A DNA stretch of 64,000 nt from Haloterrigena sp. KLK7. GTDB taxonomy: Archaea; Halobacteriota; Halobacteria; Halobacteriales; Natrialbaceae. Below, piece after piece: positions 1 through 64,000 of this stretch. The translations under genes and the position numbers were made by a program. Within the stretch, counting starts at the first letter, position 1; each line of letters starts with the position of its first letter. The stretch spans positions 3,658,001-3,722,000 of the forward strand of contig NZ_CP149787.1 in NCBI RefSeq assembly GCF_037914945.1, in the 5' to 3' direction. The notes below the pieces were generated by a model. It was not told where the DNA came from. It searched no databases and saw only the letters and a list, made by a program, of their open reading frames with translations.

Positions 1-1316
<1,316 letters not shown>

Positions 1317-1435
1317 CGGCCGTCCGACGACGTCCGGCCGTCCGCTGGCGCGCCCTGGAACCGGCAATCATTTCTTCATTTCTAGCGGCTCATCCAGAAT
1401 ATCTAAGTGGTAGCCGGGCGACCGATAGACTGTAC

Positions 1436-1555
1436 ATGTCCCGTACAGTGAAGTTCCTGGTTGCCCTGTTCGTCATCGCTGTCCTCTGGAAAGTCGTCAG
1501 TAGCGGCTCTTCTGACGTCGATATCGAGGAAATCGAGTACGAACCGGACGAATAA
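1436..1555 (+). CDS. 39-aa single-span membrane microprotein
   Basis: This short ORF starts MSRTVKFLVALFVIAVLWKV and ends in an acidic tail, DIEEIEYEPDE. One hydrophobic helix (about residues 6-22) after an Arg/Lys pair predicts a single-span protein with a short acidic C-terminal tail. It lies 119 bp after pyrI in the same direction. An A+T-rich stretch with ATCTAAGTGG lies about 35 bp upstream of the ATG and could hold a TATA element, so it may be transcribed on its own. The hydrophobic-then-acidic composition is typical of real haloarchaeal small proteins and unlike a random frame. Function unknown. Confidence 0.6.
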   Translation: MSRTVKFLVALFVIAVLWKVVSSGSSDVDIEEIEYEPDE

Positions 1556-1776
1556 CAGCCCGTTTGCCGCTCGAAGGCGAGTCAGCGGTCGTCGCCCGGT
1601 GACCGCCGTCGGCCCTTTCTCGCATCCACCGATCGTCGGCTATAGTCGCCACTGAAACGAATCACACGCTGGTCGAAACGACGTCCTGCGATCAGGCGTG
1701 CCGTGACTTGCAGTGGATACGATAGTCTCCCACTCGAATCCGAACGGCTTACGGGAACGGCGCCGTACGCTGAGTT

Positions 1777-2616
1777 ATGTACGGCGTCGTCACGCGTAAC
1801 GCTGAAGAGGTCCGCTGGCCGGAGTTCGACCGCGGCTTCTACGAGGTCAAGGACGTGACCGGCCGGTCCGCCGACCCGATCGAGGACGGCGTGAACATGG
1901 TCTCCTGTTTCGGCGACAACGCCGCCGCGGACGCCGATCCGTCGCTGGTCCCCGTCGACGACATGGGACGGCCGGCCGATCGGGAGCGGGAGTACTTCGA
2001 CTGGGCGTACATCTGCCCCTCCCGCGAGGATTACCGCGAGGGGCTGTTCGAGATCATCGACGACTGCGCGGCGGCGAACCCGGACGTCCGACTCGACGAT
2101 ATCGGCTTCCCGCGGGCCGAGTACTGTCGCTGCGGCGTCTGTGAGCAGCGCTTCGCGGAGAGCGAGTACGACGATCGGTACGAGTGGCGCGCGAGCGTCA
2201 TCACGGAGTTCGTCGCCGACGCCGCCGATCGGATCCCCGGCGACGTCTACATGACCCTCTACCCCGATCCCTATCCGGGTCACCTCTACGAACGGGCCGG
2301 TATCGACCTCGAGGCCGTCGAGGAACACGTCGACGAGTTCGTCGTCCCCCTCTACGATACCGCCTACGAAACGACCTACTGGCTCGAGACCATCGCGAAG
2401 GGGTTCGAGAGCGCGCTCGAAACGCCGTTCAATATCGAATTGTACGCGGTAAACGTCGACGTCGACAACCTGATCCACGCCCTCGAGGTCGCCGAGGAGT
2501 ACGGGAACGGCGTCTTCTTCGGTTACGAAGCGAGCAACGCGCGAGCGGCGCTGCGGCGGCGGCGGGCCGACGAGCGCGAGGGGGTCACCCACGGCGAACC
2601 GAACTCCGAGTCGTAG
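1777..2616 (+). CDS. Conserved haloarchaeal protein, TIM-barrel glycosidase-like
   Basis: 279-aa soluble protein with no signal or membrane segment, starting at an ATG about 20 bp after a weak A+T patch. It contains DDIGFPRAEYCRCGVCEQRF (about residues 107-126). This resembles the beta-strand plus Cys-rich segment of putative glycoside-hydrolase-like TIM barrels, where an acidic residue is followed by F-P-R and C-x-C-x2-C. Later segments (DVYMTLYPDPYPGHLYE, then EFVVPLYD) fit successive barrel strands ending in charged or aromatic residues. The C-terminus is Arg/Glu-rich. The barrel assignment is an inference from pattern only; substrate and pathway are unknown, and the neighbours give no clue. 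Confidence 0.7.
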   Translation: MYGVVTRNAEEVRWPEFDRGFYEVKDVTGRSADPIEDGVNMVSCFGDNAAADADPSLVPVDDMGRPADREREYFDWAYICPSREDYREGLFEIIDDCAAANPDVRLDDIGFPRAEYCRCGVCEQRFAESEYDDRYEWRASVITEFVADAADRIPGDVYMTLYPDPYPGHLYERAGIDLEAVEEHVDEFVVPLYDTAYETTYWLETIAKGFESALETPFNIELYAVNVDVDNLIHALEVAEEYGNGVFFGYEASNARAALRRRRADEREGVTHGEPNSES

Positions 2617-2898
2617 GACGCTCGCAGGCGGCTCGACCGGTCGTCCAAGCCGGTATTACCGCGACGGTCGTCGGTATTGGAGTCGATTACTCGCGTCCCC
2701 GTTCGTGATAGAACAGCAACACTATCGTCGGGAGCGTTCGCCGGTGAGTCCCGCCCGTTGGGCGTCGTTTCTCGCAGTAGTTCGACGGTGCGACGCTGTT
2801 TCAGGAGTTGGTCGCGGCCTTCCGAGCGGAACCGACGACCCCCTTTATTGCGGTCTCCGTCGCCCGTGTCGGCGAGGAGTGACCTCCTCGAGTACACG

Positions 2899-4308
2899 AT
2901 GACAGATCACCAGCAGTCCCAACGGGAGTCGACGGAACAGCTCCAGCAGACGACGATGAATCAGGGCCAGGAAGCGATCGAGCAGGCGATCGACCTCCAG
3001 CGAAACATGGCCCGGATGGCCCTGAGCGCGATGCAGTGGCAGGACACGGCCCAGCAACAGGGTCTCGAGCTGACGAAGTCGATGCTGCAGGGGTTCCCGG
3101 GCCAGCAGTTCACGCAGTCGGTTATACAGAGCTATCTGCAGGGGCTCGAGGCCGTCATGCCGGAAATGGAGCGCGCGATGGAGAAAGGGATGCAGGCCGC
3201 CGCCCAGCCGGGGACGGAGATGGGACAGCAGATGGAACGGGCGGGTCAGGGAATAGAGCACGCGAGCCAGCGAATGGGCCGGCAGGGGATGACCGGCGGC
3301 ATGCAGACGGGCGGCCAGCAAATGCACGGCCAGCAGTCCGGTGGGCGGACGGGCGGTCAGTGGAACGCACAGGAGACCGGCGGGCAGATGGGCGGCCAGC
3401 AGTCCGGCGGCCGGCAGATGGGCGGCCGGCAGATGAGAGGCCGACAATCCGGTCACTCGAGCCAGCCGACGGGCGGGCGCTCACAGGGGACGGACGGTCA
3501 ACAGATGGGCGGCCAGCAGACAGCCGGCCGGGGGATGGGCGGCGACACACAGCAGTCGACGCAGCAGTCGTATCCGCAGACCGGCGAGTGGGTGTCACCG
3601 GAGCGGACCTACGGCGGTGAGTCTTCCGGAACGATGGATCAGGGCCAGAGCCAGCCCCAGCAGACGATAGCGTCCGGTCAGTCGGACCGATATTCGAAGC
3701 CTCCCGAGTACGAAACGCGGTCCCAGACGGGCCAGTCGGGGACCGATTACGAGCCCCAGGACCAGTCCGGGTACAGCAGTCCGCCACAGGGCGGGCACGT
3801 CGAAACGGAGACGCAGCAGGGTCGGCGATCCGCGACGCCCACGCGGACCCGCTCCGAGACGCAGGGCCAGCACGGCCGGCAGGACTCGCAGTTCCAGTCG
3901 TCTCAGCAGGGCCAGGGACGACACGAGCAGCGACAGCGGGGTCGCGAGTTCGGACAGTCGAGCCAGCGTCGTCGATCCGCCCAGGCGCAGTCCCAGCAGG
4001 GCCAGCAGGGTCAGCAGGAACAGTCTCGAGAGCGGTACTCGCAGCGAATCGACACCGGGCGACGCGAGGGCGGTCGCGGTCGACAGCGCCAGCCGATCGC
4101 TCAGGAACAGGATCGACAGGGCGAGTCACCCGCTCGAGAGTTCGAACCGTCGGACTCCGACGAGCTCGAATCGTCCGACGTCGACGCGGACCGCGACTCC
4201 GATACCGACGAGACGCCCCGGGACGACATGGAGCTCTCGGCCGAGCGAAGCGACGCCGAGACCGACGAGGGCGCTGACGGCGAATCGCTCGAGGAGGAAG
4301 AGGAGTAG
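2899..4308 (+). CDS. Gln/Gly-rich low-complexity protein with helical N-terminus
   Basis: 469-aa protein starting at MTDHQQSQRES; the frame is open upstream to 2677, but composition changes at 2899 and a TTTATT element lies about 50 bp upstream. Residues 1-115 look helical and amphipathic (QEAIEQAIDLQRN, LELTKSMLQGF), somewhat like phasin or other surface-coating helices. Residues about 120-330 are a Gly/Gln/Met/Arg/Ser low-complexity region with many GGQ/GGR and MGG motifs. The C-terminus turns Arg/Gln-rich and then strongly acidic (ending ESLEEEEE). There is no transmembrane segment. Such composition suggests an intrinsically disordered scaffold or a granule/condensate protein. Function is not recognised; the phasin resemblance is weak. 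Confidence 0.75.
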   Translation: MTDHQQSQRESTEQLQQTTMNQGQEAIEQAIDLQRNMARMALSAMQWQDTAQQQGLELTKSMLQGFPGQQFTQSVIQSYLQGLEAVMPEMERAMEKGMQAAAQPGTEMGQQMERAGQGIEHASQRMGRQGMTGGMQTGGQQMHGQQSGGRTGGQWNAQETGGQMGGQQSGGRQMGGRQMRGRQSGHSSQPTGGRSQGTDGQQMGGQQTAGRGMGGDTQQSTQQSYPQTGEWVSPERTYGGESSGTMDQGQSQPQQTIASGQSDRYSKPPEYETRSQTGQSGTDYEPQDQSGYSSPPQGGHVETETQQGRRSATPTRTRSETQGQHGRQDSQFQSSQQGQGRHEQRQRGREFGQSSQRRRSAQAQSQQGQQGQQEQSRERYSQRIDTGRREGGRGRQRQPIAQEQDRQGESPAREFEPSDSDELESSDVDADRDSDTDETPRDDMELSAERSDAETDEGADGESLEEEEE

Positions 4309-4479
4309 CGACGGCGGTCGCGGCTTCGCGAGTTCCCGTTTTCTCGAGCGTCGGCGCAGTGACGAATCGGGACGACGGGCCCGCTACGTAGTGGTCTCCA
4401 GTGGCGAAGCGGTCCGGAAAAACGGAACGGCTCGGGATCGATCGCGAGGGCTCAGCGAGGATGGGTCGGGCGAACGTGA

Positions 4480-5400
4480 CTAGCGAGTGTCGTTACCGAT
4501 GCGGTCGTCGTCGGAGTCGCGGTCGTTGTCGTCACCGATGAGACCGTCATTATCGTCGTCGTCGCCGATCAGCGAGTCGTCATCGGTACGGCGATCGGTG
4601 TCGTCAGTACGGCGATCGGTGTCGTCACCGATGAGACCGTCATCGTCGGAGTGACGGTCGTTGTCATCGCCGATCAGGGAATCGTCGTCGTTATCGTCAC
4701 CGATGAGGCCGTCATCGTCGGAGCGGCGGTCGTTGTCGTCGCCAATCAGTGAATCGTCGTCGTTGTCGTCACCGATGAGGCCGTCGTCATCGGAGCGACG
4801 GTCGTTATCGTCGCCGATCAGCGAGTCGTCGTCGTTATCGTCACCGATGAGGCCGTCGTCGTCGGAGCGACGGTCGTTGTCGTCACCGATCAGCGAATCG
4901 TCGTTGTTATCATCGCCGATAAGACCGTCATCGTCGGACGTGCGGTCGTTGTCATCGCCGATCAGCGAGTCGTCGTCCCGGTCGGTGCCGGGCGTTCCGG
5001 CGCCGGCGTCCGTCTCGGAGGCGCCCATGCTCGTGTCGGTCGCCCCGGTCTCGGTCTCCCGCTCGGACGCACCGGCCGCCGTATCGGTCGTCGTGGTCCG
5101 GTCCGTGTCCATGTCCGTCGTGCCGCCGGCGCTGGTCGCACCGCCGCCGGCGCTCCCGGAGAGGTCGCTCTCGAGGCGTACCTCGTCGTTGGTCACGCGG
5201 GCCACCGAGCCCTCCTGGAGCGGGTAGGTGTCCTCGTCGGACCCGCCCCAGCCGAGTTTGGCCTTGATCGTGTCCGTGATTCCCGGGTCCGGTTCGACGT
5301 GCGCGGTACCGTGTTCGACGTCCGCGATCAGGCCGACCTCCTCGCCGTTGGCGTTGACGACGCTCTTGCCGATGTCGTCGTCGGTAAACTGTGGAGACAT
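4480..5400 (-). CDS. PRC-barrel-like protein with acidic 24-residue LIGDD tandem repeats
   Basis: 306-aa protein read leftwards, convergent with the Gln-rich gene. Residues 1-80 form a PRC-barrel-like beta domain (DIGKSVVNANGEEVGLIADV, later VARVTNDEVRLES). A Thr/Ser/Gly linker covers residues 82-142. From residue 143 to the end it is built of alternating SLIGDDND and GLIGDDND half-units, twelve LIGDD motifs in all. S-L-I-G recurs at residues 145, 169, 193, 217 and 241, an exact 24-residue period. The repeats carry paired Asp clusters that could bind divalent cations or stay hydrated in high salt. PRC domains elsewhere mediate protein or RNA contacts; the role here is unknown. There is no signal peptide. 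Confidence 0.85.
   Translation of the reverse strand: MSPQFTDDDIGKSVVNANGEEVGLIADVEHGTAHVEPDPGITDTIKAKLGWGGSDEDTYPLQEGSVARVTNDEVRLESDLSGSAGGGATSAGGTTDMDTDRTTTTDTAAGASERETETGATDTSMGASETDAGAGTPGTDRDDDSLIGDDNDRTSDDDGLIGDDNNDDSLIGDDNDRRSDDDGLIGDDNDDDSLIGDDNDRRSDDDGLIGDDNDDDSLIGDDNDRRSDDDGLIGDDNDDDSLIGDDNDRHSDDDGLIGDDTDRRTDDTDRRTDDDSLIGDDDDNDGLIGDDNDRDSDDDRIGNDTR
4610..4977. repeat. 72-bp tandem repeat array inside the PRC-barrel gene
   Basis: Five in-frame units of 72 bp encode the 24-residue SLIGDD/GLIGDD period. A degenerate continuation runs to about 4483. Copies differ mostly at third codon positions (gtcatc/gtcgtc, ttgtcg/ttatcg), so the protein repeat is under selection while the DNA drifts. 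Each unit has two half-units of unequal length (14 and 10 residues). Confidence 0.9.
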
Positions 5401-5513
5401 TGCAGTAAACTAGACACCAAAGAAAAGGATTACGGTGGTGCTTGCGGTGGCTTGCGGTTCGAGTCGTGATCGTGTCTCGCGGACGGACGACCGAGAACTC
5501 GCCGTCGGCCCGG

Positions 5514-6281
5514 TCAGGCGTCGAACTCCGGCTCTCGGTCCTCGAGGAACGCGGCGACGCCCTCCGCGTGGGCCTCGGAGGTGCGCGCCTGGACCTGCAG
5601 CAGGTTCTCGTAGTCTAGCGCCTCGGACCAGTGGCGAGCCATGTTCTCGTGCATCGCCCCCTTCATCAGGCCGATGACCTCCGTCGGCCGGCCGCGGAGT
5701 TGGTCGAGAGTTTCGTCGACCCGATCGTCGAGCTCCTCGGGCGGAACCGCCTCGTTGATCAGCTCCAGATCGGCCGCCCGCTCGGCGTCGAAGAACTCGC
5801 CGGTGAACGCGAGCTTCTTCGCGGCCCGGAGGCCGATGATATGGGGGAGCATGAACGTCCCGCCGGTATCGGGAACGAGGCCGATCCGAACGAACGCACA
5901 GGAGAAGGTCGCGTCGGCGGCGGCGTAGGCGATGTCCGCCAGCGCGACGACCGACAGCCCGGCGCCGATGGCGTCGCCGTTGACCTTCGCGACGATCGGC
6001 ACTGGACACTCGAGCATCGCCTCGACGACGCGGCCGAAGCTCTCCTCGACCTCCGCGTAGGCGTCGGCGGCCGAGTCCGGCTGTTCCGACAGCCCCTCGA
6101 GGTCGCCGCCGGCGCTGAAGGCGTCGCCCTCGCCGGTGAGGACGATCGCGTCGTACTCTTCGGGCGAGGCGTCCTCGATGGTGTCGGCTAGCTCCGCGGC
6201 GATCTCTTTCGTCACGGCGTTGAGCGCCGCCGGTCGGTCGAACGCGATCCGGAGAACGCCCTCGTCGCTGTCGACGTGCAT
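5514..6281 (-). CDS. Enoyl-CoA hydratase/isomerase family protein (PaaG-like)
   Basis: 255-aa crotonase-fold enzyme acting on acyl-CoA esters. The oxyanion-hole segments are FSAGGDLEGL and NGDAIGAGLSVVALAD. The catalytic segment reads RIGLVPDTGGTFMLP: the usual second glutamate is replaced by Asp in P-D-T-G-G-T. This is the pattern of PaaG-type ring-epoxide or delta-isomerases rather than classical hydratases. The ATG at 6281 gives a normal family length. It stands alone between the PRC gene and the HtrA gene, and the substrate cannot be read from the sequence. Confidence 0.9.
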   Translation of the reverse strand: MHVDSDEGVLRIAFDRPAALNAVTKEIAAELADTIEDASPEEYDAIVLTGEGDAFSAGGDLEGLSEQPDSAADAYAEVEESFGRVVEAMLECPVPIVAKVNGDAIGAGLSVVALADIAYAAADATFSCAFVRIGLVPDTGGTFMLPHIIGLRAAKKLAFTGEFFDAERAADLELINEAVPPEELDDRVDETLDQLRGRPTEVIGLMKGAMHENMARHWSEALDYENLLQVQARTSEAHAEGVAAFLEDREPEFDA

Positions 6282-6347
6282 ACTCGAGGGTTACTCCCCC
6301 GCATTCATAATGAGGGGTGGTACCTCCGGACCCCGACCGATCGGCCG

Positions 6348-7442
6348 TCACCGAAGCGGGGACCGGGACCGCTCCGAGCGGGTCTCGAGCGTCAGGTCGA
6401 GCGACTGCTCGGTTCCGTCTCTCAGCACGGTCAGACGGATCGTATCGCCCGGCCGCGTCCGGAGCGCCAGGTGACTCGCCAGGTCTTCGAGCGATCGTAC
6501 CTCGGTCCCGTCGACCGCGAGAAGCACGTCGCCGCCGACGGGAATCCGTTTTCCGTCGACGAACCGGACCTCGCTCCCGCGGAGCACGCCGTCGGCGGGC
6601 CCGTTACTGACGGTCTCGACCGCGACTAGCCCGCGAGGGTCGTCCATCCCGTTCGCGTCGGCGACTGCCGGTGTGACGGTCTCGAACGAGACGCCCATGT
6701 AGGCGTGTTCGTAGCTTCCGTTTTCGATGAGTCGCGGGACGACGCGCTGAGTGAGCGCCGCCGAGATTCCGAACGCGATGTCGTCCCCGCGCTTGGAGTT
6801 GACGACGCCGACGACCGTTCCGTCCACGGACATCAGCGGACCGCCGCTGTTGCCCGGATTCACCGCCGCGTCCGTCTGAATCGCGTCCGGGATCCGGTAG
6901 CCGCTCGGCGACGGAATCAACCGGTCGGTCCCGCTCACGACGCCCGTCGTGACGGTGCCGTCGAGGTCGTACGGATTTCCGATAGCGACGACCTCCTGGC
7001 CGATCACGGGTCGCGTCTGAGCGAACGAAAGCGACGTCGCCGAGTCGGGCGTCGAGTCGGGGCTGATGACGGCGAGATCGCTGTGAACGTCCCGTCCGCG
7101 TACCTCGCCGGTAGCCCACGTTCCGTCGTCGAACCGGAGTTGGGTGGTGCGTGCGCTCCCGACGACGTGGGCGTTCGTGATCACGTGGGCGTCATCGTAC
7201 AGGAACCCGGTCCCCTGCCCGTGGCTCGTCCGGACCGAAACGACGGACGAGATCGCGTCGCGGTAGACCTGCGAGTACGCGCTTCCATCCGCCCGCGACT
7301 GTGTGTCCTCCGATGATACCTCGGACTGATCCGGAGACGATTCAGCCGGGGAGAACTGTTCGAGACAGCCCGCAAAGGAACCTGAAAGGGCAATACTGCC
7401 GATTTTCAGAAATTGCCGGCGGCTGGTCGTCTCTCGTGACAT
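6348..7442 (-). CDS. HtrA/DegP-family serine protease with PDZ domain, Tat lipoprotein
   Basis: 364-aa membrane-anchored quality-control protease facing the cell exterior. The N-terminus has a twin-arginine signal (TSRRQFLKIGS) followed by a lipobox ending at Cys26 (GSFAGC). The S1C catalytic triad is visible as His92 (TNAHVV), Asp122 (HSDLAV) and Ser199 (NPGNSGGPL). A PDZ domain occupies about residues 250-355 (GVLRGSEVRFVDGK, later LASHLALRTRPGDTI). I prefer the ATG at 7442 over a TTG three bases upstream. An A+T-rich stretch with ATAGTATAC lies just upstream and probably includes the promoter. Confidence 0.93.
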   Translation of the reverse strand: MSRETTSRRQFLKIGSIALSGSFAGCLEQFSPAESSPDQSEVSSEDTQSRADGSAYSQVYRDAISSVVSVRTSHGQGTGFLYDDAHVITNAHVVGSARTTQLRFDDGTWATGEVRGRDVHSDLAVISPDSTPDSATSLSFAQTRPVIGQEVVAIGNPYDLDGTVTTGVVSGTDRLIPSPSGYRIPDAIQTDAAVNPGNSGGPLMSVDGTVVGVVNSKRGDDIAFGISAALTQRVVPRLIENGSYEHAYMGVSFETVTPAVADANGMDDPRGLVAVETVSNGPADGVLRGSEVRFVDGKRIPVGGDVLLAVDGTEVRSLEDLASHLALRTRPGDTIRLTVLRDGTEQSLDLTLETRSERSRSPLR

Positions 7443-7712
7443 CAATGTATACTATTTGATCTTATTACCCGTCTATCTTTCGGTCGGCTGACGAACAACG
7501 GATTCGATTCGGAGAGACGGGTCGGTACCGGCTGTGCTTCGAAGGCGCTCTCGAGTGATGAACGCGGATGGGATCCCTATCGGTGCAGCTACGCGTGCGA
7601 CCGATCAACTGCGCGGTAAACGGCGAAAACCGTGCTGCCGATGCGAAAACATCGAGTGGTACCGGGAGCGGCCGACGGAACCGCGAGTCGGCCGGGGCGG
7701 TATCGGACCTGC

Positions 7713-8381
7713 TCAGTTCGAGGGCACCGGCGGGGCGACGGTCTCGTCCTCGGAGACGTTCAGCTCCGAGGTGACGAGCGCGCGGTAGGCCCGGCGGAGG
7801 CGCTCGGAGAGCGCCTGGTGGGAGATTCCGAGCTCCTCCGACAGCTCCTGCATCGAGACCTCGCGGGGGATCTCGAAGTAGCCGTGATCGATTGCCGCGA
7901 CGAGGGTCTCGTACTGCCGGGCGGTGAGACCGCACTGACTCTTCGTCTCCTCCGCGAGATCGAACAGGCGGACGATCGTCGGCGTGACGCCGGCCTCGTC
8001 GAACCGGTCGTAGAGCGAACTCACGCTCTCGCGGTCGGCGAACCGGATGCTCAGCAGCCACGTGCCGCTCGAGGCCGACGCGCTCAGCACCGTGCCGTTC
8101 TCCTCGAGGATCAGCTCGAAGAGATCGATGGTGTCGGGTTCGAACTCGATGTCGTAGAGCCAGCGGTCGTCCTCGCTGTTGATCAGCGTGTAGGACCCGA
8201 TCGCCGAGGCGTCGTCCAGCGCCGTCTCGATCTCCTCCTGAGACGGGCCCGACAGCCAGAGGCCGTGGCCGCTCGAGGCGATCACGCGCTCCATTTCACA
8301 GGTCAGTGAGGGGACCGCCTCGAACAGCTCGCCGGTTCCGGTTCCGTCGGCCGGAATCTCGATGTCTGCGATCGATGTCAT
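7713..8381 (-). CDS. HTH_10 (bacterio-opsin activator/DmsR-type) transcription regulator
   Basis: 222-aa regulator. The C-terminal about 55 residues are the haloarchaeal HTH_10 domain (LTARQYETLVAAIDHGYFEI, then SMQELSEELGISHQALSERL). The N-terminal 150 residues are the variable sensor-like part found in bat/DmsR relatives. The ATG at 8381 was chosen over one at 8393 because the downstream sequence (MTSIADIEIP) is the typical beginning of this group. It lies at the end of the molybdoenzyme and molybdate/tungstate transport cluster, 132 bp beyond the permease gene. In haloarchaeal DMSO respiration clusters such a protein activates the reductase operon, so a role in regulating this cluster is likely but inferred. 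Confidence 0.9.
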   Translation of the reverse strand: MTSIADIEIPADGTGTGELFEAVPSLTCEMERVIASSGHGLWLSGPSQEEIETALDDASAIGSYTLINSEDDRWLYDIEFEPDTIDLFELILEENGTVLSASASSGTWLLSIRFADRESVSSLYDRFDEAGVTPTIVRLFDLAEETKSQCGLTARQYETLVAAIDHGYFEIPREVSMQELSEELGISHQALSERLRRAYRALVTSELNVSEDETVAPPVPSN

Positions 8382-8513
8382 GATTTCAACCATGAGTACG
8401 ACGGGGATCCCAATAACCCCGTTTCCAAAGAGATTAGCAGCGATGAAACCGAATTACATTACCAGTGACACTTCTTGCAAGCAAGTCGTTCATCCGGTGG
8501 TATCGGTCCGCCG

Positions 8514-9392
8514 TCAGTATCGCCGCGCTGACCCGACGAGCGCCTGCACGAGCGCGACCACGACGACCGTAATAACCAGTAGCGCCAGCGCGATCGGGAC
8601 GATCGCCTCGAGACCGCGGGCGATCCGCAACACGTCGATGCGGGTCGGCATCGTCCGCGGGTTGTACGCGACCATCATCGTGGCGCCGAACTCGCCGAGC
8701 GCCCGCACGAACGTCAGGACGATCCCCGCGGCGATGGCGTTTCGCGCCAGCGGCAACGAGACCAGCCGGATCGTCTCGAGGCGACCGTATCCCAGCGTCC
8801 GGGCGGCCTCCTCGACGCGCGGATCGACGTCGTCGAAGCCGGCGCGGACGGTGACGACGAGAAACGGCGCGGCGACGAACGTCTGGGCGAGGACGACGCC
8901 GGCGTAGCTGTCGGTCAGCGGCACGCCGAGGGCCGCCGCCGCCGAGCCGATCGGCGTGTACCGGCCGACGACGGTCAACAGCATCACGCCGCCGACGATC
9001 GGCGGCAGGACCAGCGGGAGCAAGACGGCGGCCTCGAGGAGGCGCTTGCCGCGAAACCTGGCCCGCGAGAGGACGTACGCGAGCGGGACGCCGAAGACGG
9101 TCGCGACGGCCGTCGCGACCGGTGCCGTCAGCAGCGACGTCCTGATCGCGTCCCGCGTGGCGGGATCGGTGAGGCCGCCGATCACGTCGACCGTGCCCAC
9201 CTGCGCGAAGAACGCGACGACCGGGACGACGAAGTACGCGAGCAACACGACGCCGAGCAGCGCCGGGACGGCCATCCCGCCGGTCACGCGCTCGAGGCCG
9301 CTCCCGAACGAGTTCGAATCGGTCGGGTTCGAATCGGCCGCCGTCGGATCTGACGAGTTCGCATCACCCGTCCTCGCGTCTGTATCGGTCAC
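8514..9392 (-). CDS. Molybdate/tungstate-type ABC transporter permease
   Basis: 292-aa inner-membrane permease with about six hydrophobic spans after an acidic, Asn/Ser-rich N-terminal tail. The cytoplasmic EAA loop is clear (EEAARTLGYGRLETIRLVSL followed by P-L-A-R-N), placing it in the ModB/WtpB/CysU group. It starts with GTG at 9392, overlapping the stop of the binding-protein gene by 4 bp, so the two are coupled. The partner ATPase is not encoded in the window. Molybdate or tungstate as substrate follows from the binding protein and the molybdoenzyme genes in the same cluster. Confidence 0.9.
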   Translation of the reverse strand: MTDTDARTGDANSSDPTAADSNPTDSNSFGSGLERVTGGMAVPALLGVVLLAYFVVPVVAFFAQVGTVDVIGGLTDPATRDAIRTSLLTAPVATAVATVFGVPLAYVLSRARFRGKRLLEAAVLLPLVLPPIVGGVMLLTVVGRYTPIGSAAAALGVPLTDSYAGVVLAQTFVAAPFLVVTVRAGFDDVDPRVEEAARTLGYGRLETIRLVSLPLARNAIAAGIVLTFVRALGEFGATMMVAYNPRTMPTRIDVLRIARGLEAIVPIALALLVITVVVVALVQALVGSARRY

Positions 9393-10360
9393 GGTTCGAT
9401 CGCCTCCGGCACGTCTCCGTTCGATCGCGGGAGCGCGTCACCGACGCGCAGTCCCCGTTCCTCGAGCAGCGCGGACTCCGCGAGCAGGAAATCGACGAAC
9501 GCTCGGCCGGCGTCGGGGTTGTCGGCGTCGGCTCGAACCGTGGCGCTGTAGACCGCCGGCCGACCCCGGGTCGTGTACCCCTCGTCGGTCGTGTACGTGG
9601 CCGTCGCGTACGTCTCGGCGTGGGCCGGATCCCCGAAGTTGTACGCGTCGGGCAACTCGCGGAACGGTAGCTCGTGATCGGCGGCCATGTTCCGGTAGAC
9701 GACCGCGCAGGCGCGGTTCCCGGCCTCGACGCCGGTCAGCAGCTGCGATTCGTCGGGCTCGCGGTAGACGCGCTCGAGCATCGTCTCGCGAAACCCCTCG
9801 AGGTCGTGTCGGCGCTCGGCGAGTTCGAACAGCTGGACGGCCCGATAGCCGAGCGGATCGAGGTCGGGATCGCTGATCGCGAGCTCGTTCGCGTCCGCGT
9901 CGGCGACGACCTCGTACCACGGTTCGTCCGCCGCGAGCCGGCCGCCGAGGGCCGTGTCGGGATCGTAGGCGATGCCGACCTCGTTGGCGGCGAACTCGAC
10001 GTCCCAGTCCGTCCGGCCGGGATAGAGCCGGTCCCGTAACAGCTCGGCGTCGGCGCTGATGACGACGTCCGGGTGTTTGGTCCCCTCCTCGATCATCCGC
10101 ATCACGACGGTCGAGCCGTGATACTCCCCCTGATAGCCGAGCTCCGTTTCGGACTCGAAGGCGGGACCGATCGTCTCCTCGAGTGCGACGGCGAGGCTTC
10201 CGGCCGAGAGGACCCGTACGCGGTCGGCCGTGCCGAGACAGCCGGCCGTCCCGACGATGCCGACCGCCGTCGCGCTCGCGGCGGCGAGAAACGCCCGGCG
10301 ACCGCCGACGGACCGGCCGGTACCGCGTCTCGCTCCGGAAGCGTCGTCGCGAGTCTCCAT
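9389..10360 (-). CDS. wtpA: Molybdate/tungstate ABC transporter substrate-binding protein (WtpA/ModA-like)
   Basis: 323-aa secreted lipoprotein. A twin-arginine-like signal (VGGRRAFLAAASATAVG) leads to a lipobox at GTAGC. The mature part opens with VRVLSAGSLAVALEE, the characteristic first strand/loop of WtpA-type oxyanion binding proteins. It continues with GSTVVMRMIEEGTKHPDV and ISADAELLRDRL, typical of the archaeal tungstate/molybdate group. The start is set at the ATG 10360, about 27 bp downstream of a TTATATT element. It feeds cofactor metal to the molybdoenzyme encoded upstream in the same direction. Molybdate versus tungstate specificity cannot be told from sequence. Confidence 0.88.
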   Translation of the reverse strand: METRDDASGARRGTGRSVGGRRAFLAAASATAVGIVGTAGCLGTADRVRVLSAGSLAVALEETIGPAFESETELGYQGEYHGSTVVMRMIEEGTKHPDVVISADAELLRDRLYPGRTDWDVEFAANEVGIAYDPDTALGGRLAADEPWYEVVADADANELAISDPDLDPLGYRAVQLFELAERRHDLEGFRETMLERVYREPDESQLLTGVEAGNRACAVVYRNMAADHELPFRELPDAYNFGDPAHAETYATATYTTDEGYTTRGRPAVYSATVRADADNPDAGRAFVDFLLAESALLEERGLRVGDALPRSNGDVPEAIEP

Positions 10361-10384
10361 ACGTCTCACTCGTCCCTGCCGTTC

Positions 10385-10424
10385 AATATAACTGGTTTCC
10401 GTTCCTATTTTGCGGGAATATAAC
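10385..10424 (-). promoter_or_regulatory. Promoter of wtpA with duplicated GTTATATT element
   Basis: The octamer GTTATATT (minus strand) occurs at 10385-10392 and again at 10417-10424, start to start 32 bp. The proximal copy is placed about 27 bp before the wtpA ATG and fits a TATA box for a leaderless transcript. The distal copy is at the right distance for a regulator site or a second TATA box. It shows that wtpA has its own promoter despite lying downstream of mobB. Confidence 0.5.
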
Positions 10425-10579
10425 CGAGATCGGTTTCGATAGTGGGTGAGCGTGCCACCGATCCGCGGGACGCCCCTACCCCGATCGCGTTGCGATCCGC
10501 GGTATCGGTGGCCCGTCGGTTCGCGTCCGCTCGCCGCCGTCGGCCGGCGGGGACATCGCCGATCGCCGCGGGGACTCGT

Positions 10580-11110
10580 TCACTCACGATCGACGAGGGG
10601 CTCGAGTCCGCGGACGGTCTCGACGAGTCCCTCGAGGTCGTCCGCCCCGCGACCGACGACGGGACCGCCGACGGCGCTCGGATCGCGGTCGCCGACGAGG
10701 ATCGTCGGCAGCGGGGCCGCCGCGAACCCCTCGACGACGACGAACGCGTAGCCCCGGTCCTCGAGGCGCTCGAGCGTGCTCGCGAGCGCTCGCAGTTCCG
10801 GATCGTCGTCGGCCGCGCCCTCGAGCGGTCCGAGGCCGTCGGGTCGGTCCGGCGGATCGCGCTTGCCGCGCGTGCTGATATCGAACGTGAGTTCGGGGGT
10901 GACGCCGACGACGGTCTCGGCGCCCGCGGTCCGGTGGCGGTGGGTGTCGGCGCCCGGCGTGTCGATCTCGATGTCGTGGTGGATCGACTTGACCGTCGCG
11001 ACGCGGCCGTGATCGGCCAGTCGCGGCACGAGCCGTTCGACGAGCGTGGTCTTCCCCGAATCGCTCGGGCCGGCGAGACAGACGACGCGAAACGATGGCT
11101 CCTGACTCAT
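10580..11110 (-). CDS. mobB: Molybdopterin-guanine dinucleotide biosynthesis adaptor MobB
   Basis: 176-aa P-loop GTPase-like protein that assists attachment of GMP to molybdopterin. Walker A is GPSDSGKTTL (about residues 14-23). The family signature of a His-rich switch follows (KSIHHDIEIDTPGADTHRHR), and FVVVEGFAAAPLPTI supplies the typical Walker B/FVEGF segment. I take the ATG at 11110 (MSQEPSFRVV); upstream frame extension to 11269 is low-quality Arg-rich sequence. It sits between the chaperone and transporter genes of the molybdoenzyme cluster, consistent with supplying bis-MGD cofactor. Confidence 0.92.
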   Translation of the reverse strand: MSQEPSFRVVCLAGPSDSGKTTLVERLVPRLADHGRVATVKSIHHDIEIDTPGADTHRHRTAGAETVVGVTPELTFDISTRGKRDPPDRPDGLGPLEGAADDDPELRALASTLERLEDRGYAFVVVEGFAAAPLPTILVGDRDPSAVGGPVVGRGADDLEGLVETVRGLEPLVDRE

Positions 11111-11177
11111 CTCTGGTACGGCCGCTTCGGGGGACGAACGGAAGACTCGTTCGACCGCGGCGAGTCGCGAGTCCCGA

Positions 11178-11990
11178 TCAGTACGGGCCGTCGCGGTCGC
11201 CCATCGGCATCTCGCCGCTGCCGGGCGAGGCCGACGGCGTCCCCGATCCGTTCGAGCCGCAGGTCCCACACCGGAAGTCCCCGTCGCCGCCGCCGGTGAG
11301 CCCCTCGGTCGGGGACGGCGGCACCTCGGGGAAGACGTCCGGTTCGATCCCGAACCGGTCGGCGTCGGCCTCGACCAGCGCCACCACGAGATCCGCGAGC
11401 GCCCGATAGAACGGGTCCTCGGCGTCGTCGTGGACCGTCTCCCGGAACCGCGGGACCCAGCGCCCGAGGTGGTCCTCGAGGAAGTCCGCCTGGGCGTTCG
11501 TGACGATGTCGACGCCCTTCCCGTCGTCGGCCCGCTCGAGGTAGGCCGTCTGCAGGGCCAGGTGGGAGACGAACTCGAGCTCGATGCAGAGGTGGTCGAC
11601 CCGCTCGCGGTTGCCGTCCTCCAGATCGAGGTCGAACGCGCCGTAGAAGCCGGCGATGTCGGCGAGCGTGTCCGTGTTCGTCACGAGCGTGCCCGAGCCG
11701 TACTCGACCTCGTACTGCTGGATCTCGCCCCCCTGTTCGAAGCCGAACAGGGCGGCGTACGTCGAGTAGCAGTCCTCGATCTCGTCGGCGTCGTCCGGAC
11801 TCAGGTCGGCGACCGACTCCGCGCGCTCGAGCAGTTCGTCGTCGCCGAGCGCCGCGGCGGATTCGACGAGCTGGTCGTCGAACTCGGCGGAGCGGATCGC
11901 TTCGCGGAGGTCGTCGGTCGGTCGGTCGAACGCCATCGACGCGAGCTTGTACAGTCGCGCGCGGTGAACGTGGTGGTCTGGTCGTGACAT
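11178..11990 (-). CDS. TorD/DmsD-family molybdoenzyme assembly chaperone
   Basis: 270-aa cytoplasmic chaperone expected to bind the Tat signal of the catalytic subunit and hold it for cofactor insertion. It is all-helical with the family motifs EYGSGTLVTNTDTLADIAGF (about residues 93-112) and a central CIELEFVSHLALQTAYLERA segment. The C-terminus is an unusual Gly/Ser-rich extension containing CGTC, which could be a metal- or disulfide-forming pair. It lies 34 bp downstream of the Fe-S subunit gene, in the same operon as its presumed client. Confidence 0.88.
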   Translation of the reverse strand: MSRPDHHVHRARLYKLASMAFDRPTDDLREAIRSAEFDDQLVESAAALGDDELLERAESVADLSPDDADEIEDCYSTYAALFGFEQGGEIQQYEVEYGSGTLVTNTDTLADIAGFYGAFDLDLEDGNRERVDHLCIELEFVSHLALQTAYLERADDGKGVDIVTNAQADFLEDHLGRWVPRFRETVHDDAEDPFYRALADLVVALVEADADRFGIEPDVFPEVPPSPTEGLTGGGDGDFRCGTCGSNGSGTPSASPGSGEMPMGDRDGPY

Positions 11991-12024
11991 TGGTGTGAGT
12001 GTGGGTGTGGGTCGTTCGCGGTCG

Positions 12025-13218
<1,194 letters not shown>

Positions 13219-13229
13219 TGTGAGTCACC

Positions 13230-16200
13230 TCAGTCTGATTCGCTCGTGAAACCGCCCTCTAGGTACTGTTTCATCCGGTCGTTCTCCTGGGTCGGCCGGA
13301 CGCCCTCTCCGACTGGTCGCCAGTCGCCCTCGGGCTCGCCGTCGTCGTTCACGCCGCCGTCTTCGGCCTTCTCGATCTTGACGAACGACTCCTTGGGCGC
13401 GCCGTTGGCGGCGTGGACGTCGGGTTCGAAGCCGATGTCCATGTTCTGCCCGAGCATGTCCTTGCGGGGCATCGAGTCGGTCAGCCAGGTCCGGCGCAGC
13501 CACGTCGAGGTCATCGACTGGTGGCCGCCGCTGCGGTACATCGACACGTAGTTCGTGTCCTCGGACTGGGCCTTCCCGTCGTCGCGCTCCTGCTGGGCCT
13601 CGTAGGATTTGTGCGAGGTCTGCGTGACGTTCATCCAGCTCCGGGTGACCCCCTGCGGGATACTGGGCTGGTAGCGGATCCGCATCAGCGCGCGAGTGTA
13701 CTCGGTCTCCTCGTCCTCGGGGTCGTAGCCCGGGAACGGACGGTCCGAGGGGTCGGCGTCGACCCAGACGTAGTCGCCGTCCTGGAGTCCCTCCTCGCGG
13801 GCGTCCTTGGGGTTCATCTCGACGTACCCCTCGCCGATGTACGGTTTGCGCGTGTCGAAGGAGTCACGCTCCGTCTTCCGACCCTGGTCGCCGTAGTTGC
13901 TCCACCAGACCGCCATCTCCTCGAGGTCGGCCCCGAAGGTGTGGGTCCCGTGGCGGTACTTCGGCGTCATGTAGACGTAGTCGTAGCCCTCGTCGAGATC
14001 GGTCAGCGGATGACTCGTGTCGACCAGTTCCGACGGCGACCGGATCTCGTTGCGGACCTGTCGGTCGTTGGTGTCGCGGGCCTTTGCCGCGCTGTCCCAG
14101 TCGCGGTCGGCGGGCGTCTCGGGCGCGACCACGGGACTGTCGCTGCCGTCGACGATGACGTTCGGCTCGTACGGCGTCGCGTCCATCGGCTCCCGGTGGA
14201 GCGGGATGTGTTCGCCGGCCTCGGCGAACTCCTCCTCCTCGCGGAAGAACTCGAGTCGCCCGGTCTTCGTGTACCAGGGCTGGGAGTCCTGGGTCTGCTC
14301 GTTGCCGACGTGTTTGGGGTAGGTCCGGGTCATGATGATCGCCGGCGTCCCCTCGCGGGCGTCCTCCAGCAGGTCCTCGACGTCGTACCCCTTGACGGCG
14401 TTGGAGTGGTCGAAGATGCGCTGGATGTACGGCTTGGCCTGGTACTCCTCCTCGTCGATGAACGCCCAGTAGTCCTCGAAGCGACTGTCGCCGGTGAGTT
14501 CGGCGAGCTTCTCGGCGACGCCCTTGTAGTGTTGGGTGTCGTTCAGGGTGTTGTAGATCCGGTCGATCTCCGTCTCCGGCATCGTCGTGATGAAGGGGTT
14601 CGTGACGGAGGCGGTGATGTCGTGGACGTGGTGTTCGGCCCACGAGTCCGCCGGGAAGACGATGTCGGAGTACTCGCAGGTCATCGACCACCACCACTCG
14701 TTGGTGAAGAACGCCTCGATCTTCCCGGTGCGCAGGGCCTTCTCGATGATCTTGTAGGTCCCCTTCGCGTTGCCGAGAATGGAGTTCGACCCCGACACCC
14801 AGATCGACTTCGTGGGGGTGTGCATGTGCGAGTCGCCTTGGAAGTACTCGCCGTCGACCTTCAGCGGCTTGTCGAGGTTGGTGTAGAAGTGCGCCGAGTG
14901 GGCGTCCCAGCGCTTGTCGGTCCGCGCCGGCTTCTCGGGATCGAGTTCGGGATCGAACGGGTCCTCGTGGGCGTACTGGCCGACGCCGTTGAAGTACGCC
15001 ATCCGGTAGTTCCCGGAGTAGGAGCCGACGTTGCCGGTCTGGTAGCCCACGTTGCGCGTCAGCGACGCCAGCAGGAACGCCGCGCGCCCGTGCTGGTCGG
15101 CGTTCGCGTAGTGGTTCGGCCCCATCCCGGTCAGCAGCATCGTGCTCTGCTGGTTGTCCGCGAAGTCGCGGGCCAAGTTCTCAACCGCCTGCGGGTCCGT
15201 CCCCGTGACCTCGGCGGTCGACTCGAGGTCCCAGGTGCCGGCGAGGTGCTCCTTGATCAGGTCGAACACCGTCCGGACCTGGACGGTCTCGCCGTCGGTG
15301 AGTTCGACTTCGAACTCGCCCTCGATCGTCGCGGGAACGTCGAAGTCGTCGCCGATGTCGTCGCGCGTGACGGGCTCGAACTCGCCGCTCTCGGCGTTGT
15401 GGACGACGAAGTCGCCCCACTCGCGGCGGAGCTCCTCCGTGATGACCTGGTCGTCGATGTTCGTCACGTCGACGCCGGGCCGGTCCGCGTCGTCGGCGAC
15501 GGCGTCGGTCTTCTCTAAGTCCGCCGGCTCGTAGTCCGCGGAGATATCGCTGGCGCGGAGCAACTCGTTGTCGTCCATCCGGACCAGCAGCGGGAGGTCC
15601 GTGAACTGCCGGACGTACTCCTCGTCGTACAGCTCCTCCTCGATGAGGACGCGGGCCGCACCGAGGAACAGCGCCGTGTCCGACGCCGGACGGACCGTGA
15701 TGAGCTCGTCGCACTTCGAGGCCGTCGCGTTGTAGTCGGTGAAGATCCCGGTGACCTTCGACCCCTTCAGTTTGGCCTCGGTCAGCCAGTGGCAGTCGGC
15801 CATCTTCGAGGTCAGGTAGTTGATCCCGTCGAGCACGATGTGGTCCGCGTACTCGATACTCGCGAGGTCGAAGTCGACCGTCTGCTGGCCGGTGACCATC
15901 GTGTGGCCCGGCGGCAGGTCCGTGTGGAACGAGTAGTTGTCCAGCCCCATCGCGCCCAGCGCCTCGTCCTCTGAGACGTCCCGGACGTGGTTGTCCAGCA
16001 GCGCCATCGAGTTGGCGTTGCGGTACTGGCCGAACAGCTTGATGACGCCCAGCAGCGGCATCCCGCCGCGGAACTTCATCGTCCGGACGCCGGCGCCCTG
16101 GGTCTCCTCGACGACGCGCTCGTCGTAGCCCTGGTCGAGCAGCGACTGGGTCCCGCTCTCGCCGCTGTACTGCTGGGCGAGCTCGAGGAACGTTCGGGCG

Positions 16201-16778
16201 GCGTACTCGTGGGCCTCTTCGTGGGAGACCTCGACGAAGTCGTCCTCCCCGCGCCGGGCATATTCCTCGGGCATCGAGCCGTCGGAATCGCGCGGGAAGC
16301 CGTCGTCGACCCACTGCTTGAAGCCCTGACGGACCATCGGAGCCTTGACGCGGCGCTCGTTGTAGAAGCGCTCGACCATCGCCAGCCCCTTGTTACAGAC
16401 GCGGGGGTCCCACCGCTGGGAGGCCTGGTTCCCGTCGAGATCGGTCGCCTCGCCGTAGTTCATCGAGGGGCCGAGACGCGTGATCTGCCCGTTCTTGACG
16501 CTCGCCTCGAGGTAGCAGTTGTGGGTGTCGTTGGGCGTACACGTGAGCATGTAGGAGTCGTCGGGCTCCCAGATGTCGCGGTACTTCTGGTCCCACCCCT
16601 CGTTGGGGTACTCCTCGAGGGGGTTCATCGGTCCCTCGCCGTCCTCGTCGGCGGTTTCCTCGCCGGTCAACCGCCGGTAGCCGAGGAACCCGAGACCGGA
16701 CGCGCCGGCGATACCCGCCGCCGCGGCGCCGAGCTCCCGACGGGTCATCTCGAGCCCGTCGGCCGCCTCGTCACTCAT
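13230..16778 (-). CDS. Type II DMSO-reductase-family catalytic subunit (NarG/NxrA-like), Tat-exported
   Basis: 1182-aa Mo/W-bisMGD oxidoreductase. The N-terminus carries a Tat-type signal (MTRRELGAAAAGIAGASG, residues 11-28), so the enzyme faces outward. The FS0 cluster motif is C80-x3-D84-x3-C88-x39-C128, with Asp where NarG has Cys and Cys where NarG has His. The likely molybdenum ligand is Asp287 in FHTDLPPGH, as in type II enzymes. The start at 16778 places the Tat motif near the N-terminus; the frame is open to 16907. Length and motifs resemble the NxrA/archaeal NarG branch, but nitrate, chlorate, selenate or another substrate cannot be chosen from sequence. No gamma/cytochrome subunit gene is nearby. 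Confidence 0.93.
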   Translation of the reverse strand: MSDEAADGLEMTRRELGAAAAGIAGASGLGFLGYRRLTGEETADEDGEGPMNPLEEYPNEGWDQKYRDIWEPDDSYMLTCTPNDTHNCYLEASVKNGQITRLGPSMNYGEATDLDGNQASQRWDPRVCNKGLAMVERFYNERRVKAPMVRQGFKQWVDDGFPRDSDGSMPEEYARRGEDDFVEVSHEEAHEYAARTFLELAQQYSGESGTQSLLDQGYDERVVEETQGAGVRTMKFRGGMPLLGVIKLFGQYRNANSMALLDNHVRDVSEDEALGAMGLDNYSFHTDLPPGHTMVTGQQTVDFDLASIEYADHIVLDGINYLTSKMADCHWLTEAKLKGSKVTGIFTDYNATASKCDELITVRPASDTALFLGAARVLIEEELYDEEYVRQFTDLPLLVRMDDNELLRASDISADYEPADLEKTDAVADDADRPGVDVTNIDDQVITEELRREWGDFVVHNAESGEFEPVTRDDIGDDFDVPATIEGEFEVELTDGETVQVRTVFDLIKEHLAGTWDLESTAEVTGTDPQAVENLARDFADNQQSTMLLTGMGPNHYANADQHGRAAFLLASLTRNVGYQTGNVGSYSGNYRMAYFNGVGQYAHEDPFDPELDPEKPARTDKRWDAHSAHFYTNLDKPLKVDGEYFQGDSHMHTPTKSIWVSGSNSILGNAKGTYKIIEKALRTGKIEAFFTNEWWWSMTCEYSDIVFPADSWAEHHVHDITASVTNPFITTMPETEIDRIYNTLNDTQHYKGVAEKLAELTGDSRFEDYWAFIDEEEYQAKPYIQRIFDHSNAVKGYDVEDLLEDAREGTPAIIMTRTYPKHVGNEQTQDSQPWYTKTGRLEFFREEEEFAEAGEHIPLHREPMDATPYEPNVIVDGSDSPVVAPETPADRDWDSAAKARDTNDRQVRNEIRSPSELVDTSHPLTDLDEGYDYVYMTPKYRHGTHTFGADLEEMAVWWSNYGDQGRKTERDSFDTRKPYIGEGYVEMNPKDAREEGLQDGDYVWVDADPSDRPFPGYDPEDEETEYTRALMRIRYQPSIPQGVTRSWMNVTQTSHKSYEAQQERDDGKAQSEDTNYVSMYRSGGHQSMTSTWLRRTWLTDSMPRKDMLGQNMDIGFEPDVHAANGAPKESFVKIEKAEDGGVNDDGEPEGDWRPVGEGVRPTQENDRMKQYLEGGFTSESD

Positions 16779-17211
16779 CGTACCACCCCGCACGCGTGGG
16801 TGCGCGGATCGTCGGCAGCTGAACCCCTCTCCGAGCGGTTCGGATAACGCGGTTCGTCCGTGGGTCGTCCGTATGCCATCACGGTCGATACTCGTGCACC
16901 CACTCATTAACCAGACCCGCCCGTTCCCACGCGTTGGGGACGCTGCGGCCGAAATCCTCCGAATAGTGGGTCTTTAAAACGGGGTCGACAGAGGCCGAAA
17001 TACCGCTCGAGTCGACGGGAAAACCGACGGAAAAACGACCGCGACGTCCTCGTCCCGAACGTATCGCGGGGTCCTCGTCCCAACGGCCGTTTCGACGGAA
17101 CGCGGTTCGGACGCGAGCGGTCGCCGACAGCGTCTCGCCGGGCCCCGCTCGGTCGCCGAGCGCGTTCGGACGGAGGAAAAACCTATCACCCGTTATGTCA
17201 AATGAACAACT
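16779..17211. other. Intergenic region upstream of the molybdoenzyme operon
   Basis: 433 bp separate the alpha-subunit start from a small rightward ORF. The only clear promoter-like element for the operon is TTTAAA at 16973-16978. If used, it implies a leader of about 170 nt, unusual for a haloarchaeon, or a start upstream of 16778. A short inverted repeat (CGCAC/GTGCG) lies within about 30 bp upstream of the ATG. No other gene is seen. Confidence 0.4.
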
Positions 17212-17310
17212 ATGTCCTCCACAACCGCCGGCGGAGACGACGGCTCGGACGACGACCGATCGTGGCTCGATCGCCTCGTCGATCTCCTCTGGATGCTCCC
17301 GTGGCCGTGA
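17212..17310 (+). CDS. Putative 32-aa amphipathic microprotein
   Basis: ORF beginning MSSTTAGGDDGSDDDRSW and ending DLLWMLPWP: an Asp/Gly/Ser-rich start followed by a Trp/Leu amphipathic segment. A possible TATA element (AACCTATCACC) sits about 25 bp before the ATG, in the correct spacing for a leaderless haloarchaeal gene. It lies between the divergently placed molybdoenzyme operon and the convergent Mrp-type gene. The composition is unlike random frame and like other haloarchaeal microproteins, but there is no homology evidence. Confidence 0.4.
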   Translation: MSSTTAGGDDGSDDDRSWLDRLVDLLWMLPWP

Positions 17311-17367
17311 GGCGATCCCGCGTCGGTCCCGTTCGCTCGCGCCTCGAGAGGCAGTCGACGGCCGCCC

Positions 17368-18663
17368 TCAGGTCGCCGGTTCGACCGCCGACCGACCCGC
17401 CGCCTCGAGTTCGACCAGCCAGCCGTCGTAGCCCAGATCGTCGACGTCGGTCCGCTCGAGCGAGCGCCCGTCCCGGGCGAGGCTCTCGTCGACGACGTCG
17501 ACGAGGTCGTCGGGATCGCCTCTCAACACTACGGACACCGGCTCCTCGTCGGCCACGCCGAATTCGGTGACCACCTGTCGCTGGCAGCTCTCGGGCGGGA
17601 GCCCGCGCAGGTCGACTGCGTCCTCGGGGACCGCCGGCCCGCCCTCCGTCTCGATGAACTCGAGGACGGTCTCGCGGAGCGCGTCGATCGCGCGTTCGCC
17701 GGCGCTCGCGGGGTCAGCAAACGAGCGCGCGGTCGGTTCCCGCAGGGCCGGATCGAACGGCACCGGCTCGATCTCCGCGTAGGCCGCCTCGGCGACGTCC
17801 TCGGCGAGCGTGTCACCGTCGAACGGCGTCGTCTCGCCCTCGGCCGCGCCGACCATGTTGGGAACGACGCCGATCGACGGCACGTCGTTGGCCGAGTACA
17901 GCGCCGCGGTCCGCCGGGTCGCCCGCACGCACTCGTCGGTCGGCGTGGAGACCAGCAGGCCGCCGTCTAACGGCGCCTGCTGGACGATCGTGTAGACGGC
18001 GTCGCCGATCCCCGGCGGCAGGTCGACGAGCAGCACGTCTCGGTCGTCCCAGGCGGCGTTGCCCAGCAGGTCCTTGACGACGTCGTGGACCATCGCGCCG
18101 CGCCAGGCGACCGGCCCGTCCTCGGCGATCAGTTCGATGCTGACGACCTGGATCCCGTCGTCGGTCTCGACGGGCATCGGCTTCCCCGTCGGCGACGTCG
18201 CGACCGGTCCGTCGGCCTCGAGCAGGTCGGGCGCGTCGGGCGCGTAGACGTTGGCGTCGAAGACGCCGACGTCGAGGCCGTCCTCGGCGAGCGCTCGCGC
18301 CAGCGATGCGGTGACCGTCGTCTTGCCGACGCCGCCCTTCGCGCTGCCGACGGCGATGATCGAGTCGACGCCGGAGACCGGAAGCCCGGTCTCGGGCGCG
18401 TCGGAGCCGGCCGCCTCGACCCGGACGTGGACGACGCCGTCGGTCGCCAGCCCGGCGCCCCGTAGCTGGTCGGTCAGTCGGTCGGCCAGCACGCGACCGA
18501 CCGGTTCGAAGTCGACGGTGAAGGTGACGATCCCGTCCGCGACGTCGACGTCCTCGATCAACTGCTCCCCGATCGGATCGCTGCCCATGATCTCGACCTC
18601 CCGGACCCGATCGACGACGGCGCGCCTGATCTCCTCGTCCGTCCGCGATGTCTCGTCGGTCAT
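17368..18663 (-). CDS. Mrp/ApbC-type P-loop ATPase with extra C-terminal domain
   Basis: 431-aa protein related to Fe-S cluster carriers. Residues 1-85 are a MIP18/DUF59-like domain. Residues 100-330 are the ParA-type ATPase with deviant Walker A GSAKGGVGKTT (106-116), and FDANVYAPDAPDLL plus LLVDLPPGIGDAVYT as switch motifs. The C-terminal CxxC used by Mrp/NBP35 to hold the cluster is not present. Residues about 345-431 form an additional small alpha/beta domain beginning DLRGLPPESCQRQVV, reminiscent of TusA/DUF2249 but weak. It lies upstream of the molybdoenzyme genes in the same orientation but 589 bp away. A role in assembling their clusters is possible, not shown. Confidence 0.88.
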   Translation of the reverse strand: MTDETSRTDEEIRRAVVDRVREVEIMGSDPIGEQLIEDVDVADGIVTFTVDFEPVGRVLADRLTDQLRGAGLATDGVVHVRVEAAGSDAPETGLPVSGVDSIIAVGSAKGGVGKTTVTASLARALAEDGLDVGVFDANVYAPDAPDLLEADGPVATSPTGKPMPVETDDGIQVVSIELIAEDGPVAWRGAMVHDVVKDLLGNAAWDDRDVLLVDLPPGIGDAVYTIVQQAPLDGGLLVSTPTDECVRATRRTAALYSANDVPSIGVVPNMVGAAEGETTPFDGDTLAEDVAEAAYAEIEPVPFDPALREPTARSFADPASAGERAIDALRETVLEFIETEGGPAVPEDAVDLRGLPPESCQRQVVTEFGVADEEPVSVVLRGDPDDLVDVVDESLARDGRSLERTDVDDLGYDGWLVELEAAGRSAVEPAT

Positions 18664-18879
18664 AGTCGGTCGTACGGTCGGGTCCGGTATTTCACCCGTC
18701 GGGAGTTCCCACGGGGTGGGAAGAGACCGGCCGCGCCGCGGTGACGCTCGTCTTCCGTCGACTCGAAACGAAACGAGGTGTCCCCTGATCCACTACCCGA
18801 TACGGTTGCCACGATGACACTATTCCTACGCGTCTGGAATCGAGGCTTCGCTTTTCTCTCACGCCCGTGATCCGTCGGT

Positions 18880-19353
18880 ATGCCGACGTACCAGCGGACA
18901 GCAGTGATCGACGCCGATTTCGAGACCGTCTGGGAGTTCTACGACAGCGTCGCCGAACTCGAGATACTGACGCCCGACTGGACGGGGCTGGAGGTCGCCC
19001 GCGCGATCGGCCCCGACGGCGGGCGGCGTCCCGACGGCTACCGCGTCGGAACGGAGATCCACCTCGAGATGCGACCGTTTGGGCTCTTCCCGGCGACGGA
19101 GTGGGTCGTCGCGGTCGTTGATCGCGAGGTGAGCGACGACCGGGCGTCGTTCGTCGACGAACAGGTCGGTGACCGCGGGCCCTACGAGCAGTGGCGCCAT
19201 ACCCACCGGTTCGCCGATGTCGACGACGGAACGGCGGTCCATGACCGGATCGACTACCGCGTGCCGGGCGCCAGTGACCTGCCGCTGGCGACGCCGCTGC
19301 TCGCGGGAATGCTGTGGCACCGCCATCGGAAAACGCGGGCCCTACTCGAGTGA
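18880..19353 (+). CDS. SRPBCC (START-like) family protein
   Basis: 157-aa protein with the helix-grip-fold opening TAVIDADFETVWEFYDSVAE, a mid-section YEQWRHTHRFADVDDGTAVH, and the long C-terminal helix ending in HRHRKTRALLE. This family binds hydrophobic ligands in a deep pocket; ligand unknown. Its ATG is 216 bp from the divergent Mrp-type gene, so it has its own promoter. It is convergent with the MBL-fold gene that follows. Confidence 0.85.
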   Translation: MPTYQRTAVIDADFETVWEFYDSVAELEILTPDWTGLEVARAIGPDGGRRPDGYRVGTEIHLEMRPFGLFPATEWVVAVVDREVSDDRASFVDEQVGDRGPYEQWRHTHRFADVDDGTAVHDRIDYRVPGASDLPLATPLLAGMLWHRHRKTRALLE

Positions 19354-19386
19354 CGTCCGGGAGCGGCCTCGGCCGGTTCCGGACGA

Positions 19387-20052
19387 TCAGAACAGGTCGA
19401 CGCGGATCCCGTCGGCCTCGAGGTCCGCGGCGAAGGCGTCGGCGTCGGTCTCGATCGGGTCGAAGGTGTCGTAGTGTTCGGGCAGCACGAGGTCGGCCTC
19501 GACGCTCCGGGCGAAGTCGGCGGCCTCGCGGCGATCCATCGTGAAGTGGCCGCCGATCGGCGGGACGAACACGTCCGCGGTGATCGACTCGTGGCGCTCG
19601 AGGAAGTCCGTGTCCGACGTGACGTAGACGGTCGTCCCCTCGAGGTCCAGCAGGAGGCCGATCACCTCGCCCTCGGCGTGGAACGGCTCGCCGTCCTCGT
19701 CGACGTGCTCGCCCGCGGGGTCGTTGTAGGCGGGCACCGTCCGGACGTCGATCCCGTCGACCGTCGTCTCGCCCGAGTACGGGAGGTCCACGACGTCGCG
19801 GTCGAGATCGCTCGTATCGACGGCCTCGAAGACCGCGACGGTGGCGTCGTCGTCGGCCACGGCCTCGATCGCCGCGGGATCGTAGTGGTCGAAGTCGTCG
19901 TGCGTGACGAAGACGATATCGCCGTCACCGGGTTCGCCCTCGAGTTGCTCGCCCCACGGATCGACGTAGACGATCGTTCCGTCGGGGGTTTCGATACGCT
20001 TGCTGGCGTGACCCAGTCGCTCGAACGTGATCCCCTCGTAGGTGCTGGACAT
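19387..20052 (-). CDS. MBL-fold metallohydrolase, UlaG/UPF0173-like
   Basis: 221-aa protein whose first segment LGHASKRIETPDGTIVYVDP is the UlaG-type beginning. The metal motif HxDxDH appears as VTHDDFDHYD (about residues 50-59). Later ligands are likely in PAYNDPAGEH and LPEHYDTFDP. Members are cytosolic Mn/Zn phosphodiesterases or lactonases, but the substrate cannot be told. The ATG at 20052 has a TTATAGC element about 40 bp upstream. Confidence 0.88.
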   Translation of the reverse strand: MSSTYEGITFERLGHASKRIETPDGTIVYVDPWGEQLEGEPGDGDIVFVTHDDFDHYDPAAIEAVADDDATVAVFEAVDTSDLDRDVVDLPYSGETTVDGIDVRTVPAYNDPAGEHVDEDGEPFHAEGEVIGLLLDLEGTTVYVTSDTDFLERHESITADVFVPPIGGHFTMDRREAADFARSVEADLVLPEHYDTFDPIETDADAFAADLEADGIRVDLF

Positions 20053-20415
20053 CGTCGTCTGGAATCCTACGTGAAGTTCGCTCTTATAGCTCGGCGTCGT
20101 CGCTCCAATCGCGACGACAGTGTGTGCCCGTCCGCTCCGACGGCTGCGAGCGCACCCCGCCGGAGATTCGCGACGGGTAGCGGACGTGAGTCGCCTCGAG
20201 CTCGTATCCTTCAGGGCAGTGCAACTGTTTCACGCGTCGCCGACGCCGCGGTGCTCGCTTAGTTCGCTGCTAAGTTCCGATCGACCGGTGTGAACACCGT
20301 CCGCTGAGCGGCTGTTTCACTATCGAACTCGGTGCGCGAGCCGCTCGGATACGGCGACAGTTGCGGACGAGTTACGCTGTCTATACGTAAGACCCTTCAT
20401 CGCCGACGCGAACAC
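20053..20415. other. Intergenic region between MBL and beta-helix genes
   Basis: 363 bp shared by two divergent genes. It holds a TTATAGC element near 20090 for the leftward gene and a short perfect inverted repeat CGGTGT-GA-ACACCG at 20286-20299. There is also CTTAG(7)CTAAG at about 20258-20274 and a CTATACGTAAG stretch near 20382-20392, suited as a TATA element for the rightward gene. No small gene is supported. Confidence 0.4.
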
Positions 20416-21909
20416 GTGACGGGAGACGATTCACACGGACGGGGAATCGGTCGCAGATCGTATTTGAGAGGTCTCGCCGGGCTCGGGGCCCTTTCGGTCG
20501 CAGGCGTGGCGTCCGCACATCCGCTCGAGGAGCACTACGGGACCGTCGTCGACGTGGCCGAAGCGGGGGCGGACACGGAGGGGAACGAATCCATCACGCC
20601 CGTTCTGCGGGAGCTCGTCGACGACGACACGCTCCTGAAGTTCCCTTCGGGACGGTACTACATGGACGAACAGCTGCGGCTCACCGACTTCGAGAACGTC
20701 GGTTTCGTCGGCTACGACGCGACGCTGGTCCCGGCCGACTACCACGAGTTCGACGGGCCGCAGTATCGCCTGTTCCGGCTGGGAACTAGCGACAGACCCG
20801 GCCGGGACCTCCGGTTCGAGGGCTTCGACGTCGACCAGACCGCCGACGAGACGGGGATTCGAGTCATCAGCGCCGAGGTCGAGGACGGCCTCTCCGTGCG
20901 GCGAGTCACGATTCACGGCGTCCACGACAGCGGGACGTGGGGGCCGGGACTGTTCAACGTTCTCGACCCCGACGGCGAGGGACACGTCTATTCCTTCCGC
21001 GCGTCGGACGGCGGCCTCCACGCCGACGAGACCCCCAACGAGGGGAGCATGTGGCGCGGCCCGACCGGCATCGTCGTCAACCAACACCACCGCGGCACGC
21101 TCGTCTTCGAGAGCTGCAGTCTCGGCGGCTTCCCGGACAACGGACTCTACGCGTCCAACGAAACCGGACGGATCGGCATCGAGCGGGGCTGGTTCGAGAA
21201 CAGCGGCACCGCGTCGATCCGCCTCGCCGGAACGACCGGCGTGATCAGGGACGCGGTCGCCGTCGTCACCGAGAACCCCCACGACTCCAACGGCCAGCAC
21301 GCGATCCGACTCGACGGCGGCGAGCAGTTCGAGCTCGAGGGCGTCACCGTCGACACGCCGCAGCCGAACGGCGACGCGATACGAATCATGAACGACGTCG
21401 AGAATACCGTGATCACCGACTCGGAGATCAAGGTCGGATACCACCCGAGCGCCGGAATTCGGGTCGATCCCGCCGCCGGACCGGTGACGGTCGAGAATAC
21501 CGATATCGATATTCACGGCAGCGCCAACGCGGTCCGCCTGCTCGGCGGAGACGGCGGCGGTGCCGACCTCGAGGACGTTCGCATCACCGGCGACGCGAAG
21601 GGGACCCGGAACCGCCACGCGATCTACTGCGAGCGCGACGACTGCCGGTTCGTCGGTCTCTCGGTCGAGCAACCGGGAGACGACAAGCGGCGCGGACTCG
21701 AACTCCGCGGCGAGGACTACCTCGTCACCGACAGCGAGTTCGAGACGACCCACACGCCGATCGTCGTCAACGGTGGGAGCGGGGTGCAGATCGAGAACTG
21801 TTACGCGCGCTCGCTCGAGGACCGCAACTCCCTTCGCATCACGAGCGACTCCGGGTCCGTGTCGCTCGCGAACAACGACTTCCCGAACGGCGTTCGCGAC
21901 GACCGGTAA
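20416..21909 (+). CDS. Secreted right-handed parallel beta-helix protein, Tat signal
   Basis: 497-aa protein from a GTG start at 20416. That start places the twin-arginine motif (GRRSYLRGLAGLGAL) near the N-terminus and a TATA-like CTATACG about 30 bp upstream. After signal cleavage near A-S-A-H, the chain has about twelve rungs of the pattern hydrophobic-x-hydrophobic-x-N/D/S, such as TVENTDIDIHG, VITDSEIKVG and LVTDSEFETTHT. This is the pectate-lyase-like beta-helix repeat. Early GRYYMDEQL resembles polysaccharide-acting beta-helix proteins. It probably acts on, or binds, extracellular polysaccharide; no catalytic residues are identified. It ends with no anchor. Confidence 0.85.
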   Translation: MTGDDSHGRGIGRRSYLRGLAGLGALSVAGVASAHPLEEHYGTVVDVAEAGADTEGNESITPVLRELVDDDTLLKFPSGRYYMDEQLRLTDFENVGFVGYDATLVPADYHEFDGPQYRLFRLGTSDRPGRDLRFEGFDVDQTADETGIRVISAEVEDGLSVRRVTIHGVHDSGTWGPGLFNVLDPDGEGHVYSFRASDGGLHADETPNEGSMWRGPTGIVVNQHHRGTLVFESCSLGGFPDNGLYASNETGRIGIERGWFENSGTASIRLAGTTGVIRDAVAVVTENPHDSNGQHAIRLDGGEQFELEGVTVDTPQPNGDAIRIMNDVENTVITDSEIKVGYHPSAGIRVDPAAGPVTVENTDIDIHGSANAVRLLGGDGGGADLEDVRITGDAKGTRNRHAIYCERDDCRFVGLSVEQPGDDKRRGLELRGEDYLVTDSEFETTHTPIVVNGGSGVQIENCYARSLEDRNSLRITSDSGSVSLANNDFPNGVRDDR

Positions 21910-21987
21910 CGCGCCGGTCGGTTCGCTCGTCGCGCGCGGGTCCTCGCCGGCGTAGGTCGAACGCGATTCGACCGTGCAATCGCGCGG

Positions 21988-22923
21988 TCAGTCGCCCTCG
22001 AGCGCGTCGACGAGATCGTCGGCGACGGCCGCGATCGCGTCGCGGGCGCGGTCGACGTCGCGCATCGTCGCGAAGCCGTGGGGCATGTCCGCGTAGTTCT
22101 CGTAACGCGTGGGAACGCCGTCGCGGACCAGTTTTTCGGCGTAGGCCTTGCCGCCGTCGCGGAGCGGGTCGAAGCCGGCGGTGACGACCGTCGCCGGCGC
22201 GACGCCGGAGACGTCGCAGGCGTTCGTCGGATCGGCGTAGGGGTTGCGCCGGTGGATCTCGCTCGCGTAGTAGCACTCGTTGAACCACTCCAGATCGTCC
22301 TCGTCGAGGACGATGCCGGCGTGCTCCCGGACGGACGGCTGGTCCGCGTCGATACCGACGGCCGGGTAGAGGAGCGCCTGATAGCCGATCTCGGGGCCGT
22401 CGCGCTCGGCCGCCATGAGCGCGGCGACGGCGGCGAGCGTCCCGCCGGCGGAATCGCCGGCGACTGCGACCTGTCCGTCCCCCGCGACCGCTTCGGGGTG
22501 TGCGGCCGCCCATTCGACGGCGGCAGCGGCGTCCTCGACCGCCGCGGGAAACGGGTGCTCGGGTGCGAGTCGGTACTCGACGGACAGGACGGCGCAGCCG
22601 CTCTCTCGAGTGAGGTGCCTGCAGAGCCAGTCGTGGGTCTCGATACTCCCCAGAACGAAGCCGCCCCCGTGGAAGAAGACGACCGTGGGGAACGGGCCGC
22701 TCGCGTCCGGGAGGTAGAGACGGGTATCGAGATCGCCCCCGGGACCGGGGATCGTTCGATCGATCGTCCGCCCGACGCTCGGTCCGTCGCGGTTCCGGAG
22801 CCGCATCAGCGGACCGCTGAGGAGTCGGAGGAGTTTCAGCCCGTAGCGGTTGTGCGGCATCGGCAGCCGTCCCTGGCGCTCGAGTGCCGCTTTCGCCTGC
22901 GGATCGATCCTGTCCGCGTTCAT
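21988..22923 (-). CDS. Alpha/beta hydrolase, hormone-sensitive-lipase-type esterase
   Basis: 311-aa esterase with the HSL oxyanion motif HGGGFVLGS (about residues 85-93), the nucleophile elbow GDSAGGTL (Ser near residue 157), acid Asp in GFDPLRDGG and His in MPHGFATM. Substrates of the family are short acyl esters. The N-terminal cap helices (MNADRIDPQAKAALERQG) match archaeal HSL esterases. No signal peptide. It is transcribed away from the tRNA-Lys region. Confidence 0.92.
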   Translation of the reverse strand: MNADRIDPQAKAALERQGRLPMPHNRYGLKLLRLLSGPLMRLRNRDGPSVGRTIDRTIPGPGGDLDTRLYLPDASGPFPTVVFFHGGGFVLGSIETHDWLCRHLTRESGCAVLSVEYRLAPEHPFPAAVEDAAAAVEWAAAHPEAVAGDGQVAVAGDSAGGTLAAVAALMAAERDGPEIGYQALLYPAVGIDADQPSVREHAGIVLDEDDLEWFNECYYASEIHRRNPYADPTNACDVSGVAPATVVTAGFDPLRDGGKAYAEKLVRDGVPTRYENYADMPHGFATMRDVDRARDAIAAVADDLVDALEGD

Positions 22924-23170
22924 GTCAGGGTCGTTTGACGAACCGAACTAAGCCGTTCCGGTTCGGTCGTTTCGGCTCTCGTCGGTCGCCGCGTGGTCGG
23001 CCAGCTAGTCTCAGTGTCCGGGAGCCGATGATCGGCTCGAGACGAGCCTCGAGATGGCGAGTCAGTTCGTCCGGGCCGTGCGGTGTCCGATACGGAAACG
23101 CGGGACGTACTCTGACCTACTCGGTACGCGACACACGGTCGGATTGACTCGTTCGATCGGTCGTCAGAAA

Positions 23171-23187
23171 GCGGGCCGGGCGCGATT
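23171..23187. repeat. Direct repeat of the tRNA-Lys 3' end (att-like)
   Basis: The 17-bp sequence GCGGGCCGGGCGCGATT is identical to 23291-23307, which is the 3' end of tRNA-Lys plus its discriminator (complement). The copies are in the same orientation, 120 bp apart. Such an arrangement is what remains when an element integrates at a tRNA 3' end and is lost, or when a tRNA is partly duplicated. No integrase is present in the window. Confidence 0.6.
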
Positions 23188-23258
23188 ATGAACTACGCCC
23201 AGAAATGCTCGCTACGCTGCGCCTTTCTGCTCTCGTTCAAATCGCTTCGGATCCGATG

Positions 23259-23288
23259 CTCGCCGCTCACGGATTTGTTCGCGGCGAG
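23259..23288. other. Stem-loop just beyond the tRNA-Lys 3' end
   Basis: Perfect 8-bp arms CTCGCCGC (23259-23266) and GCGGCGAG (23281-23288) with a 14-nt loop lie 3 bp past the tRNA 3' end in its transcription direction. It could act in 3' processing or termination; it has no T-run on the transcribed strand. Confidence 0.4.
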
Positions 23289-23291
23289 AAG

Positions 23292-23365
23292 CGGGCCGGG
23301 CGCGATTTGAACACGCGACCGTCTGATTAAGAGTCAGACGCTCTGCCGGACTGAGCTACCGGCCC
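23292..23365 (-). tRNA. tRNA-Lys (anticodon CUU)
   Basis: Read on the minus strand, the 74 bases fold into a full cloverleaf. Acceptor GGGCCGG pairs with CCGGCCC, with discriminator G; D-stem GCTC/GAGC. Anticodon stem TCTGA/TCAGA encloses loop CTCTTAA with anticodon CTT. T-stem GCGTG/CGCGC encloses TTCAAAT. The anticodon decodes AAG lysine codons. There is no intron and no encoded CCA. Confidence 0.96.
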
Positions 23366-23513
23366 TGTACCTACGACTTTTCGTCGGCCGTTAAAATACG
23401 TTTCCTTTGGGTTCCGTTGTGGTACGGACGGACACACATCGAGATCGACACCGGTCTCGAGGCCGCTCTCCCCCGCCGACTGCGCGGAATAAGGATCTTC
23501 GGGAGCGTTAAGT

Positions 23514-23530
23514 GTGGTCGCTCCGACCAC
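23514..23530. promoter_or_regulatory. Perfect inverted repeat before the TrkA-N/DHH gene
   Basis: GTGGTCG-CTC-CGACCAC (7-bp arms, 3-bp spacer) ends 7 bp before the ATG at 23538. In a leader of this length it would overlap the transcription start or form a hairpin at the 5' end of the mRNA. It may be an operator or simply an RNA structure. Confidence 0.4.
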
Positions 23531-23537
23531 AGATGTA

Positions 23538-24989
23538 ATGAGTACGGGGGTTACGATCTCGTCGATCTCTGACTACGCGATCCTCGGCTGTGGGAGCGTC
23601 GGCTACGCGGTCGCGGAAGAACTCGTCGAGCAGGGCAAGGACGTCCTCATCGTCGACCGCGACGAGAGCCGCGTCGAATCGCTGCGCGATCAGGACTTAG
23701 ACGCCCGCACCGCCGACATTCGCGAACCCGAAGCCGCCGACCTCGTCGCCGACCGGGACGTCGTCCTCATCCTCGCCTCGGACGTCGAATCGAACAAACA
23801 GGCCGTCGAGCACATCCGCGAGATCGACGACACCCAGTTCGTCGTCGCCCGCGCGAGCGACCCCGTTTCCGGGGACGAACTCGAGGAACTCGGCGCCGAC
23901 ATCGTCATCAACCCCTCCTCGGTGATCGCCGAGTCCGCCCTCCGGGCGCTCGAGTCGGGCGAACTCGAGTACAACGCGGGGAAACTCGCCCAGCTGCTAG
24001 AGGAGACCTCGACGCGGCTGGCGATCGTCACCCAGGACAGCCCCGACCCGGACTCGATCGCGTCGGCGGCGGCCCTGCAGGCGATCGCGACCCACCTCGG
24101 CATCGAGTCGGACATCATCTACCTGGGCGACGTCGGCCACCAGGAGAACCGGGCGTTCGTCAACCTGCTGGGGATCGATCTGGTCCAGTGGGACGAGATC
24201 GAGGACCACGCGGTCTACGACACCGTTGCACTGGTCGACCACGGGACCGCCGGCGAGATGGATCTGCCCGTCGACGTCGTCATCGACCACCACGAACCGG
24301 AAGCGGAGCTCGAACCCGAGTTCGTCGACGTCCGGCCGAACATGTCCTCGACGTCGACGATCATGACGAAGTACATCCAGGAGTTCGATATGAACGTCTC
24401 CGAGGAGGTCGCCACGGCGCTCCTCTACGGCATCCGCGCGGAGACCCTGGATTTCAAACGCGACACGACCCCCGCCGACCTCACCGCGGCCGCCTACCTC
24501 TACCCGTTCGCGAACCACGACACCTTAGAGCAGGTGGAGTCGCCGTCGATGTCCCCCGAGACGCTCGACGTGCTCGCGGAGGCGATCACCAACCGCGACG
24601 TCCAGGGGAGCCACCTCGTCTCCAACGCGGGCTTCGTCCGCGACCGCGAGGCGCTCACGCAGGCCGCCAGCCACCTCCTGAACCTCGAGGGCGTCACCAC
24701 CACCGCCGTCTTCGGCATCGCCGACGAGACCATCTTCCTCGCCGGCCGCTCGAAGGACATCCGCATCAACATCGGCAAGGTGCTCGAGGACGCCTACGGC
24801 GAGATGGGCGAGACCGCGGGCCACTCGACGCAGGCCAGCGCGGAGATCCCGCTCGGCATCTTCACCGGCATCGAGATCTCCGACGACACCCGTGACACGC
24901 TGCTCGAACTCACGGAGGAGGCCGTCAAACGGACGCTGTTCGACGCGATGGGCGTCGAGGGAAGTAGCGAAGGCTCGAACGGAAACTGA
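23538..24989 (+). CDS. TrkA-N (RCK_N) / DHH-DHHA1 phosphoesterase fusion
   Basis: 483-aa cytoplasmic protein. Residues 10-125 are a Rossmann NAD/nucleotide-binding RCK_N domain (ILGCGSVGYAVAEEL, then VLIVDRDESRVE). Residues about 150-320 are a DHH phosphoesterase with Mn ligands in SPDPDSIASAAAL, LVDHG and the namesake VIDHHEPE. A DHHA1 domain follows (about 360-470, with IFLAGRSKDIRINIG). DHH/DHHA1 enzymes cleave nanoRNA, pAp or c-di-AMP. The RCK_N fusion suggests regulation by a nucleotide; c-di-AMP phosphodiesterase activity is a reasonable but untested idea. The ATG at 23538 is preferred over GTG at 23514. Confidence 0.92.
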   Translation: MSTGVTISSISDYAILGCGSVGYAVAEELVEQGKDVLIVDRDESRVESLRDQDLDARTADIREPEAADLVADRDVVLILASDVESNKQAVEHIREIDDTQFVVARASDPVSGDELEELGADIVINPSSVIAESALRALESGELEYNAGKLAQLLEETSTRLAIVTQDSPDPDSIASAAALQAIATHLGIESDIIYLGDVGHQENRAFVNLLGIDLVQWDEIEDHAVYDTVALVDHGTAGEMDLPVDVVIDHHEPEAELEPEFVDVRPNMSSTSTIMTKYIQEFDMNVSEEVATALLYGIRAETLDFKRDTTPADLTAAAYLYPFANHDTLEQVESPSMSPETLDVLAEAITNRDVQGSHLVSNAGFVRDREALTQAASHLLNLEGVTTTAVFGIADETIFLAGRSKDIRINIGKVLEDAYGEMGETAGHSTQASAEIPLGIFTGIEISDDTRDTLLELTEEAVKRTLFDAMGVEGSSEGSNGN

Positions 24990-25147
24990 TTCTGCCGTAA
25001 TCGTCTCGATACCTCGACCCGAACGCACGCGGACTGCCGTCGATCCGACGAGCAAAGCGGAGACTCCGAGGGACCGAACTGAAACGAGAGACGAACCGCT
25101 CAGCGGTCGAGAGATCGCACCGGGCCGCGAGACGACGACGTGAGCCG

Positions 25148-25441
25148 TTACGCGATCAACTCTTCCTCTTCCTCGTCGGGTTGGCGGACGCGTTCGACGA
25201 CGTCGTTGATCAGGATGACGTCGCCGACGGCACGGACCCAGCGGTAGGGGACGATGACGCCCTGTCCGCTGCGGGTGGCGTCCGTGAATAGTTCGGAGTT
25301 GAGATTACCGAGTGCGAGTCCGGTGATGGCCTGGCCGTCGACGTTCAGTCGCAGATCTTCGACTTCGCCGACGAAGACGCCGTTGTTCGAGTAGACCTCG
25401 CGTCCGACGAGTGAGGTGATTTCCTGGGGAGTGTCGTCCAT
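25148..25441 (-). CDS. PRC-barrel domain protein
   Basis: 97-aa small protein made of one PRC barrel (TSLVGREVYSNNGVFVGEVE at the start, then ALGNLNSELF and VIVPYRWVRAVGDVILI) plus an acidic tail ending EEEEELIA. This matches the short haloarchaeal/methanogen PRC proteins related to the RimM C-terminal barrel, which may bind RNA or ribosomal partners. Starts at 25441 or 25453 are both possible; 25441 (MDDTPQEI) is the usual N-terminus. The 158 bp between it and the DHH stop hold nothing recognisable. Confidence 0.88.
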   Translation of the reverse strand: MDDTPQEITSLVGREVYSNNGVFVGEVEDLRLNVDGQAITGLALGNLNSELFTDATRSGQGVIVPYRWVRAVGDVILINDVVERVRQPDEEEEELIA

Positions 25442-25544
25442 GTCTGGCCTCATGCAGGGCGGACTCTTAATTCTTGGTCAGACGTTCCGCCGTCGACATC
25501 CGCTGGACGAAATGGATCCGGCTGCGCACCGACGCGAGCGCCCG

Positions 25545-26189
25545 TCATTGCGAGAGTCGCGTGTTGCCGGAGCTGGTCGTCGAAGCGGCCGCGTTCGTCG
25601 TGATCGTCGCGAAGACGAACAGAAGCATGATGATCGCCGCGAGCGCTAGATTCGGAATCACGAAGAGACCGCTCACGGAGGCCGCGAGCAAGCCGACGCT
25701 CGCGCCGGTGAGCATCGACTGAGAGCCGCCGAACGCACGACCGAGGCGTCCATCGTCGGCGTCGGAATCCTCCTGATCTGGACTACTGTTCGACTCTGCG
25801 GCCTCGAGATACGGTCGGAACTCCTCGATGCGTTCGGTCGGCCGGACGATCCCGCGGGGCTTGTTGTAGTCGATGACTCCCTTCTCATCGAGTTTCGGGA
25901 GGTGGGACTGATAGAGCGGGATGTACACGCGCTGGCGCTGGGTCGACGTCAACTCCGCGACGGTCGTCTCGTGTTCCTTCGCCGAGACGTGTTCGGCGAT
26001 GTCACTCATCTTGACTGGACCCTCCCGGTCCAGGAGGTAGGAAATCGCGTCTCGCCTGCGGTTCGTCTGGAGGATATGGAAGATATCGTCCGGCGAGAGC
26101 GCTTCTGGTTCGTCGGACGAGGTGTCGTCGGACGGGGAGTCGCTGGAGGACGTGCCCGTTGAGGAGCGGCAATCTGTTTTGGGCATCAT
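25545..26189 (-). CDS. Winged-helix protein with C-terminal membrane segments (DUF7344-like)
   Basis: 214-aa haloarchaeal protein. An acidic Ser-rich N-terminus is followed by a winged helix (SPDDIFHILQTNRRRDAISY, later YIPLYQSHLPKLDEKGVIDY; about residues 35-125), a linker, and two hydrophobic segments near the C-terminus (ASVGLLAASVSGLFVI and LALAAIIMLLFVFATI). This is the arrangement of the large haloarchaeal DUF7344-type family, thought to be membrane-tethered regulators. The ATG 26189 (MMPKTDC) avoids an upstream TTG. Upstream DNA is unusually A+T-rich. Confidence 0.85.
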   Translation of the reverse strand: MMPKTDCRSSTGTSSSDSPSDDTSSDEPEALSPDDIFHILQTNRRRDAISYLLDREGPVKMSDIAEHVSAKEHETTVAELTSTQRQRVYIPLYQSHLPKLDEKGVIDYNKPRGIVRPTERIEEFRPYLEAAESNSSPDQEDSDADDGRLGRAFGGSQSMLTGASVGLLAASVSGLFVIPNLALAAIIMLLFVFATITTNAAASTTSSGNTRLSQ

Positions 26190-26536
26190 ATCGTACACTT
26201 GCAAGAGAAAACCATTACTACGTAAACCTTCTGTTTAGAGACTCAGTTCAAAATATTACTCTAGATGAAACTAATAAGAATGAGTAAGCTGTGAGAATAC
26301 TTCCGGAGAACTGAATGATTCTGACAGTTCAACGGCCACGGGCGGCGAACGGTCGCTTCGTCGGTTCCGTTCTCGTTCCGTACATAGCGAATGTCGCTAT
26401 GGGTGGATAAACGGTTCCCCTACACGATTTGGGTCGGACGAGTTTCTCGCTCGCTCGTCAGTTCGCGGCGGAGAACGGAGTACCGAGACGGAGTCGAATC
26501 GGTACCGAGCGACGATCGAACCGCGACTCGAGGACG
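26190..26536. other. A+T-rich intergenic region with inverted repeat
   Basis: 347 bp containing the lowest G+C stretch of this part of the window (about 26200-26290), which probably includes the promoter of the winged-helix gene. A perfect inverted repeat CATAGCGA-ATG-TCGCTATG lies at 26383-26401. No gene is supported; the rightward ORF from 26429 overlaps the opposite-strand gene and looks like a shadow. Confidence 0.5.
26383..26401. promoter_or_regulatory. Perfect 8-bp inverted repeat, candidate operator
   Basis: CATAGCGA-ATG-TCGCTATG, 8-bp arms with a 3-bp spacer, lies between two leftward genes. The 19-bp length is typical of a dimeric regulator site. It has no T-run and lies about 135 bp past the stop region of neither gene in a way expected of a terminator, so a protein-binding site is the better guess. 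Confidence 0.4.
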
Positions 26537-27727
26537 CTAGCGAGGACCGTCCAGAATCGAGTCGACCGCCGCGTGGTCGGTCAGCAGTTCCGCCATCCGA
26601 TCGACGGTCTCGACGTCGCGCGTCCGACCGCTCCGGACGACGTCTTCGGCGCGTTCGACGGTCGTCAGCGTGTCCGTCTGCACCGAGAGAATCGGCATCC
26701 CCTTCTCGGCGGCCTGGCCGACGATCGCGCCGGCGGGACGATGGCCGCCGGTCAGAATGAGACAGCGGACGCCGGGGGCCTCGAGCGCGGCCGTGTGGAT
26801 CTCGGCGCGGTCGCCGCCGGTGATCACGGCGGCGTCTTTCGTCCGGCGGAAGTGTCGCAGGGCGCTGTCGGCGCCCATCGCGCCGACGCTGAACCGCTCG
26901 ACGTAGGCGTCCTGTCCGTCCTCGGCGAGTACGGACGCGCCCAGTTCGTCGGCCAGCTCCCGGACGGTCACGCCTGAGAGCGTCCGCTCGCTGGGGAGCA
27001 CGCCGAAGACCGGAATCTCTCGTTCCTCGAGGAAGGGGACGACGTCGTTCTCGAGCGCGTCGTAGACGGCGTCCGCGACGTCGTTGAAGACGACGCCGGC
27101 GAGCCGATCACCGAAGGCGTCGGCGGCAGCGAGCACGTCGTCGACGTCGCCGGGAACCTCGTGGGAGGCGACGAGGACGACGCGGGCGTCCAGCAGCTCC
27201 GCCACGTCGGCGTCGGTGAGGTCGATGCTGCCGCCGACGTCGTACTCGCCGCCGCCCTCGACGAACATGCGGTCCCGGCCCTCGGCGAGCGTCTCGAAGG
27301 CCTCGACCACGCGCTCGCGCACCTCGTTGGGGTCCTCCCGGCCGCGGATCGCCTGCTCGACGAACGTCGGCGAGTAGACGACGGGTTCCAGGTCGTGCAT
27401 TTCGGCCTCGAGGTCGAGCAGTTCGCGGGCGAGCAGCGGGTCCTCGTCCAAGGTCTTCCCGACGTTGCTCTCGAGTCGGGTGCCCTTCGGTTTCATGTAG
27501 CCGACGCTGTCGCCTTCCTCGGCCGCGAGCCGAGCGAGCGCCAGCGTGATCGCCGTCTTGCCGGTGCTCTCCGCGAGCGAACAGACGAGGATCGTGTCGG
27601 CGTCGCTCGCGGTCGCGGTGGCGTCGGTCGACTGTCGGTCGCCGCGACGGCCGTCAGTCTGCTGACCGTCGGTCGTCTCGGTGTCGTCTGGGGTGGTGTC
27701 GGTGTCCGTGGAATTGGTGTCGCTCAT
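26537..27727 (-). CDS. Phosphotransacetylase-family protein (BioD-like P-loop + DRTGG)
   Basis: 396-aa protein. After a 45-residue Thr/Asp-rich tail comes a dethiobiotin-synthetase-like P-loop domain (ILVCSLAESTGKTAITLALA, then SVGYMKPKGTR). It is followed by a DRTGG domain (about residues 250-380: FSVGAMGADSALRHFRRT, ITGGDRAEI, ILTGGHRPAG). It resembles the N-terminal regulatory half of some bacterial phosphotransacetylases but lacks the PTA catalytic domain. It overlaps the ADP-forming acetate-CoA ligase gene by 4 bp (ATGA), so it is translated with it and probably modulates acetyl-CoA/acetate metabolism. Enzymatic role unproven. Confidence 0.88.
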   Translation of the reverse strand: MSDTNSTDTDTTPDDTETTDGQQTDGRRGDRQSTDATATASDADTILVCSLAESTGKTAITLALARLAAEEGDSVGYMKPKGTRLESNVGKTLDEDPLLARELLDLEAEMHDLEPVVYSPTFVEQAIRGREDPNEVRERVVEAFETLAEGRDRMFVEGGGEYDVGGSIDLTDADVAELLDARVVLVASHEVPGDVDDVLAAADAFGDRLAGVVFNDVADAVYDALENDVVPFLEEREIPVFGVLPSERTLSGVTVRELADELGASVLAEDGQDAYVERFSVGAMGADSALRHFRRTKDAAVITGGDRAEIHTAALEAPGVRCLILTGGHRPAGAIVGQAAEKGMPILSVQTDTLTTVERAEDVVRSGRTRDVETVDRMAELLTDHAAVDSILDGPR

Positions 27728-29844
27728 GCTTCCTCCGTGGTGTCCGTCTCGAGTTCGTCCGGATCGACGGTGAGTCTGAGGTCGATCGCCTGTACGCCCT
27801 CCGGGCCCGCCACGAGCGGGTTGACGTCGAGTTCGAGGATCGCCGGGAAGTCCGTCACCAGCTGCGAGAGCCGCTGGATCGTCTCGACGACGCCGTCGAC
27901 GTCCGCCGGCTCGCGCCCGCGGGCGCCGCGCAACAGCGGCGCGGCCTGTATCTCGTCGATCATGTCGCGAGCCTCGCCCTCGCCGATCGGGGCGACGCGG
28001 ACCGACGTGTCCTCCAAGATCTCGACGAAGATGCCGCCGAGACCGAACAGGAGCAGCGGACCGAACTGCGGATCGCGGTTCATCCCGACGATGGTCTCGG
28101 TGCCGGCCTCGAGGTCCAGTTGCTCTTGAACCTGCACGCCGAGGATCGTCGCGTCGGGCTGGTAGTTGCGCGCGCGGGCGACGAGGTCCTCGTAGGCGTC
28201 GTAGACCTCCGCGTCGGGAACGCCGACCTTGACGCCGCCGATGTCGGACTTGTGGGAGATGTCGGGGCTGACGATCTTCATCACGACGTCGCCCGCGATC
28301 GATTCGGCGACCGCTCGGGCCCGGTCGGGGTCGTCGACGATCTCGCCGTCGGGGGTCGGGATGCCGTAGGCCTCGAGCAGGTCCATCGACTCGACGCCGA
28401 GCCGGTTGTCGTCGCTCCGCTCGGCGCGGGCGAGGATCTCGCGGGCGCGCTCGCGGTCGACGTCGAACCGCTCGGGCTCGTCGACGGTCCGCTCGCGGAC
28501 GTCACGAAACCGGGCCAGCGCGTCCAGTCCCGAAACGGCCCGCGAGGGATCGAAGTAGTTCGGGATCCCGGACTCGCGCAGCGTCTCCTCGGCGTCGCGG
28601 GCCCGTTGGCCGCCCATCAGGCAGGTGACGACGGGCGTGTCGTGGGCCTCGAGTTTGTCGATGACCGTCTCCGCCAACTCGTCGTAGGAGAGGACGGCCG
28701 TCGGCGCGGCGACGACGACCGCGCTGCCGACGTTGGGATCCTCGAGAGCGATCTCTAAGGCCTCGCCGAACCGGTCGACGTCGGCGTCGCCGATCGCGTC
28801 GATCGGGTTGTAGACGTTGGCCTCGTCGGGCATCGCCTCGGCGAGTTCGTCGATCGTCTCGTTCGTGAAGTCGGCCATTCCGAGCGTCGAGTCGCCGACG
28901 GCGTCGGTCGTCAGCACGCCCGGGCCGCCCGCGTTGGTGACGACGGCGACGCCGTCCGATTCGGGTTCGGGCAGTCCCGCGAGGGCCCGCGCGGAGTCGA
29001 ACAGCTCCTGGACGGATCGCGCTCGGAGAACGCCGGCCTGCTCTAAGCCCGCCTCGTAGGCCCGCTCGCTGCCGGCGATCGCGCCCGTGTGCGAGGAGGC
29101 GGCCTGCGCACCTGCGTCGGTTCGACCGGACTTGACGAGGACGATCGGGGTGTCGTCGGTCACCTCGCGGGCGGCCTCGATGAACCCCTGACCGTCGTCG
29201 ACGTCCTCGAGGTAGCCGATGATGACGTCGGTGTCGGGGTCGTCGCCCCACTCGCGGACGAAGTCCGTCTCGTCGAGGACGGCCTTGTTCCCCAGCGAGA
29301 CGACGTCCTGAAAGCCGATCCCCTGCTCGTTGGCCCAGTCCAAGACGGCCGTGATGAACGCGCCCGACTGGCTCATAAAGGAGATCGATCCCTCGAGGGC
29401 GTGTTCGGGGCCGAACGTGGCGTTCATGCCGCTGTGCGTGGCCATGACCCCGAGGCTGTTGGGGCCGACGACGTTGAGGTCGTACTCGTCGGCGACCTCG
29501 CGTAACTGCCGCTCGCGCTCGGCCCCCTCGCCGCCGGTCTCCGAGAAGCCGGCGGTGATGACGACGACGTTTCGCGTCCCGGCCTCGCCGAGCTCGCGCA
29601 GCGCGTCGATCGCGATATCGGGCGGTACGACGACGACCGCCAGATCGATCGGCGGCGCACTCGACACGTCCGAATAGCACTCGAGCCCGAGCACCTCGTC
29701 GCGGCCGGGGTTGATCGGCACGACTTCGCCGTCGAATCGGTCCTGGAGGTTCTCCAGTATCGCGCGGCCGACGGCGCCCTCGCGGTCGGTCGCGCCGACT
29801 ACGGCGACGGTCTCGGGGTCGAAAAGTTCGGCTAACCGTCCCAT
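27724..29844 (-). CDS. Acetate-CoA ligase (ADP-forming), fused alpha and beta subunits
   Basis: 706-aa acetyl-CoA synthetase that makes ATP from acetyl-CoA + ADP + Pi, the archaeal route of acetate formation. Residues 1-130 form the CoA-binding domain (VAVVGATDREGAVGRAILEN). Residues 145-460 are the ligase-CoA domains, with the phosphorylated histidine expected in AASSHTGAIAGSE. Residues about 475-700 are the ATP-grasp beta domain (DVVMKIVSPDISHKSDIGGV, QEQLDLEAGTETIVGMNRDP). The single-chain alpha-beta order matches haloarchaeal enzymes. The ATG at 29844 precedes the standard opening MGRLAELFDPETVAVVG. Confidence 0.95.
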   Translation of the reverse strand: MGRLAELFDPETVAVVGATDREGAVGRAILENLQDRFDGEVVPINPGRDEVLGLECYSDVSSAPPIDLAVVVVPPDIAIDALRELGEAGTRNVVVITAGFSETGGEGAERERQLREVADEYDLNVVGPNSLGVMATHSGMNATFGPEHALEGSISFMSQSGAFITAVLDWANEQGIGFQDVVSLGNKAVLDETDFVREWGDDPDTDVIIGYLEDVDDGQGFIEAAREVTDDTPIVLVKSGRTDAGAQAASSHTGAIAGSERAYEAGLEQAGVLRARSVQELFDSARALAGLPEPESDGVAVVTNAGGPGVLTTDAVGDSTLGMADFTNETIDELAEAMPDEANVYNPIDAIGDADVDRFGEALEIALEDPNVGSAVVVAAPTAVLSYDELAETVIDKLEAHDTPVVTCLMGGQRARDAEETLRESGIPNYFDPSRAVSGLDALARFRDVRERTVDEPERFDVDRERAREILARAERSDDNRLGVESMDLLEAYGIPTPDGEIVDDPDRARAVAESIAGDVVMKIVSPDISHKSDIGGVKVGVPDAEVYDAYEDLVARARNYQPDATILGVQVQEQLDLEAGTETIVGMNRDPQFGPLLLFGLGGIFVEILEDTSVRVAPIGEGEARDMIDEIQAAPLLRGARGREPADVDGVVETIQRLSQLVTDFPAILELDVNPLVAGPEGVQAIDLRLTVDPDELETDTTEEA

Positions 29845-30029
29845 CGCTCGAGCCTTCGCCGACCGTCGTGTTAAGGGTGGGGCCTGTTTCGACGGAGAGG
29901 GAACACTCGCAATTCGATCGCCGACGCCCGTATTCGATCGTGACGTCGATACGGCCGGGTTCGATGCTGCCGGACGCGACGATCCGAACGCTTACCATCC
30001 ACCTATAGGAGATAGAACACGTCCAACCG

Positions 30030-30479
30030 ATGGCCGTCTACCGTCCCCGTGCGATCGCTGCCGGCACCGCGGTGCTCGGCGCGATCAGCCTCCTGACCGC
30101 GGCGCTGTACTTCCGAACGATTCCCGAAAACCCGCCCGGTGACGGGTTCGCGGCCGGTCTCACCGGTCTCTTAGTGATGCTGTGCGTGGCCGTAGGCGCC
30201 CTGACGCTCGCGGAGGCGGGGCTCCTGTTCCTCGTCACTCGTCTCCGAGACCCCGCGGAACTGCCGCGACGGTTACTGACGCTGGGTGCCGTCGCCGGGA
30301 GCCTCTCGATCGTCCTGCTGGTCGTTCCCATGCTGGGCTCGCTGGCGTTCGACGCGCTCCTTCCCGTCGGGTCCGTCGCCGGTATCGGGCTCCTGTTCGT
30401 CCCGATCGGCGTCCTGTGTTCCGGACTCGGCGTCGCGATTCAGCTCGTCGACGAGTTCCGTCCCGAACGCCGCGCGTGA
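30030..30479 (+). CDS. Four-helix membrane protein, function unknown
   Basis: 149-aa protein with four hydrophobic segments at about residues 8-28, 43-68, 83-105 and 111-136, and Arg/Asp pairs between helices 2 and 3. It is short and ends with charged residues FRPERRA. It is divergent from the acetate-CoA ligase gene (185 bp shared region) and convergent with the zinc transporter. A TATA-like CTATAGGAG lies about 25 bp before the ATG. I do not recognise the family. Confidence 0.75.
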   Translation: MAVYRPRAIAAGTAVLGAISLLTAALYFRTIPENPPGDGFAAGLTGLLVMLCVAVGALTLAEAGLLFLVTRLRDPAELPRRLLTLGAVAGSLSIVLLVVPMLGSLAFDALLPVGSVAGIGLLFVPIGVLCSGLGVAIQLVDEFRPERRA

Positions 30480-30485
30480 CGGCCG

Positions 30486-31499
30486 TCAGTGCGTCGAGAT
30501 AGCGGCCGTCGACCGACTCGAGACGAGGATCGCGAGCAGGTAACAGGCGATGGCGACGACGACGATCGAGCCGCCGGTGGGGAGGCTGCCGGCGATCGCG
30601 ACCGCGAAGCCGCCGAGGATCGCCACCTGGCCGAACAGGATCGAGCAGAACAGCGTCTCGCGGAAGCTGTGGGCGATCTGCGTCGCGGCCGCGACCGGGA
30701 TGACGAGCATCGCGGCGACGAGGATGACGCCGAGGATCTGCATCGCGCCGACGACGACGACGGCCGTCATGACGATCAGCAGGGTGTTGTACCAGGTGAC
30801 GTTGAGCCGCGCGACGCGGGCGGCCTGCTCGTCGAACGTGATGAACAGGAGCTGCTTGTAGGTCGCGACGACGACGGCGACGACGAGGACGGCGAGCACC
30901 GCGACCAGCCGCGCGCCGCCGGGCGTGACGACGGAGATGCTCCCGAAGAGGTAGTCCTCGACGTTGATCCCGGTCATGCCCCGGCCGTAGCTGATGATGA
31001 GCGTCCCGACGGCGAAGCTACCGGTGAGCATGATCGCGATCGGCACGTCGCCGTAGGTGTCGGTGTGCTCGGTCAGCCACTGGACGCCGAGCGCGCCGCA
31101 GACGGCGACGACCAGCGCCGCGAGCAACAGGGAGACGCCGAAGTCGGTCGTGGCGCTGAACAGCAGGCCGATGGCGACGCCGGCGAACGCGGTGTGGGCG
31201 AGGGTCTCGCCGATCAGGGCCATCTCGCGGTGGACGAGGTAGGTGCCGACCAGCGGTGCGACGATCCCGATCAGGATCCCCGTCGCGAGCGAGCGCCACA
31301 TGAACGGGTGTCTGAAGACGTTCGTTCCGAGGACGTAGTCCGCGATCCGGCCGGCGGTGCGGAACTGCTCGTACAGCGCGCCCGCGACTGGATATCCCTG
31401 CAGGTAGTCGAGGGCGAGGAAGCCGATCATGACCGCCGCCAGCAGTCCCGTCGCGCCGATTCCGATCAGTTCCAGCCGAAGTCTCGTCTCGCGGTGCAT
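30486..31499 (-). CDS. znuB: Zinc/manganese-type ABC transporter permease (ZnuB-like)
   Basis: 337-aa permease of the ABC-3 family with eight to nine hydrophobic segments. Family hallmarks are GETLAHTAFAGVAIGLL (the conserved S/G-H-x-A-F/L-G-V motif), EHTDTYGDVPIAIMLTGSFA and LVAAMLVIPVAAATQIAHSF. I place the start at 31499 (MHRETRLRL), 4 bp beyond the stop of the ATPase gene; the upstream frame is Arg/Ser-rich and implausible. It is last in the binding protein-ATPase-permease operon. Confidence 0.92.
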   Translation of the reverse strand: MHRETRLRLELIGIGATGLLAAVMIGFLALDYLQGYPVAGALYEQFRTAGRIADYVLGTNVFRHPFMWRSLATGILIGIVAPLVGTYLVHREMALIGETLAHTAFAGVAIGLLFSATTDFGVSLLLAALVVAVCGALGVQWLTEHTDTYGDVPIAIMLTGSFAVGTLIISYGRGMTGINVEDYLFGSISVVTPGGARLVAVLAVLVVAVVVATYKQLLFITFDEQAARVARLNVTWYNTLLIVMTAVVVVGAMQILGVILVAAMLVIPVAAATQIAHSFRETLFCSILFGQVAILGGFAVAIAGSLPTGGSIVVVAIACYLLAILVSSRSTAAISTH

Positions 31500-31503
31500 C
31501 GTC

Positions 31504-32241
31504 TCAGTGGTGGTGGTGGACGACCTGTCCCGTCGCCCCGTAGGCCTCGGTGAGCGCGTCGCTCTCGACGAACGACTCCGTGTCACCGTGGTGGTACAGT
31601 TCCGTGTTGATACAGGCGATCCGGTTCGCGCGGTCCGTGACGACGCCGATGTCGTGCTCGATCAGGATGATCGTGATCCCGTCGGCGTTGAGCGACTCGA
31701 GCAACTGGTAGAAGGCGTCGCGGGACTCGGCGTCGACCCCGACGGTCGGCTCGTCGAGCGCGAGCAGGTCGGCCTCGGAGGCCAGCGCCCGCGCGATGTA
31801 GGCGCGCTGTCGCTGCCCGCCCGAGAGCTGGTTGACCTGCCGGTCGGCAAGGTCCTCGATGCCGACCGTCTCGATGGCGTCGGCGACGATCTCGCGGTCT
31901 TCCTCCCGAATCCGGCCGTGGCCGACGTGGGCGAACCGCCCCATCGTGACGGCCTCGCGGACGGTGACCGGCATCGTCCCGCCGCGGCTGGTCGCCTGCT
32001 GGGAGACGTAGCCGATCCGCTCGCCCTCGTCGAACGACCCGACGGGCTCGTCGAACAGCTCGATTCGGCCGCTATCGGGGCTGAGGAGCCCGAGCATGAG
32101 ATGAAGGAGCGTCGTCTTCCCGGAGCCGTTGGGGCCGATCAGTCCGAGCAGATCGCCCTCCTCGACGGTCAGGGAGACGTCGCGGACCGCGGGCTGGTCA
32201 CCGTAGGCGAACGTCACGTTCTGGAGGTCGACGACGGTCAC
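31504..32241 (-). CDS. znuC: Zinc/manganese-type ABC transporter ATPase (ZnuC-like)
   Basis: 245-aa nucleotide-binding subunit. Walker A GPNGSGKTTLLHLML, ABC signature LSGGQRQRAYIARAL, Walker B LLALDEPTVGVD and a His switch IILIEHDIG are all intact. The C-terminus ends in VVHHHH, a His cluster that could sense metal. Starts with GTG at 32241, overlapping the binding-protein stop by 4 bp. It powers import through the permease encoded next. Confidence 0.94.
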   Translation of the reverse strand: MTVVDLQNVTFAYGDQPAVRDVSLTVEEGDLLGLIGPNGSGKTTLLHLMLGLLSPDSGRIELFDEPVGSFDEGERIGYVSQQATSRGGTMPVTVREAVTMGRFAHVGHGRIREEDREIVADAIETVGIEDLADRQVNQLSGGQRQRAYIARALASEADLLALDEPTVGVDAESRDAFYQLLESLNADGITIILIEHDIGVVTDRANRIACINTELYHHGDTESFVESDALTEAYGATGQVVHHHH

Positions 32242-33329
32242 TGTGCGTCTAGTGCTTCTCTGAACGCGGGGATGTTTATCTCTTCCATTTGCTCACGGTA
32301 GCCCCAGCCCTTCTCGTCCCACGAGGCGAGGGTTCCCGAGGCCGTCGAGAGCGGCATCGCGTCGGTCGCGTCGCTGTCGTCGAGGAGCGTCTCGACGAGG
32401 GGCGGGTGTCGGCCTTCGGGGGCGTCGAAGGCGTCGTAGAGGATCGTGTCGATCCCGTTCTCGTCGATGTGATCGATGGTCTCCGAAATCTCTCCCTGAC
32501 TCGGCTCCTCGTTGGGGGAGACGCCGACGGGCGTGTGCAGTTCGAAGCCGTACCGGTCCTCGAGATAGGTGAAGGAATCGTGGCCGGCGAAGACGGCGGT
32601 CCGGCGGTCCGCGTCGTCGAAGAGCGCCTCGAGTTGCCGGTCGACGTCCTCGAGGACGCCGACGTACTCGTCGGCGTTGGCTCGGAACGTCTCCTCCTCG
32701 TCGGGACGGGCCTCGACGAGGCCGTCGACGATGTTCTCGAGGATGTCCTGTGCGAAGACGGGATCGAGCCAGGCGTGGGGATCGAACGAGGAGCGATCGC
32801 GGTCGTGATCGTGACCGTCGTCTTCGTGGCTGTGGTTCTCGCCCTCGTGACTGTGTTCCTCGCCCTCGTGGTCGTGTTCGCCGTCTTCGTGCGTCTCAGT
32901 GTCGTTCTCGTGATCGTGCCCGCCGGACCCGGTTCCGTGATCCCACTCGAGCAACTGATCGTCGAGTCCCGCGAAGCCGTCGACGACGACGACGTCGTCG
33001 TAGTCCGACTCGAGCGTCGACGCGATGTCCTGGGCCCACGAGAACTCGGGAGTATCGAGGTAGACGAAGACGCCCGCGTTGGCGACGTCGCGAGTCAGGT
33101 CACCCGGCGGATTCCAGCCGTGGCCCGATTCGCCGGTCCCCACCGGGTTCTCGAACTCGATCGTCTCACCGCTGACGCGGTCGGCCCAGTCCCACAGGCT
33201 GAAGAGAGCGGCGTATCCCGCGTCGTACTCGCGGTTGGCGGGATCGAAATTGTCGAGACAGCCGGCAAACGCACTCGCCGCGAGGAGGCTCCCACCGGCC
33301 CCCAGCAGCGACCGCCGTGTTCGGTTCAT
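32238..33329 (-). CDS. znuA: Zinc ABC transporter substrate-binding lipoprotein (ZnuA-like)
   Basis: 363-aa cluster-9 binding protein. Signal RRSLLGAGGSLLAASAFAGC ends in a lipobox Cys, with RR at residues 4-5 suggesting Tat export. The metal-chelating His/Asp/Glu loop characteristic of zinc-type ZnuA is long (about residues 130-180, with repeated EHDHEGEEHSHEGE-like stretches), followed by SSFDPHAWLDPV with a ligand His. Later FAGHDSFTYLEDRYGF supplies another His. The loop favours zinc over manganese. It is first in the operon, with putative regulatory repeats upstream. Confidence 0.93.
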   Translation of the reverse strand: MNRTRRSLLGAGGSLLAASAFAGCLDNFDPANREYDAGYAALFSLWDWADRVSGETIEFENPVGTGESGHGWNPPGDLTRDVANAGVFVYLDTPEFSWAQDIASTLESDYDDVVVVDGFAGLDDQLLEWDHGTGSGGHDHENDTETHEDGEHDHEGEEHSHEGENHSHEDDGHDHDRDRSSFDPHAWLDPVFAQDILENIVDGLVEARPDEEETFRANADEYVGVLEDVDRQLEALFDDADRRTAVFAGHDSFTYLEDRYGFELHTPVGVSPNEEPSQGEISETIDHIDENGIDTILYDAFDAPEGRHPPLVETLLDDSDATDAMPLSTASGTLASWDEKGWGYREQMEEINIPAFREALDAQ

Positions 33330-33359
33330 AGCCGAAAATACGCCCTCCTGAATAAAAGG

Positions 33360-33416
33360 GTTGTTATCTAACCAGAGAGAGTTGTTAACTCGAGGTAGCT
33401 ATAGTGGATGTTGTTA
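33360..33416 (-). promoter_or_regulatory. znuA promoter with three GTTGTTA repeats
   Basis: GTTGTTA occurs on the plus strand at 33360-33366, 33381-33387 and 33410-33416, spaced 21 and 29 bp, upstream of the leftward znuA gene. A TTTTAT element at about 33353-33358 lies 25-30 bp before the ATG and fits the TATA box. The first repeat therefore covers the BRE region. The two-turn spacing of the first pair suggests a metal-responsive repressor bound on one face. Confidence 0.45.
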
Positions 33417-33482
33417 ATAATCGAGGGCAAGTGGACACTCGCGGCGAAAGACGCGAAAACGACTTCGCGCGGATCGGCCCGA

Positions 33483-33905
33483 CTACTCGAGCGAGACGCT
33501 GAGTTCGACACCGTTGTGGCGTCGGTAGGCCGGCGGTTGGCCGGGATCGGCGTCGCGGACGACGTCGAAGACGTCGAACCGGATCACCAGACGGCCGGGT
33601 CCGATCGTCGCCCGGAGGACGGGGCCGCGACTCGTGACGACGACGTACGGCGGCTCGGCGACCGGCGAGGCCGACAGCTCGTGGCCCGTGGCCGCGACGA
33701 TGTCGGCCAATACCCCCGGCAGACGCTCGAGCAGCCCGGTCGCCTCGAGCTCCGAGCGGAGCCCGTCGGTGACGGTAGTCCGACTGGTGGTCCGCGACGT
33801 GTCCCAGGGCTCGGCGACCCGGTCGGCACAGTACTGGACCGCCTCGACGACCGCGGCGTGTTCGGTCTGGATCCGACGGCGCGCGTCTCGAACCGGATGC
33901 GACAC
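33483..33905 (-). CDS. Conserved haloarchaeal hypothetical protein
   Basis: 140-aa soluble protein from a GTG start (SHPVRDARRRIQTEHAAVVE). A helical N-terminal half is followed by beta-rich PPYVVVTSRGPVLRATIGP and a C-terminus ending ELSVSLE. No cysteine cluster, signal or membrane segment. The steady haloarchaeal codon bias supports coding. It sits between znuA and the BrkB-family gene, with no evident functional link. Confidence 0.7.
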   Translation of the reverse strand: MSHPVRDARRRIQTEHAAVVEAVQYCADRVAEPWDTSRTTSRTTVTDGLRSELEATGLLERLPGVLADIVAATGHELSASPVAEPPYVVVTSRGPVLRATIGPGRLVIRFDVFDVVRDADPGQPPAYRRHNGVELSVSLE

Positions 33906-33994
33906 GAGTGTGTGTGGCGGCGGGAATCACTAAGATGTCTCGACTCTCCCGCCGAGTGGAGTGAGATCGCGATCGAAGCGACGGCGGTCCGTCG

Positions 33995-35188
33995 CTACTT
34001 CCGTCGCTCGACGGTGCCGACGTTCAGCGTCCGGACGTGGCGAAGCACCGTTCGAGCCCCGCGTCGCCACGCCGGCTCCATCTCCCGTCGCTCCTCGAGT
34101 TCGCGCCGTAGGCGCTCGTTCTCGGACTCGAGTTCCGCGACCGTCGTCTCCAGTCGCTCCGCGCTCGCCTCGAGGTCGTCGACGCGGTCCTCGAGGTGGT
34201 GGCGGCGCTCGCGCTGGGCCGTCAGGTCGTTCTCCAGCTGAGCGCGCTCGCGCCGGAGGGTCTCGATGCGATCGGCGAGTTGCTCGTGTTCCCGAGCGAC
34301 GTCGTCGACGAAGGGGTCGCGGTCGGTCGCGGCGATCGAGTCCTCCTCGAGCGCTGCCGTTTCGTCGTCGGTCTCGTCCGCCGCCTCCTCGTCGGCGCCG
34401 GGCTCGAGATAGCCCGTCCCGACGGCGTTGACGACGGCGCCGACTAACAGGATCATTCCGCCGAAGTAGAGCCACGTCAATAGCAGGAGGATGGCGCCGA
34501 GGGGGCCCGCCGACTCCGAACTGGAGGCGAAGGAGACGTACACCCGGAACAGCGACTGGAGCAGCGTCCAGCCGACGGCCGCGACGACGACGCCGGGAAT
34601 CACCTGCCGCTTCGAGGAGCCGACGTCGGGGAAGTAGTAGTACATCGGGAAGAACGCGATCGCGAGGACGACGAACAGCAGGAGCGACTGCGCGACGCCG
34701 AGGAAGGGGATCTCCGGCAGGAACGCGACGATCGCGGTCGCGACGGCCGCGAAGATGAGCGCGGCGCCGATGACGCCGAAGACGATCAGCGCGTCGTGGA
34801 GCTGGTCGACAAACGAGTTCTCGTTGGTCGTCCCGTAGATCTCCGAGAACGCCGTGTCCAGTCCCCGGAAGATCTTCAGTGACCCCCACAGCAGCACGAC
34901 GAGGCCGACGATGGTCGATCCGGCCGACGCCGGTGAGCCCTCGATCGCGTTCTCGATGAGCAACTGTCCGCTATCCGGGAGGAAGCCCTCCGTCGCCGCC
35001 GACACTTGCTCGGCGAACGCGTCGCCGCCCACGAACGTGACGAGGAAGAACACGAGCACGAGCAGCGGCAGCAGCGAGATGAACGCCTGATAGGCGATGC
35101 TCGCGGCCATAAACGGCACGTTCTTCTCCTGAATGCCTCCGACGACCGTCTTCCCGAAGGAGAGGCCGTCCCGAAGGTCCGTAGACAT
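33995..35188 (-). CDS. YihY/BrkB-family membrane protein with coiled-coil tail
   Basis: 397-aa protein starting at 35188 (MSTDLRDGLSFGKTVVGGI). The first about 265 residues match the YihY/BrkB family: the conserved MAASIAYQAFISLLPLLVLV, then WGSLKIFRGLDTAFSEIYG, and six hydrophobic helices. After TGYLEPGADEE there is a long acidic linker and a clear coiled coil (about residues 305-385: EQLADRIETLRRERAQLEND, then VDDLEASAERLETTVAELES) ending in a basic tail. The tail is not a standard part of the family and is expected in the cytoplasm. The transported or bound ligand of the family is unsettled. Confidence 0.9.
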   Translation of the reverse strand: MSTDLRDGLSFGKTVVGGIQEKNVPFMAASIAYQAFISLLPLLVLVFFLVTFVGGDAFAEQVSAATEGFLPDSGQLLIENAIEGSPASAGSTIVGLVVLLWGSLKIFRGLDTAFSEIYGTTNENSFVDQLHDALIVFGVIGAALIFAAVATAIVAFLPEIPFLGVAQSLLLFVVLAIAFFPMYYYFPDVGSSKRQVIPGVVVAAVGWTLLQSLFRVYVSFASSSESAGPLGAILLLLTWLYFGGMILLVGAVVNAVGTGYLEPGADEEAADETDDETAALEEDSIAATDRDPFVDDVAREHEQLADRIETLRRERAQLENDLTAQRERRHHLEDRVDDLEASAERLETTVAELESENERLRRELEERREMEPAWRRGARTVLRHVRTLNVGTVERRK

Positions 35189-35270
35189 ACGCGAATGCGA
35201 GGGCTCGACGGCGTTATGCCGTCGGCTTGCAGCGAACGTGTTGATTTCCCGCACGGCCCGCGACCGACGG

Positions 35271-36296
35271 TTACGGCGTCGGGTCGTCCTCGAGCAGCGA
35301 CTCGACCGCACCGCGGGTCGGCAACGCGGCCATCGCCCCCGCGTCGGTCGTCGCCGTCGCGGCGACCGCGCCGGCGAACGTCAGTGCGTCCTCGAGCGAC
35401 TCGCCGTCGCGAAGCGCGGCGATGGCGCCGGCGACGAACGCGTCGCCCGCCCCCGTCGTGTCGACCACGTCGACGTCGAATCCCGGATGGCTCGCGACGC
35501 GCACGTTCGACTCGGCGTCCCCCGGCGAGTCGGTCCACGGCGCGCGTTCCGAGGCGGCCGCGACGGCGCCCTCGCTCCCGCGCGTGACGAAGACGGTGTG
35601 CGGCCCGTCGCCGCCGGTCCCGCCCTCGAGGACCGCTCGAGCGATCGCGTCCGGCGCCGAGCGGGACTCGCCGTCGGTGGCCTCGAACCCCAGTCGCTCG
35701 AGCTCGCCGACGGTCGCCTTGCAGACGTCGACGTGAGTCAGCGCCTCGCGACCGACGCTGGCGAACGTCTCCGCGTCGGGCCAGAGCTCGGGCCTGAAGT
35801 TCGGATCGAACGAGGTCGTACAGCCCGCGGCGGCGGCCCGCTCGAGCAGGTCGAGCGTCGCCGTCCGCGCCGGATCGCTGGCGAGAGTGACCCCGCCCGC
35901 GTGGACCCACTCGAGGCCCTCGAGCGTCGCGTCGTCGATGCGTCCGGGCTCGAGGCGCGTATCGGCGGTGTCGTCGCGGTAGAAGGTGAACTCGCGGTCG
36001 CCCGTCTCGTCGTGGGTGACGAACGCGAGCGTCGTCTTCGCGTCGGGATCGCGCTCGACGAACCGATCGGGCAAATCCGCGTCGTCGAGGACGGTCTCGA
36101 GGTACCGGCCGAACGGGTCCGCGCCGACGCGGGTCCAGAACAGCGGCGGCGCCTCGAGTCGCGCGAGGCCGACGGCGACGTTCGCCGGCGCACCGCCGGG
36201 GCGGCGGTCGAAGCCGGGGACGTCCTCGAGCGGGCCCGGTCGCTCGGGGAGGAAGTCGATGAGCGTCTCGCCGGCGATGAGAACGTTCCGAGGCAT
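35271..36296 (-). CDS. PfkB-family carbohydrate kinase (fructokinase-like)
   Basis: 341-aa sugar kinase. Opens with VLIAGETLIDFLP and has the substrate motif RRPGGAPANVAVGLARL (about residues 31-47). The C-terminal anion-hole/catalytic signature VDTTGAGDAFVAGAIAAL contains the catalytic Asp. The GGAPAN pattern is closest to fructokinase/2-keto-3-deoxygluconate kinases. No adjacent sugar operon narrows the substrate. Starts at ATG 36296. Confidence 0.9.
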   Translation of the reverse strand: MPRNVLIAGETLIDFLPERPGPLEDVPGFDRRPGGAPANVAVGLARLEAPPLFWTRVGADPFGRYLETVLDDADLPDRFVERDPDAKTTLAFVTHDETGDREFTFYRDDTADTRLEPGRIDDATLEGLEWVHAGGVTLASDPARTATLDLLERAAAAGCTTSFDPNFRPELWPDAETFASVGREALTHVDVCKATVGELERLGFEATDGESRSAPDAIARAVLEGGTGGDGPHTVFVTRGSEGAVAAASERAPWTDSPGDAESNVRVASHPGFDVDVVDTTGAGDAFVAGAIAALRDGESLEDALTFAGAVAATATTDAGAMAALPTRGAVESLLEDDPTP

Positions 36297-36408
36297 ATCT
36301 CACACCGTTCACGCCCACGACGGTAGTCCGTTCGGTGTCGAAACGATCGTTCGCCGTCGCGTTCGCATAGGAACAATCAAATAGCGTTGGTTTGACCTAT
36401 CAATAATC

Positions 36409-37557
36409 GTGATTGATATACCTCGGCGAACGCTCCTCGCGATGGGCGCGACTGGGCTCGCCGTCGGCGGAGCCGGCTGTTTGAACGACGACTCCGAGTC
36501 GGACGGCAACGGGTCCGACGAGTCCGGGAACGGGGACGACGAGAGCGCACTCGCGCCACCGGCACGGTGGATCCCAACGTCGGCGGGATCGCAGCTGTTC
36601 TTTTCGTATACGGATCTCGAGACCGTCCGAAACCACGAACCCGAACTCCCCGCCGAGACGCTCGACGAAATCGCGTTCGTACCCCACGGTGCGGGCGGTC
36701 GGGTCGTCGGCCGAATGGAAACCGAGCCGACGTTCGAGTACGTTCTCGAGTTCGGTCCCTCCGGAGAGAGTGGCCACTACGTGATGCGCGGAGAATTCGA
36801 CCTCGCCGGACTGGACCTCGGCGACCCCATCGACGAAGTCGGCGAGTTCGACCGCTTCGAGGCTGCGGGGGCCTCGATCGCCGCCTCGAGCGACACGCTG
36901 GTCGTCGTCGATCCCGAGATCGGAAGCATCGACGACGTGCTCGCAGCGGGCCTCGACGGGACGGATCGGCGGGTGGACGGGGACGGCTCGCTCGGGAAGG
37001 TGCTCGAGCACGTGGGCGGCGGGACGCTCGCATACGGAATCGTGCCCGAATCGGCCGACGAAATCTCCGTCGGACGGTCGTGGTCGATCGCCGCCGAGAC
37101 GGTGACGTACGCGCACGTCATGCACGGTATGGACACGTCCGACGTAGACGAGGACCGGCTGAAATCGGAACTTGCCACCGAATCCCCCTTCGATAGACTC
37201 GACGACTTTTCGCTCGACGTCGAAGCCGATGCCGTCCTCGTGACCGGAAGCGTCCCGACGAGCGAGTTCCGGTACACCGCCGCTATCTCCAAACACAGGG
37301 CCGGTCTCGGAAGGGCGGACGTGACCGTCTCCATCGACGTCGAGACGGCGCTACAAACGGTCACCGTGACGCTCACGTCCTACGGGGCGAACGGCCGCGT
37401 CGAGGTTCGCGATAGCAGCGGCACGCGGGCAACGTTGACCGAGCGAGGCGAGGAAGGGAGACTCGAGTACGACGTGGGTGACACGGAGACCGTCACCGTG
37501 GTCTACGTCAACGGCGACGAGGAATCGGAAGTCGCGACTGAACCGGTCGAATTCTGA
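36409..37557 (+). CDS. Tat-exported lipoprotein of unknown function
   Basis: 382-aa protein from a GTG start, with signal RRTLLAMGATGLAVGGAGC (Tat-like RR, lipobox Cys at about residue 24) and a Ser/Asp/Gly-rich linker. The body is beta-rich with segments such as LFFSYTDLETVRNHEPELP and YGIVPESADEISVGRSWSI. The C-terminus resembles a small beta-sandwich (VEVRDSSGTRATLTERG ending VATEPVEF). Similar paralogous lipoproteins are common in haloarchaea, but no enzymatic motif is visible. An A+T-rich region precedes the start. Confidence 0.78.
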   Translation: MIDIPRRTLLAMGATGLAVGGAGCLNDDSESDGNGSDESGNGDDESALAPPARWIPTSAGSQLFFSYTDLETVRNHEPELPAETLDEIAFVPHGAGGRVVGRMETEPTFEYVLEFGPSGESGHYVMRGEFDLAGLDLGDPIDEVGEFDRFEAAGASIAASSDTLVVVDPEIGSIDDVLAAGLDGTDRRVDGDGSLGKVLEHVGGGTLAYGIVPESADEISVGRSWSIAAETVTYAHVMHGMDTSDVDEDRLKSELATESPFDRLDDFSLDVEADAVLVTGSVPTSEFRYTAAISKHRAGLGRADVTVSIDVETALQTVTVTLTSYGANGRVEVRDSSGTRATLTERGEEGRLEYDVGDTETVTVVYVNGDEESEVATEPVEF

Positions 37558-37634
37558 ACTGCGGGCCACGGTCGAGACCCCCTCGCTGCCCCACACGATG
37601 CGGTTCGGGCTCGTCCGCCCGATGCGCCGTTCGC

Positions 37635-39104
37635 CTACAGGATGATGCTCTTCTCGCGCATCATCTCGTGGATCGAGGCGTCGAGGCCCTCGCGACCGAT
37701 GCCGGAGTCCTTGTTGCCGCCGAAGGGGATGTCGCCCAGTCCGTGGCTGGGTGCGCCGTTGATCCGGACCGCGCCGGCGTCGACGCGGTTCGCGACGTTC
37801 ATCGCGCGCTTGTGGTCGTTCGTGAAGACGGCGGCGTCGAGGGCCAGATCGGAGCCGTTGGCGATCTCGATGGCCTCCTCCTCGTCGCCGAAGGTCGTGA
37901 CGACGGCGATGGGGCCGAACTGCTCCTCGTCGACGATGCGGGCGTCGTGGGGGACGTTCGCCAGCAGCGTCGGTTCGAAGAACTGGTCGGCGAGTTCGTC
38001 CGGAACGCCCTCGGGGGCGCGGCGGCTCCCGCCGCGGACGAGGTCGGCGCCCTTCTCTATGGCGTCCTCGACGAGCGTCTCGACCCAGTCGGCCTGGTCG
38101 ACGCTGATGAGCGGACCGAACGCGGTGTCCTCCTCGAAGAGGTCGCCGGCCTGCCAGGCGTCCATCTCGCCGTCGATCAGGTCGACCAGTTCGTCGTGGA
38201 CCGACTCGTGGGCGAGCACGCGGGAGACGGCCGAGCAGCGCTGGCCGGCGTACTTGAACGAGCCCTTGGCGCAGTTGCCCGCGACGTCGGCGAGGTCAGC
38301 ATCGTCGAAGACGATCGCGGGCGCGTTGCCGCCCAGTTCCATGTGTAGGTTGACCATGCCGCTCTCGCGGGCGACGTGTTTGCCGGCGCCCGAGGAGCCG
38401 GTCATCGCGATGGCGTTGACGCGGTCGTCGCCCGACAGCACGTCGCCGATCTCGCTGGCCTCGCCCGGAACGAAGTTGAACGCGCCGTCCGGAATCCCGT
38501 CGACCTCGCTGATGACGTCGGCGAGGATCGCCGCCGAGATGGGCGTCTTGCTCGCGGGTTTGAGCAGGACGCTGTTACCCGCGGCGAGTGCAGGCGCCAC
38601 CTGTAATGCCGTCGTCGCCAACGGGTAGTTGTACGGCGTGATACACAGCACCGCGCCGATCGGCTCGTGTTTCACGATCGCTTGCCACCCCTCGTGGCCC
38701 TCGGTCGAGCCCTCGCGGTACTCGCCCTGGCTGACGACGTTCCGGGCCTCCTCGGCCGCGCGGTCGAACCGCTCGGCGGCCTGCCCGACCTCGCCGCGGG
38801 CCGAGGAGATCGGTTTGCCGGCCTCGCGAACGATGACCTCCGCGAGCTCCTCCTCGCGCTCGCGCAGCCCCTCGGCGATCGTCTCGCACCACTTCGCGCG
38901 CTCGACGACGGTCGTCTCGCGCATGCGAGGCTTGATCTCGTGGGCCGCCTCGAGCGCGGCGTGGGCCGCAGCCGGATCCGCAGCGGTCACCTGCGCGAAG
39001 GTGCCTCCGTCGGCGAGATCAGAGACCGGGATCGCGTTCTCGGTCTCGAGCCACTCGCCGTCGATGTACAGTCGCTCTCTCCGCTGTGCGGCTCTCGTTG
39101 CCAT
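37635..39104 (-). CDS. NAD(P)-dependent aldehyde dehydrogenase
   Basis: 489-aa ALDH-superfamily enzyme oxidising an aldehyde to acid. Visible motifs are ITPYNYPLATTALQVAPALA with KPASKTP for cofactor binding, GSSGAGKHVARES, general-base Glu in HMELGGNAPAIV, and the catalytic Cys in KYAGQRCSAVSRV. The sequence resembles the lactaldehyde/non-phosphorylating glyceraldehyde-3-phosphate group (ASKTPISAAILADV), which would fit the semi-phosphorylative sugar pathway of haloarchaea. This is an inference. Starts at ATG 39104. Confidence 0.93.
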   Translation of the reverse strand: MATRAAQRRERLYIDGEWLETENAIPVSDLADGGTFAQVTAADPAAAHAALEAAHEIKPRMRETTVVERAKWCETIAEGLREREEELAEVIVREAGKPISSARGEVGQAAERFDRAAEEARNVVSQGEYREGSTEGHEGWQAIVKHEPIGAVLCITPYNYPLATTALQVAPALAAGNSVLLKPASKTPISAAILADVISEVDGIPDGAFNFVPGEASEIGDVLSGDDRVNAIAMTGSSGAGKHVARESGMVNLHMELGGNAPAIVFDDADLADVAGNCAKGSFKYAGQRCSAVSRVLAHESVHDELVDLIDGEMDAWQAGDLFEEDTAFGPLISVDQADWVETLVEDAIEKGADLVRGGSRRAPEGVPDELADQFFEPTLLANVPHDARIVDEEQFGPIAVVTTFGDEEEAIEIANGSDLALDAAVFTNDHKRAMNVANRVDAGAVRINGAPSHGLGDIPFGGNKDSGIGREGLDASIHEMMREKSIIL

Positions 39105-39196
39105 ACCCCTGTCTTAGAGGCCCACACTGAAAGCGTTTACTCACCCTCGAAAAAATAACGTAGGTGATACCGTCCGCGATCGGCGCTGGTTGATTG

Positions 39197-39210
39197 TTAG
39201 GTAGACCAAA
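39197..39210. promoter_or_regulatory. DtxR/SirR-like box upstream of dpsA
   Basis: TTAGGTAGACCAAA matches 10 of 14 positions of the TTAGGTTAGCCTAA-type motif used by haloarchaeal DtxR-family iron regulators (Idr/SirR). It lies 113 bp upstream of dpsA. A second element, the inverted repeat TTTCCG-ATTA-CGGAAA at 39239-39254, lies nearer the gene. Confidence 0.4.
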
Positions 39211-39238
39211 ATCGAGCAGGCCTTTGAGAGAAAAGTGA

Positions 39239-39254
39239 TTTCCGATTACGGAAA
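39239..39254. promoter_or_regulatory. Inverted repeat in dpsA promoter region
   Basis: TTTCCG-ATTA-CGGAAA, perfect 6-bp arms, lies 56 bp upstream of the dpsA start, upstream of the CTTAAG element that probably covers the TATA/BRE region. Position suits an activator or repressor site. Confidence 0.4.
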
Positions 39255-39309
39255 AAATGTTCTCGCATGGGGAATCCTTAAGTGGAATGCGCGCGTTCGA
39301 TAAGATAGG

Positions 39310-39855
39310 ATGAGCACTCAAGAGACCGTCCGCCAATCGGCTGACAGCGTCGAGGGGAACGAACTCCGACTCGACCAGGAGAAGTCGGAGCAGATCGTCG
39401 ACGCGCTGAACACGGAGCTCGCGAACTCGTACGTCCTCTACCACCAGTTGAAGAAACACCACTGGGTCGTCGAGGGCGCCGAGTTCCTCCCGCTCCACGA
39501 GTTCCTCGAGGAGGCCTACGAACACGTCGAGGAGGGCGCCGACGAGATCGCCGAGCGCGCCCAGGCACTGGGCGGCGTCCCCGTCTCCGGCCCGTCGAAC
39601 CTCGAGGACCGCGCTACCGTCGAGTTCGAGGGCGAGGACGTCTACGACGTCCGCACGATGTTCGAGAACGACCTCGAGATGTACGGCGAGATCATCGAGT
39701 CGATGCGCGGCAGCATCGAACTCGCCGAGAACCTCGGCGACCCCGCCACCGGCGAGCTGCTGCGCGAGATCCTCGTCCACCTCGAGGAGGACGGCCACCA
39801 CTTCGAACACTACCTCGAAGACGACACGCTCGTCCTCGAGGAGGCCACGAAGTAA
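39310..39855 (+). CDS. dpsA: DNA-protecting ferritin-like protein DpsA
   Basis: 181-aa Dps-family protein that oxidises and stores iron and protects DNA. The four-helix core has the ferroxidase residues expected at subunit interfaces in LYHQLKKHHWVVEGAEF and HEFLEEAYEHVEEGADEIAE, and the family's GGVPVSGPSNLEDRA loop. The C-terminal helix HVEDG-like region is Glu/His-rich (LVHLEEDGHHFEHYLE). Length equals Halobacterium DpsA (about 180 aa). Upstream DNA carries iron-box-like and inverted-repeat elements, consistent with iron or stress control. Confidence 0.96.
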   Translation: MSTQETVRQSADSVEGNELRLDQEKSEQIVDALNTELANSYVLYHQLKKHHWVVEGAEFLPLHEFLEEAYEHVEEGADEIAERAQALGGVPVSGPSNLEDRATVEFEGEDVYDVRTMFENDLEMYGEIIESMRGSIELAENLGDPATGELLREILVHLEEDGHHFEHYLEDDTLVLEEATK

Positions 39856-40291
39856 TCGGGCGACGGGAACGCTAGTCATCGCTCCGCGTCACCGATCGAC
39901 ACTGTGTTTTTGATGCCGCCTCGAGCCGTCAGCGAGTAGCCCGTCCGCACTCGAGAGAACGGCACGACGATATTGCGCGAGGGATGAACGAACGAGTAGC
40001 GCGGTTCACTGAGCCCAGAGTCGCGTTTCCCCCGCGAAGCACTGAGCCCTCGCACCGTTCCGCGGCACAGCGCGCGCCACCGCAGGCCATGCTGTCGGCC
40101 GTCGCTCTCGAGTCCACTCGAGATGGGGGTACCCAGAGATGGCAGCCCTGCAGACAGCTATTGGCGGGAAAACCGAAGAGAGAGGATCCGTGGCCGAGGT
40201 CAGTCGGCGTGATGGTTCGATCCGTCGGGTCAGCGACGGAGGAGCGGTGCGCTCGAGTCGTGCGAATCGCGGTCGGAGCCCGTCCCGACGG
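39856..40291. other. Gene-poor region after dpsA
   Basis: 436 bp between dpsA and a small leftward gene. A TTTTT run at 39907-39911, about 52 bp after the dpsA stop, may act as its terminator. ORFs here (for example leftward 39929-40117 and rightward from 39984) have Arg/Cys/Ser-rich translations unlike haloarchaeal proteins. I see no supported gene. Confidence 0.5.
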
Positions 40292-40459
40292 TCAGCGCTC
40301 GAGGTCGACGGTGAGGTCGGTCGCGATCCAGCCGTCGTTGTTGTCGCGCTCGGTGAAGACCGTCTTGCCGGGGCGCGTCTCGTGGCTGGTAACGACCACT
40401 GCCGGCTCCTCGAGTTCTTCGTCGGCGTCGGAATCCTGCCTGCGGGCGGGTACGTCCAT
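40292..40459 (-). CDS. 55-aa acidic small protein, putative iron-responsive
   Basis: ORF encoding MDVPARRQDSDADEELEEPA and ending IATDLTVDLER. A mid part, VTSHETRPGKTVFTERDNN, resembles a small conserved haloarchaeal family (I associate it with DUF7331, with limited certainty). It is soluble, acidic and Cys-free. Its promoter is well defined: a TTTTTAGA TATA element at about 40483-40492, 25-30 bp before the ATG, flanked by two DtxR/SirR-like boxes. The tight spacing implies a leaderless transcript controlled by an iron-type repressor. Confidence 0.75.
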   Translation of the reverse strand: MDVPARRQDSDADEELEEPAVVVTSHETRPGKTVFTERDNNDGWIATDLTVDLER

Positions 40460-40468
40460 CACGTGGAG

Positions 40469-40508
40469 TTAGGTGTACCTAAATCTAAAAAGGTTTTGGT
40501 CGGCCTAA
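40469..40508 (-). promoter_or_regulatory. Two DtxR/SirR-like boxes over the small-gene promoter
   Basis: TTAGGTGTACCTAA at 40469-40482 is palindromic except for its two central bases. TTTGGTCGGCCTAA at 40495-40508 matches 12 of 14 positions of the TTAGGYYARCCTAA motif. They bracket the TATA element of the leftward 55-aa gene, 26 bp start to start. Binding by an iron- or manganese-dependent repressor would block TBP/TFB access. Confidence 0.6.
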
Positions 40509-40579
40509 CTCTCTGGGAACCGACTGATCTTGCGACGACGAACCGTACTTTCACACCGTCGGACGCCGTACCCGCGCGT

Positions 40580-41119
40580 ATGGAGTTCGACGTCGTTCAG
40601 GGCGATATCGCCGCACAGTCCGCCGACGCGCTCGTCAACGCCGCCGGGACGAGCCTCGAGATGGGCTCGGGCGTCGCCGGCGCGCTCCGTCGCGAAGCCG
40701 GTCAGGAACTCAACGACGAGGCCACGTCGAAGGGACCGATCGACCTCGGCGCGGTCGCGGTGACCGACCCCTACGATCTCGACGCGGAGTACGTGATCCA
40801 CGCGGCCGCGATGCCCCACTACGGAGATGGTCAAGCGACCGCGGAGAGCATCCGCGACGCGACGCGGAACGCGCTCGAGGCGGCCGACGAACGCAACTGT
40901 CGCTCGCTCGTGATTCCGGCGCTGGGCTGTGGCGTCGCGGGCTTCGACCTCGCGGAGGGGGCCGAACTCATCGCCGAGGAGATCCGCGACTACGAGCCCG
41001 ACGTCCTCGAGGACGTCCGGCTGATCGCCTACAGCGAGGCGGAGTACGATACGATCCGCGCCGCGACCGGGACGGGCGACTCGTCGGTGTCGACTGACGA
41101 GAGCGAGTCCGATCGGTAA
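40580..41119 (+). CDS. Macro-domain protein (ADP-ribose / O-acetyl-ADP-ribose hydrolase-like)
   Basis: 179-aa protein starting MEFDVVQGDIAAQSADALVN. The ADP-ribose pocket motifs are NAAGTSLEMGSGVAGALRR (residues 20-38) and the catalytic-loop G-C-G-V-A-G-F in IPALGCGVAGFDL. This group removes ADP-ribose from proteins or deacetylates O-acetyl-ADP-ribose. The ATG at 40580 is where the family alignment begins; the upstream open frame is spurious. The acidic C-terminal tail (TDESESDR) is a halophilic extension. Confidence 0.92.
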   Translation: MEFDVVQGDIAAQSADALVNAAGTSLEMGSGVAGALRREAGQELNDEATSKGPIDLGAVAVTDPYDLDAEYVIHAAAMPHYGDGQATAESIRDATRNALEAADERNCRSLVIPALGCGVAGFDLAEGAELIAEEIRDYEPDVLEDVRLIAYSEAEYDTIRAATGTGDSSVSTDESESDR

Positions 41120-41230
41120 CCGGACTCGCGCCGGCGACGTCCGCTCGAACCGGGTCTCTCGGTTCGGTCGTCTTAAAGACGCCATCTGTGATTGGGAACA
41201 AATAACTCACCGGTGCTCGAAGCCGAGCGT

Positions 41231-41704
41231 ATGGGGCGGCACGTACTGGTGGCGATGGGTCGAACCGACGCGTCAGATGCGGCACTCGAGTACGCGTTCG
41301 AAGAGTATTCCGAAGCGAAGATTTCCGTGCTCCACGTCACCGACGGGGCCGGCCCGTTCGTCCGGTTCGGCGGCCGGGATCCGTGCGAGTACGTGATTCC
41401 CGAACTGACCGCCGAACGGAGCGGGGCACTGCTCCCGACGCCGGACCGCTTTACGCGAGCCCAGTGCCGACGGGCCGAGCAGGTCCTCTCCCGCGCGCAC
41501 GAACTCGCCGAGCGCCACGGTCGGGAGATCGAACCGGCCGTTCGCTCGGGCGGCGCGGCGAGGGAGATCACCGACTACGCGAAGGAACGCGCGGTCGACC
41601 ACATCGTCATCGCGGACCACCCGCCGACGGCGTTCCGGCCGGTCTTCCGGTCGGTCCCCGAATCGGTCACCCGCAACGCCAGCGCGCCGGTCACGACGCT
41701 CTGA
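41231..41704 (+). CDS. Universal stress protein family, ATP motif degenerate
   Basis: 157-aa UspA-fold protein starting MGRHVLVAMGRTDASDAALE, which is the standard first strand and loop. The C-terminal nucleotide motif G-x2-G-x9-G-S/T of ATP-binding members is replaced by ADHPPTAFRPVFRSVPESVT, which lacks the glycines, so ATP binding is unlikely. The last strand APVTTL is conserved. It stands alone; role unknown. Confidence 0.85.
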   Translation: MGRHVLVAMGRTDASDAALEYAFEEYSEAKISVLHVTDGAGPFVRFGGRDPCEYVIPELTAERSGALLPTPDRFTRAQCRRAEQVLSRAHELAERHGREIEPAVRSGGAAREITDYAKERAVDHIVIADHPPTAFRPVFRSVPESVTRNASAPVTTL

Positions 41705-41764
41705 TCGCGCCGCGACGGTCGCTTCTCCGCCTCGACGATTCGAGTCCGAGCGGTGGGGCCGGAA

Positions 41765-42757
41765 TCAGGACAGCGAGAGGCCGCGGATCTCGACCGAATC
41801 GCCCTCTTCGACGCGGCCGATGATCCGTCCGTCGGTGTCGGCCGCGAGGGCTTCGGCGCGGTCCTCGGGCAGCGCGACGACGAACCCGGTGCCCATGTTG
41901 AACGTCCGGTGCATCTCCTCGTCGGTCACGTTTCCTTCCTCCTGGACGAACTCGAAGACCGACTGCGCGGGGAAGGGATCGTCGACGACGTACTCGAACT
42001 CGCCCATCCGGAGCAGGTTGGTCCAGCCGCCGCCCGTAATGTGGGCCGCCGCGCGCACGCCGTGCTCGCGCATCGGCTCGAGCAGGTCCGTGTAGATCCG
42101 GGTCGGGCGCAGCAGTTCCTCGCCGATCGACCGCTCGGGGTTCGGCGGGAACTCGTCGGTGTAGTCGTGCTCCCGAGTGACGGCTTCGCGGGCCAGCGTC
42201 AGCCCGTTCGAGTGGATGCCGTCGGAGGCGAATCCGACGAGCGCATCGCCGGCCTGGGCTTCGCCCTCGAAAATCTCGTCTTTCCCGGCGAGCCCGGCGC
42301 AGGTGCCCGCGAGGTCGAATCCCTTCACGACCTCGGGCATGACCGCCGTCTCGCCGCCGAGCATCGTTAGATCGGCCTCTTCGAGGCCGACCGCGAGTCC
42401 CTCGCCGATCTCGTTCGTGAGGGCCTCGTCGGGTTCGTCGATCGCGAGGTAGTCGACGAAGGCGACGGGCTCGACGCCTGCAGCCACGAGGTCGTTGACG
42501 TTCATCGCGATGCAGTCGATGCCGATCGTCGAGAAGTCCTCGATGGCTTCCGCCACCAGCAGTTTGGTGCCGACGCCGTCGGTCGCCAGCGCCAGGTAGC
42601 GGTCGCCGATGTCGATCAGGCCGGCGTACTCGGTCCGCAGGTCGCTGCCGAAGGCCTCGAGCAGGGCCGCGGTCGCGTCCTCGCTGGCCGCGATGTCGAC
42701 GCCCGTCTCGGCGTAGGTGAGCCGTTCCTCGCTCCCGTCGTCCGCTGAATCGGTCAT
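41765..42757 (-). CDS. purM: Phosphoribosylformylglycinamidine cyclo-ligase
   Basis: 330-aa AIR synthetase, fifth step of purine synthesis (FGAM + ATP to AIR). It has the family opening LTYAETGVDIAASEDATAAL, the ATP-binding LALATDGVGTKLLVAEAIED, IDCIAMNVNDLVAAGVEPVA and the glycine-rich VGFASDGIHSNGLTLAR. The start at 42757 (MTDSADDGS) leaves a short acidic tail before the domain. Not in a visible purine operon. Confidence 0.96.
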   Translation of the reverse strand: MTDSADDGSEERLTYAETGVDIAASEDATAALLEAFGSDLRTEYAGLIDIGDRYLALATDGVGTKLLVAEAIEDFSTIGIDCIAMNVNDLVAAGVEPVAFVDYLAIDEPDEALTNEIGEGLAVGLEEADLTMLGGETAVMPEVVKGFDLAGTCAGLAGKDEIFEGEAQAGDALVGFASDGIHSNGLTLAREAVTREHDYTDEFPPNPERSIGEELLRPTRIYTDLLEPMREHGVRAAAHITGGGWTNLLRMGEFEYVVDDPFPAQSVFEFVQEEGNVTDEEMHRTFNMGTGFVVALPEDRAEALAADTDGRIIGRVEEGDSVEIRGLSLS

Positions 42758-42981
42758 GTCTGAACGACCTCCCGGGGCGAGCAAAAGGTCACCGGTCCGG
42801 GCGAGCGACCGCGCGTCTCCGCCGTCCGCGGCTACCGTCGCGTCGCGGTCAGCGTCGTCCGCTGTCAGTGCTCTTTCCGGCAGTCGCCGTCGCGTTCGAC
42901 GTCGGCGGCCGTACTACTCGAGGTTGTCAGGGATGAGAGGAGGAAAATCGGCTCGGCGTCGGGCCGGACCGCCGACCCCCG

Positions 42982-43620
42982 TCAGAACAGATCGACGAAC
43001 AGGACCACGTATCCCGCCAGCAGGACGCTCGGGACGAAGACGAGGGCGAAGACGCCCTTGTGCCAGTCGTAGACCGATTTGCCGTCCAGCGGACCGAAGG
43101 GGATCATGTTGAACGCGGCCAGCACCAGGTTGATCCAGACGCCCATCCGACCGATGGTTCCGAGCGGGGCCGGCATGATCATCAGCGGCAGGAACATGAT
43201 CGCGAGCAGGTGGTTGGTGATCGGCCCGGCGAGGGCGACCATCGCGTTCTCGCGCTGCGTGATCCGGCCGCGGTGATAAACGGCGCCCGGCGCGGCGAAG
43301 AGGAACCCGACGAGCGCGCCCATGAGCGCCAGAAACAGCATCTGGTAGTCCGCGCGGAACTCGGCGATCTGGCCGTGTTCGATCGCGACGACCTTGTGGG
43401 CGAGCTCGTGTAACAGGAAGGCGACGCCGACGGTAACGAGGCTCAACCCGACCATCCCGACGAAGTAGCCGACGCTGCTCCCACCGCGGTGGATCGGCGC
43501 GAATATCAGCGAGAACGCGACCGATAGCGTCACCCACGCGACGGCGAGATCGATCAGTTCCCGGTCGCTGAAGGTCAGCTCCGGACCGGATCCGGCCCGC
43601 TGCCGCGTTCGCGTGCTCAT
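42982..43620 (-). CDS. Site-2-protease-family membrane metalloprotease (M50)
   Basis: 212-aa intramembrane zinc protease. Six hydrophobic segments; the zinc motif HELAHK (HExxH) is inside helix 2 (VGVAFLLHELAHKVVAIE). The second metal-ligand segment NMIPFGPLDGKSV (NPDG-like) is in helix 5. No PDZ or CBS domain, so it is a minimal form. It overlaps the TraB-family gene by 4 bp (ATGA), pointing to co-translation. Confidence 0.92.
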   Translation of the reverse strand: MSTRTRQRAGSGPELTFSDRELIDLAVAWVTLSVAFSLIFAPIHRGGSSVGYFVGMVGLSLVTVGVAFLLHELAHKVVAIEHGQIAEFRADYQMLFLALMGALVGFLFAAPGAVYHRGRITQRENAMVALAGPITNHLLAIMFLPLMIMPAPLGTIGRMGVWINLVLAAFNMIPFGPLDGKSVYDWHKGVFALVFVPSVLLAGYVVLFVDLF

Positions 43621-45386
43621 GTCACCAGCCCTCGGAGCAACTCGAGCGTGTTCTCGGCCCCGCGGAAGAGCTCACCGAACAGGGCGTCGATACCGCCGAT
43701 TTCGGGCGCCATCCACGGCAACACGCCGACCACGAACAGGAAGCTCGCGATCATGCTCCCGATGTTGGTCAGCGCGACGATCATGATGAGTCGGAACAGC
43801 GGCACCTCGAACATGTCCGCGAAGGCCTCCTCGATCGGGCGCTCGGTGTCGTCGATGATCTGGTTCAACGTCTGGATGTCCCGGACGTTGACCGGCCGGT
43901 ACTTGAGTTCGACGTAGCCGGCGAACCAGCCCGGCGCCAGCAGCGGATTGATGCTCGTCAGCCAGGCGACCGCCCCGCCGACGCCGGCGCTGATCCAGCG
44001 CGCGCCGGCGAGACGGGCGAGCGTGAACGCGAAGAGTCCGTTGATCAGGAACCACGCCCCGAACAGCTGGAGCAGGAAGGTGTCCTGTACGCCCGCCATG
44101 ACCAACAGGAAGAAGAAGGCGACGAACCCGAGCGTGAGCAGGTAGCCGACGAGCTTCATCGGCGAGAACCGGCTGCTCGAGGTCGTCCCCGACAGCGACT
44201 CGAGCGAGGGGATCTCCGATGGGTTCTCGAGGTGGCGCTCGATGCCGGCCTTGTGTCCGGCGCCGACGACGGCGAGCACGTCGTAGCCCTGCTCGCGAAG
44301 CCGGTGGAGGTGGGTAGCGATGTAGGCGTCGCGTTCGTCGATCAGGGCGTTGGCCCCGCGCGGACTGAACTGACGGAACTCCTCCATCATCGCCGCGACG
44401 ACGTCACCGTCGGTCATCTCCTCGATATCGACCTCGTCGATCTCGTCGACGTCGCCGCTGACGGTATCGAGGAAGAGCCCGACGACGGCGCCGACGAGAA
44501 CGCCGACGCCGAGACCGGCCAGCAAGCCGACCGTCCCGCGGACCGCGTAGGTGCCGATACCCTCGAAGGCCCCCGCGGAGAACGGTCCGACGGAGACCTC
44601 CATCGCGACGAGCGCGAGACAGGCGGCGATTCCGACCCCGATCCCGGCGAGGATCCGTATCGTGAATCCGCCGGCGATGCCGTTCGATCTGCCGACCGAC
44701 TCGAGCGAGGGGAGAAAGAGGAGCCCGAGGAGGGCACCGCCGAGGGCGCCGGCGGTGACGGCGCCGGCGTACGCCAGCGTCGTCGAGCCGGTGAGCCCGA
44801 GCAACAGGAAGTCGCCCAGCCCGAACAGCGGCGCGAGGAACGCACCGAAGAGAAGGCCGAAAAGGGCGCCGCCGATGGCTCCGAACGAGAGGCCGATGGT
44901 TCGGGGATCGGTGACTCCCAGCGCGAGACCGCCGACCATCTTCAGCTTCTCGGTGAACGAGAGCCCGCGCCAGAACCGCTGGATCGTCACCTGAATGTCC
45001 CGGTCGACCAGCGCGACGCCGCTGCCGTTGCGTTCGGCGGCCTCGATGGCGGCGCGCATGTCCGCGCCGGGTTCGATGTCGAACTGGTCGCCGAGCCGCG
45101 ACTGGACGTAGGAGAGCATCCAGTAAGCCAGAAACTGGAAGACGGTGTTCCCCGAGAGGAGGTCGCCCGCCTCGATGTCGTCCGGCGCGCCGCCCTGCAT
45201 CTGGCGGTATCGGTTCTCGTCGAGTTCGACGGCGACGACGTCTGGCTGCTCGCGATCGATCGCCTCGTGGACGTCGTCGACGCTCGACTGCGAGACGTGG
45301 GCCGTCCCGAGAACGTGAACGGAGCCCTCTTCGTCACCCGGCGGATCGGGAGGCGCCGGCACGTCGGCGTCGCCTGCATCGCTCAT
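43617..45386 (-). CDS. TraB-family protein with membrane domain
   Basis: 589-aa protein. Residues 20-235 form the TraB/GumN domain (VHVLGTAHVSQSSVDDVHE with the metal-like G-T-x-H, VVAVELDENRYRQM, and VVGAGHKAGIERHLE further on at about residue 375). Large hydrophobic regions lie at about 170-310 and 400-580. The C-terminal IGSMIASFLFVVGVLPWM is typical of archaeal members. TraB was named for inhibiting peptide pheromones in enterococci, and the fold is that of EreA/ChaN/Tiki hydrolases. Coupling to an S2P suggests joint action on membrane peptides or proteins, which is inference. Confidence 0.9.
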   Translation of the reverse strand: MSDAGDADVPAPPDPPGDEEGSVHVLGTAHVSQSSVDDVHEAIDREQPDVVAVELDENRYRQMQGGAPDDIEAGDLLSGNTVFQFLAYWMLSYVQSRLGDQFDIEPGADMRAAIEAAERNGSGVALVDRDIQVTIQRFWRGLSFTEKLKMVGGLALGVTDPRTIGLSFGAIGGALFGLLFGAFLAPLFGLGDFLLLGLTGSTTLAYAGAVTAGALGGALLGLLFLPSLESVGRSNGIAGGFTIRILAGIGVGIAACLALVAMEVSVGPFSAGAFEGIGTYAVRGTVGLLAGLGVGVLVGAVVGLFLDTVSGDVDEIDEVDIEEMTDGDVVAAMMEEFRQFSPRGANALIDERDAYIATHLHRLREQGYDVLAVVGAGHKAGIERHLENPSEIPSLESLSGTTSSSRFSPMKLVGYLLTLGFVAFFFLLVMAGVQDTFLLQLFGAWFLINGLFAFTLARLAGARWISAGVGGAVAWLTSINPLLAPGWFAGYVELKYRPVNVRDIQTLNQIIDDTERPIEEAFADMFEVPLFRLIMIVALTNIGSMIASFLFVVGVLPWMAPEIGGIDALFGELFRGAENTLELLRGLVT

Positions 45387-45576
45387 TAGCGGATCAACTC
45401 GGCGACGACTTTTACCAGTATCGAAGCCGGGGGAAATAATAAATGCAATCGATTCTCCGTCGCATATAACGACTGCTCGCGCCGATCGGCGTTCGCGTCA
45501 CCGAGATCTGGCGCCCGCGTCAGTGCGGGCCGACGCGGCGACAAGAGTGACTGCGTTCGCCTCGAACGGACCATCG

Positions 45577-46020
45577 ATGACTGATCTCATCGAGACGCTC
45601 GTCGAGAACCGCGAGATGGTCCAACCCAATCACGCCAATATGCTCGACACGGCCCACGGCGGAAACGTGATGAAGTGGATGGACGAGGTCGGCGCCATGT
45701 CCGCGATGCTGTTCTCCGGCGAAACCTGCGTGACGGCCCGCGTCAACCAGATGAACTTCCGGCGGCCGATCCACGTCGGTGACACCGCCTATATCACGGC
45801 CTACGTCTACGACACCGGGACCTCGAGCGTGAAGGTCCGGCTGGTCGCCGAGCGCGAGGATCTGCGGACGCGAGAGCGGGAGACGACGACGGAATCCTAC
45901 TTCGTTTACGTCGCGATCGACGACGAGAAGCGTCCGACGGCGGTGCCCGACCTGACCGTCGACAGCGAGCAGGGGGCGGCGCTACGACGGGCGGCCCTCG
46001 AGGGGGACGGCGACCGCTGA
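45577..46020 (+). CDS. Acyl-CoA thioesterase, hot-dog fold
   Basis: 147-aa thioesterase of the YciA/ACOT type. It has MVQPNHANMLDTAHGGNVMK with the catalytic Asn/Asp region, MDEVGAMSAMLFSGETCVTA, and NQMNFRRPIHVGDTAYITAY. The ATG at 45577 (MTDLIETLVEN) is preferred to an upstream 45523 start in unconserved sequence. Hydrolyses acyl-CoA; chain length unknown. Confidence 0.92.
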   Translation: MTDLIETLVENREMVQPNHANMLDTAHGGNVMKWMDEVGAMSAMLFSGETCVTARVNQMNFRRPIHVGDTAYITAYVYDTGTSSVKVRLVAEREDLRTRERETTTESYFVYVAIDDEKRPTAVPDLTVDSEQGAALRRAALEGDGDR

Positions 46021-46323
46021 TCGAGAGCGGCGGAAACGGGACGCGAGACGGGTCGGCGCGCTTCGGCGATCGATCGGTTCCGATCGACTCCGCGGCGATG
46101 GCGACGGCCTACATCCGCGACCGGGGTGTCGGTCGTCGGCCGTCGTTCACCGGTCGTCGTTCGCCGATTACGTTCACTGATCGTCGTTCGCCGAGCCCGG
46201 TCGCCGATTCCGGCTACCGGTCGCTCGAGAACGCGGTCGACCGACTGGATCGACGGACACGTCTCTCGGACCTGAGATCGTGCGCAGAGCCGATTCGTTC
46301 GAGCGGCGAAAACGGACGGCGCC

Positions 46324-46563
46324 TCAGTTCGCGTCGCTATCGCCGTCTCCCGACAGCGGACCGAAGTCCCGTTCTCTGGCCGTTTCGAGGGCGACCGTCG
46401 CCGTCTCGCGGGTGTCGGCGATGGTCGCACCGGCCATCGCGCCGACCGCGCCGCCGGTGCTCGCGGCGTTTCGACTGAAGACGGAACCGATCGCGGCGCC
46501 GACGGCCGCGCCGATCGCGGCGTACCGGGCCCGGAGCAAGACGTGCTTGATTCGTTCTTTCAT
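46324..46563 (-). CDS. Small glycine-zipper protein
   Basis: 79-aa protein beginning MKERIKHVLLRARYAAIGAA. A G-x3-G-x3-A pattern (AAIGAAVGAAIGSVFS, then STGGAVGAMAGATIAD) predicts two tightly packed helices, as in glycine-zipper membrane or surface proteins. The acidic tail is SGDGDSDAN. The start is fixed at 46563 because a strong TATA box (ATATTTAT, 46589-46596) lies 27-30 bp upstream, giving a leaderless mRNA. The longer frame to 46638 would run through that box. Confidence 0.75.
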   Translation of the reverse strand: MKERIKHVLLRARYAAIGAAVGAAIGSVFSRNAASTGGAVGAMAGATIADTRETATVALETARERDFGPLSGDGDSDAN

Positions 46564-46699
46564 AGTACTCTGTTCGTGACTGTAACTCATAAATATGTCT
46601 CTCGACGGCGCGATTTGCGGAATCGGCGATCCGGGCACGATCAGGGGAGACTCGAGGCCAGTCCGAAGATTTCACACCGAACGGTCGCCGGTCGCGCCG

Positions 46700-47479
46700 C
46701 TACAGCAGCGTCGCGACGTCGGCCAGCGACTCGAGGACGTGATCGGGCTGGACGTCGGCCGTCTCGAGGTCGCCCCGGTCGGTCACGCCGGTCAACACGA
46801 GCGCGGTCGTCATGCCGGCCCGTTCCCCCAGCGCGATGTCGGTGTTGAGCCGGTCGCCGACGACCAGCGTTCGGTCGGGAGCGGCGTTCAGCCGATCCAT
46901 CGCCGCGGCGGCGGCGATCGACGAGGGTTTCCCGAGGATCGCGTCGGGTTCCCGGCCGGCGACGGCCTCCATCGCGGCGAGGATCGCCCCCGAACCGGGG
47001 ATCTCGCCGTCGTCGATCGGGATCGTCGCGTCCGGATCGGTTCCGTAGAAGGGCACGTCGCCCTCGAGGGCCCGCAGGGACTCCCAGAGCGTGTCGAAGG
47101 AGAACTCCCGGTCGAACGATCCGAGCACGACGTCCGCCGCGTCGGGATCGTCGGTCAGCCCGACGGCCGAGTCCTCGAGGATGGTCCGGAGCCGATCGCT
47201 GCCGACGAGATAGACCGTCGCGTCGGGATACGTCGTCGCGAGGTACTCCGCCGAGACCGTCGCCGAGGTGAGGACGGTCGCCGGATCGACGTCGATCCCG
47301 TGGGGCTCGAGTTTCGTCCCGTAGTGATCGCTGCCCCGCGTCGGGTTGTTCGAGAACAGGAGTCGATCGATGCCGGCGTCTTCGAGAGCCCGGAGACCGT
47401 CGGTAACGTTCGGGAGCAACTCCTCACCGCGGACGACGGTGCCGTCGACGTCGAGGATCGCCGCCTCGTAGTCGGTCAT
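46700..47479 (-). CDS. HAD-superfamily hydrolase, NagD-like phosphatase
   Basis: 259-aa class IIA HAD phosphatase. Motif I AAILDVDGTVVRGEELLP with nucleophile Asp10, motif II LLFSNNPTRG, the C2 cap between residues 75 and 175, motif III ILGKPS, and motif IV VVGDRLNTDIALG. Substrate class is small sugar or nucleotide phosphates. ATG 47479; the next gene upstream is 63 bp away in the same direction. Confidence 0.93.
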   Translation of the reverse strand: MTDYEAAILDVDGTVVRGEELLPNVTDGLRALEDAGIDRLLFSNNPTRGSDHYGTKLEPHGIDVDPATVLTSATVSAEYLATTYPDATVYLVGSDRLRTILEDSAVGLTDDPDAADVVLGSFDREFSFDTLWESLRALEGDVPFYGTDPDATIPIDDGEIPGSGAILAAMEAVAGREPDAILGKPSSIAAAAAMDRLNAAPDRTLVVGDRLNTDIALGERAGMTTALVLTGVTDRGDLETADVQPDHVLESLADVATLL

Positions 47480-47542
47480 CGGCCGGGACTACGTCCGGCC
47501 GGCGATTGAGTGTTGGGATGGTCCGCGGTCGAGTGACGACGG

Positions 47543-47962
47543 TCAGTTCGATCGCTCGAGTTCGAGTTCCAGGTCCGACGTCTCGAGTCCGGCGGCGTCG
47601 GCCCGCTCGTTGGACTCGATCAGGCGATCCAGTTTCGCCTCGAACTCCGCTTCGGAGAGTTCGCCGTCGGCGTATCGCTCCTGCAGTCTCGTGACGGGAT
47701 CGCTCGCGGACGCCGTGGTCTCGGATTCGGACTCGGCCCCGACGGCGTTCCGTTCGGCCGCGCGATCGGCGTCGGCTCGCTCGTCGCGGCGGGTGAGATA
47801 CCAGATCAGGAACGTGCTGACCACGAACAGCGCCGTGATTCCGAGTGCCCACAGCGGTCCCGCCAGTAGCAGGGCGGCGACGATCACGACGTCGGCCAGG
47901 ACGAACTTGATGGCGAAGATTTCCGTGAGATTGTAGCTTCGGCCGCCGCTCTCGCTGCCCAT
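47543..47962 (-). CDS. SHOCT-domain membrane protein
   Basis: 139-aa protein with two hydrophobic helices at about residues 15-35 and 40-56 (LADVVIVAALLLAGPLWALG and ITALFVVSTFLIWYL), an acidic linker, and a C-terminal SHOCT motif (DPVTRLQERYADGELSEAEF followed by E-A-K-L-D-R-L). SHOCT modules are short oligomerisation helices found in membrane proteins of unknown role. Start at ATG 47962; the open frame beyond it to 48610 is antisense to the next gene. Confidence 0.88.
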   Translation of the reverse strand: MGSESGGRSYNLTEIFAIKFVLADVVIVAALLLAGPLWALGITALFVVSTFLIWYLTRRDERADADRAAERNAVGAESESETTASASDPVTRLQERYADGELSEAEFEAKLDRLIESNERADAAGLETSDLELELERSN

Positions 47963-48142
47963 ACGTGACAGTTGGGTGTCGTTCGAAATAACTGTGCGGG
48001 ACTGGCGGACGAGCGCTCTCGCGTCCCGGACTGTCGCGCGGTTCGAATCGGCGGTCGTCGGTACCGGGCGACACCGCGTCGAGAGGGAAATCGGTCTCTC
48101 GCCGGGACAACCCACATCACGCTGTCGAACGAACGGTCGGGT

Positions 48143-48592
48143 ATGACGCTCGATACCGAGGCTCCCGATCCCCCCGCGCTCCGGGGACCGCAAGATCCGG
48201 GTGACTACGACGCCGTCGACGAACCCGAGGAGCGAACCGGCGACGACACGTACCGCGAGGACCTGGCCGACCTGCTCGAGGCGGGCGCCTGGGCGGACGC
48301 CTTCGACGACTGGGCCGACCGGACCGACCTGTCCGACGCGGCGTTTCGGGTCGTCCGCGAGGAAGGGTTGCTCCGCCGACTCGACTTCTACTGGAATCCG
48401 GCGGCCGAGGACGTCGGCTACCGCGTTCCACCGGTCCCCGAGGACCTGTTCGCGGCCCGCGAGACCCCCGAGTCGGACGACGTCGAGGACGTCGAAGAGG
48501 AGTTGGACGACCTCGCGCGGACGGTCAGCGAAGTGCTCGAGAACGATTACATCCACCGGGGGAGCGAGGAGTTCGGGTACGATTGGGAGTGA
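48143..48592 (+). CDS. Conserved haloarchaeal protein, paralogue of 49978-50442
   Basis: 149-aa acidic soluble protein. It shares with the gene at 49978 the block R-E-D/E-L-x3-L-E-x-G-A-W-x2-A-F-D-x-W, then x2-D/R-T-D-L and a later F-W/Y-W-x5-D-x-V-G-Y. The two are clearly paralogues of about 150 aa. No catalytic motif; the invariant Trp, Asp and Tyr residues suggest a small helical fold. It is divergent from the SHOCT gene and followed 56 bp later by an M20 peptidase gene. Confidence 0.8.
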   Translation: MTLDTEAPDPPALRGPQDPGDYDAVDEPEERTGDDTYREDLADLLEAGAWADAFDDWADRTDLSDAAFRVVREEGLLRRLDFYWNPAAEDVGYRVPPVPEDLFAARETPESDDVEDVEEELDDLARTVSEVLENDYIHRGSEEFGYDWE

Positions 48593-48648
48593 CTCGATCC
48601 GTGTACGCAAGGCCGAGGGTTTAGCCGTCCAGAACCGACCGAGCGAGT

Positions 48649-49911
48649 ATGCACGACGGCCGGGACCCGATCGAGCCGGTACGGTATCTGGCGGACACCC
48701 CCGGAGAACTGCTCGAAACGACCCGCCGAATCGTGGCGGCGGACACCCGGAATCCGCCCGGGGACACGAAACCGCTCGTCGACTGGCTCGTCGACGAGTT
48801 CGAGTCGCTGGGGTTCGACTGCGAGCGGTTCGGCGTCGATCCGATGAAACCGAACGTCGTCGCGACGATCCCCGGCGCCGACGACTTCACGCTCCTGTAC
48901 AACGGTCACGTCGATACGGTTCCGTTCGACGCCGCGGAGTGGGAGCGCGATCCGCTCGGCGAGGTGGACGGCGACCGCCTGTACGGCCGCGGAACGACCG
49001 ATATGAAGGGCGCGATCGGGGCGATGCTGCAGGTCGCCCGCGCCTACGCGCACACCGACACCGAGCCGCCGGTGACCCTGCAGTTCGCCCTCGTGAGCGA
49101 CGAGGAGGTCTGGGGCGACATCGGACTGGCCGACCGACTGGCGGACGAGCGACTGGATCCCGACGCCTGTATCGTCGGCGAGGCGACCGGTCGGACCGAC
49201 GTCAACTCGATCGCGGTCGGCGACCGGAGCTACGTCTGGCCGACGATCGAGTACGCGGGCCGGGCCGCCCACGGGTCGCGACCGATGCTCGGCGAGAACG
49301 CGATCGATCAGCTCTACGAGGTGCTGCAGGTCTGTCGCCGACGTCTCCGGGAGTTCGACGTACCGACGGACGGGATCGACGACGAGATCCTCGACGAGAG
49401 CGTCGCGTACTACGCCCGGTATCTGGACGCGGCGTCCGCCAGCGCGCTGTTCTACTCGCCGACAGTCAATCTCGGTCGGTTCTCCGGCGGTGACGCGGTC
49501 AACACCGTTCCCTCGAGCGCCCGGGCCGACCTCGACGTCCGCGTGTTGCCGACGGTCGAGCCAGAAGCGATCGTCTCGCGGATTCGCGACTGTCTCGACG
49601 ACCGGGCAGCCGCGACGCTCACGGACATCACGTGGTCGGAGGGCTCGTACACGGATCCGGAGTCCGCGATCGTCCGCGCGACGACCGACGTCGTCGACGA
49701 TGTCGTTCCGACGCCGGTCTACCGCCGATTCGCGACGGGCGGCGGCGACGCCCAGGTCTTTCGGGAGGCCGGCGTTCCGACGGTCGAGTTCGCGACCGGA
49801 ACGGGGACGGCGCACGCGGTCGACGAGTACACGACCGCGGACAAACTCCTGCAAAACGCGACCGCGTACGCTCGAGTGCCGTTCGCGATCGATCGGGAAC
49901 GCAGCGGGTGA
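48649..49911 (+). CDS. M20-family metallopeptidase (ArgE/DapE type)
   Basis: 420-aa zinc amidohydrolase. Metal ligands appear as LLYNGHVDTVPFD, LYGRGTTDMKGAIGAMLQVA (bridging Asp), VSDEEVWGDIG (catalytic/ligand Glu pair), IVGEATGRTD and the late His in ATGTGTAHAVDEY. The central dimerisation domain contains YAGRAAHGSRP. The family deacylates N-acyl amino acids or cleaves succinyl-diaminopimelate; substrate unresolved. It is bracketed by the two paralogous small proteins. Confidence 0.93.
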   Translation: MHDGRDPIEPVRYLADTPGELLETTRRIVAADTRNPPGDTKPLVDWLVDEFESLGFDCERFGVDPMKPNVVATIPGADDFTLLYNGHVDTVPFDAAEWERDPLGEVDGDRLYGRGTTDMKGAIGAMLQVARAYAHTDTEPPVTLQFALVSDEEVWGDIGLADRLADERLDPDACIVGEATGRTDVNSIAVGDRSYVWPTIEYAGRAAHGSRPMLGENAIDQLYEVLQVCRRRLREFDVPTDGIDDEILDESVAYYARYLDAASASALFYSPTVNLGRFSGGDAVNTVPSSARADLDVRVLPTVEPEAIVSRIRDCLDDRAAATLTDITWSEGSYTDPESAIVRATTDVVDDVVPTPVYRRFATGGGDAQVFREAGVPTVEFATGTGTAHAVDEYTTADKLLQNATAYARVPFAIDRERSG

Positions 49912-49977
49912 CGTCCGATCCTCGCCTTCCGACCGGAGGTGGGAATTCTTATCCGCGGACCCGCCCTACGTCCGCGT

Positions 49978-50442
49978 ATGACACTCGAGGTCGAACCCCC
50001 CGAGCCGCCGGAGCTGGACTTCGTCGACCCGAACGAGTACGAGGACGCGACGATCAGCGCCGACGGGGACGTCGACTACCGCCGCGAGGAGCTCCAGGAG
50101 TTCCTCGAGACGGGCGCCTGGGAGGAAGCGTTCGACGAGTGGCGCGAGGACACCGATCTCGAGGAACGGGAGTACGAGATCGCCCGGGAGTTGGATCTCT
50201 TCGCCGGTTTCGACTTCTTCTGGGACGACTTCGCCGACAGAGTCGGCTACCACGCGCCCGGCATTCCGGAGGACTGGCAGGCCCGGGAGTACCACCCCGA
50301 CCTCGACACGTGGGGAACCGTCTCCTCGATCAACGCCGAACTGACCGAATTCGGACAGATCGTCTCGGTGACCCTCAAGGAGGAGTACGTCGACTGGGAG
50401 GCCGAGTACGAACCGCCGGAGGACCTCCCGGACTTCGATTGA
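49978..50442 (+). CDS. Conserved haloarchaeal protein, paralogue of 48143-48592
   Basis: 154-aa acidic protein starting MTLEVEPPEPPELDFVDPNE. The shared core with its paralogue is REELQEFLETGAWEEAFDEW, then FDFFWDDFADRVGYHAPGIP. The start at 49978 gives the same MTL-E-x-E-x-P-x-P-P opening as the first copy (MTLDTEAPDPP). Function not recognised; both copies read in the same direction as the M20 gene between them. Confidence 0.82.
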   Translation: MTLEVEPPEPPELDFVDPNEYEDATISADGDVDYRREELQEFLETGAWEEAFDEWREDTDLEEREYEIARELDLFAGFDFFWDDFADRVGYHAPGIPEDWQAREYHPDLDTWGTVSSINAELTEFGQIVSVTLKEEYVDWEAEYEPPEDLPDFD

Positions 50443-50526
50443 CGAGCGCGGCCGTCGCGACCGCACTCTCGAGCGTGGCAGGAAAGCGCGCGAGCGACTG
50501 AACTACTGACCGACCGACCCGGCGAG

Positions 50527-50667
50527 CTATGCCCGGGCGACCGCGATGTTTCTCGTCCGCCCGCCGCACTCGGGACAGGACTCGAGCGAGTCGGTCATCT
50601 CTCGGTAGCCACACTCACTACACTCGTAGTACGATCGGTCCGGCGCGTGTGGGGCGGGATGCACCAT
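50527..50667 (-). CDS. Rubrerythrin-like zinc-ribbon microprotein
   Basis: 46-aa protein: MVHPAPHAPDRSYYECSECG followed by a second knuckle ESCPECGGRTRNIAVARA. Two CxxC pairs (C16-x2-C19, C31-x2-C34) form a zinc ribbon or rubredoxin-like site. Haloarchaeal genomes often carry several such proteins annotated as rubrerythrin-like. The start at 50667 is chosen because the conserved family N-terminus begins there; a CTTTTTC element lies about 25-30 bp upstream. Confidence 0.82.
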   Translation of the reverse strand: MVHPAPHAPDRSYYECSECGYREMTDSLESCPECGGRTRNIAVARA

Positions 50668-51176
50668 AGTGGAATGAGATGACTTACCACGAAAAAGCGT
50701 TGTGCTGGGACAGTTAGTACGACCTTCTACAATCATACTTGGGTAGACATCCTATAATATTGATCGTACGCCCAATTATTCTCGACATCGGGGGAGCCAG
50801 AGATGAGAGAGTTCGACGCCCGAATTCCGTTCCGTTCGGCGGAATCTCGAGACGGTCGTGGGGTCATACTCGAGCCCGTCCCGTCTTCGAACGTCCACCT
50901 TCCCAGCAATCGCGGGGAGAACACGGTTTTATCGACCCGTTCGTATTCTCGGTCGGGATCGACGATACGCGAGTCGGAACGAAACGACCTCGAGAGCAAT
51001 TCTCGCGCGGGTGATCCTCGCGCGTTCGTCTCCCGAGTGGGGACCGCAACGACCGCGCGAATCGGACCGATCTGTTCCTCGCACCACCGAGACACCATCG
51101 ACGGCCGAACCGCCCTCCTCGAGTCCGAAATCGGTGGGTATTCGTCGGTCGTTCGGCTATCCCCGATAGACCCCAC
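50668..51176. other. Intergenic region between zinc-ribbon and MFS genes
   Basis: 509 bp between divergent genes. A+T-rich TCCTATAATATTGATCG at about 50751-50767 is the strongest promoter-like element. Several frames are open (for example rightward 50803-51231) but their Ser/Arg-rich translations and overlap with the MFS start argue against them. No gene is supported. Confidence 0.5.
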
Positions 51177-52397
51177 ATGGCGCTTCGCGAGACGGTCGAC
51201 CGGCTTCGCGGCTTCGACGTCCTCGTCCTGACGGCCGCCATCTGGTTTCTCGCGAAGTTCCTCCGCTACGCCTTCCCGCCGCTGTTCGACTCGTTTCAGG
51301 CGAGCTACGGCGTCTCGAACGCGGTGCTCGGGACCGCCTACACCGGGCTGATGCTCGTCTACGCGGCCATGCAGTTTCCCTCCGGCGTGCTCGCGGACCG
51401 CTTCGGCTCGGTGGGCGTCATCACCGCGGGCGTCGTCGTCGCGGCCGTCGCCGCGCTCGCGCTGGTCGTCGACTCGCCGTTCCTCGTCCTCGTCGGCGCG
51501 ATGCTCGTCATGGGCGCCGGCACCGGGGCACACAAGACCGTCGCCGTTCGACTGCTGTCGCGCGCCTATCCCGCGCGGACGGGCCGGGCGCTCGGCGTGC
51601 TCGACACGTTCGGCGCGTTCGGCGGCGTCGTCGCACCGGCCGTGATCGTCGCCGTGGCGAGCGTCCCGTTCGCGCTGGGCGAGAGCTGGCGGCTGCTCTT
51701 CCTGGGCGCCGGACTCCTCGGACTCGCCCTCGGCGCGACGTTCCGGGTACGCGTTCCCCGACGGCTGCCGGACGACTCCGCGGGCGATGCCGCCACGGCC
51801 GCCGTCTCGGCCGGCGGCATCGGTCAGTACACGACGCTCCTCCGGGACCGGCGGTTCGCGGTGTTCGCGCTGGTGACGGTGCTGTTCTCGTTCACCTACA
51901 ACGGGTTCGTCGCGTTCGCCCCGCTCTATCTCACGCAGGAGGCGGGACTGACCGACGCGACGGCGGGATTCCTCTACAGCGCCCTCTTCCTCGCGAGCCT
52001 GGTCCAGCTCGTCACCGGCGACCTCAGCGACCGGATCGGGCGACTCCCGATCATCGTCGGCACGCTCGGGCTGGCGTCGGTCGCGATGACCGCCTTCATC
52101 GCGCTGACCGGGACGGCCGGACCGCTGGTCCTGGGCGCGACGCTGATCTCGGTCGGCATCGGCTCCCACGGCTTTCGGCCCGTGCGAGGGGCCTACCTGA
52201 TGTCGACGATCCCCGACGACGTCGCCGGCGGCGGCCTCGGCGTCGTCCGGACGCTGTTGATGGCCGCGGGGGCGATCGCTCCCGCGATCGTCGGCACACT
52301 CTCGGAAACCGCCGGTTTCCGGCCCGCCTTCGCCCTTCTCGCGGCGTCGGTCGCCGCCGCCACGGCGCTCGGCGCCGTGCTCTGGCTGCTCGAGTAG
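51177..52397 (+). CDS. Major facilitator superfamily transporter
   Basis: 406-aa protein with twelve hydrophobic segments. The MFS loop 2-3 motif is present as PSGVLADRFGSVGVITAG and its second-half copy as VTGDLSDRIGRLPIIVG. The first helix reads FDVLVLTAAIWFLAKFLRYA. The substrate is not evident; the general pattern is that of archaeal small-molecule/H+ antiporters. The start ATG at 51177 lies at the point where codon bias begins. Confidence 0.93.
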   Translation: MALRETVDRLRGFDVLVLTAAIWFLAKFLRYAFPPLFDSFQASYGVSNAVLGTAYTGLMLVYAAMQFPSGVLADRFGSVGVITAGVVVAAVAALALVVDSPFLVLVGAMLVMGAGTGAHKTVAVRLLSRAYPARTGRALGVLDTFGAFGGVVAPAVIVAVASVPFALGESWRLLFLGAGLLGLALGATFRVRVPRRLPDDSAGDAATAAVSAGGIGQYTTLLRDRRFAVFALVTVLFSFTYNGFVAFAPLYLTQEAGLTDATAGFLYSALFLASLVQLVTGDLSDRIGRLPIIVGTLGLASVAMTAFIALTGTAGPLVLGATLISVGIGSHGFRPVRGAYLMSTIPDDVAGGGLGVVRTLLMAAGAIAPAIVGTLSETAGFRPAFALLAASVAAATALGAVLWLLE

Positions 52398-52405
52398 TCG
52401 ACTTC

Positions 52406-52418
52406 GATGACAGTCATC
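52406..52418. promoter_or_regulatory. Short inverted repeat between MFS and zinc-ribbon genes
   Basis: GATGAC-A-GTCATC lies 8 bp after the MFS stop and 52 bp before the zinc-ribbon ATG. It is small; it may be a regulator half-site pair or part of a 3' end. The decamer ATGACAGTCA within it recurs exactly at the start codon at 52471. Confidence 0.3.
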
Positions 52419-52470
52419 ACCCCTGTTTACCGTGGAAAGAGTTAACGTACCTCGGTGCAAATGTTGACAC

Positions 52471-52602
52471 ATGACAGTCACCGACCAGCTCGAGTACGAG
52501 TGCGTCGCGTGCGGACACCGCGAGACGGTCGCCGACGCGCTCGTCAGCACCTGTCGGCGATGCGGGGGCGAGATGCGAAACGTCGAACCGATCCGGGAGT
52601 AA
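52471..52602 (+). CDS. Second zinc-ribbon microprotein
   Basis: 43-aa protein: MTVTDQLEYECVACGHRETV, then DALVSTCRRCGGEMRNVEPI. Two CxxC pairs (C11-x2-C14, C28-x2-C31), with the same Tyr-x-C-x2-C and C-G-G-x-x-R-N-V/I pattern as the leftward gene at 50527, so the two are related. It lies 73 bp downstream of the MFS stop. A GTTAACGTAC element about 30 bp upstream may serve as its promoter. Confidence 0.75.
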   Translation: MTVTDQLEYECVACGHRETVADALVSTCRRCGGEMRNVEPIRE

Positions 52603-52760
52603 CGAGCGACCACCAGATCCCGTACGGCGGGCGCCAGCGCCGTTTTTTCGCCAGTTCCGTCGCGTAGCGTCGCTGTCCGCGAACGCGATACGTCTCCCGA
52701 GTGACCGATACCGTCCTCGAGAACGGGACGACGATTCGAGTCGAGCGAAAGCGCGATCCC

Positions 52761-55700
52761 TTACCGCCTCGCCGCGACGGCACCGGCGATCAGAACGACG
52801 CCGAGCACGACGGCGACGACACCGATCGTCCCCTCGCCCGCGAGCGCGAGCGAGCCGCCGGCGACGACGCCGGCACCGCCCCCGCCGGCAGCGAGCGGGA
52901 CGACCACATCGCCCGTCGCGGACGACTGATCCTGGTCCCGAGACCGGTCGTCCGTCTCGAGTCGCTCTCGCAACTCACCGACGTCCGTCCGCAGCGCCTC
53001 GAGTTTCTCCTCGCGGGCCGACGACGACTCTACGTCGTCGATCGCCGACTCGAGCGCGTCCAGCCGATCCGAGAGCCCCGTCAGCCGGTCGTCCGTCGAC
53101 TCGAGCGCCGCCTCGTCCGGCGTGGCGTCGAGCGCCGCCGCGAGTTCGTCGACCTCGCTCGCGACCGACTCGAGGCGGTCGTCGTGCGCCTCGATCGAGT
53201 CGGCCTGCCGATCGAGCCGGGACCCGTGATCGCTCGTTCGATCGTCGAGTTCGTCCATCCGATCGTCGAGTTCGTCCATCCGATCGTCGAACTCGCTCGT
53301 CCGGTCGTCGAGTCCGTCGGTGCGGGCGGCCAGTTCGTCGACGCGATCCCCGACGGCCTCGAGGCGTTCCGCGACGTCGTCCGGCGCCGTCTCGCGGTCG
53401 GCCTCGAGCGCCGCGATCGCCTCGCGCGTTTCGTCGGACGACGCGCGAAGCGCATCGAGATCGCGCTCGAGACCGTCGATCGACTCCTCGAGCGTCGCAA
53501 CGGCCTCCGTGGACGCGGTCGTTTCGTCGAGCGAGTCGAGTCGCTCGTCGAGTTCGGCGACGCGTTCTGAAACCCGCTCGACGTCGGCGTCGACGCCGTC
53601 GACGGTTTCGGTGACCCCTTCGAATCGGTCGTCGATGTCGGCCTCGAGCGAGTCGACCTCGGCATCGAGACCCTCGAGACGGTCCTCGAGCGCGTCGGTC
53701 TCGTCCGCCACGGTCGTTCGGAGGTCGGTCGCGACGTCGTCGAGGTCCGCCTCGACCGAGGCGATTCGATCCGTCAGCGTCGTCTCCAGTTCCTCGAACC
53801 GAGCCTCGAGCGCGCCGAGTTCGTCCGCGAGGGCGTCGATCTCCGCCGTCGCCGACTCGACCGTCTCGCGCGTCCCCGCGAGCGAATCGGACAGTTCGGC
53901 GACCGCGTCGGCGTCCGGAGCCGCCTCGTCGAGCCGATCGAGCCGCGACTCGAGGGTCGCGAAGTCGTCCTCGATCGATCCGATCGCGTCCTCGAGTCTC
54001 GTCTCGACGTCGGCCGTCCGGTCCTCGAGTCGCGCCTCGGTTTCCGTCACCGTCGCTTCGAGGTCGGCGGTCGCCGCCGCGAGTCGGTCGTCGACGTCGG
54101 CCTCGAGCGAGTCGAACTCGGCGCCGAGGTCGTCGACGTCGCTCCCGACGGCCTCGAGGTCGGCCGCGAGATCGGTGACGGTGTCCTCGAGCGCCGCCCG
54201 TTCCGCGAGGTCGTCGAGTCGTTCCGCGACGGCCGCGACGCCATCGCCGAGTTCCCCGAGCTCCGCCTCGAGGGCGTCGAGTTCGTCTTCGACGGCATCG
54301 ACCCGCTCGCCGTCGGCCGCCGTCGACTCGAGGTCAGCGATCGTCTCTCGAGCGCGTTCCAGGCGCGCTTCCAGCTCGTCGGCTCGGTCGCCCAGCGTCT
54401 CGCGGGCGTCGGTGACGTCGTCGGCCAGCGTCTCGACGCGGTCGTCCGTCGAGGCGAGGCGTTCGTCGACGTCCGTGAGGTCCTCGTCGACAGCTTCGAG
54501 ATCCGTCGCGGTCGCCTCGAGTTCGCCCTCGACCGCGTCGATTTCGTCCTCGATCGTCGCCACCACCTCCTCGATATCGGCGTCGATGGCAGCCAGGTCG
54601 TCGTCGACCGTCTCCTCGATCGCCTCGATGTCCGCCGCGAGTCGCTCGAGGTCGTCGTCGGTCCGCTCGACGTGGTCGTCGAGCCGATCGTCGACGCCGT
54701 CGATCCGAGCCGACTGCGTCTCGAGACCGTCGTCCAGATCGTCGATACGGCTCCCGATCCGGTCGACGTCCTCGCCGACCGCGTCGAGCGTCTCGTCCAA
54801 TCGATCGATCGTCCCGATCGCGTCCTCGAGGGCGGCCGCGGACGCGGTCTCCGCCTCGAGACGCGCTAAGTCCGTTCGGAGCGTCGCCAGCCGATCGTCC
54901 AGCGCGGCCGCTCTGTCGTCGACCCCTTCGAGATCGTCGGTGAGCGCCTCGATCCGCTCCTCGAGGGCCGCGCGTTCGTCCGCGGTCGTCTCCGACAGCG
55001 CCTCGAGGTCGGCCTCGAGCCCGGATTCCAGCCCGTCGAGGTCCGCCGCCAGCTCCGATTCGAGATCGTCGAGATCACCCTCCAGCCCGGCCTCGAGCGC
55101 CTCGAGATCGGCCGCCAGATCGGTCGCGAGCCCGTCGACGTCCGCTTCCAGTTCCGCGAAGGCCGTCGAGAGCGCGTCGAGCTCGTCCCCGAGTTCGTCG
55201 ACCGTCTCGTCGCTCGCGTGCGTCTCGCTCTCGGCCTCGAGGTCGCGCAGGTCGGCGGCGAACGCCTCGAGGCGCTCGTCGAGGTCCGCGACCGTCTCGG
55301 CCTCGGCCGTCCGCTCCTCGACGTACTCGAGCTCCTCGAACGCCGCCTCGAGGTCGGTTCGAACCGATTCGATCTCCTCGTCGCGGTCGGCGAGCCGGTC
55401 GAACAGCTGCTCGATGGCGTCGTCCGCGCGGTCGCGGTCCGCGTCGGCCCCGCCGTCCAGATCGCCGTCGAAGGCGAGCGTCGTCGATCCGTTCGCGTCC
55501 GGAGCGGCCGCGACCCCGCTCGCTCCGTCGCCACCGGCGCCATCGTCCTCGCCCGTCGACCAGGTGACGTCCTCGTAGGCGTCGACGTCGTCCTCGGCCG
55601 CCGCGAGGGCGCCTCGGGCGGCGCTCCCGGCGGGATCGTCTGCCAGCCGCACGCCGCGAACCGAGAACGGGAGCGGCGCCGCGTCGAACCGCCCGCCGAG

Positions 55701-56534
55701 CAGGAACTCGAGTCCCTCGATCGCGCCGTCGCCGGCGACCGCGATCGGGACGGCCAGCCCCTGCTGGACGTCGTTCTCGTCGGCTTCGGCCGCGACCGCG
55801 TCGGCGAGGTCGCCGATCAGCGCGTCGTAGGCCTGCGCGAGCGCGCTCTCGATCTCGCCCGACGCCGCGTCGGGATCGAGCGTGAACTCCTCGAGGACGG
55901 CCGCGATCGCCGCCGGCTCGCGGCCGGTCTCGGCCGCCGCCCGCTCGACGATCCACTCGCTGCCCTTCGCGAGCGAGAACGCCAGCGCGGGCACGCCGTA
56001 GTAGGCCAGCGCGACGCCGGTCGTCTGCGACCCGAGACAGATCCCGAGCCCGGTGTAGTTGTCATCGGCCAGCTGGTCGTAGACGACGGCGAACCCCCTG
56101 CTGATCGGTGTGGCGTCGGCCGCGTACTCGTCCACGACCGACGCGACGGTCTCGCGGTGGGCCTCGGTCGGCTCCGCGGCGTCGACCAGCGTCCCCGGCG
56201 TCGTATAGCAGAGGCGGCCGTCGCCAGCGTCGATCTCGAGCGTCTCCTCGAGCAGCGCCTCGAGGACCGGTTCGGCGTAGCCGTCGACCGTCAAGACCCC
56301 GTTAGAAAACAGCGACTCGGGCGTCGTCCCGGTCGCGTCGGCGACCGCCTCGGCGGTCGTCCCGACCGCGTAGGTCGTTCCGTCTCGCTCTACGAACAGT
56401 CCGTCCTCCGGCGAGTCGGTCGCCGTGACGTCGTCGACCGGAACGACGACCGGCGGTACCGATTCGATCGCGTCCCCGGCCGGTTCGGTGGCCACCCTGA
56501 GTGCTCCCGGTCCGATATCGAGACCCGTTCCCAT
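52761..56534 (-). CDS. Actin/Hsp70-like domain fused to giant coiled coil with C-terminal membrane anchor
   Basis: 1257-aa protein. Residues 1-315 have the layout of an actin-fold ATPase: phosphate-1 GLDIGPGALRV (D6, G8), phosphate-2 GICLGSQTTGVALAYYGVPA (164-183) followed by SLAKGSEWIVERA, and an adenosine-type PIAVAGDGAIEGLEFLLGG (263-281). The acidic residue normal in phosphate-2 is Cys166, and the usual GG of the adenosine motif is GD, so nucleotide hydrolysis may be altered. Residues about 366-1195 are an almost unbroken, Asp/Glu/Ala/Leu-rich coiled coil with almost no lysine. The end has two hydrophobic stretches and terminates AARR, suggesting a membrane hairpin. Looks cytoskeletal or scaffold-like; not a family I recognise. 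Confidence 0.85.
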   Translation of the reverse strand: MGTGLDIGPGALRVATEPAGDAIESVPPVVVPVDDVTATDSPEDGLFVERDGTTYAVGTTAEAVADATGTTPESLFSNGVLTVDGYAEPVLEALLEETLEIDAGDGRLCYTTPGTLVDAAEPTEAHRETVASVVDEYAADATPISRGFAVVYDQLADDNYTGLGICLGSQTTGVALAYYGVPALAFSLAKGSEWIVERAAAETGREPAAIAAVLEEFTLDPDAASGEIESALAQAYDALIGDLADAVAAEADENDVQQGLAVPIAVAGDGAIEGLEFLLGGRFDAAPLPFSVRGVRLADDPAGSAARGALAAAEDDVDAYEDVTWSTGEDDGAGGDGASGVAAAPDANGSTTLAFDGDLDGGADADRDRADDAIEQLFDRLADRDEEIESVRTDLEAAFEELEYVEERTAEAETVADLDERLEAFAADLRDLEAESETHASDETVDELGDELDALSTAFAELEADVDGLATDLAADLEALEAGLEGDLDDLESELAADLDGLESGLEADLEALSETTADERAALEERIEALTDDLEGVDDRAAALDDRLATLRTDLARLEAETASAAALEDAIGTIDRLDETLDAVGEDVDRIGSRIDDLDDGLETQSARIDGVDDRLDDHVERTDDDLERLAADIEAIEETVDDDLAAIDADIEEVVATIEDEIDAVEGELEATATDLEAVDEDLTDVDERLASTDDRVETLADDVTDARETLGDRADELEARLERARETIADLESTAADGERVDAVEDELDALEAELGELGDGVAAVAERLDDLAERAALEDTVTDLAADLEAVGSDVDDLGAEFDSLEADVDDRLAAATADLEATVTETEARLEDRTADVETRLEDAIGSIEDDFATLESRLDRLDEAAPDADAVAELSDSLAGTRETVESATAEIDALADELGALEARFEELETTLTDRIASVEADLDDVATDLRTTVADETDALEDRLEGLDAEVDSLEADIDDRFEGVTETVDGVDADVERVSERVAELDERLDSLDETTASTEAVATLEESIDGLERDLDALRASSDETREAIAALEADRETAPDDVAERLEAVGDRVDELAARTDGLDDRTSEFDDRMDELDDRMDELDDRTSDHGSRLDRQADSIEAHDDRLESVASEVDELAAALDATPDEAALESTDDRLTGLSDRLDALESAIDDVESSSAREEKLEALRTDVGELRERLETDDRSRDQDQSSATGDVVVPLAAGGGGAGVVAGGSLALAGEGTIGVVAVVLGVVLIAGAVAARR
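53241..53303. repeat. 21-bp tandem repeat encoding coiled-coil heptads
   Basis: Two exact copies of a 21-bp unit (53241-53261, 53262-53282) and a diverged third encode successive heptads DDRMDEL-DDRMDEL. Flanking units DDRTSEF and DDRTSDH are related. It shows that the coil grew, at least in part, by heptad duplication. Confidence 0.85.
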
Positions 56535-56690
56535 GCTACCGGGAAGTCAGAGCGCCCTCTTTGAGCTTTGGCTCCGAATACCAGATGTGAAAATCGAGTG
56601 CGGACGCGTCTCGGCGCGTTCGGCCGAGAGACGGCAGTTTCGCTCTGTTTCGATCGACGAACAGCAACGCGTCGGTCGTCGACGCTCGAG

Positions 56691-57515
56691 TCAGTCGGCC
56701 GGCGTCGGGGACGGAACGGGCTCCCCGACGGTGATCGGCTCGCCGACCGAGAGCGTCGCTCCCACCGACGCCTGCGGGACCCGCGTCTCGGACAGCAGCC
56801 GGAAGTAGTGGTCGAACCGCACCGCGGTCGCCCAGTCGGGCAGCGTCGCTTGGCGGCGCTCGACGAACGTCTCTCGGAACCCGTCGGTTTGCACGCCGGT
56901 CTCGGGGTCGCGCGCCGAGACGCCGCGCAGTTGCGACGGCGCGGTACCGTACAGCGTCGTCGACCCGACCTCGACGGGAACGATCCGATCGGCCCGCCCG
57001 TAGAGTCGGTCCTCCCAGAACGGCGGGGCGCCGCCGACGACGAGGGTCGGCTGGAAGCGACGGCACAGTTCGTCGGCGTCGATCTCGTCGTACCATCCAG
57101 CGACCGTCTCGAGCGTCTCGGCGCTGACGACCGTCGGCCCCGACGGAGCCGCGACGTCCGGGCCGCCGCCCTCGTCGGTGCGAACGATTTCGACCGGGTA
57201 GCCGAGGTACTCCGAGAGCCACGAGGCGAAGCACTCCCGATCGAGGTCGAGGTGGAAGGTCGCGGTCTCGTCGCTCCCCCGTTCACCGACCGTCACGGTC
57301 TCTCGCTCGAGGTCGTACGTGGTCTCGAGCCTGCGGAGTCGGGGCTCGCGTTCCGCGGTGATCGGCGCGGGTCGGGCGTCGCTTCCCGCCGTTCGTTCGA
57401 CGATCGTATACCGCCGCTCCCACGCCGGCCCGCCGTCGACGAGCGCCCGTTCCGAAACCGATACCGCATCGAGGGACGCGACCGGCCGAATCCGTATCCG
57501 CTCGAGATGTACCAT
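56691..57515 (-). CDS. MOSC N-terminal beta-barrel domain protein
   Basis: 274-aa protein starting MVHLERIRIRPVASLDAVSV. It has the MOSC_N opening, then LGYPVEIVRTDEGGGPDVAA and DELCRRFQPTLVVGGAPPFW, which corresponds to the R-x-R/Q-P-N/T-L-V-V segment of mARC/YcbX proteins. MOSC proteins bind molybdenum cofactor through a conserved Cys near the C-terminus; here the only Cys (C94 and C150 regions) are elsewhere, so cofactor binding is uncertain. Upstream of the actin-like gene, separated by 156 bp in the same direction. Confidence 0.82.
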   Translation of the reverse strand: MVHLERIRIRPVASLDAVSVSERALVDGGPAWERRYTIVERTAGSDARPAPITAEREPRLRRLETTYDLERETVTVGERGSDETATFHLDLDRECFASWLSEYLGYPVEIVRTDEGGGPDVAAPSGPTVVSAETLETVAGWYDEIDADELCRRFQPTLVVGGAPPFWEDRLYGRADRIVPVEVGSTTLYGTAPSQLRGVSARDPETGVQTDGFRETFVERRQATLPDWATAVRFDHYFRLLSETRVPQASVGATLSVGEPITVGEPVPSPTPAD

Positions 57516-57673
57516 CGGCCCTACTGTCTCTATCCGAACGGATATGTCTGTTCATTTCACAACTCGAATTGAAAATTCAATATCGATGGTGGTTGGCGTT
57601 CGTCGCGACTGCGTCGGAATCCGACGCGGCGAGGACACGTTTTTTGCGCTGGGAAACCATCACTACGACCGAA

Positions 57674-58138
57674 ATGTCCGCCGAGAATCCGCTCGCCGAG
57701 GTCGTCGACAACCTCGTGTACGAACCCGCACAGGTCCACGAGCACGGCATCGATCTGACTGTCAGCGCCGTCTACGAGGTCGCCGCGCCCGGTCGACTGG
57801 ATTTCGGCGGCGACGAACTCGAGGACGCCGACCTCGAGCCGGTGCCAACCGAACTCCGCGACCCGGACGACGAGTTCGGCTGGTGGGACCTCGAGGGCGG
57901 CCAGTACGTCCTCCAGCACAACGAGTTCCTGACCGACCTCGAGGAGCCCGTTCAACTCCAGCCGCGCAACGACCTGCTGGCTCGCGGCGGCTCTCACCCC
58001 TCGGTGCTGGTCGCGTCGCACCTGCCGCTGATTCCGCTGACCGTCGCCGACGGCGGCCTGCGAATCAAGGAGAACGCACGGGTCTCGACCCTGGTTCCGG
58101 TCGGTGCGGTCGGCGGCGGCTCCCCTCGATCCGAGTAG
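57674..58138 (+). CDS. dUTPase/dCTP-deaminase-fold protein
   Basis: 154-aa protein with EFGWWDLEGGQYVLQHNEFL and LQPRNDLLARGGSHPSVLVA, which correspond to the central beta strands and the R-S/N-S/D-L-A/L motif of trimeric dUTPase/Dcd enzymes. LRIKENARVSTLVPVG closes the jelly roll. The C-terminal Gly-rich P-loop-like arm of dUTPases is missing. It may be an inactive or differently specific member. The ATG at 57674 starts MSAENPLAEVVDN. Confidence 0.8.
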   Translation: MSAENPLAEVVDNLVYEPAQVHEHGIDLTVSAVYEVAAPGRLDFGGDELEDADLEPVPTELRDPDDEFGWWDLEGGQYVLQHNEFLTDLEEPVQLQPRNDLLARGGSHPSVLVASHLPLIPLTVADGGLRIKENARVSTLVPVGAVGGGSPRSE

Positions 58139-58333
58139 GACCGCGGTGCGCCCCGTCGCACTCACCGCGCCGGTCGGAGCCGCTCTCGGACGAATCGATG
58201 TTCTCGTTTCCGGTAGTTCGGTGCTACCGACGCGACCGCACGGTAGAGGCGGTGGACGCGGTGGACGTAACCCTCGGTACGACGATTCCTGAACTGCATA
58301 ACAGTTATCATGTTAGGAGTGTGACTTGAACTA

Positions 58334-58840
58334 ATGGATTCGAATCGGGGACTCGTTTCGCTCGGGTTCCTTCTCACGCTACTTCTCGTTGGAATGGGTC
58401 TCATCACCGTGTTTCATGGAGGGCCGAATGCGACGAACGAGGATGTCGCGCATGTCGAGAGCTATCCGGTCGGTCCGGAGAGACCGACCCCGTTGACCTC
58501 CTCGAACGTCGCGGACTACGCTGGTACGTACGAAGAGCGCCTGTTCTACAACGACCTACTCGCGAGCCAGAACCACAGTCTCGAGGCCGATAAACGAGTG
58601 ATAGCCGACTGTTCCCCACTCTCAGTTTCGAACGCGAGTACGGACGGGTTTCACGTCCAGTTGGAGTGTCGAGGCGAGGTCACCGACTCATCGCAACCGT
58701 CCGAATCCGAGGAGTTCACCTACTCGGCCACCTATCGGATAACGAATAATACGACAAAACAGACTGTACTCCGGAATTATCCGTTCGGAACGGACAGAGC
58801 GTTCAATAACGAACGGAACGAGACGGCCGAAACCGAGTGA
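58334..58840 (+). CDS. N-terminally anchored hypothetical protein, lower G+C
   Basis: 168-aa protein with one N-terminal hydrophobic helix (LVSLGFLLTLLLVGMGLITV) and an extracellular, Asn/Thr/Ser-rich domain with several N-x-S/T sites (NASTDG, NNTTKQ), a possible target for archaeal N-glycosylation. Two Cys (DCSPLSV and LECRGEV) could form a disulfide. Codon use is noticeably more A/T at third positions than its neighbours, suggesting recent acquisition. Family not recognised. Confidence 0.75.
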   Translation: MDSNRGLVSLGFLLTLLLVGMGLITVFHGGPNATNEDVAHVESYPVGPERPTPLTSSNVADYAGTYEERLFYNDLLASQNHSLEADKRVIADCSPLSVSNASTDGFHVQLECRGEVTDSSQPSESEEFTYSATYRITNNTTKQTVLRNYPFGTDRAFNNERNETAETE

Positions 58841-58845
58841 CCGGA

Positions 58846-59646
58846 TTACCGACCTTCGTACTCCGGATCGCGGTCCTCGAAGAAGGCCTCGACGCCCTCC
58901 TCGTGATCCGCGGTGTCGAAGACGATCCCCTGGGCCGTCGCCTCGTCGGTCAGGGCCTGCTCGAGGGACTTGTTCAGCCCTTCGCCTACCAGCCGATTCG
59001 CGTGTCGGAGCGCGATCGGCGGACCGGAGACGACCTTCTCGACGAACTCGTCGACCCGCTCGTCGAACTCATCGGCGCCGTAGACGTGGTTGACGAGCCC
59101 GATCTCCGCGGCGCGGTCGGCGTCGATGATATCGCCGGTCAACACGAGTTCCTTGGCGACGTTCTCGCCGACGACGCGGGGCAGCAGGTAGGAGGTCCCG
59201 GCGTCGACGCTCAGCCCGACCTGCCGGAAGACGAAGCCGAAGACGGCGTTCTCGCTGGCCAGTTGCACGTCGCAGGCGATCGCGAGGTTCGCGCCGGCGC
59301 CGACGGCGGGGCCGTCGACCAGCGCGACCGTCGGAATCGGGAACTCCACCACCCGCCCGATGAGCGCGTTCGTCGAGCGCTCGAGTCGGCGCACCCGCTC
59401 GTCGGCGGGCACGTCGTTCTCGATGCCCTCGACCATCCGCTCGATGTCGCCGCCGGCCGAGAACGACCCGCCCGACCCCTCGATGCAGACGACTCGAGCG
59501 TCGCTGCCTTCGATCTCGTCGAGCGCCTCTGAGATGCCGGCGCTGATCTCCGCGGAGAGGGCGTTGCGCCGATCCGGCTGATCGAGCGTGATGATCGCGC
59601 GGCCGTTGGCCTCGATCTCGAGGTGGACCGCCTCACCCAGCGCCAT
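58846..59646 (-). CDS. Enoyl-CoA hydratase/isomerase family protein
   Basis: 266-aa crotonase. Oxyanion-hole segments GGSFSAGGDIERMVEG and DGPAVGAGANLAIACDV are present. The catalytic segment is RQVGLSVDAGTSYLLPRVVG, with Asp in place of the second catalytic Glu, again nearer to isomerases than to hydratases. Overlaps the stop of the acyl-CoA ligase gene by one base, so the two enzymes are co-translated and probably act in the same acyl-CoA pathway. Confidence 0.92.
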   Translation of the reverse strand: MALGEAVHLEIEANGRAIITLDQPDRRNALSAEISAGISEALDEIEGSDARVVCIEGSGGSFSAGGDIERMVEGIENDVPADERVRRLERSTNALIGRVVEFPIPTVALVDGPAVGAGANLAIACDVQLASENAVFGFVFRQVGLSVDAGTSYLLPRVVGENVAKELVLTGDIIDADRAAEIGLVNHVYGADEFDERVDEFVEKVVSGPPIALRHANRLVGEGLNKSLEQALTDEATAQGIVFDTADHEEGVEAFFEDRDPEYEGR

Positions 59647-61229
59647 TATTCGGCCTCCGCTTCGCTCTCTTCTTCCTGCTCGCGGAGCTTGAACTTCTGG
59701 ACCTTCCCCGTGGTCGTCCGCGGCAGTTCCTCGACGAACTCGACCTCGCGGGGGTGCTTGTACTCCGCGAGGTTGGTCAGGCAGTACTCCTTGATCTCCT
59801 CCTCGGTCACGTCGCCGTCGGGCGTGCGGACGATGAACGCCTTGACGGTCTCGCCGCGGCGCTCGTCCGGGATGCCCGCGACGGCGGCGTCGGCGACGTC
59901 CTCGTGCTCGAAGAGGAGTTCCTCGACTTCACGCGGATAGACGTTGTAGCCGCCGGTGACGATCATGTGCTTCTCGCGGTCGACGACGTAGAAGAAGCCG
60001 TCCTCGTCGCGGTAGCCGACGTCGCCGGTATGGAACCAGCGTCGGCCGCCCTCCTCGGTGAAGGCCTCCTCGTTGGCCTCGGGTAGGCCGTAGTAGCCCT
60101 TCATCACGTTCGGGCCGGCGACGACGATCTCGCCGGTGATCTCGTGGAGGTCGGCCTCCTCCTCGTCGACCGGCCCCTCCTCGACGGGGTCGACGTCCTC
60201 GAAGTCGTCGTCGACGACCCTCGAGTCGACGCCGGGGACGGTCCTGCCGATGCTACCGACGCGTCGGCCCTCGATCGGGCTGTTGAAGTGAGTGATCGGA
60301 CTGGTCTCGGTCAGTCCGTATCCCTCGTAGATCTTCGGCTCGTAGAGCTCCTCGAACTGGCGCAGGACCTCGACCGGGATCCCGGAGCCGCCGACGCCAC
60401 AGAGCCGTAGCGAGGACATGTCGAACTCCTCGGCGTCGGGCTGGTTGATGATGTCGTTGTACATCGCCGGCACGCCGTGCATGACCGTCAGCTCCTCGTC
60501 CTCGATCAGCGAGACGGCCTCCTGTGCGTCCCAGGAAGCCATCGGGTAGTAGGCGCCGCCGTTGAACAGCGACGCGTTCATGACGACGGTCATCCCGTAG
60601 ATGTGGAACAGCGGCAACACGCCGAGGGCCTTGTCGTCCGGCCGGATCCCGTCGGGGATGAGTTTCGACGCCGCGTTCGCGTTCGACGCGAGGTTCTCGT
60701 GGGTGAGCTGGACGCCCTTCGGCTGGCCCGTCGTCCCGGAGGTGTACGGCTGGACGGCGTCGTCGTCGTCGTCGCGCTCGGTGATCCCGGGATCGCCCGG
60801 CTCGAGGAACGCCTCGAACTCGGTAGCGCCCTCGGCCTCGCCGCCGACGCTGACGATGTGCTCGACGTCCGTCTCGTCCCGTACCTCCCGGACGAAGGGG
60901 ACCAGATCGGCCAGCGCGACGACGACCTTCGCCCCGCTGTCCTCAAGCAGGTGACCGATCTCGCGCGCCTTGTACTGCGGGTTCATCGGAACGACGACTC
61001 CGCCGGCCCGCAGCGTCCCGTGGAACGAGATCAGAAACGGCGGGACGTTCGGCAGATAGAGCGCGACCCGGTCGTCGGCACCCAGCCCCCGTTCCTCGAG
61101 CGCGGTGGCGAACGCCCCGGTCTGACCCCAGAACTCCTCGTAGCTCGTCTCCGAGCCCTGAAACCCGATCGCGGTGTTCTCGCCGTGGTCCTCGACGGCG
61201 GCCGCGACGTTAGTGACAAGATTTGTCAT
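59646..61229 (-). CDS. Fatty-acid (or aryl) CoA ligase, AMP-forming
   Basis: 527-aa ANL-superfamily ligase activating a carboxylic acid through an acyl-adenylate. The AMP/P-loop motif is read as PYTSGTTGQPKGVQLTHENL. A5-type motif is EGYGLTETSP, the A7/A8 hinge region TGDVGYRDEDGFFYVVDREK, and the catalytic Lys lies in PRTTTGKVQKFKL. Length and motifs fit medium/long-chain acyl-CoA synthetases; the exact acid is unknown. First in an operon with the crotonase. Confidence 0.94.
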   Translation of the reverse strand: MTNLVTNVAAAVEDHGENTAIGFQGSETSYEEFWGQTGAFATALEERGLGADDRVALYLPNVPPFLISFHGTLRAGGVVVPMNPQYKAREIGHLLEDSGAKVVVALADLVPFVREVRDETDVEHIVSVGGEAEGATEFEAFLEPGDPGITERDDDDDAVQPYTSGTTGQPKGVQLTHENLASNANAASKLIPDGIRPDDKALGVLPLFHIYGMTVVMNASLFNGGAYYPMASWDAQEAVSLIEDEELTVMHGVPAMYNDIINQPDAEEFDMSSLRLCGVGGSGIPVEVLRQFEELYEPKIYEGYGLTETSPITHFNSPIEGRRVGSIGRTVPGVDSRVVDDDFEDVDPVEEGPVDEEEADLHEITGEIVVAGPNVMKGYYGLPEANEEAFTEEGGRRWFHTGDVGYRDEDGFFYVVDREKHMIVTGGYNVYPREVEELLFEHEDVADAAVAGIPDERRGETVKAFIVRTPDGDVTEEEIKEYCLTNLAEYKHPREVEFVEELPRTTTGKVQKFKLREQEEESEAEAE

Positions 61230-61442
61230 GCTACGTGCGATGTGTTTCCGTGTACCGTAAAAAAGATTGTCAAAGATCCACCGGAGTACTCCTTTCCGAC
61301 GGTAACCGCTCGCCCAGACGAGACAGTCAGCGTTAGCGAATCGTTCCGGTTCGCCGACCTCGGCCGGACCGTTCTCGAGCGAGAAGCAGGTCGACTGGCG
61401 ATCGGTGCGAACGGGTGACCGCGACTGGCCGATCCGGGCGAG

Positions 61443-61793
61443 TCAGGTATCGACGAAGATCCCGTCCGGATCGAGTTCCGCGAGCGGTCCGACGCGCTCG
61501 CCGTCGGTCGCGTACCGGTAGAGCGCCGTTCGGACGATCATGCCCAGTACCTGCGTAACGACGATGGTCGCGACGACGAGGACGCCCCCGAGCGCACCGA
61601 GCGCGTACGCAGTGGGTCCCGTCGCCGAGACGTAGGCAACGGCGAGCATGCAGATTCCGGTCAGCGTGACCGGGAGCAGCGCGAGTCCGATACCGAACGC
61701 GGCAGTGATGGACTCGCCCCACGTCCGGGCGAACGCGTCGCCGCTCTTCCGGAGCTCCGACCGGAGCGATCCCGTTCGGTCCGTGACGATCAC
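61443..61793 (-). CDS. Short membrane protein, possibly truncated relative of DUF6159
   Basis: 116-aa protein from a GTG start. Opening SGDAFARTWGESITAAFGIG, two hydrophobic helices, and VVTQVLGMIVRTALYRYATD, then an acidic end. This resembles the C-terminal half of about 250-aa haloarchaeal membrane proteins (DUF6159-like) in which R-T-W-G-E begins the second half. The N-terminal four-helix part is absent, and only 52 bp separate it from the E2 gene stop upstream. It may be a decayed remnant or a genuine short form. Confidence 0.6.
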   Translation of the reverse strand: MIVTDRTGSLRSELRKSGDAFARTWGESITAAFGIGLALLPVTLTGICMLAVAYVSATGPTAYALGALGGVLVVATIVVTQVLGMIVRTALYRYATDGERVGPLAELDPDGIFVDT

Positions 61794-61845
61794 CGGGACG
61801 ACGAAGAAGGGGAACGGAGGCGGGGACGGAACCCGCCGAGTCGGA

Positions 61846-62580
61846 TCAGCCGTCGGGCGCGAACCGCTCGGCGCTCTCGGTGTGCTCCGCGAGCGTCTCG
61901 AGGAACCGGGCCGCGTCCGCGCCGTCGACGACCCGGTGGTCGAAGCTGAGGTCGTAGGTCAACTCGCGGCGGAACTCGAGGCCGTCGCCGCTCCGTCGCG
62001 GGCGCTCTCGCACCCGCCCGATTCCGAGGATCGCGATCTCCGGCGGGTTGATGACCGGCGTGAACGAGTCGACGCCGAGGACGCCGAGGTTCGTGACGGT
62101 GATCGTCCCGCCGCGGAAGTCCCGCATCGTGTACTCGCCGGACTGAACGGTCTCGGTCAGCCGTCGCCGCTCGGTCGCGATTTCGCCGAGGGACTTCGAG
62201 CCGATATCGCGGAGCACCGGCGTCACCAGTCCCGCGTCGATATCGACCGCGACGCCGACGTTGTGCTCCTCGTACAGCCGGTGGGTCCCGTCCTCGAACG
62301 TCGCGTTGAACGCGGGATGCTCCTCGAGCGTCGCCGAGAGCGCACACAGCACGGGGTCGACCAGCGAGACGTCCGCCTCGAGGCGGTCGTTCGCCGTCTC
62401 GGTCGCCCGAAACAGCGCCTCCGCGTCGACCTCGCGGCTGGCGGTCACGTGGACGGCGTTCCGATAGCTGTCCTGCAGGCGGTTCGCGATCGTCCGTCGC
62501 ATCGGGGAGAGCGACCGCTCCTCGCGGACGGTGCGGTCGGTCTCGTCGCTCTCATCTGGCTCGGTATCGTTCGATGACAT
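61846..62580 (-). CDS. 2-oxoacid dehydrogenase E2 catalytic core (acyltransferase) without lipoyl domain
   Basis: 244-aa dihydrolipoamide acyltransferase core. SLSPMRRTIANRLQDSYRNA, GVAVDIDAGLVTPVLRDIGS, GTITVTNLGVLGVDSFTPVI and the catalytic DHRVVDGADAARFLETL (His and Asp) are all present. It lacks both lipoyl and peripheral-subunit-binding domains; only a short acidic tail precedes the core. The lipoyl domain is encoded by the separate gene 65 bp upstream. It transfers the acyl group to CoA within a pyruvate-dehydrogenase-like complex. Confidence 0.92.
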   Translation of the reverse strand: MSSNDTEPDESDETDRTVREERSLSPMRRTIANRLQDSYRNAVHVTASREVDAEALFRATETANDRLEADVSLVDPVLCALSATLEEHPAFNATFEDGTHRLYEEHNVGVAVDIDAGLVTPVLRDIGSKSLGEIATERRRLTETVQSGEYTMRDFRGGTITVTNLGVLGVDSFTPVINPPEIAILGIGRVRERPRRSGDGLEFRRELTYDLSFDHRVVDGADAARFLETLAEHTESAERFAPDG

Positions 62581-62645
62581 GGGAATGGAATAATCGATAT
62601 CAGTGGCTTCGATGGCCGTTCGAAACGAGGCGAACGCGGGGATCG

Positions 62646-62909
62646 CTACGCCGGGGCGATCCAGGCGAGGACGTCCCCGCGCTCGAACTCGTCGTCTTCC
62701 TCGAGGGCGATCTCCTCGAGCGTGCCGTTCGTCGGCGCCGGAACGTCGACGCTGACCTTCTCGACCTGGAACTCACAGAGGTCGTCGCCTTCCTCGACGC
62801 TGCTTCCCTCGCTCAGGAACCAGTTGACGACGACGCCCTCGTCCTCGTCGGTGTCCGCCGGCCAGACGTCGCCGGTGTCGACGGCGACGCGATCGTCGTC
62901 CGGACTCAT
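62646..62909 (-). CDS. Free-standing lipoyl-domain protein
   Basis: 87-aa biotin/lipoyl fold: VVNWFLSEGSSVEEGDDLCE, then FQVEKVSVDVPAPTNGTLEE with the attachment Lys51 in V-E-K-V (the ETDKA position). The ending EFERGDVLAWIAPA is the second half of the fold. It overlaps the E1-beta stop by 4 bp and sits before the E2 core, so it is the swinging arm of the complex on its own chain. Confidence 0.9.
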   Translation of the reverse strand: MSPDDDRVAVDTGDVWPADTDEDEGVVVNWFLSEGSSVEEGDDLCEFQVEKVSVDVPAPTNGTLEEIALEEDDEFERGDVLAWIAPA

Positions 62910-63952
62910 TCGTCACCGTGGGCCGCGCGGATGGCGCCCGTGATGTCCTCGGCGTCCGGAATGACCTCGTTCTCCATCGGCCGGGCGTAGGGAAGCGGAA
63001 CGTCCGGGACGGCGACCCGTTCGACGGCCTCGAGGTCGGCGAGGCCGTCCTCGGCCACCCGCGCGACGATCTCGCCGGTGACGCCGAACGAGCGGTAGTC
63101 CTCGTCGACCACGACGAGGCGGCCGGTCTTCGCCACCGAGTCGCGGACGGTGTCGGCGTCGAGCGGCACGAGCGTCCGGAGGTCGACGACCTCGACGTCG
63201 ATCCCGTCGTCGGCGAGGTCGTCGGCGGCCTCGAGCGCGCGGTGGACGTGCAGGCCGAGCGTGACGACGGTCACGTCCGCCCCCTCGCGCTTGACGTCGG
63301 CGCTGCCGAAGGGGATCGTGTAGTCGTCCTCCGGGACGGGCGTCTTCGGCCCGTCGGGAGCCGGCAGCCAGCCGATACCCATGAGCCGCTTGTGGAACAG
63401 GTAGACGACCGGGTCGTCGTCGCGGACGGCGTTGTGCATCAGCCCCTTCGCGTCGTAGGCGGTCGACGGCACGACGACCTTCATCCCCGGCAGGTGGGCG
63501 AACGTCCCGTAGAGGGTCTGGGAGTGCTGGGCGGCGTCGTTGTACGTGCCGCCGACGGCGGCCGTGAGCACCATCGGTACGCTGACGGAGCCGCCGCTCA
63601 TGTAGGTGTTCTTGGCCATCTGGTTGTAGATCTGGTCCATCCCGACGCCGAAGAAGTCGACGAACATGAGTTCGGCAATCGGTCGCATTCCGGCCTGAGC
63701 CGCCCCCACCGCGGCGCCGATGTACGCCGTCTCGCTGATGGGGACGTCCATGACGCGGTCGCGGCCGAACTCCTCGAGCAGCCCCTCGGTGCTGTCGAAG
63801 ATGCCGCCGTAGTCGGCGACGTCCTCGCCCATGTAGAAGACGTCGTCGTCCGCGCGCATTTCGTGGGCGATCGCCTCGACCATCGCCCGGCTCATGGTCA
63901 GCGATCGATCCGTCTGCCCTCCCTCCGCCGGGTCTTTCTCCTGTTGTGCCAT
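62906..63952 (-). CDS. 2-oxoacid dehydrogenase E1 component, beta subunit
   Basis: 348-aa TPP-dependent transketolase-like subunit that decarboxylates a 2-oxoacid together with E1-alpha. It has FYMGEDVADYGGIFDSTEGL, VPISETAYIGAAVGAAQAGM, and the C-terminal VEVVDLRTLVPLDADTVRDS, typical of E1-beta. Substrate (pyruvate, branched-chain or other) cannot be fixed from sequence. It overlaps the E1-alpha stop by one base and the lipoyl gene by 4 bp, giving a tightly coupled operon. Confidence 0.95.
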   Translation of the reverse strand: MAQQEKDPAEGGQTDRSLTMSRAMVEAIAHEMRADDDVFYMGEDVADYGGIFDSTEGLLEEFGRDRVMDVPISETAYIGAAVGAAQAGMRPIAELMFVDFFGVGMDQIYNQMAKNTYMSGGSVSVPMVLTAAVGGTYNDAAQHSQTLYGTFAHLPGMKVVVPSTAYDAKGLMHNAVRDDDPVVYLFHKRLMGIGWLPAPDGPKTPVPEDDYTIPFGSADVKREGADVTVVTLGLHVHRALEAADDLADDGIDVEVVDLRTLVPLDADTVRDSVAKTGRLVVVDEDYRSFGVTGEIVARVAEDGLADLEAVERVAVPDVPLPYARPMENEVIPDAEDITGAIRAAHGDE

Positions 63953-64000
63953 CAGTCGTCACCTCCGAGTTCCGCGGCGGTCGGTTCGCTGTCCGTCACG
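63952..64000 (-). CDS. 2-oxoacid dehydrogenase E1 alpha, 3' end only
   Basis: The last 15 codons before the window edge read VTDSEPTAAELGGDD then stop, an acidic C-terminal tail whose TGA shares its final A with the E1-beta ATG. The assignment rests on position: E1-alpha usually precedes E1-beta in these operons. No domain is visible. Confidence 0.65.
   Translation of the reverse strand, partial: VTDSEPTAAELGGDD

Follow-up and report, generated by a model that had tools for sequence, protein, structure and literature searches.

What does a haloarchaeal protein gain from a tail made largely of aspartate, in which the motif LIGDD recurs twelve times? The question is raised by a gene of Haloterrigena sp. 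KLK7 located at positions 4480 to 5400 (minus strand) of a 64,000-nucleotide stretch of contig NZ_CP149787.1, here called the window. A preliminary description of this DNA proposed that the acidic repeats, tethered to a PRC domain, could form a stacked or cation-bridged fibre analogous to RTX repeats. Our analysis favors a disordered strap of evenly spaced aliphatic stickers and acidic spacers, mounted on a PRC adaptor and engaged in multivalent binding, over such a fibre or cation-bridged solenoid; we give this reading a probability of about one-half.

Gene Layout and the Head Domain

The gene, delimited by its open reading frame and by syntenic relatives, encodes 306 residues in three parts. 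Residues 1 to 80 (positions 5161 to 5400, minus strand) constitute a head, residues 81 to 140 (4981 to 5160, minus strand) a Gly/Thr/Ala/Ser/Asp linker that differs among relatives and has a pLDDT under 50, and residues 141 to 306 (4483 to 4980, minus strand) a poly-Asp tail of about 166 residues that carries all twelve LIGDD motifs, as defined by motif positions and AlphaFold2. Inspection of the N terminus revealed no hydrophobic signal stretch, and the protein is probably cytoplasmic.

AlphaFold2, supplied with a 12-sequence alignment, folded the head with a pLDDT of about 76 to 89 per ten-residue block, and 51 columns invariant among 12 aligned relatives fall within it. A Foldseek search with the predicted head returned Archaeoglobus fulgidus PRC1/PRC2 and CdpB1/CdpB2 (PDB 8qzo and 8onw; E value of 3.7e-4), with RimM next; reaction-centre H chains were also among the fold matches. 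VIA comparison with 8onw_A gave a Z score of 7.5 and an rmsd of 2.4 over 69 residues. Since this Z score is under 8, the PRC assignment rests on the consistent run of PRC proteins among the fold matches, by which the head is predicted to be PRC-barrel-like, as had been proposed. Pfam and NCBIfam profiles barely recognize it: the only Pfam match of the window protein was PRC_RimM, below the cut-off (E value of 0.07), and PF05239 matched 3 of 12 relatives, with a lowest E value of 0.0036. Neither the protein nor its profile has a sequence match in the PDB.

CdpB1 and CdpB2 are described as PRC-barrel proteins of archaeal cell division (PMC12186497). Orthology of the window protein to them is rejected on sequence grounds, given that it does not match the CdpB chains, whereas 8qzo is matched by two further genes from this genome (E values of 7.5e-17 and 9.6e-13); only the fold is shared. 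The gene with the lower E value, a second PRC gene of the window (25199 to 25420, minus strand), is a candidate CdpB1-like cell-division gene. Elsewhere in the genome, two PRC paralogues stand in tandem, and their acidic tails differ in composition from the one described here (contig 1, 2175342 to 2176244; L159 and L160). A tblastn search of plasmids detected PRC heads in 25 records; identity reaches 63% at most, and no match spans 80% of the query.

The LIGDD Array

LIGDD motifs start at residues 146, 160, 170, 184, 194, 208, 218, 232, 242, 256, 277, and 287. The reported alternation of 14- and 10-residue intervals is thus present, and the reported exact 24-residue period holds across five units (residues 145 to 264; positions 4609 to 4968, minus strand) but not over the whole array, the rhythm of which is broken by the final two copies (intervals of 21 and 10). 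Within the units, S-LIGDD (class A) and G-LIGDD (class B) alternate. TRF describes the same array as a 72-bp unit present in 4.9 copies with 88% matches. Leucine is encoded by CTG in class A copies and by CTC or CTT in class B copies, and therefore the A-plus-B pair was duplicated as a 72-bp block.

Block copying of this kind is a point in favor of neutral slippage, in which a GC-rich repeat expands and contracts without function. The differences between the copies argue against it. Among the five units, codon variants comprise 16 silent and 6 replacement changes, where 28% silent would be expected (binomial p of 1.5e-5; pN/pS of about 0.125), values that are only indicative because repeat copies share their history and are not independent. 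Of the 24 codon columns, 13 vary silently only, 5 contain replacements, and 6 are identical; pairwise comparison of the A-type core gives 25 silent differences and 0 replacements. The excess of silent changes supports selection on the protein sequence of the repeat, in line with the original suggestion.

A degenerate LIGDD codon pattern matched 20 places in the genome, 12 of them inside the window gene and the other 8 single and scattered, compared with 1 match for the reversed pattern used as a control. No further sticker array was detected in this genome by the pattern, which is blind to stickers of the LMD and LTD types.

Conservation of the Locus and of the Tail Pattern

The head was matched in 116 of the 125 family genomes searched (E values up to 1e-22). 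Our family sample consists of 81 proteins, namely the window protein and 80 fetched relatives, and the remaining 35 of the 116 lie outside the counts given here. Named relatives include Haloterrigena salina, Natrialba, Natrinema, and Natronococcus. At least one window neighbor (pyrB, the 1777 gene, enoyl-CoA hydratase, or a Bat-type regulator) is kept in 79 of the 80 relatives' loci, and neighbors are kept on both flanks in 68; nearly all relatives thus represent the same locus. Outside the family, 63 genomes have a head match; in 51 of the 60 fetched, the best match is a head without a tail, and these heads may be paralogues rather than orthologues. One other family has stickers in 7 of 9 genomes.

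A Gln/Gly-rich low-complexity protein encoded convergently with the PRC gene (2899 to 4308, plus strand) has no Pfam or NCBIfam match; tblastn matched it in 36 of 80 relatives' loci, often over only about 100 residues. An HtrA-like protease with a PDZ domain (6348 to 7445, minus strand), encoded between enoyl-CoA hydratase and the Bat-type gene, is found at the same place in only 1 of the 80 relatives (L080).

We defined the acidic part of each tail by the earliest run of ten residues that contains at least six D/E/N, and tails without such a run count as having zero stickers; one tail (L136) contains 28 masked residues. The sequence beyond residue 80 ranges from 4 to 250 residues among the 81 proteins. 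The acidic part is 48.8% Asp, which bears out the strongly acidic character first ascribed to it, and of its 6937 positions only 12 are aromatic and 3 are Lys. What is conserved is an aliphatic doublet (LI, LM, LL, or MI) every 7 to 10 residues inside poly-Asp, 404 of 525 sticker intervals being of this size. Of the 81 members, 74 have one sticker or more and 59 have three or more, with a maximum of 22; the literal LIGDD occurs in 53. In a shuffle test of the 63 arrays with enough aliphatics, the paired fraction of aliphatics was 0.86 versus 0.31 in shuffled sequences (47 of the 63 exceeded all 300 shuffles), and the coefficient of variation of their spacing was 0.24 versus 0.65 (57 of the 63 lay under the 5th percentile). 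Classes A and B alternate above chance as well (276 class changes in 495 neighbors; mean of 207 and maximum of 236 in 500 shuffles).

The 24-residue register does not extend to the relatives. Best periods range from 8 to 29 residues and copy numbers from 0 to 22, and the lag of best self-match varies among lineages. A lag of 24 comes first in 6 of 44 long arrays, of which five are from the genus of the window protein; the sixth member of that genus prefers 14. An exact 24-residue period is consequently ruled out as the functional unit. Copy number and period vary even within this genus (7 to 12 stickers), and some lineages have lost the tail, as neutral slippage would allow. The preliminary description had held that an array scrambled in orthologues would indicate such neutral expansion. 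Order and copy number are indeed scrambled, yet the grammar of the motif persists, and simple neutral expansion fails as an explanation too. One sticker type recurs although array periods differ, and 20 of 23 genera include a member with three or more stickers; we regard slippage as improbable.

The tail might instead be an entropic or solubility brush that supplies only charge and hydration for solubility in brine, with the doublets merely tolerated. Such a brush would agree with the high Asp content, with the differently built acidic tails of most members of one genus of the sample (genus 10), and with the short ones of another (genus 15), in which many members carry just one or two stickers. 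Neither paired, evenly spaced aliphatics nor an A-type core devoid of replacements would be needed for a plain brush, and we consider this reading rather unlikely. The changing number and order of the repeats, combined with a kept pattern, suggest a strap that binds at multiple points, not a rigid fibre.

Zero stickers were found in 7 of the 81 members. The proteins L120 and L121, which occupy the same contig places as the loci L041 and L040 of Natrinema hispanicum and N. limicola, are 84 residues long; L112 and L113 stop at 90, L155 at 93, and L087 at 117, and the tail of L099 is rich in Asp, Ser, and Arg. The tail has been lost in several relatives and is thus dispensable in some lineages and not essential everywhere.

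Predicted Structure and Scans for Cation-Binding Motifs

Structure prediction, suggested at the outset as a check on the repeat, gave a folded head and no structure for the tail. AlphaFold2 assigned no secondary structure to the tail with the 12-sequence alignment, nor to the isolated tail without an alignment (pTM of 0.11), in models of which ions are not part; a regular fold that needs ions to form is conceivable. A cation-bridged repeat fold of the RTX, EF-hand, or thrombospondin type 3 kind would fit the Asp/Gly/aliphatic composition, the loose EF-loop pattern that 32 of the 81 proteins contain one or more times, and the near-regular 9- or 8-residue arrays of some lineages (L138 and L140). 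The specific signatures point the other way. The RTX nonapeptide GGxGxDxU was found in 0 of 81 tails, and the EF-hand loop (Asp at positions 1, 3, and 5, Gly at 6, and an acidic residue at 12) is absent from the window protein. At 266 B-type sites, EF position 1 is Asp in only 38%, while adjacent non-ligand positions reach up to 96%. A dockerin pattern (7 matches in the window protein; at least one in 66 of 81) proved too loose for Asp-rich sequence and was discarded.

Motif scans, the position profile, and the two structure predictions thus lend no support to an RTX-, EF-hand-, thrombospondin type 3-, or dockerin-like reading, and the RTX analogy is not borne out. With the irregular register and no secretion signal seen, we judge a cation-bridged fold to be highly doubtful. 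A solenoid or cation-bridged fibre requires a constant register and constant ligand positions, neither of which is kept; the register is scrambled in relatives, and the fibre proposed initially is accordingly disfavored.

A Conserved Upstream Element

An element of the form GCAAGC-N4-GCAAGCANCA lies upstream of the gene (5436 to 5455, minus strand), with 45 nt separating its second half from the ATG. GCAAGCANNA is found upstream in 75 of the 81 members, exactly 45 nt before the ATG in 70, while the remaining upstream region is variable; 53 members have the direct repeat GCAAGC-N4-GCAAGC. The element is probably a promoter or regulator site. The full element has only one mismatch-free copy in the genome. 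When the pattern is relaxed, at a distance of 42 nt from an ATG and with up to one mismatch, it occurs nine times versus seven in the reversed control, a total not above background; four of the nine are notable by their placement directly upstream of PRC paralogues, and one precedes a 68-residue open reading frame. Both tandem paralogues described above have this looser form. The copies before the four paralogues suggest shared regulation of PRC genes.

A Bat-type HTH_10 regulator (7713 to 8393, minus strand) precedes the PRC gene, an arrangement shared by 65 of 80 family loci. In the other sticker-bearing family, 6 of the 9 genomes fetched have a Bat-type regulator (35 to 39% similar) in the vicinity of the PRC gene. 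The Bat-type protein might act on the upstream element.

A Proposed Multivalent Strap in Molar Salt

Sticker-and-spacer disordered proteins lack a stable fold and carry interaction residues at regular intervals along a soluble spacer. The tail is a candidate for this class by its spacing and composition and by the disorder that AlphaFold2 predicts with a shallow alignment or none. Support for the strap comes from the presence of the same sticker in arrays of unlike period, from a grammar kept through lineage-specific re-expansions, and from the likeness of the predicted head fold to the dimerizing PRC domains of CdpB1/CdpB2. The sticker-less members, several of which end at 84 to 93 residues, and the deviating genera 10 and 15 count against it.

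In molar salt, charge contacts are screened and hydrophobic contacts are strengthened. In molar KCl, hydration and extension of the chain would be maintained by the Asp spacers, and contacts made by the aliphatic doublets would be expected to strengthen with salt. The doublets could bind weakly, many times over, in a hydrophobic groove on a partner or on other tails. The PRC head, whose fold serves for pairing with further proteins in both CdpB1/CdpB2 and RimM, would dock the strap where it acts. Avidity would depend on the number of stickers, and this would account for a copy number that drifts while the sticker stays constant. More speculatively, and in our estimate with little likelihood, the strap may be a salt-tuned adhesive: stickers would associate with each other, or hold on to a common partner, only when internal salt is high, the PRC scaffold forming a condensate or lattice that exists in brine and disassembles on dilution, with sticker number tuned in each lineage.

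To our knowledge, disordered multivalent proteins in cells with molar salt have been little explored. In this family, head and locus are both conserved while sticker number varies naturally from 0 to 22, and so the effect of that number is directly measurable in related species.

Comparison with Known Systems

Titles and opening abstract lines of the literature on LIGDD, archaeal and haloarchaeal PRC-barrel proteins, and disordered halophilic proteins yielded no account of the sticker tail. CdpB1 and CdpB2 share the predicted PRC head fold (8qzo and 8onw) but have no sequence match to the window protein, and the parts of their description available to us do not mention a sticker tail (PMC12186497). 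RTX nonapeptides likewise are short Asp/Gly/aliphatic repeats, whereas the window family lacks GGxGxDxU, a fixed nine-residue register, and a predicted beta roll. Electronegative clusters and acidic disordered tails, as far as the consulted portion of their description goes, resemble the present tail, as predicted, in being long disordered acidic runs attached to a folded domain (PMC8348266); here, regular aliphatic doublets are added, in a haloarchaeal PRC protein family. Unlike the usual sticker-and-spacer proteins, finally, the window family has stickers that are aliphatic rather than aromatic, spacers of almost pure Asp, and a high-salt cytoplasm as its setting.

Follow-up and report, generated by a model that had tools for sequence, protein, structure and literature searches.

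The gene at positions 52761..56534 on the minus strand of the analysed DNA (a stretch of 64,000 nucleotides, here termed the window) encodes, as judged from sequence and structure prediction, a member of a widespread group of membrane-tethered volactin paralogues that are probably ATP-independent. It forms a single unbroken open reading frame of 1257 codons, with the ATG at 56534 and the stop codon ending at 52761. Profile searches, AlphaFold models and comparison with related loci showed that in the product a predicted volactin-type actin fold with decayed nucleotide contacts is followed by an extended coiled coil, and that the C-terminus carries a hydrophobic anchor that is conserved. The parts are distributed as follows:

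52761..56534, minus strand: whole gene, 1257 aa, predicted long membrane-tethered volactin paralogue
55575..56534, minus strand: actin-fold head, residues 1–320 (Pfam Volactin PF25216 over 1–313; AlphaFold, Foldseek, structural Z scores)
56502..56525, minus strand: phosphate-1 loop, residues 4–11, GLDIGPGA (nearly invariant GLDVGTMN in short volactin)
56097..56099, minus strand: Arg146, aligned with the MreB catalytic Glu (E of DEPMA) and Glu152 of short volactin
56016..56051, minus strand: phosphate-2 loop, residues 162–173, GLGICLGSQTTG (Cys166 = Ser172 of short volactin = MreB Asp; Gln170 = Gly176 of short volactin)
55707..55748, minus strand: adenosine-loop remnant, residues 263–276, PIAVAGDGAIEGLE (TGGT of short volactin gone through a one-residue deletion and a Thr-to-Asp change)
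55401..55574, minus strand: linker into the first coil turns, residues 321–378, low-complexity Gly/Asp/Ala (dN/dS 0.42–1.06 over 321–365)
52950..55400, minus strand: coiled coil, residues 379–1195, heptads with frequent 3-residue skips (hendecads); Pro 873, 1051 and 1139
52764..52922, minus strand: C-terminal anchor, residues 1205–1257, conserved, Gly-rich and hydrophobic, ending AARR
Within the anchor: helices at residues about 1218–1231 (low confidence) and 1235–1256 (membrane helix), from the AlphaFold model of the tail

Family, fold and distribution of the long volactins

A Pfam scan of the whole protein matched residues 1–313 to Volactin (PF25216) at E=1.5e-119, scoring 399.7 bits against a curated cut-off of 35 and covering positions 1–321/321 of the profile. 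The remaining matches shown (DUF1664, EzrA, SMC and others) reflected coil composition and lay between residues 360 and 1200. A relationship of the head to salactin was unsupported: Volactin ranked first, and the 25 best of the 95 profile matches did not include Salactin (PF25229). For a salactin scanned in comparison, the scores were 597 bits with PF25229 but only 23 bits with Volactin.

The AlphaFold model of residues 1–325, built from an alignment of 42 volactin heads, exhibited a mean pLDDT of 90.7 and a pTM of 0.91. Its closest solved structures were MamK (5ljv; Z 27.2, rmsd 3.0 over 289, Foldseek E 2.4e-12), BeeR (8r2n; Z 25.4) and MreB (1jcg; Z 25.0, rmsd 3.4 over 287), indicating that the modelled head is a two-domain actin fold of the actin superfamily, in agreement with the initial annotation of this DNA, which had proposed an actin-fold head from the sequence alone. 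Membership of PF25216 makes the protein a paralogue of volactin rather than a new actin standing on its own.

The same genome also encodes an ordinary short volactin (G000:C1:3516157-3517119; 342 aa, 462.7 bits to PF25216), and the identity of the long head to short volactin is ~33% (30–34%). In a maximum-likelihood tree of 80 heads, a single branch (support 97/98) separated 61/61 long from 19/19 short forms; the tree program warned of long branches, among them the three forms from outside the host family (L071–L073). Median identities were ~93% between short forms, 49% between long forms and 32% across the two groups. As read from these head sequences, the long form is a sister paralogue of VolA, not its orthologue, and is ancient.

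Within the host family, a first sample yielded a volactin match in 100/101 genomes, with more than one match in about 70, and a second sample yielded two matches in 76/101 genomes, where the second matches listed were all long (open frames of 649–1564 residues). Long-form carriers include Haloterrigena, Natrinema, Natronorubrum, Natrialba, Halovivax, Haloarchaeobius and Halorubellus, and long forms were verified in three genomes outside the host family (L071–L073; 866, 795 and 775 aa). No long volactin without a short one was seen among the 101 family genomes of the second sample, a co-occurrence of little weight since nearly every genome of the family has short volactin. About one quarter of the host-family genomes and most other haloarchaeal families have volactin but no long form, so that volactin does not need the long form.

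The head–coil order recurred at 60 further long loci, 58 of which extend to the tail while the remaining two end at contig ends. As about half of these loci also share the same neighbours, an assembly or fusion artefact could be ruled out, and the architecture is genuine, as had been assumed. A convergent MFS gene follows at 31/60 loci and a same-strand MOSC gene precedes at 28/60. The recurrence of these neighbours indicates a stable rather than a mobile locus, and neither is an obvious functional partner. The long form shares no operon with volactin. The dN/dS ratios computed against four same-genus orthologues were 0.25–0.37 for the head, 0.45–0.51 for the coil and 0.51–0.59 for the tail; the long volactin is thus under purifying selection.

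Decay of the nucleotide site

Aligning the short-volactin profile to Caulobacter MreB, at a weak score, paired INEGMA with DEPMA and GISFGAGMTNV with VVDIGGGTTEV, which places Glu152 of short volactin at the MreB catalytic Glu and Ser172 at the phosphate-2 Asp. In MreB the Glu of DEPMA has a catalytic role. Eight residues (T9, N11, E152, S172, G174, G176, G275 and T277) were fixed in 48/48 short volactins. In the window protein P9, A11, R146, C166, Q170 and D269 replace T9, N11, E152, S172, G176 and T277, respectively, so that by sequence Arg stands where a working ATP site would carry Glu or Gln.

The same pattern extends across the group. None of the 61 long heads has Glu at position 152 (Lys in 23, Arg in 20, Thr in 13, others in 5), and Gln occurs there in 1/61. 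T9 is kept in 24/61, Gly176 of the phosphate-2 loop in 6/61 and T277 in 3/61; N11 is kept in 0/61, mostly giving way to Ala or Thr, and T274 is deleted in 61/61, rendering the adenosine loop one residue shorter. The loss of the catalytic Glu, the phosphate-1 Asn and the adenosine-loop Thr points, at the sequence level, to the absence of normal turnover and possibly of nucleotide binding altogether. The initial annotation had foreseen a head that may bind nucleotide without normal turnover; the second half of this proposal fits these losses, whereas the first may go too far. It had also correctly listed Cys166 and the GD in place of GG. Its use of Cys166 as a sign of inactivity holds insofar as the site is abnormal, but the exchange of Asp for Cys does not suffice as sole evidence: short volactin has Ser at this place and still polymerises dynamically in Haloferax cells.

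These substitutions bear on whether the long form could be an active membrane-anchored actin, in which the altered head would still turn over nucleotide and form filaments of its own along the membrane. The overall fold is kept, the phosphate-1 Asp6 is present in 58/61 long heads, and the phosphate-2 loop of short volactin itself already differs from the MreB consensus. Nevertheless, the complete loss of the catalytic Glu, mostly in favour of a basic residue, together with the frequent loss of Gly176 and the adenosine Thr and the shortened loop, makes an active actin improbable.

The extent of the loss depends on the columns considered. The eight contact residues show 16% retention in long heads versus 35–36% for all short-invariant columns, but for 12 nucleotide-site columns, including the structural Asp6, Gly8, Thr178 and Gly276, retention was 0.42 versus 0.36 for random short-invariant columns. 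A faster loss of the nucleotide site than of the rest of the head is thus unsupported for the 12 columns together. As their retention is no lower than random, our claim from the sequences is limited to a site that has decayed rather than been specially removed.

Coiled coil and C-terminal tail

For residues 366–1195, a cyclic 7-state heptad model gained 332 nats, versus 55 ± 2 on shuffled sequences, ruling out a chance coil arising from acidic halophile composition. An 11-state model gained 255 versus 82 on shuffles, and periods of 5, 6 and 8 gave almost no gain over shuffles. V, I, L, M and F make up 75–80% of the residues at two core heptad positions. In sliding 84-residue windows the signal was continuous from ~379 to ~1190 (z 7–12), with z near zero in the head, confirming the long coiled coil that had been proposed. 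Furthermore, the heptad model trained on the window protein alone recognized the coils of 19/19 other long forms tested (z 11–34).

The best heptad path contained 25 phase changes, most commonly a step of 4 replacing 1, as in hendecad stutters. At the DNA level, tandem repeats of 21, 33, 63 and 66 bp within the coil correspond to 7, 11, 21 and 22 codons. Small coil indels between same-genus orthologues comprised 3, 4, 7, 13, 14, 15 and 20 residues, and with 7 being the commonest, the coil seems from these sequences to expand and contract largely in register. Complete long proteins ranged from 575 to 1313 aa, with one more short member of ~505 aa (L150); with such wide variation in coil length no fixed distance is set. 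The chains would pair as dimers through the coil, and the resulting rod would reach up to ~120 nm (830 residues × 0.15 nm), a value that breaks at Pro 873, 1051 and 1139 probably reduce. The length of about 120 nm given by the initial annotation thus applies to one continuous rigid rod and is an upper limit in view of the ~25 phase shifts and three prolines.

The initial annotation had further suggested chromosome organisation, for which we found no support. A nucleoid tether, with an SMC/Rad50-like coil joining DNA to the membrane, could draw on matches in coil composition to models of SMC and of archaea-specific SMC relatives; however, all of these are below curated cut-offs and confined to the coil, and neither an SMC/Rad50 ATPase head nor a DNA-binding domain was detected in the protein, rendering this role very unlikely.

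The coil leads into a Gly-rich stretch (PLAAGGGGAGVVAGGSLALAG in the window protein) followed by a hydrophobic helix, an arrangement that recurs with variation in 58 other long loci. In a strict hydropathy test of the window protein, only the last 19–35 residues passed. The AlphaFold model of the last 131 residues contained a 65-residue helix (1141–1205), a helix at 1218–1231 with a pLDDT of about 60 and one at 1235–1256 with a pLDDT of about 85–92. Of the membrane hairpin previously assigned to this end, the conserved hydrophobic character is real; a clear membrane span is recognisable only in the last segment, 1235–1256, and the first segment is shorter and rich in Gly. Based on hydropathy and the confidence of the predicted helices, a one-span or re-entrant topology is as possible as a two-span hairpin; in each case the C-terminus would sit in the cytoplasmic membrane.

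A tail profile searched against 41 genomes at E<1e-5 retrieved long volactins and one unrelated Haloarchaeobius coiled-coil protein only. Of the further frames with E near 1e-5 or better, L149 and L150 proved to be long volactins that are truncated or short, and L147 and L148 represent the unrelated coiled-coil protein, which has one mid-chain membrane stretch. For a possible common origin of the tail with the DUF7139 protein encoded upstream of short volactin, the profile gave weak matches in two genomes, at E values of 6.5e-4 and 0.025.

Proposed function and comparison with known systems

In living Haloferax cells, VolA (HVO_2015) forms dynamic volactin filaments that span the cytoplasm and contact the membrane by their tips (PMC10869688). 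These tips are the place where a membrane anchor for volactin would act. We infer that the long volactin most likely serves volactin filaments as an anchor, cap or scaffold at the membrane, a functional step to which we assign a probability of roughly 45%. An ancient volactin paralogue would have turned into a membrane-tethered scaffold: its head, extending tens of nanometres into the cytoplasm, would bind ordinary volactin or one filament end independently of ATP, and filament ends would be held either directly at the membrane or some way off it. In a narrower version, which we put forward more tentatively, a dedicated ATP-independent pseudo-actin would co-assemble with or cap volactin filaments, tied to the membrane via a coil that grows by heptad and hendecad duplication. 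Several observations speak against an anchoring role: nearly all haloarchaea outside the host family have volactin alone, the head is only ~33% identical to short volactin, and the coil differs greatly in length between long forms.

The main rival is a membrane scaffold independent of volactin, in which the decayed actin fold would serve as a protein-binding module, as the actin-like domain of GspL does, and the coil would self-assemble into a membrane-tethered cable for arranging cargo such as receptors, or the envelope. We regard this as a possible, though somewhat doubtful, explanation. It agrees with the loss of ATP-site residues, the low identity to short volactin, the conserved head core and tail flanking a fast-evolving coil of variable length, and loci whose neighbours are MFS and MOSC genes rather than volactin. 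Against it, the long form was never seen without volactin, and head conservation peaks in the IIA core shared with volactin. With subdomain boundaries set by analogy to MreB, the residue of short volactin is kept across long heads at 49% in the first and 40% in the second half of IIA, 32% in IIB, 35% at the start and 24% in the middle of IA, and 18% in IB. Best kept in IIA and least in IB, the sequences fit the pattern expected of a one-sided binder; it may also reflect usual actin variability, IB often being the most variable actin subdomain.

Archaeal actin cytoskeletons are scarcely described, and according to one study Haloferax volcanii has no identified actin homologue besides volactin (PMC7617734). 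In the open-access literature we found no account of how volactin filament tips hold to the membrane. The widespread second volactin, with its decayed ATP site, stalk and predicted membrane anchor, provides a concrete, deletable candidate for this attachment in one large haloarchaeal family.

The initial annotation knew of no described protein with this architecture, and we likewise found no description of head, coil and anchor together in the open-access literature searched; the head, however, belongs to the known family PF25216, and it is its combination with coil and anchor that is new to us. MamK, MreB and BeeR are the nearest solved folds (Z 27–25), but share only 16–21% identity with the head, have an active nucleotide site and are devoid of a coiled-coil stalk and a C-terminal anchor. 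In GspL of type II secretion, the cytoplasmic domain is likewise actin-like, lacks a normal ATPase role and is held at the membrane by its own polypeptide, but GspL is of a different family and lacks an 800-residue coil. RodZ and EzrA are membrane-tethered holders of cytoskeletal filaments without an actin-fold head. The best EzrA profile match lies in the coil only (653–835), and the long volactin has no hydrophobic N-terminus, so it does not qualify as EzrA. Similarly, SMC, Rad50 and ASRP match below cut-off in the coil only, and the long volactin has no ABC-type ATPase head. Salactin (PF25229, PMC10746226) is also a haloarchaeal actin-fold protein but forms a separate Pfam family with a single domain of ~380 aa, and the one scanned here matches Volactin weakly over its last 90 residues. 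The closest relative is volactin VolA itself, of the same family PF25216 over the whole head and with the same actin fold. VolA comprises ~340 aa with invariant nucleotide-site residues and neither coil nor anchor, whereas the long form adds ~940 residues and has largely lost the site; if the proposed role is true, this would be a natural case of a duplicated actin turned into its own tether.

DUF7139 protein at short-volactin loci

The ordinary, single-domain volactin gene of the own genome is accompanied by a gene for a membrane protein, which lies 98 bp upstream.

L099:7160-8059, DUF7139 membrane protein, 299 aa (PF23600, E=1.6e-48)
L099:8158-9186, short volactin

The DUF7139 protein was present at 16 of the 17 short-volactin loci, spanning several haloarchaeal families, and we regard it as a candidate either for a partner of volactin in an operon or for a protein that anchors volactin to the membrane. 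The profile of the hydrophobic C-terminal tail of long volactins yielded weak matches in two genomes (G037:C4:68075-68203, within locus segment L151:2049-3035, and G009:C49:71183-71305; E 6.5e-4 and 0.025, respectively), falling in a 329-residue frame directly adjoining short volactin. The frame at L151:2049-3035 looks, from its sequence, like a DUF7139-like protein, and the weak similarity may reflect either chance or a common membrane segment.

The same profile matched, at E near 1e-5, an 870-residue Haloarchaeobius protein unrelated to volactin, in which a coiled coil is combined with a single membrane stretch and an extended acidic tail.

L147:3020-5653 and L148:3542-6163, Haloarchaeobius coiled-coil protein

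Neighbours of long volactin

Three further genes were considered in the window.

47972-48592, small acidic protein
49939-50442, second small acidic protein
57569-58138, 189-aa protein

The two small acidic proteins, whose genes flank an M20-type peptidase on either side, are alike in sequence (LLEAGAWADAFDDWADRTDL and FLETGAWEEAFDEWREDTDL, respectively). The second gave no match in a Pfam scan and recurs near 31 of the 60 other long volactin genes. Likewise without a Pfam match, the 189-aa protein looks, from its sequence judged by eye, like a dCTP deaminase/dUTPase; it was found again upstream at 10/60 long volactin loci.

Further volactin-family copies

A plasmid collection yielded two copies on large replicons, both annotated as hypothetical.

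NC_006395.1:109631-110425, volactin-family gene, Haloarcula marismortui
CP031304.1:786957-787883, volactin-family gene, Natrinema thermotolerans

At G180:C4:12424-13352, two frames share one Volactin match (profile positions 1-117 and 115-310), and the locus is probably a decayed extra copy.
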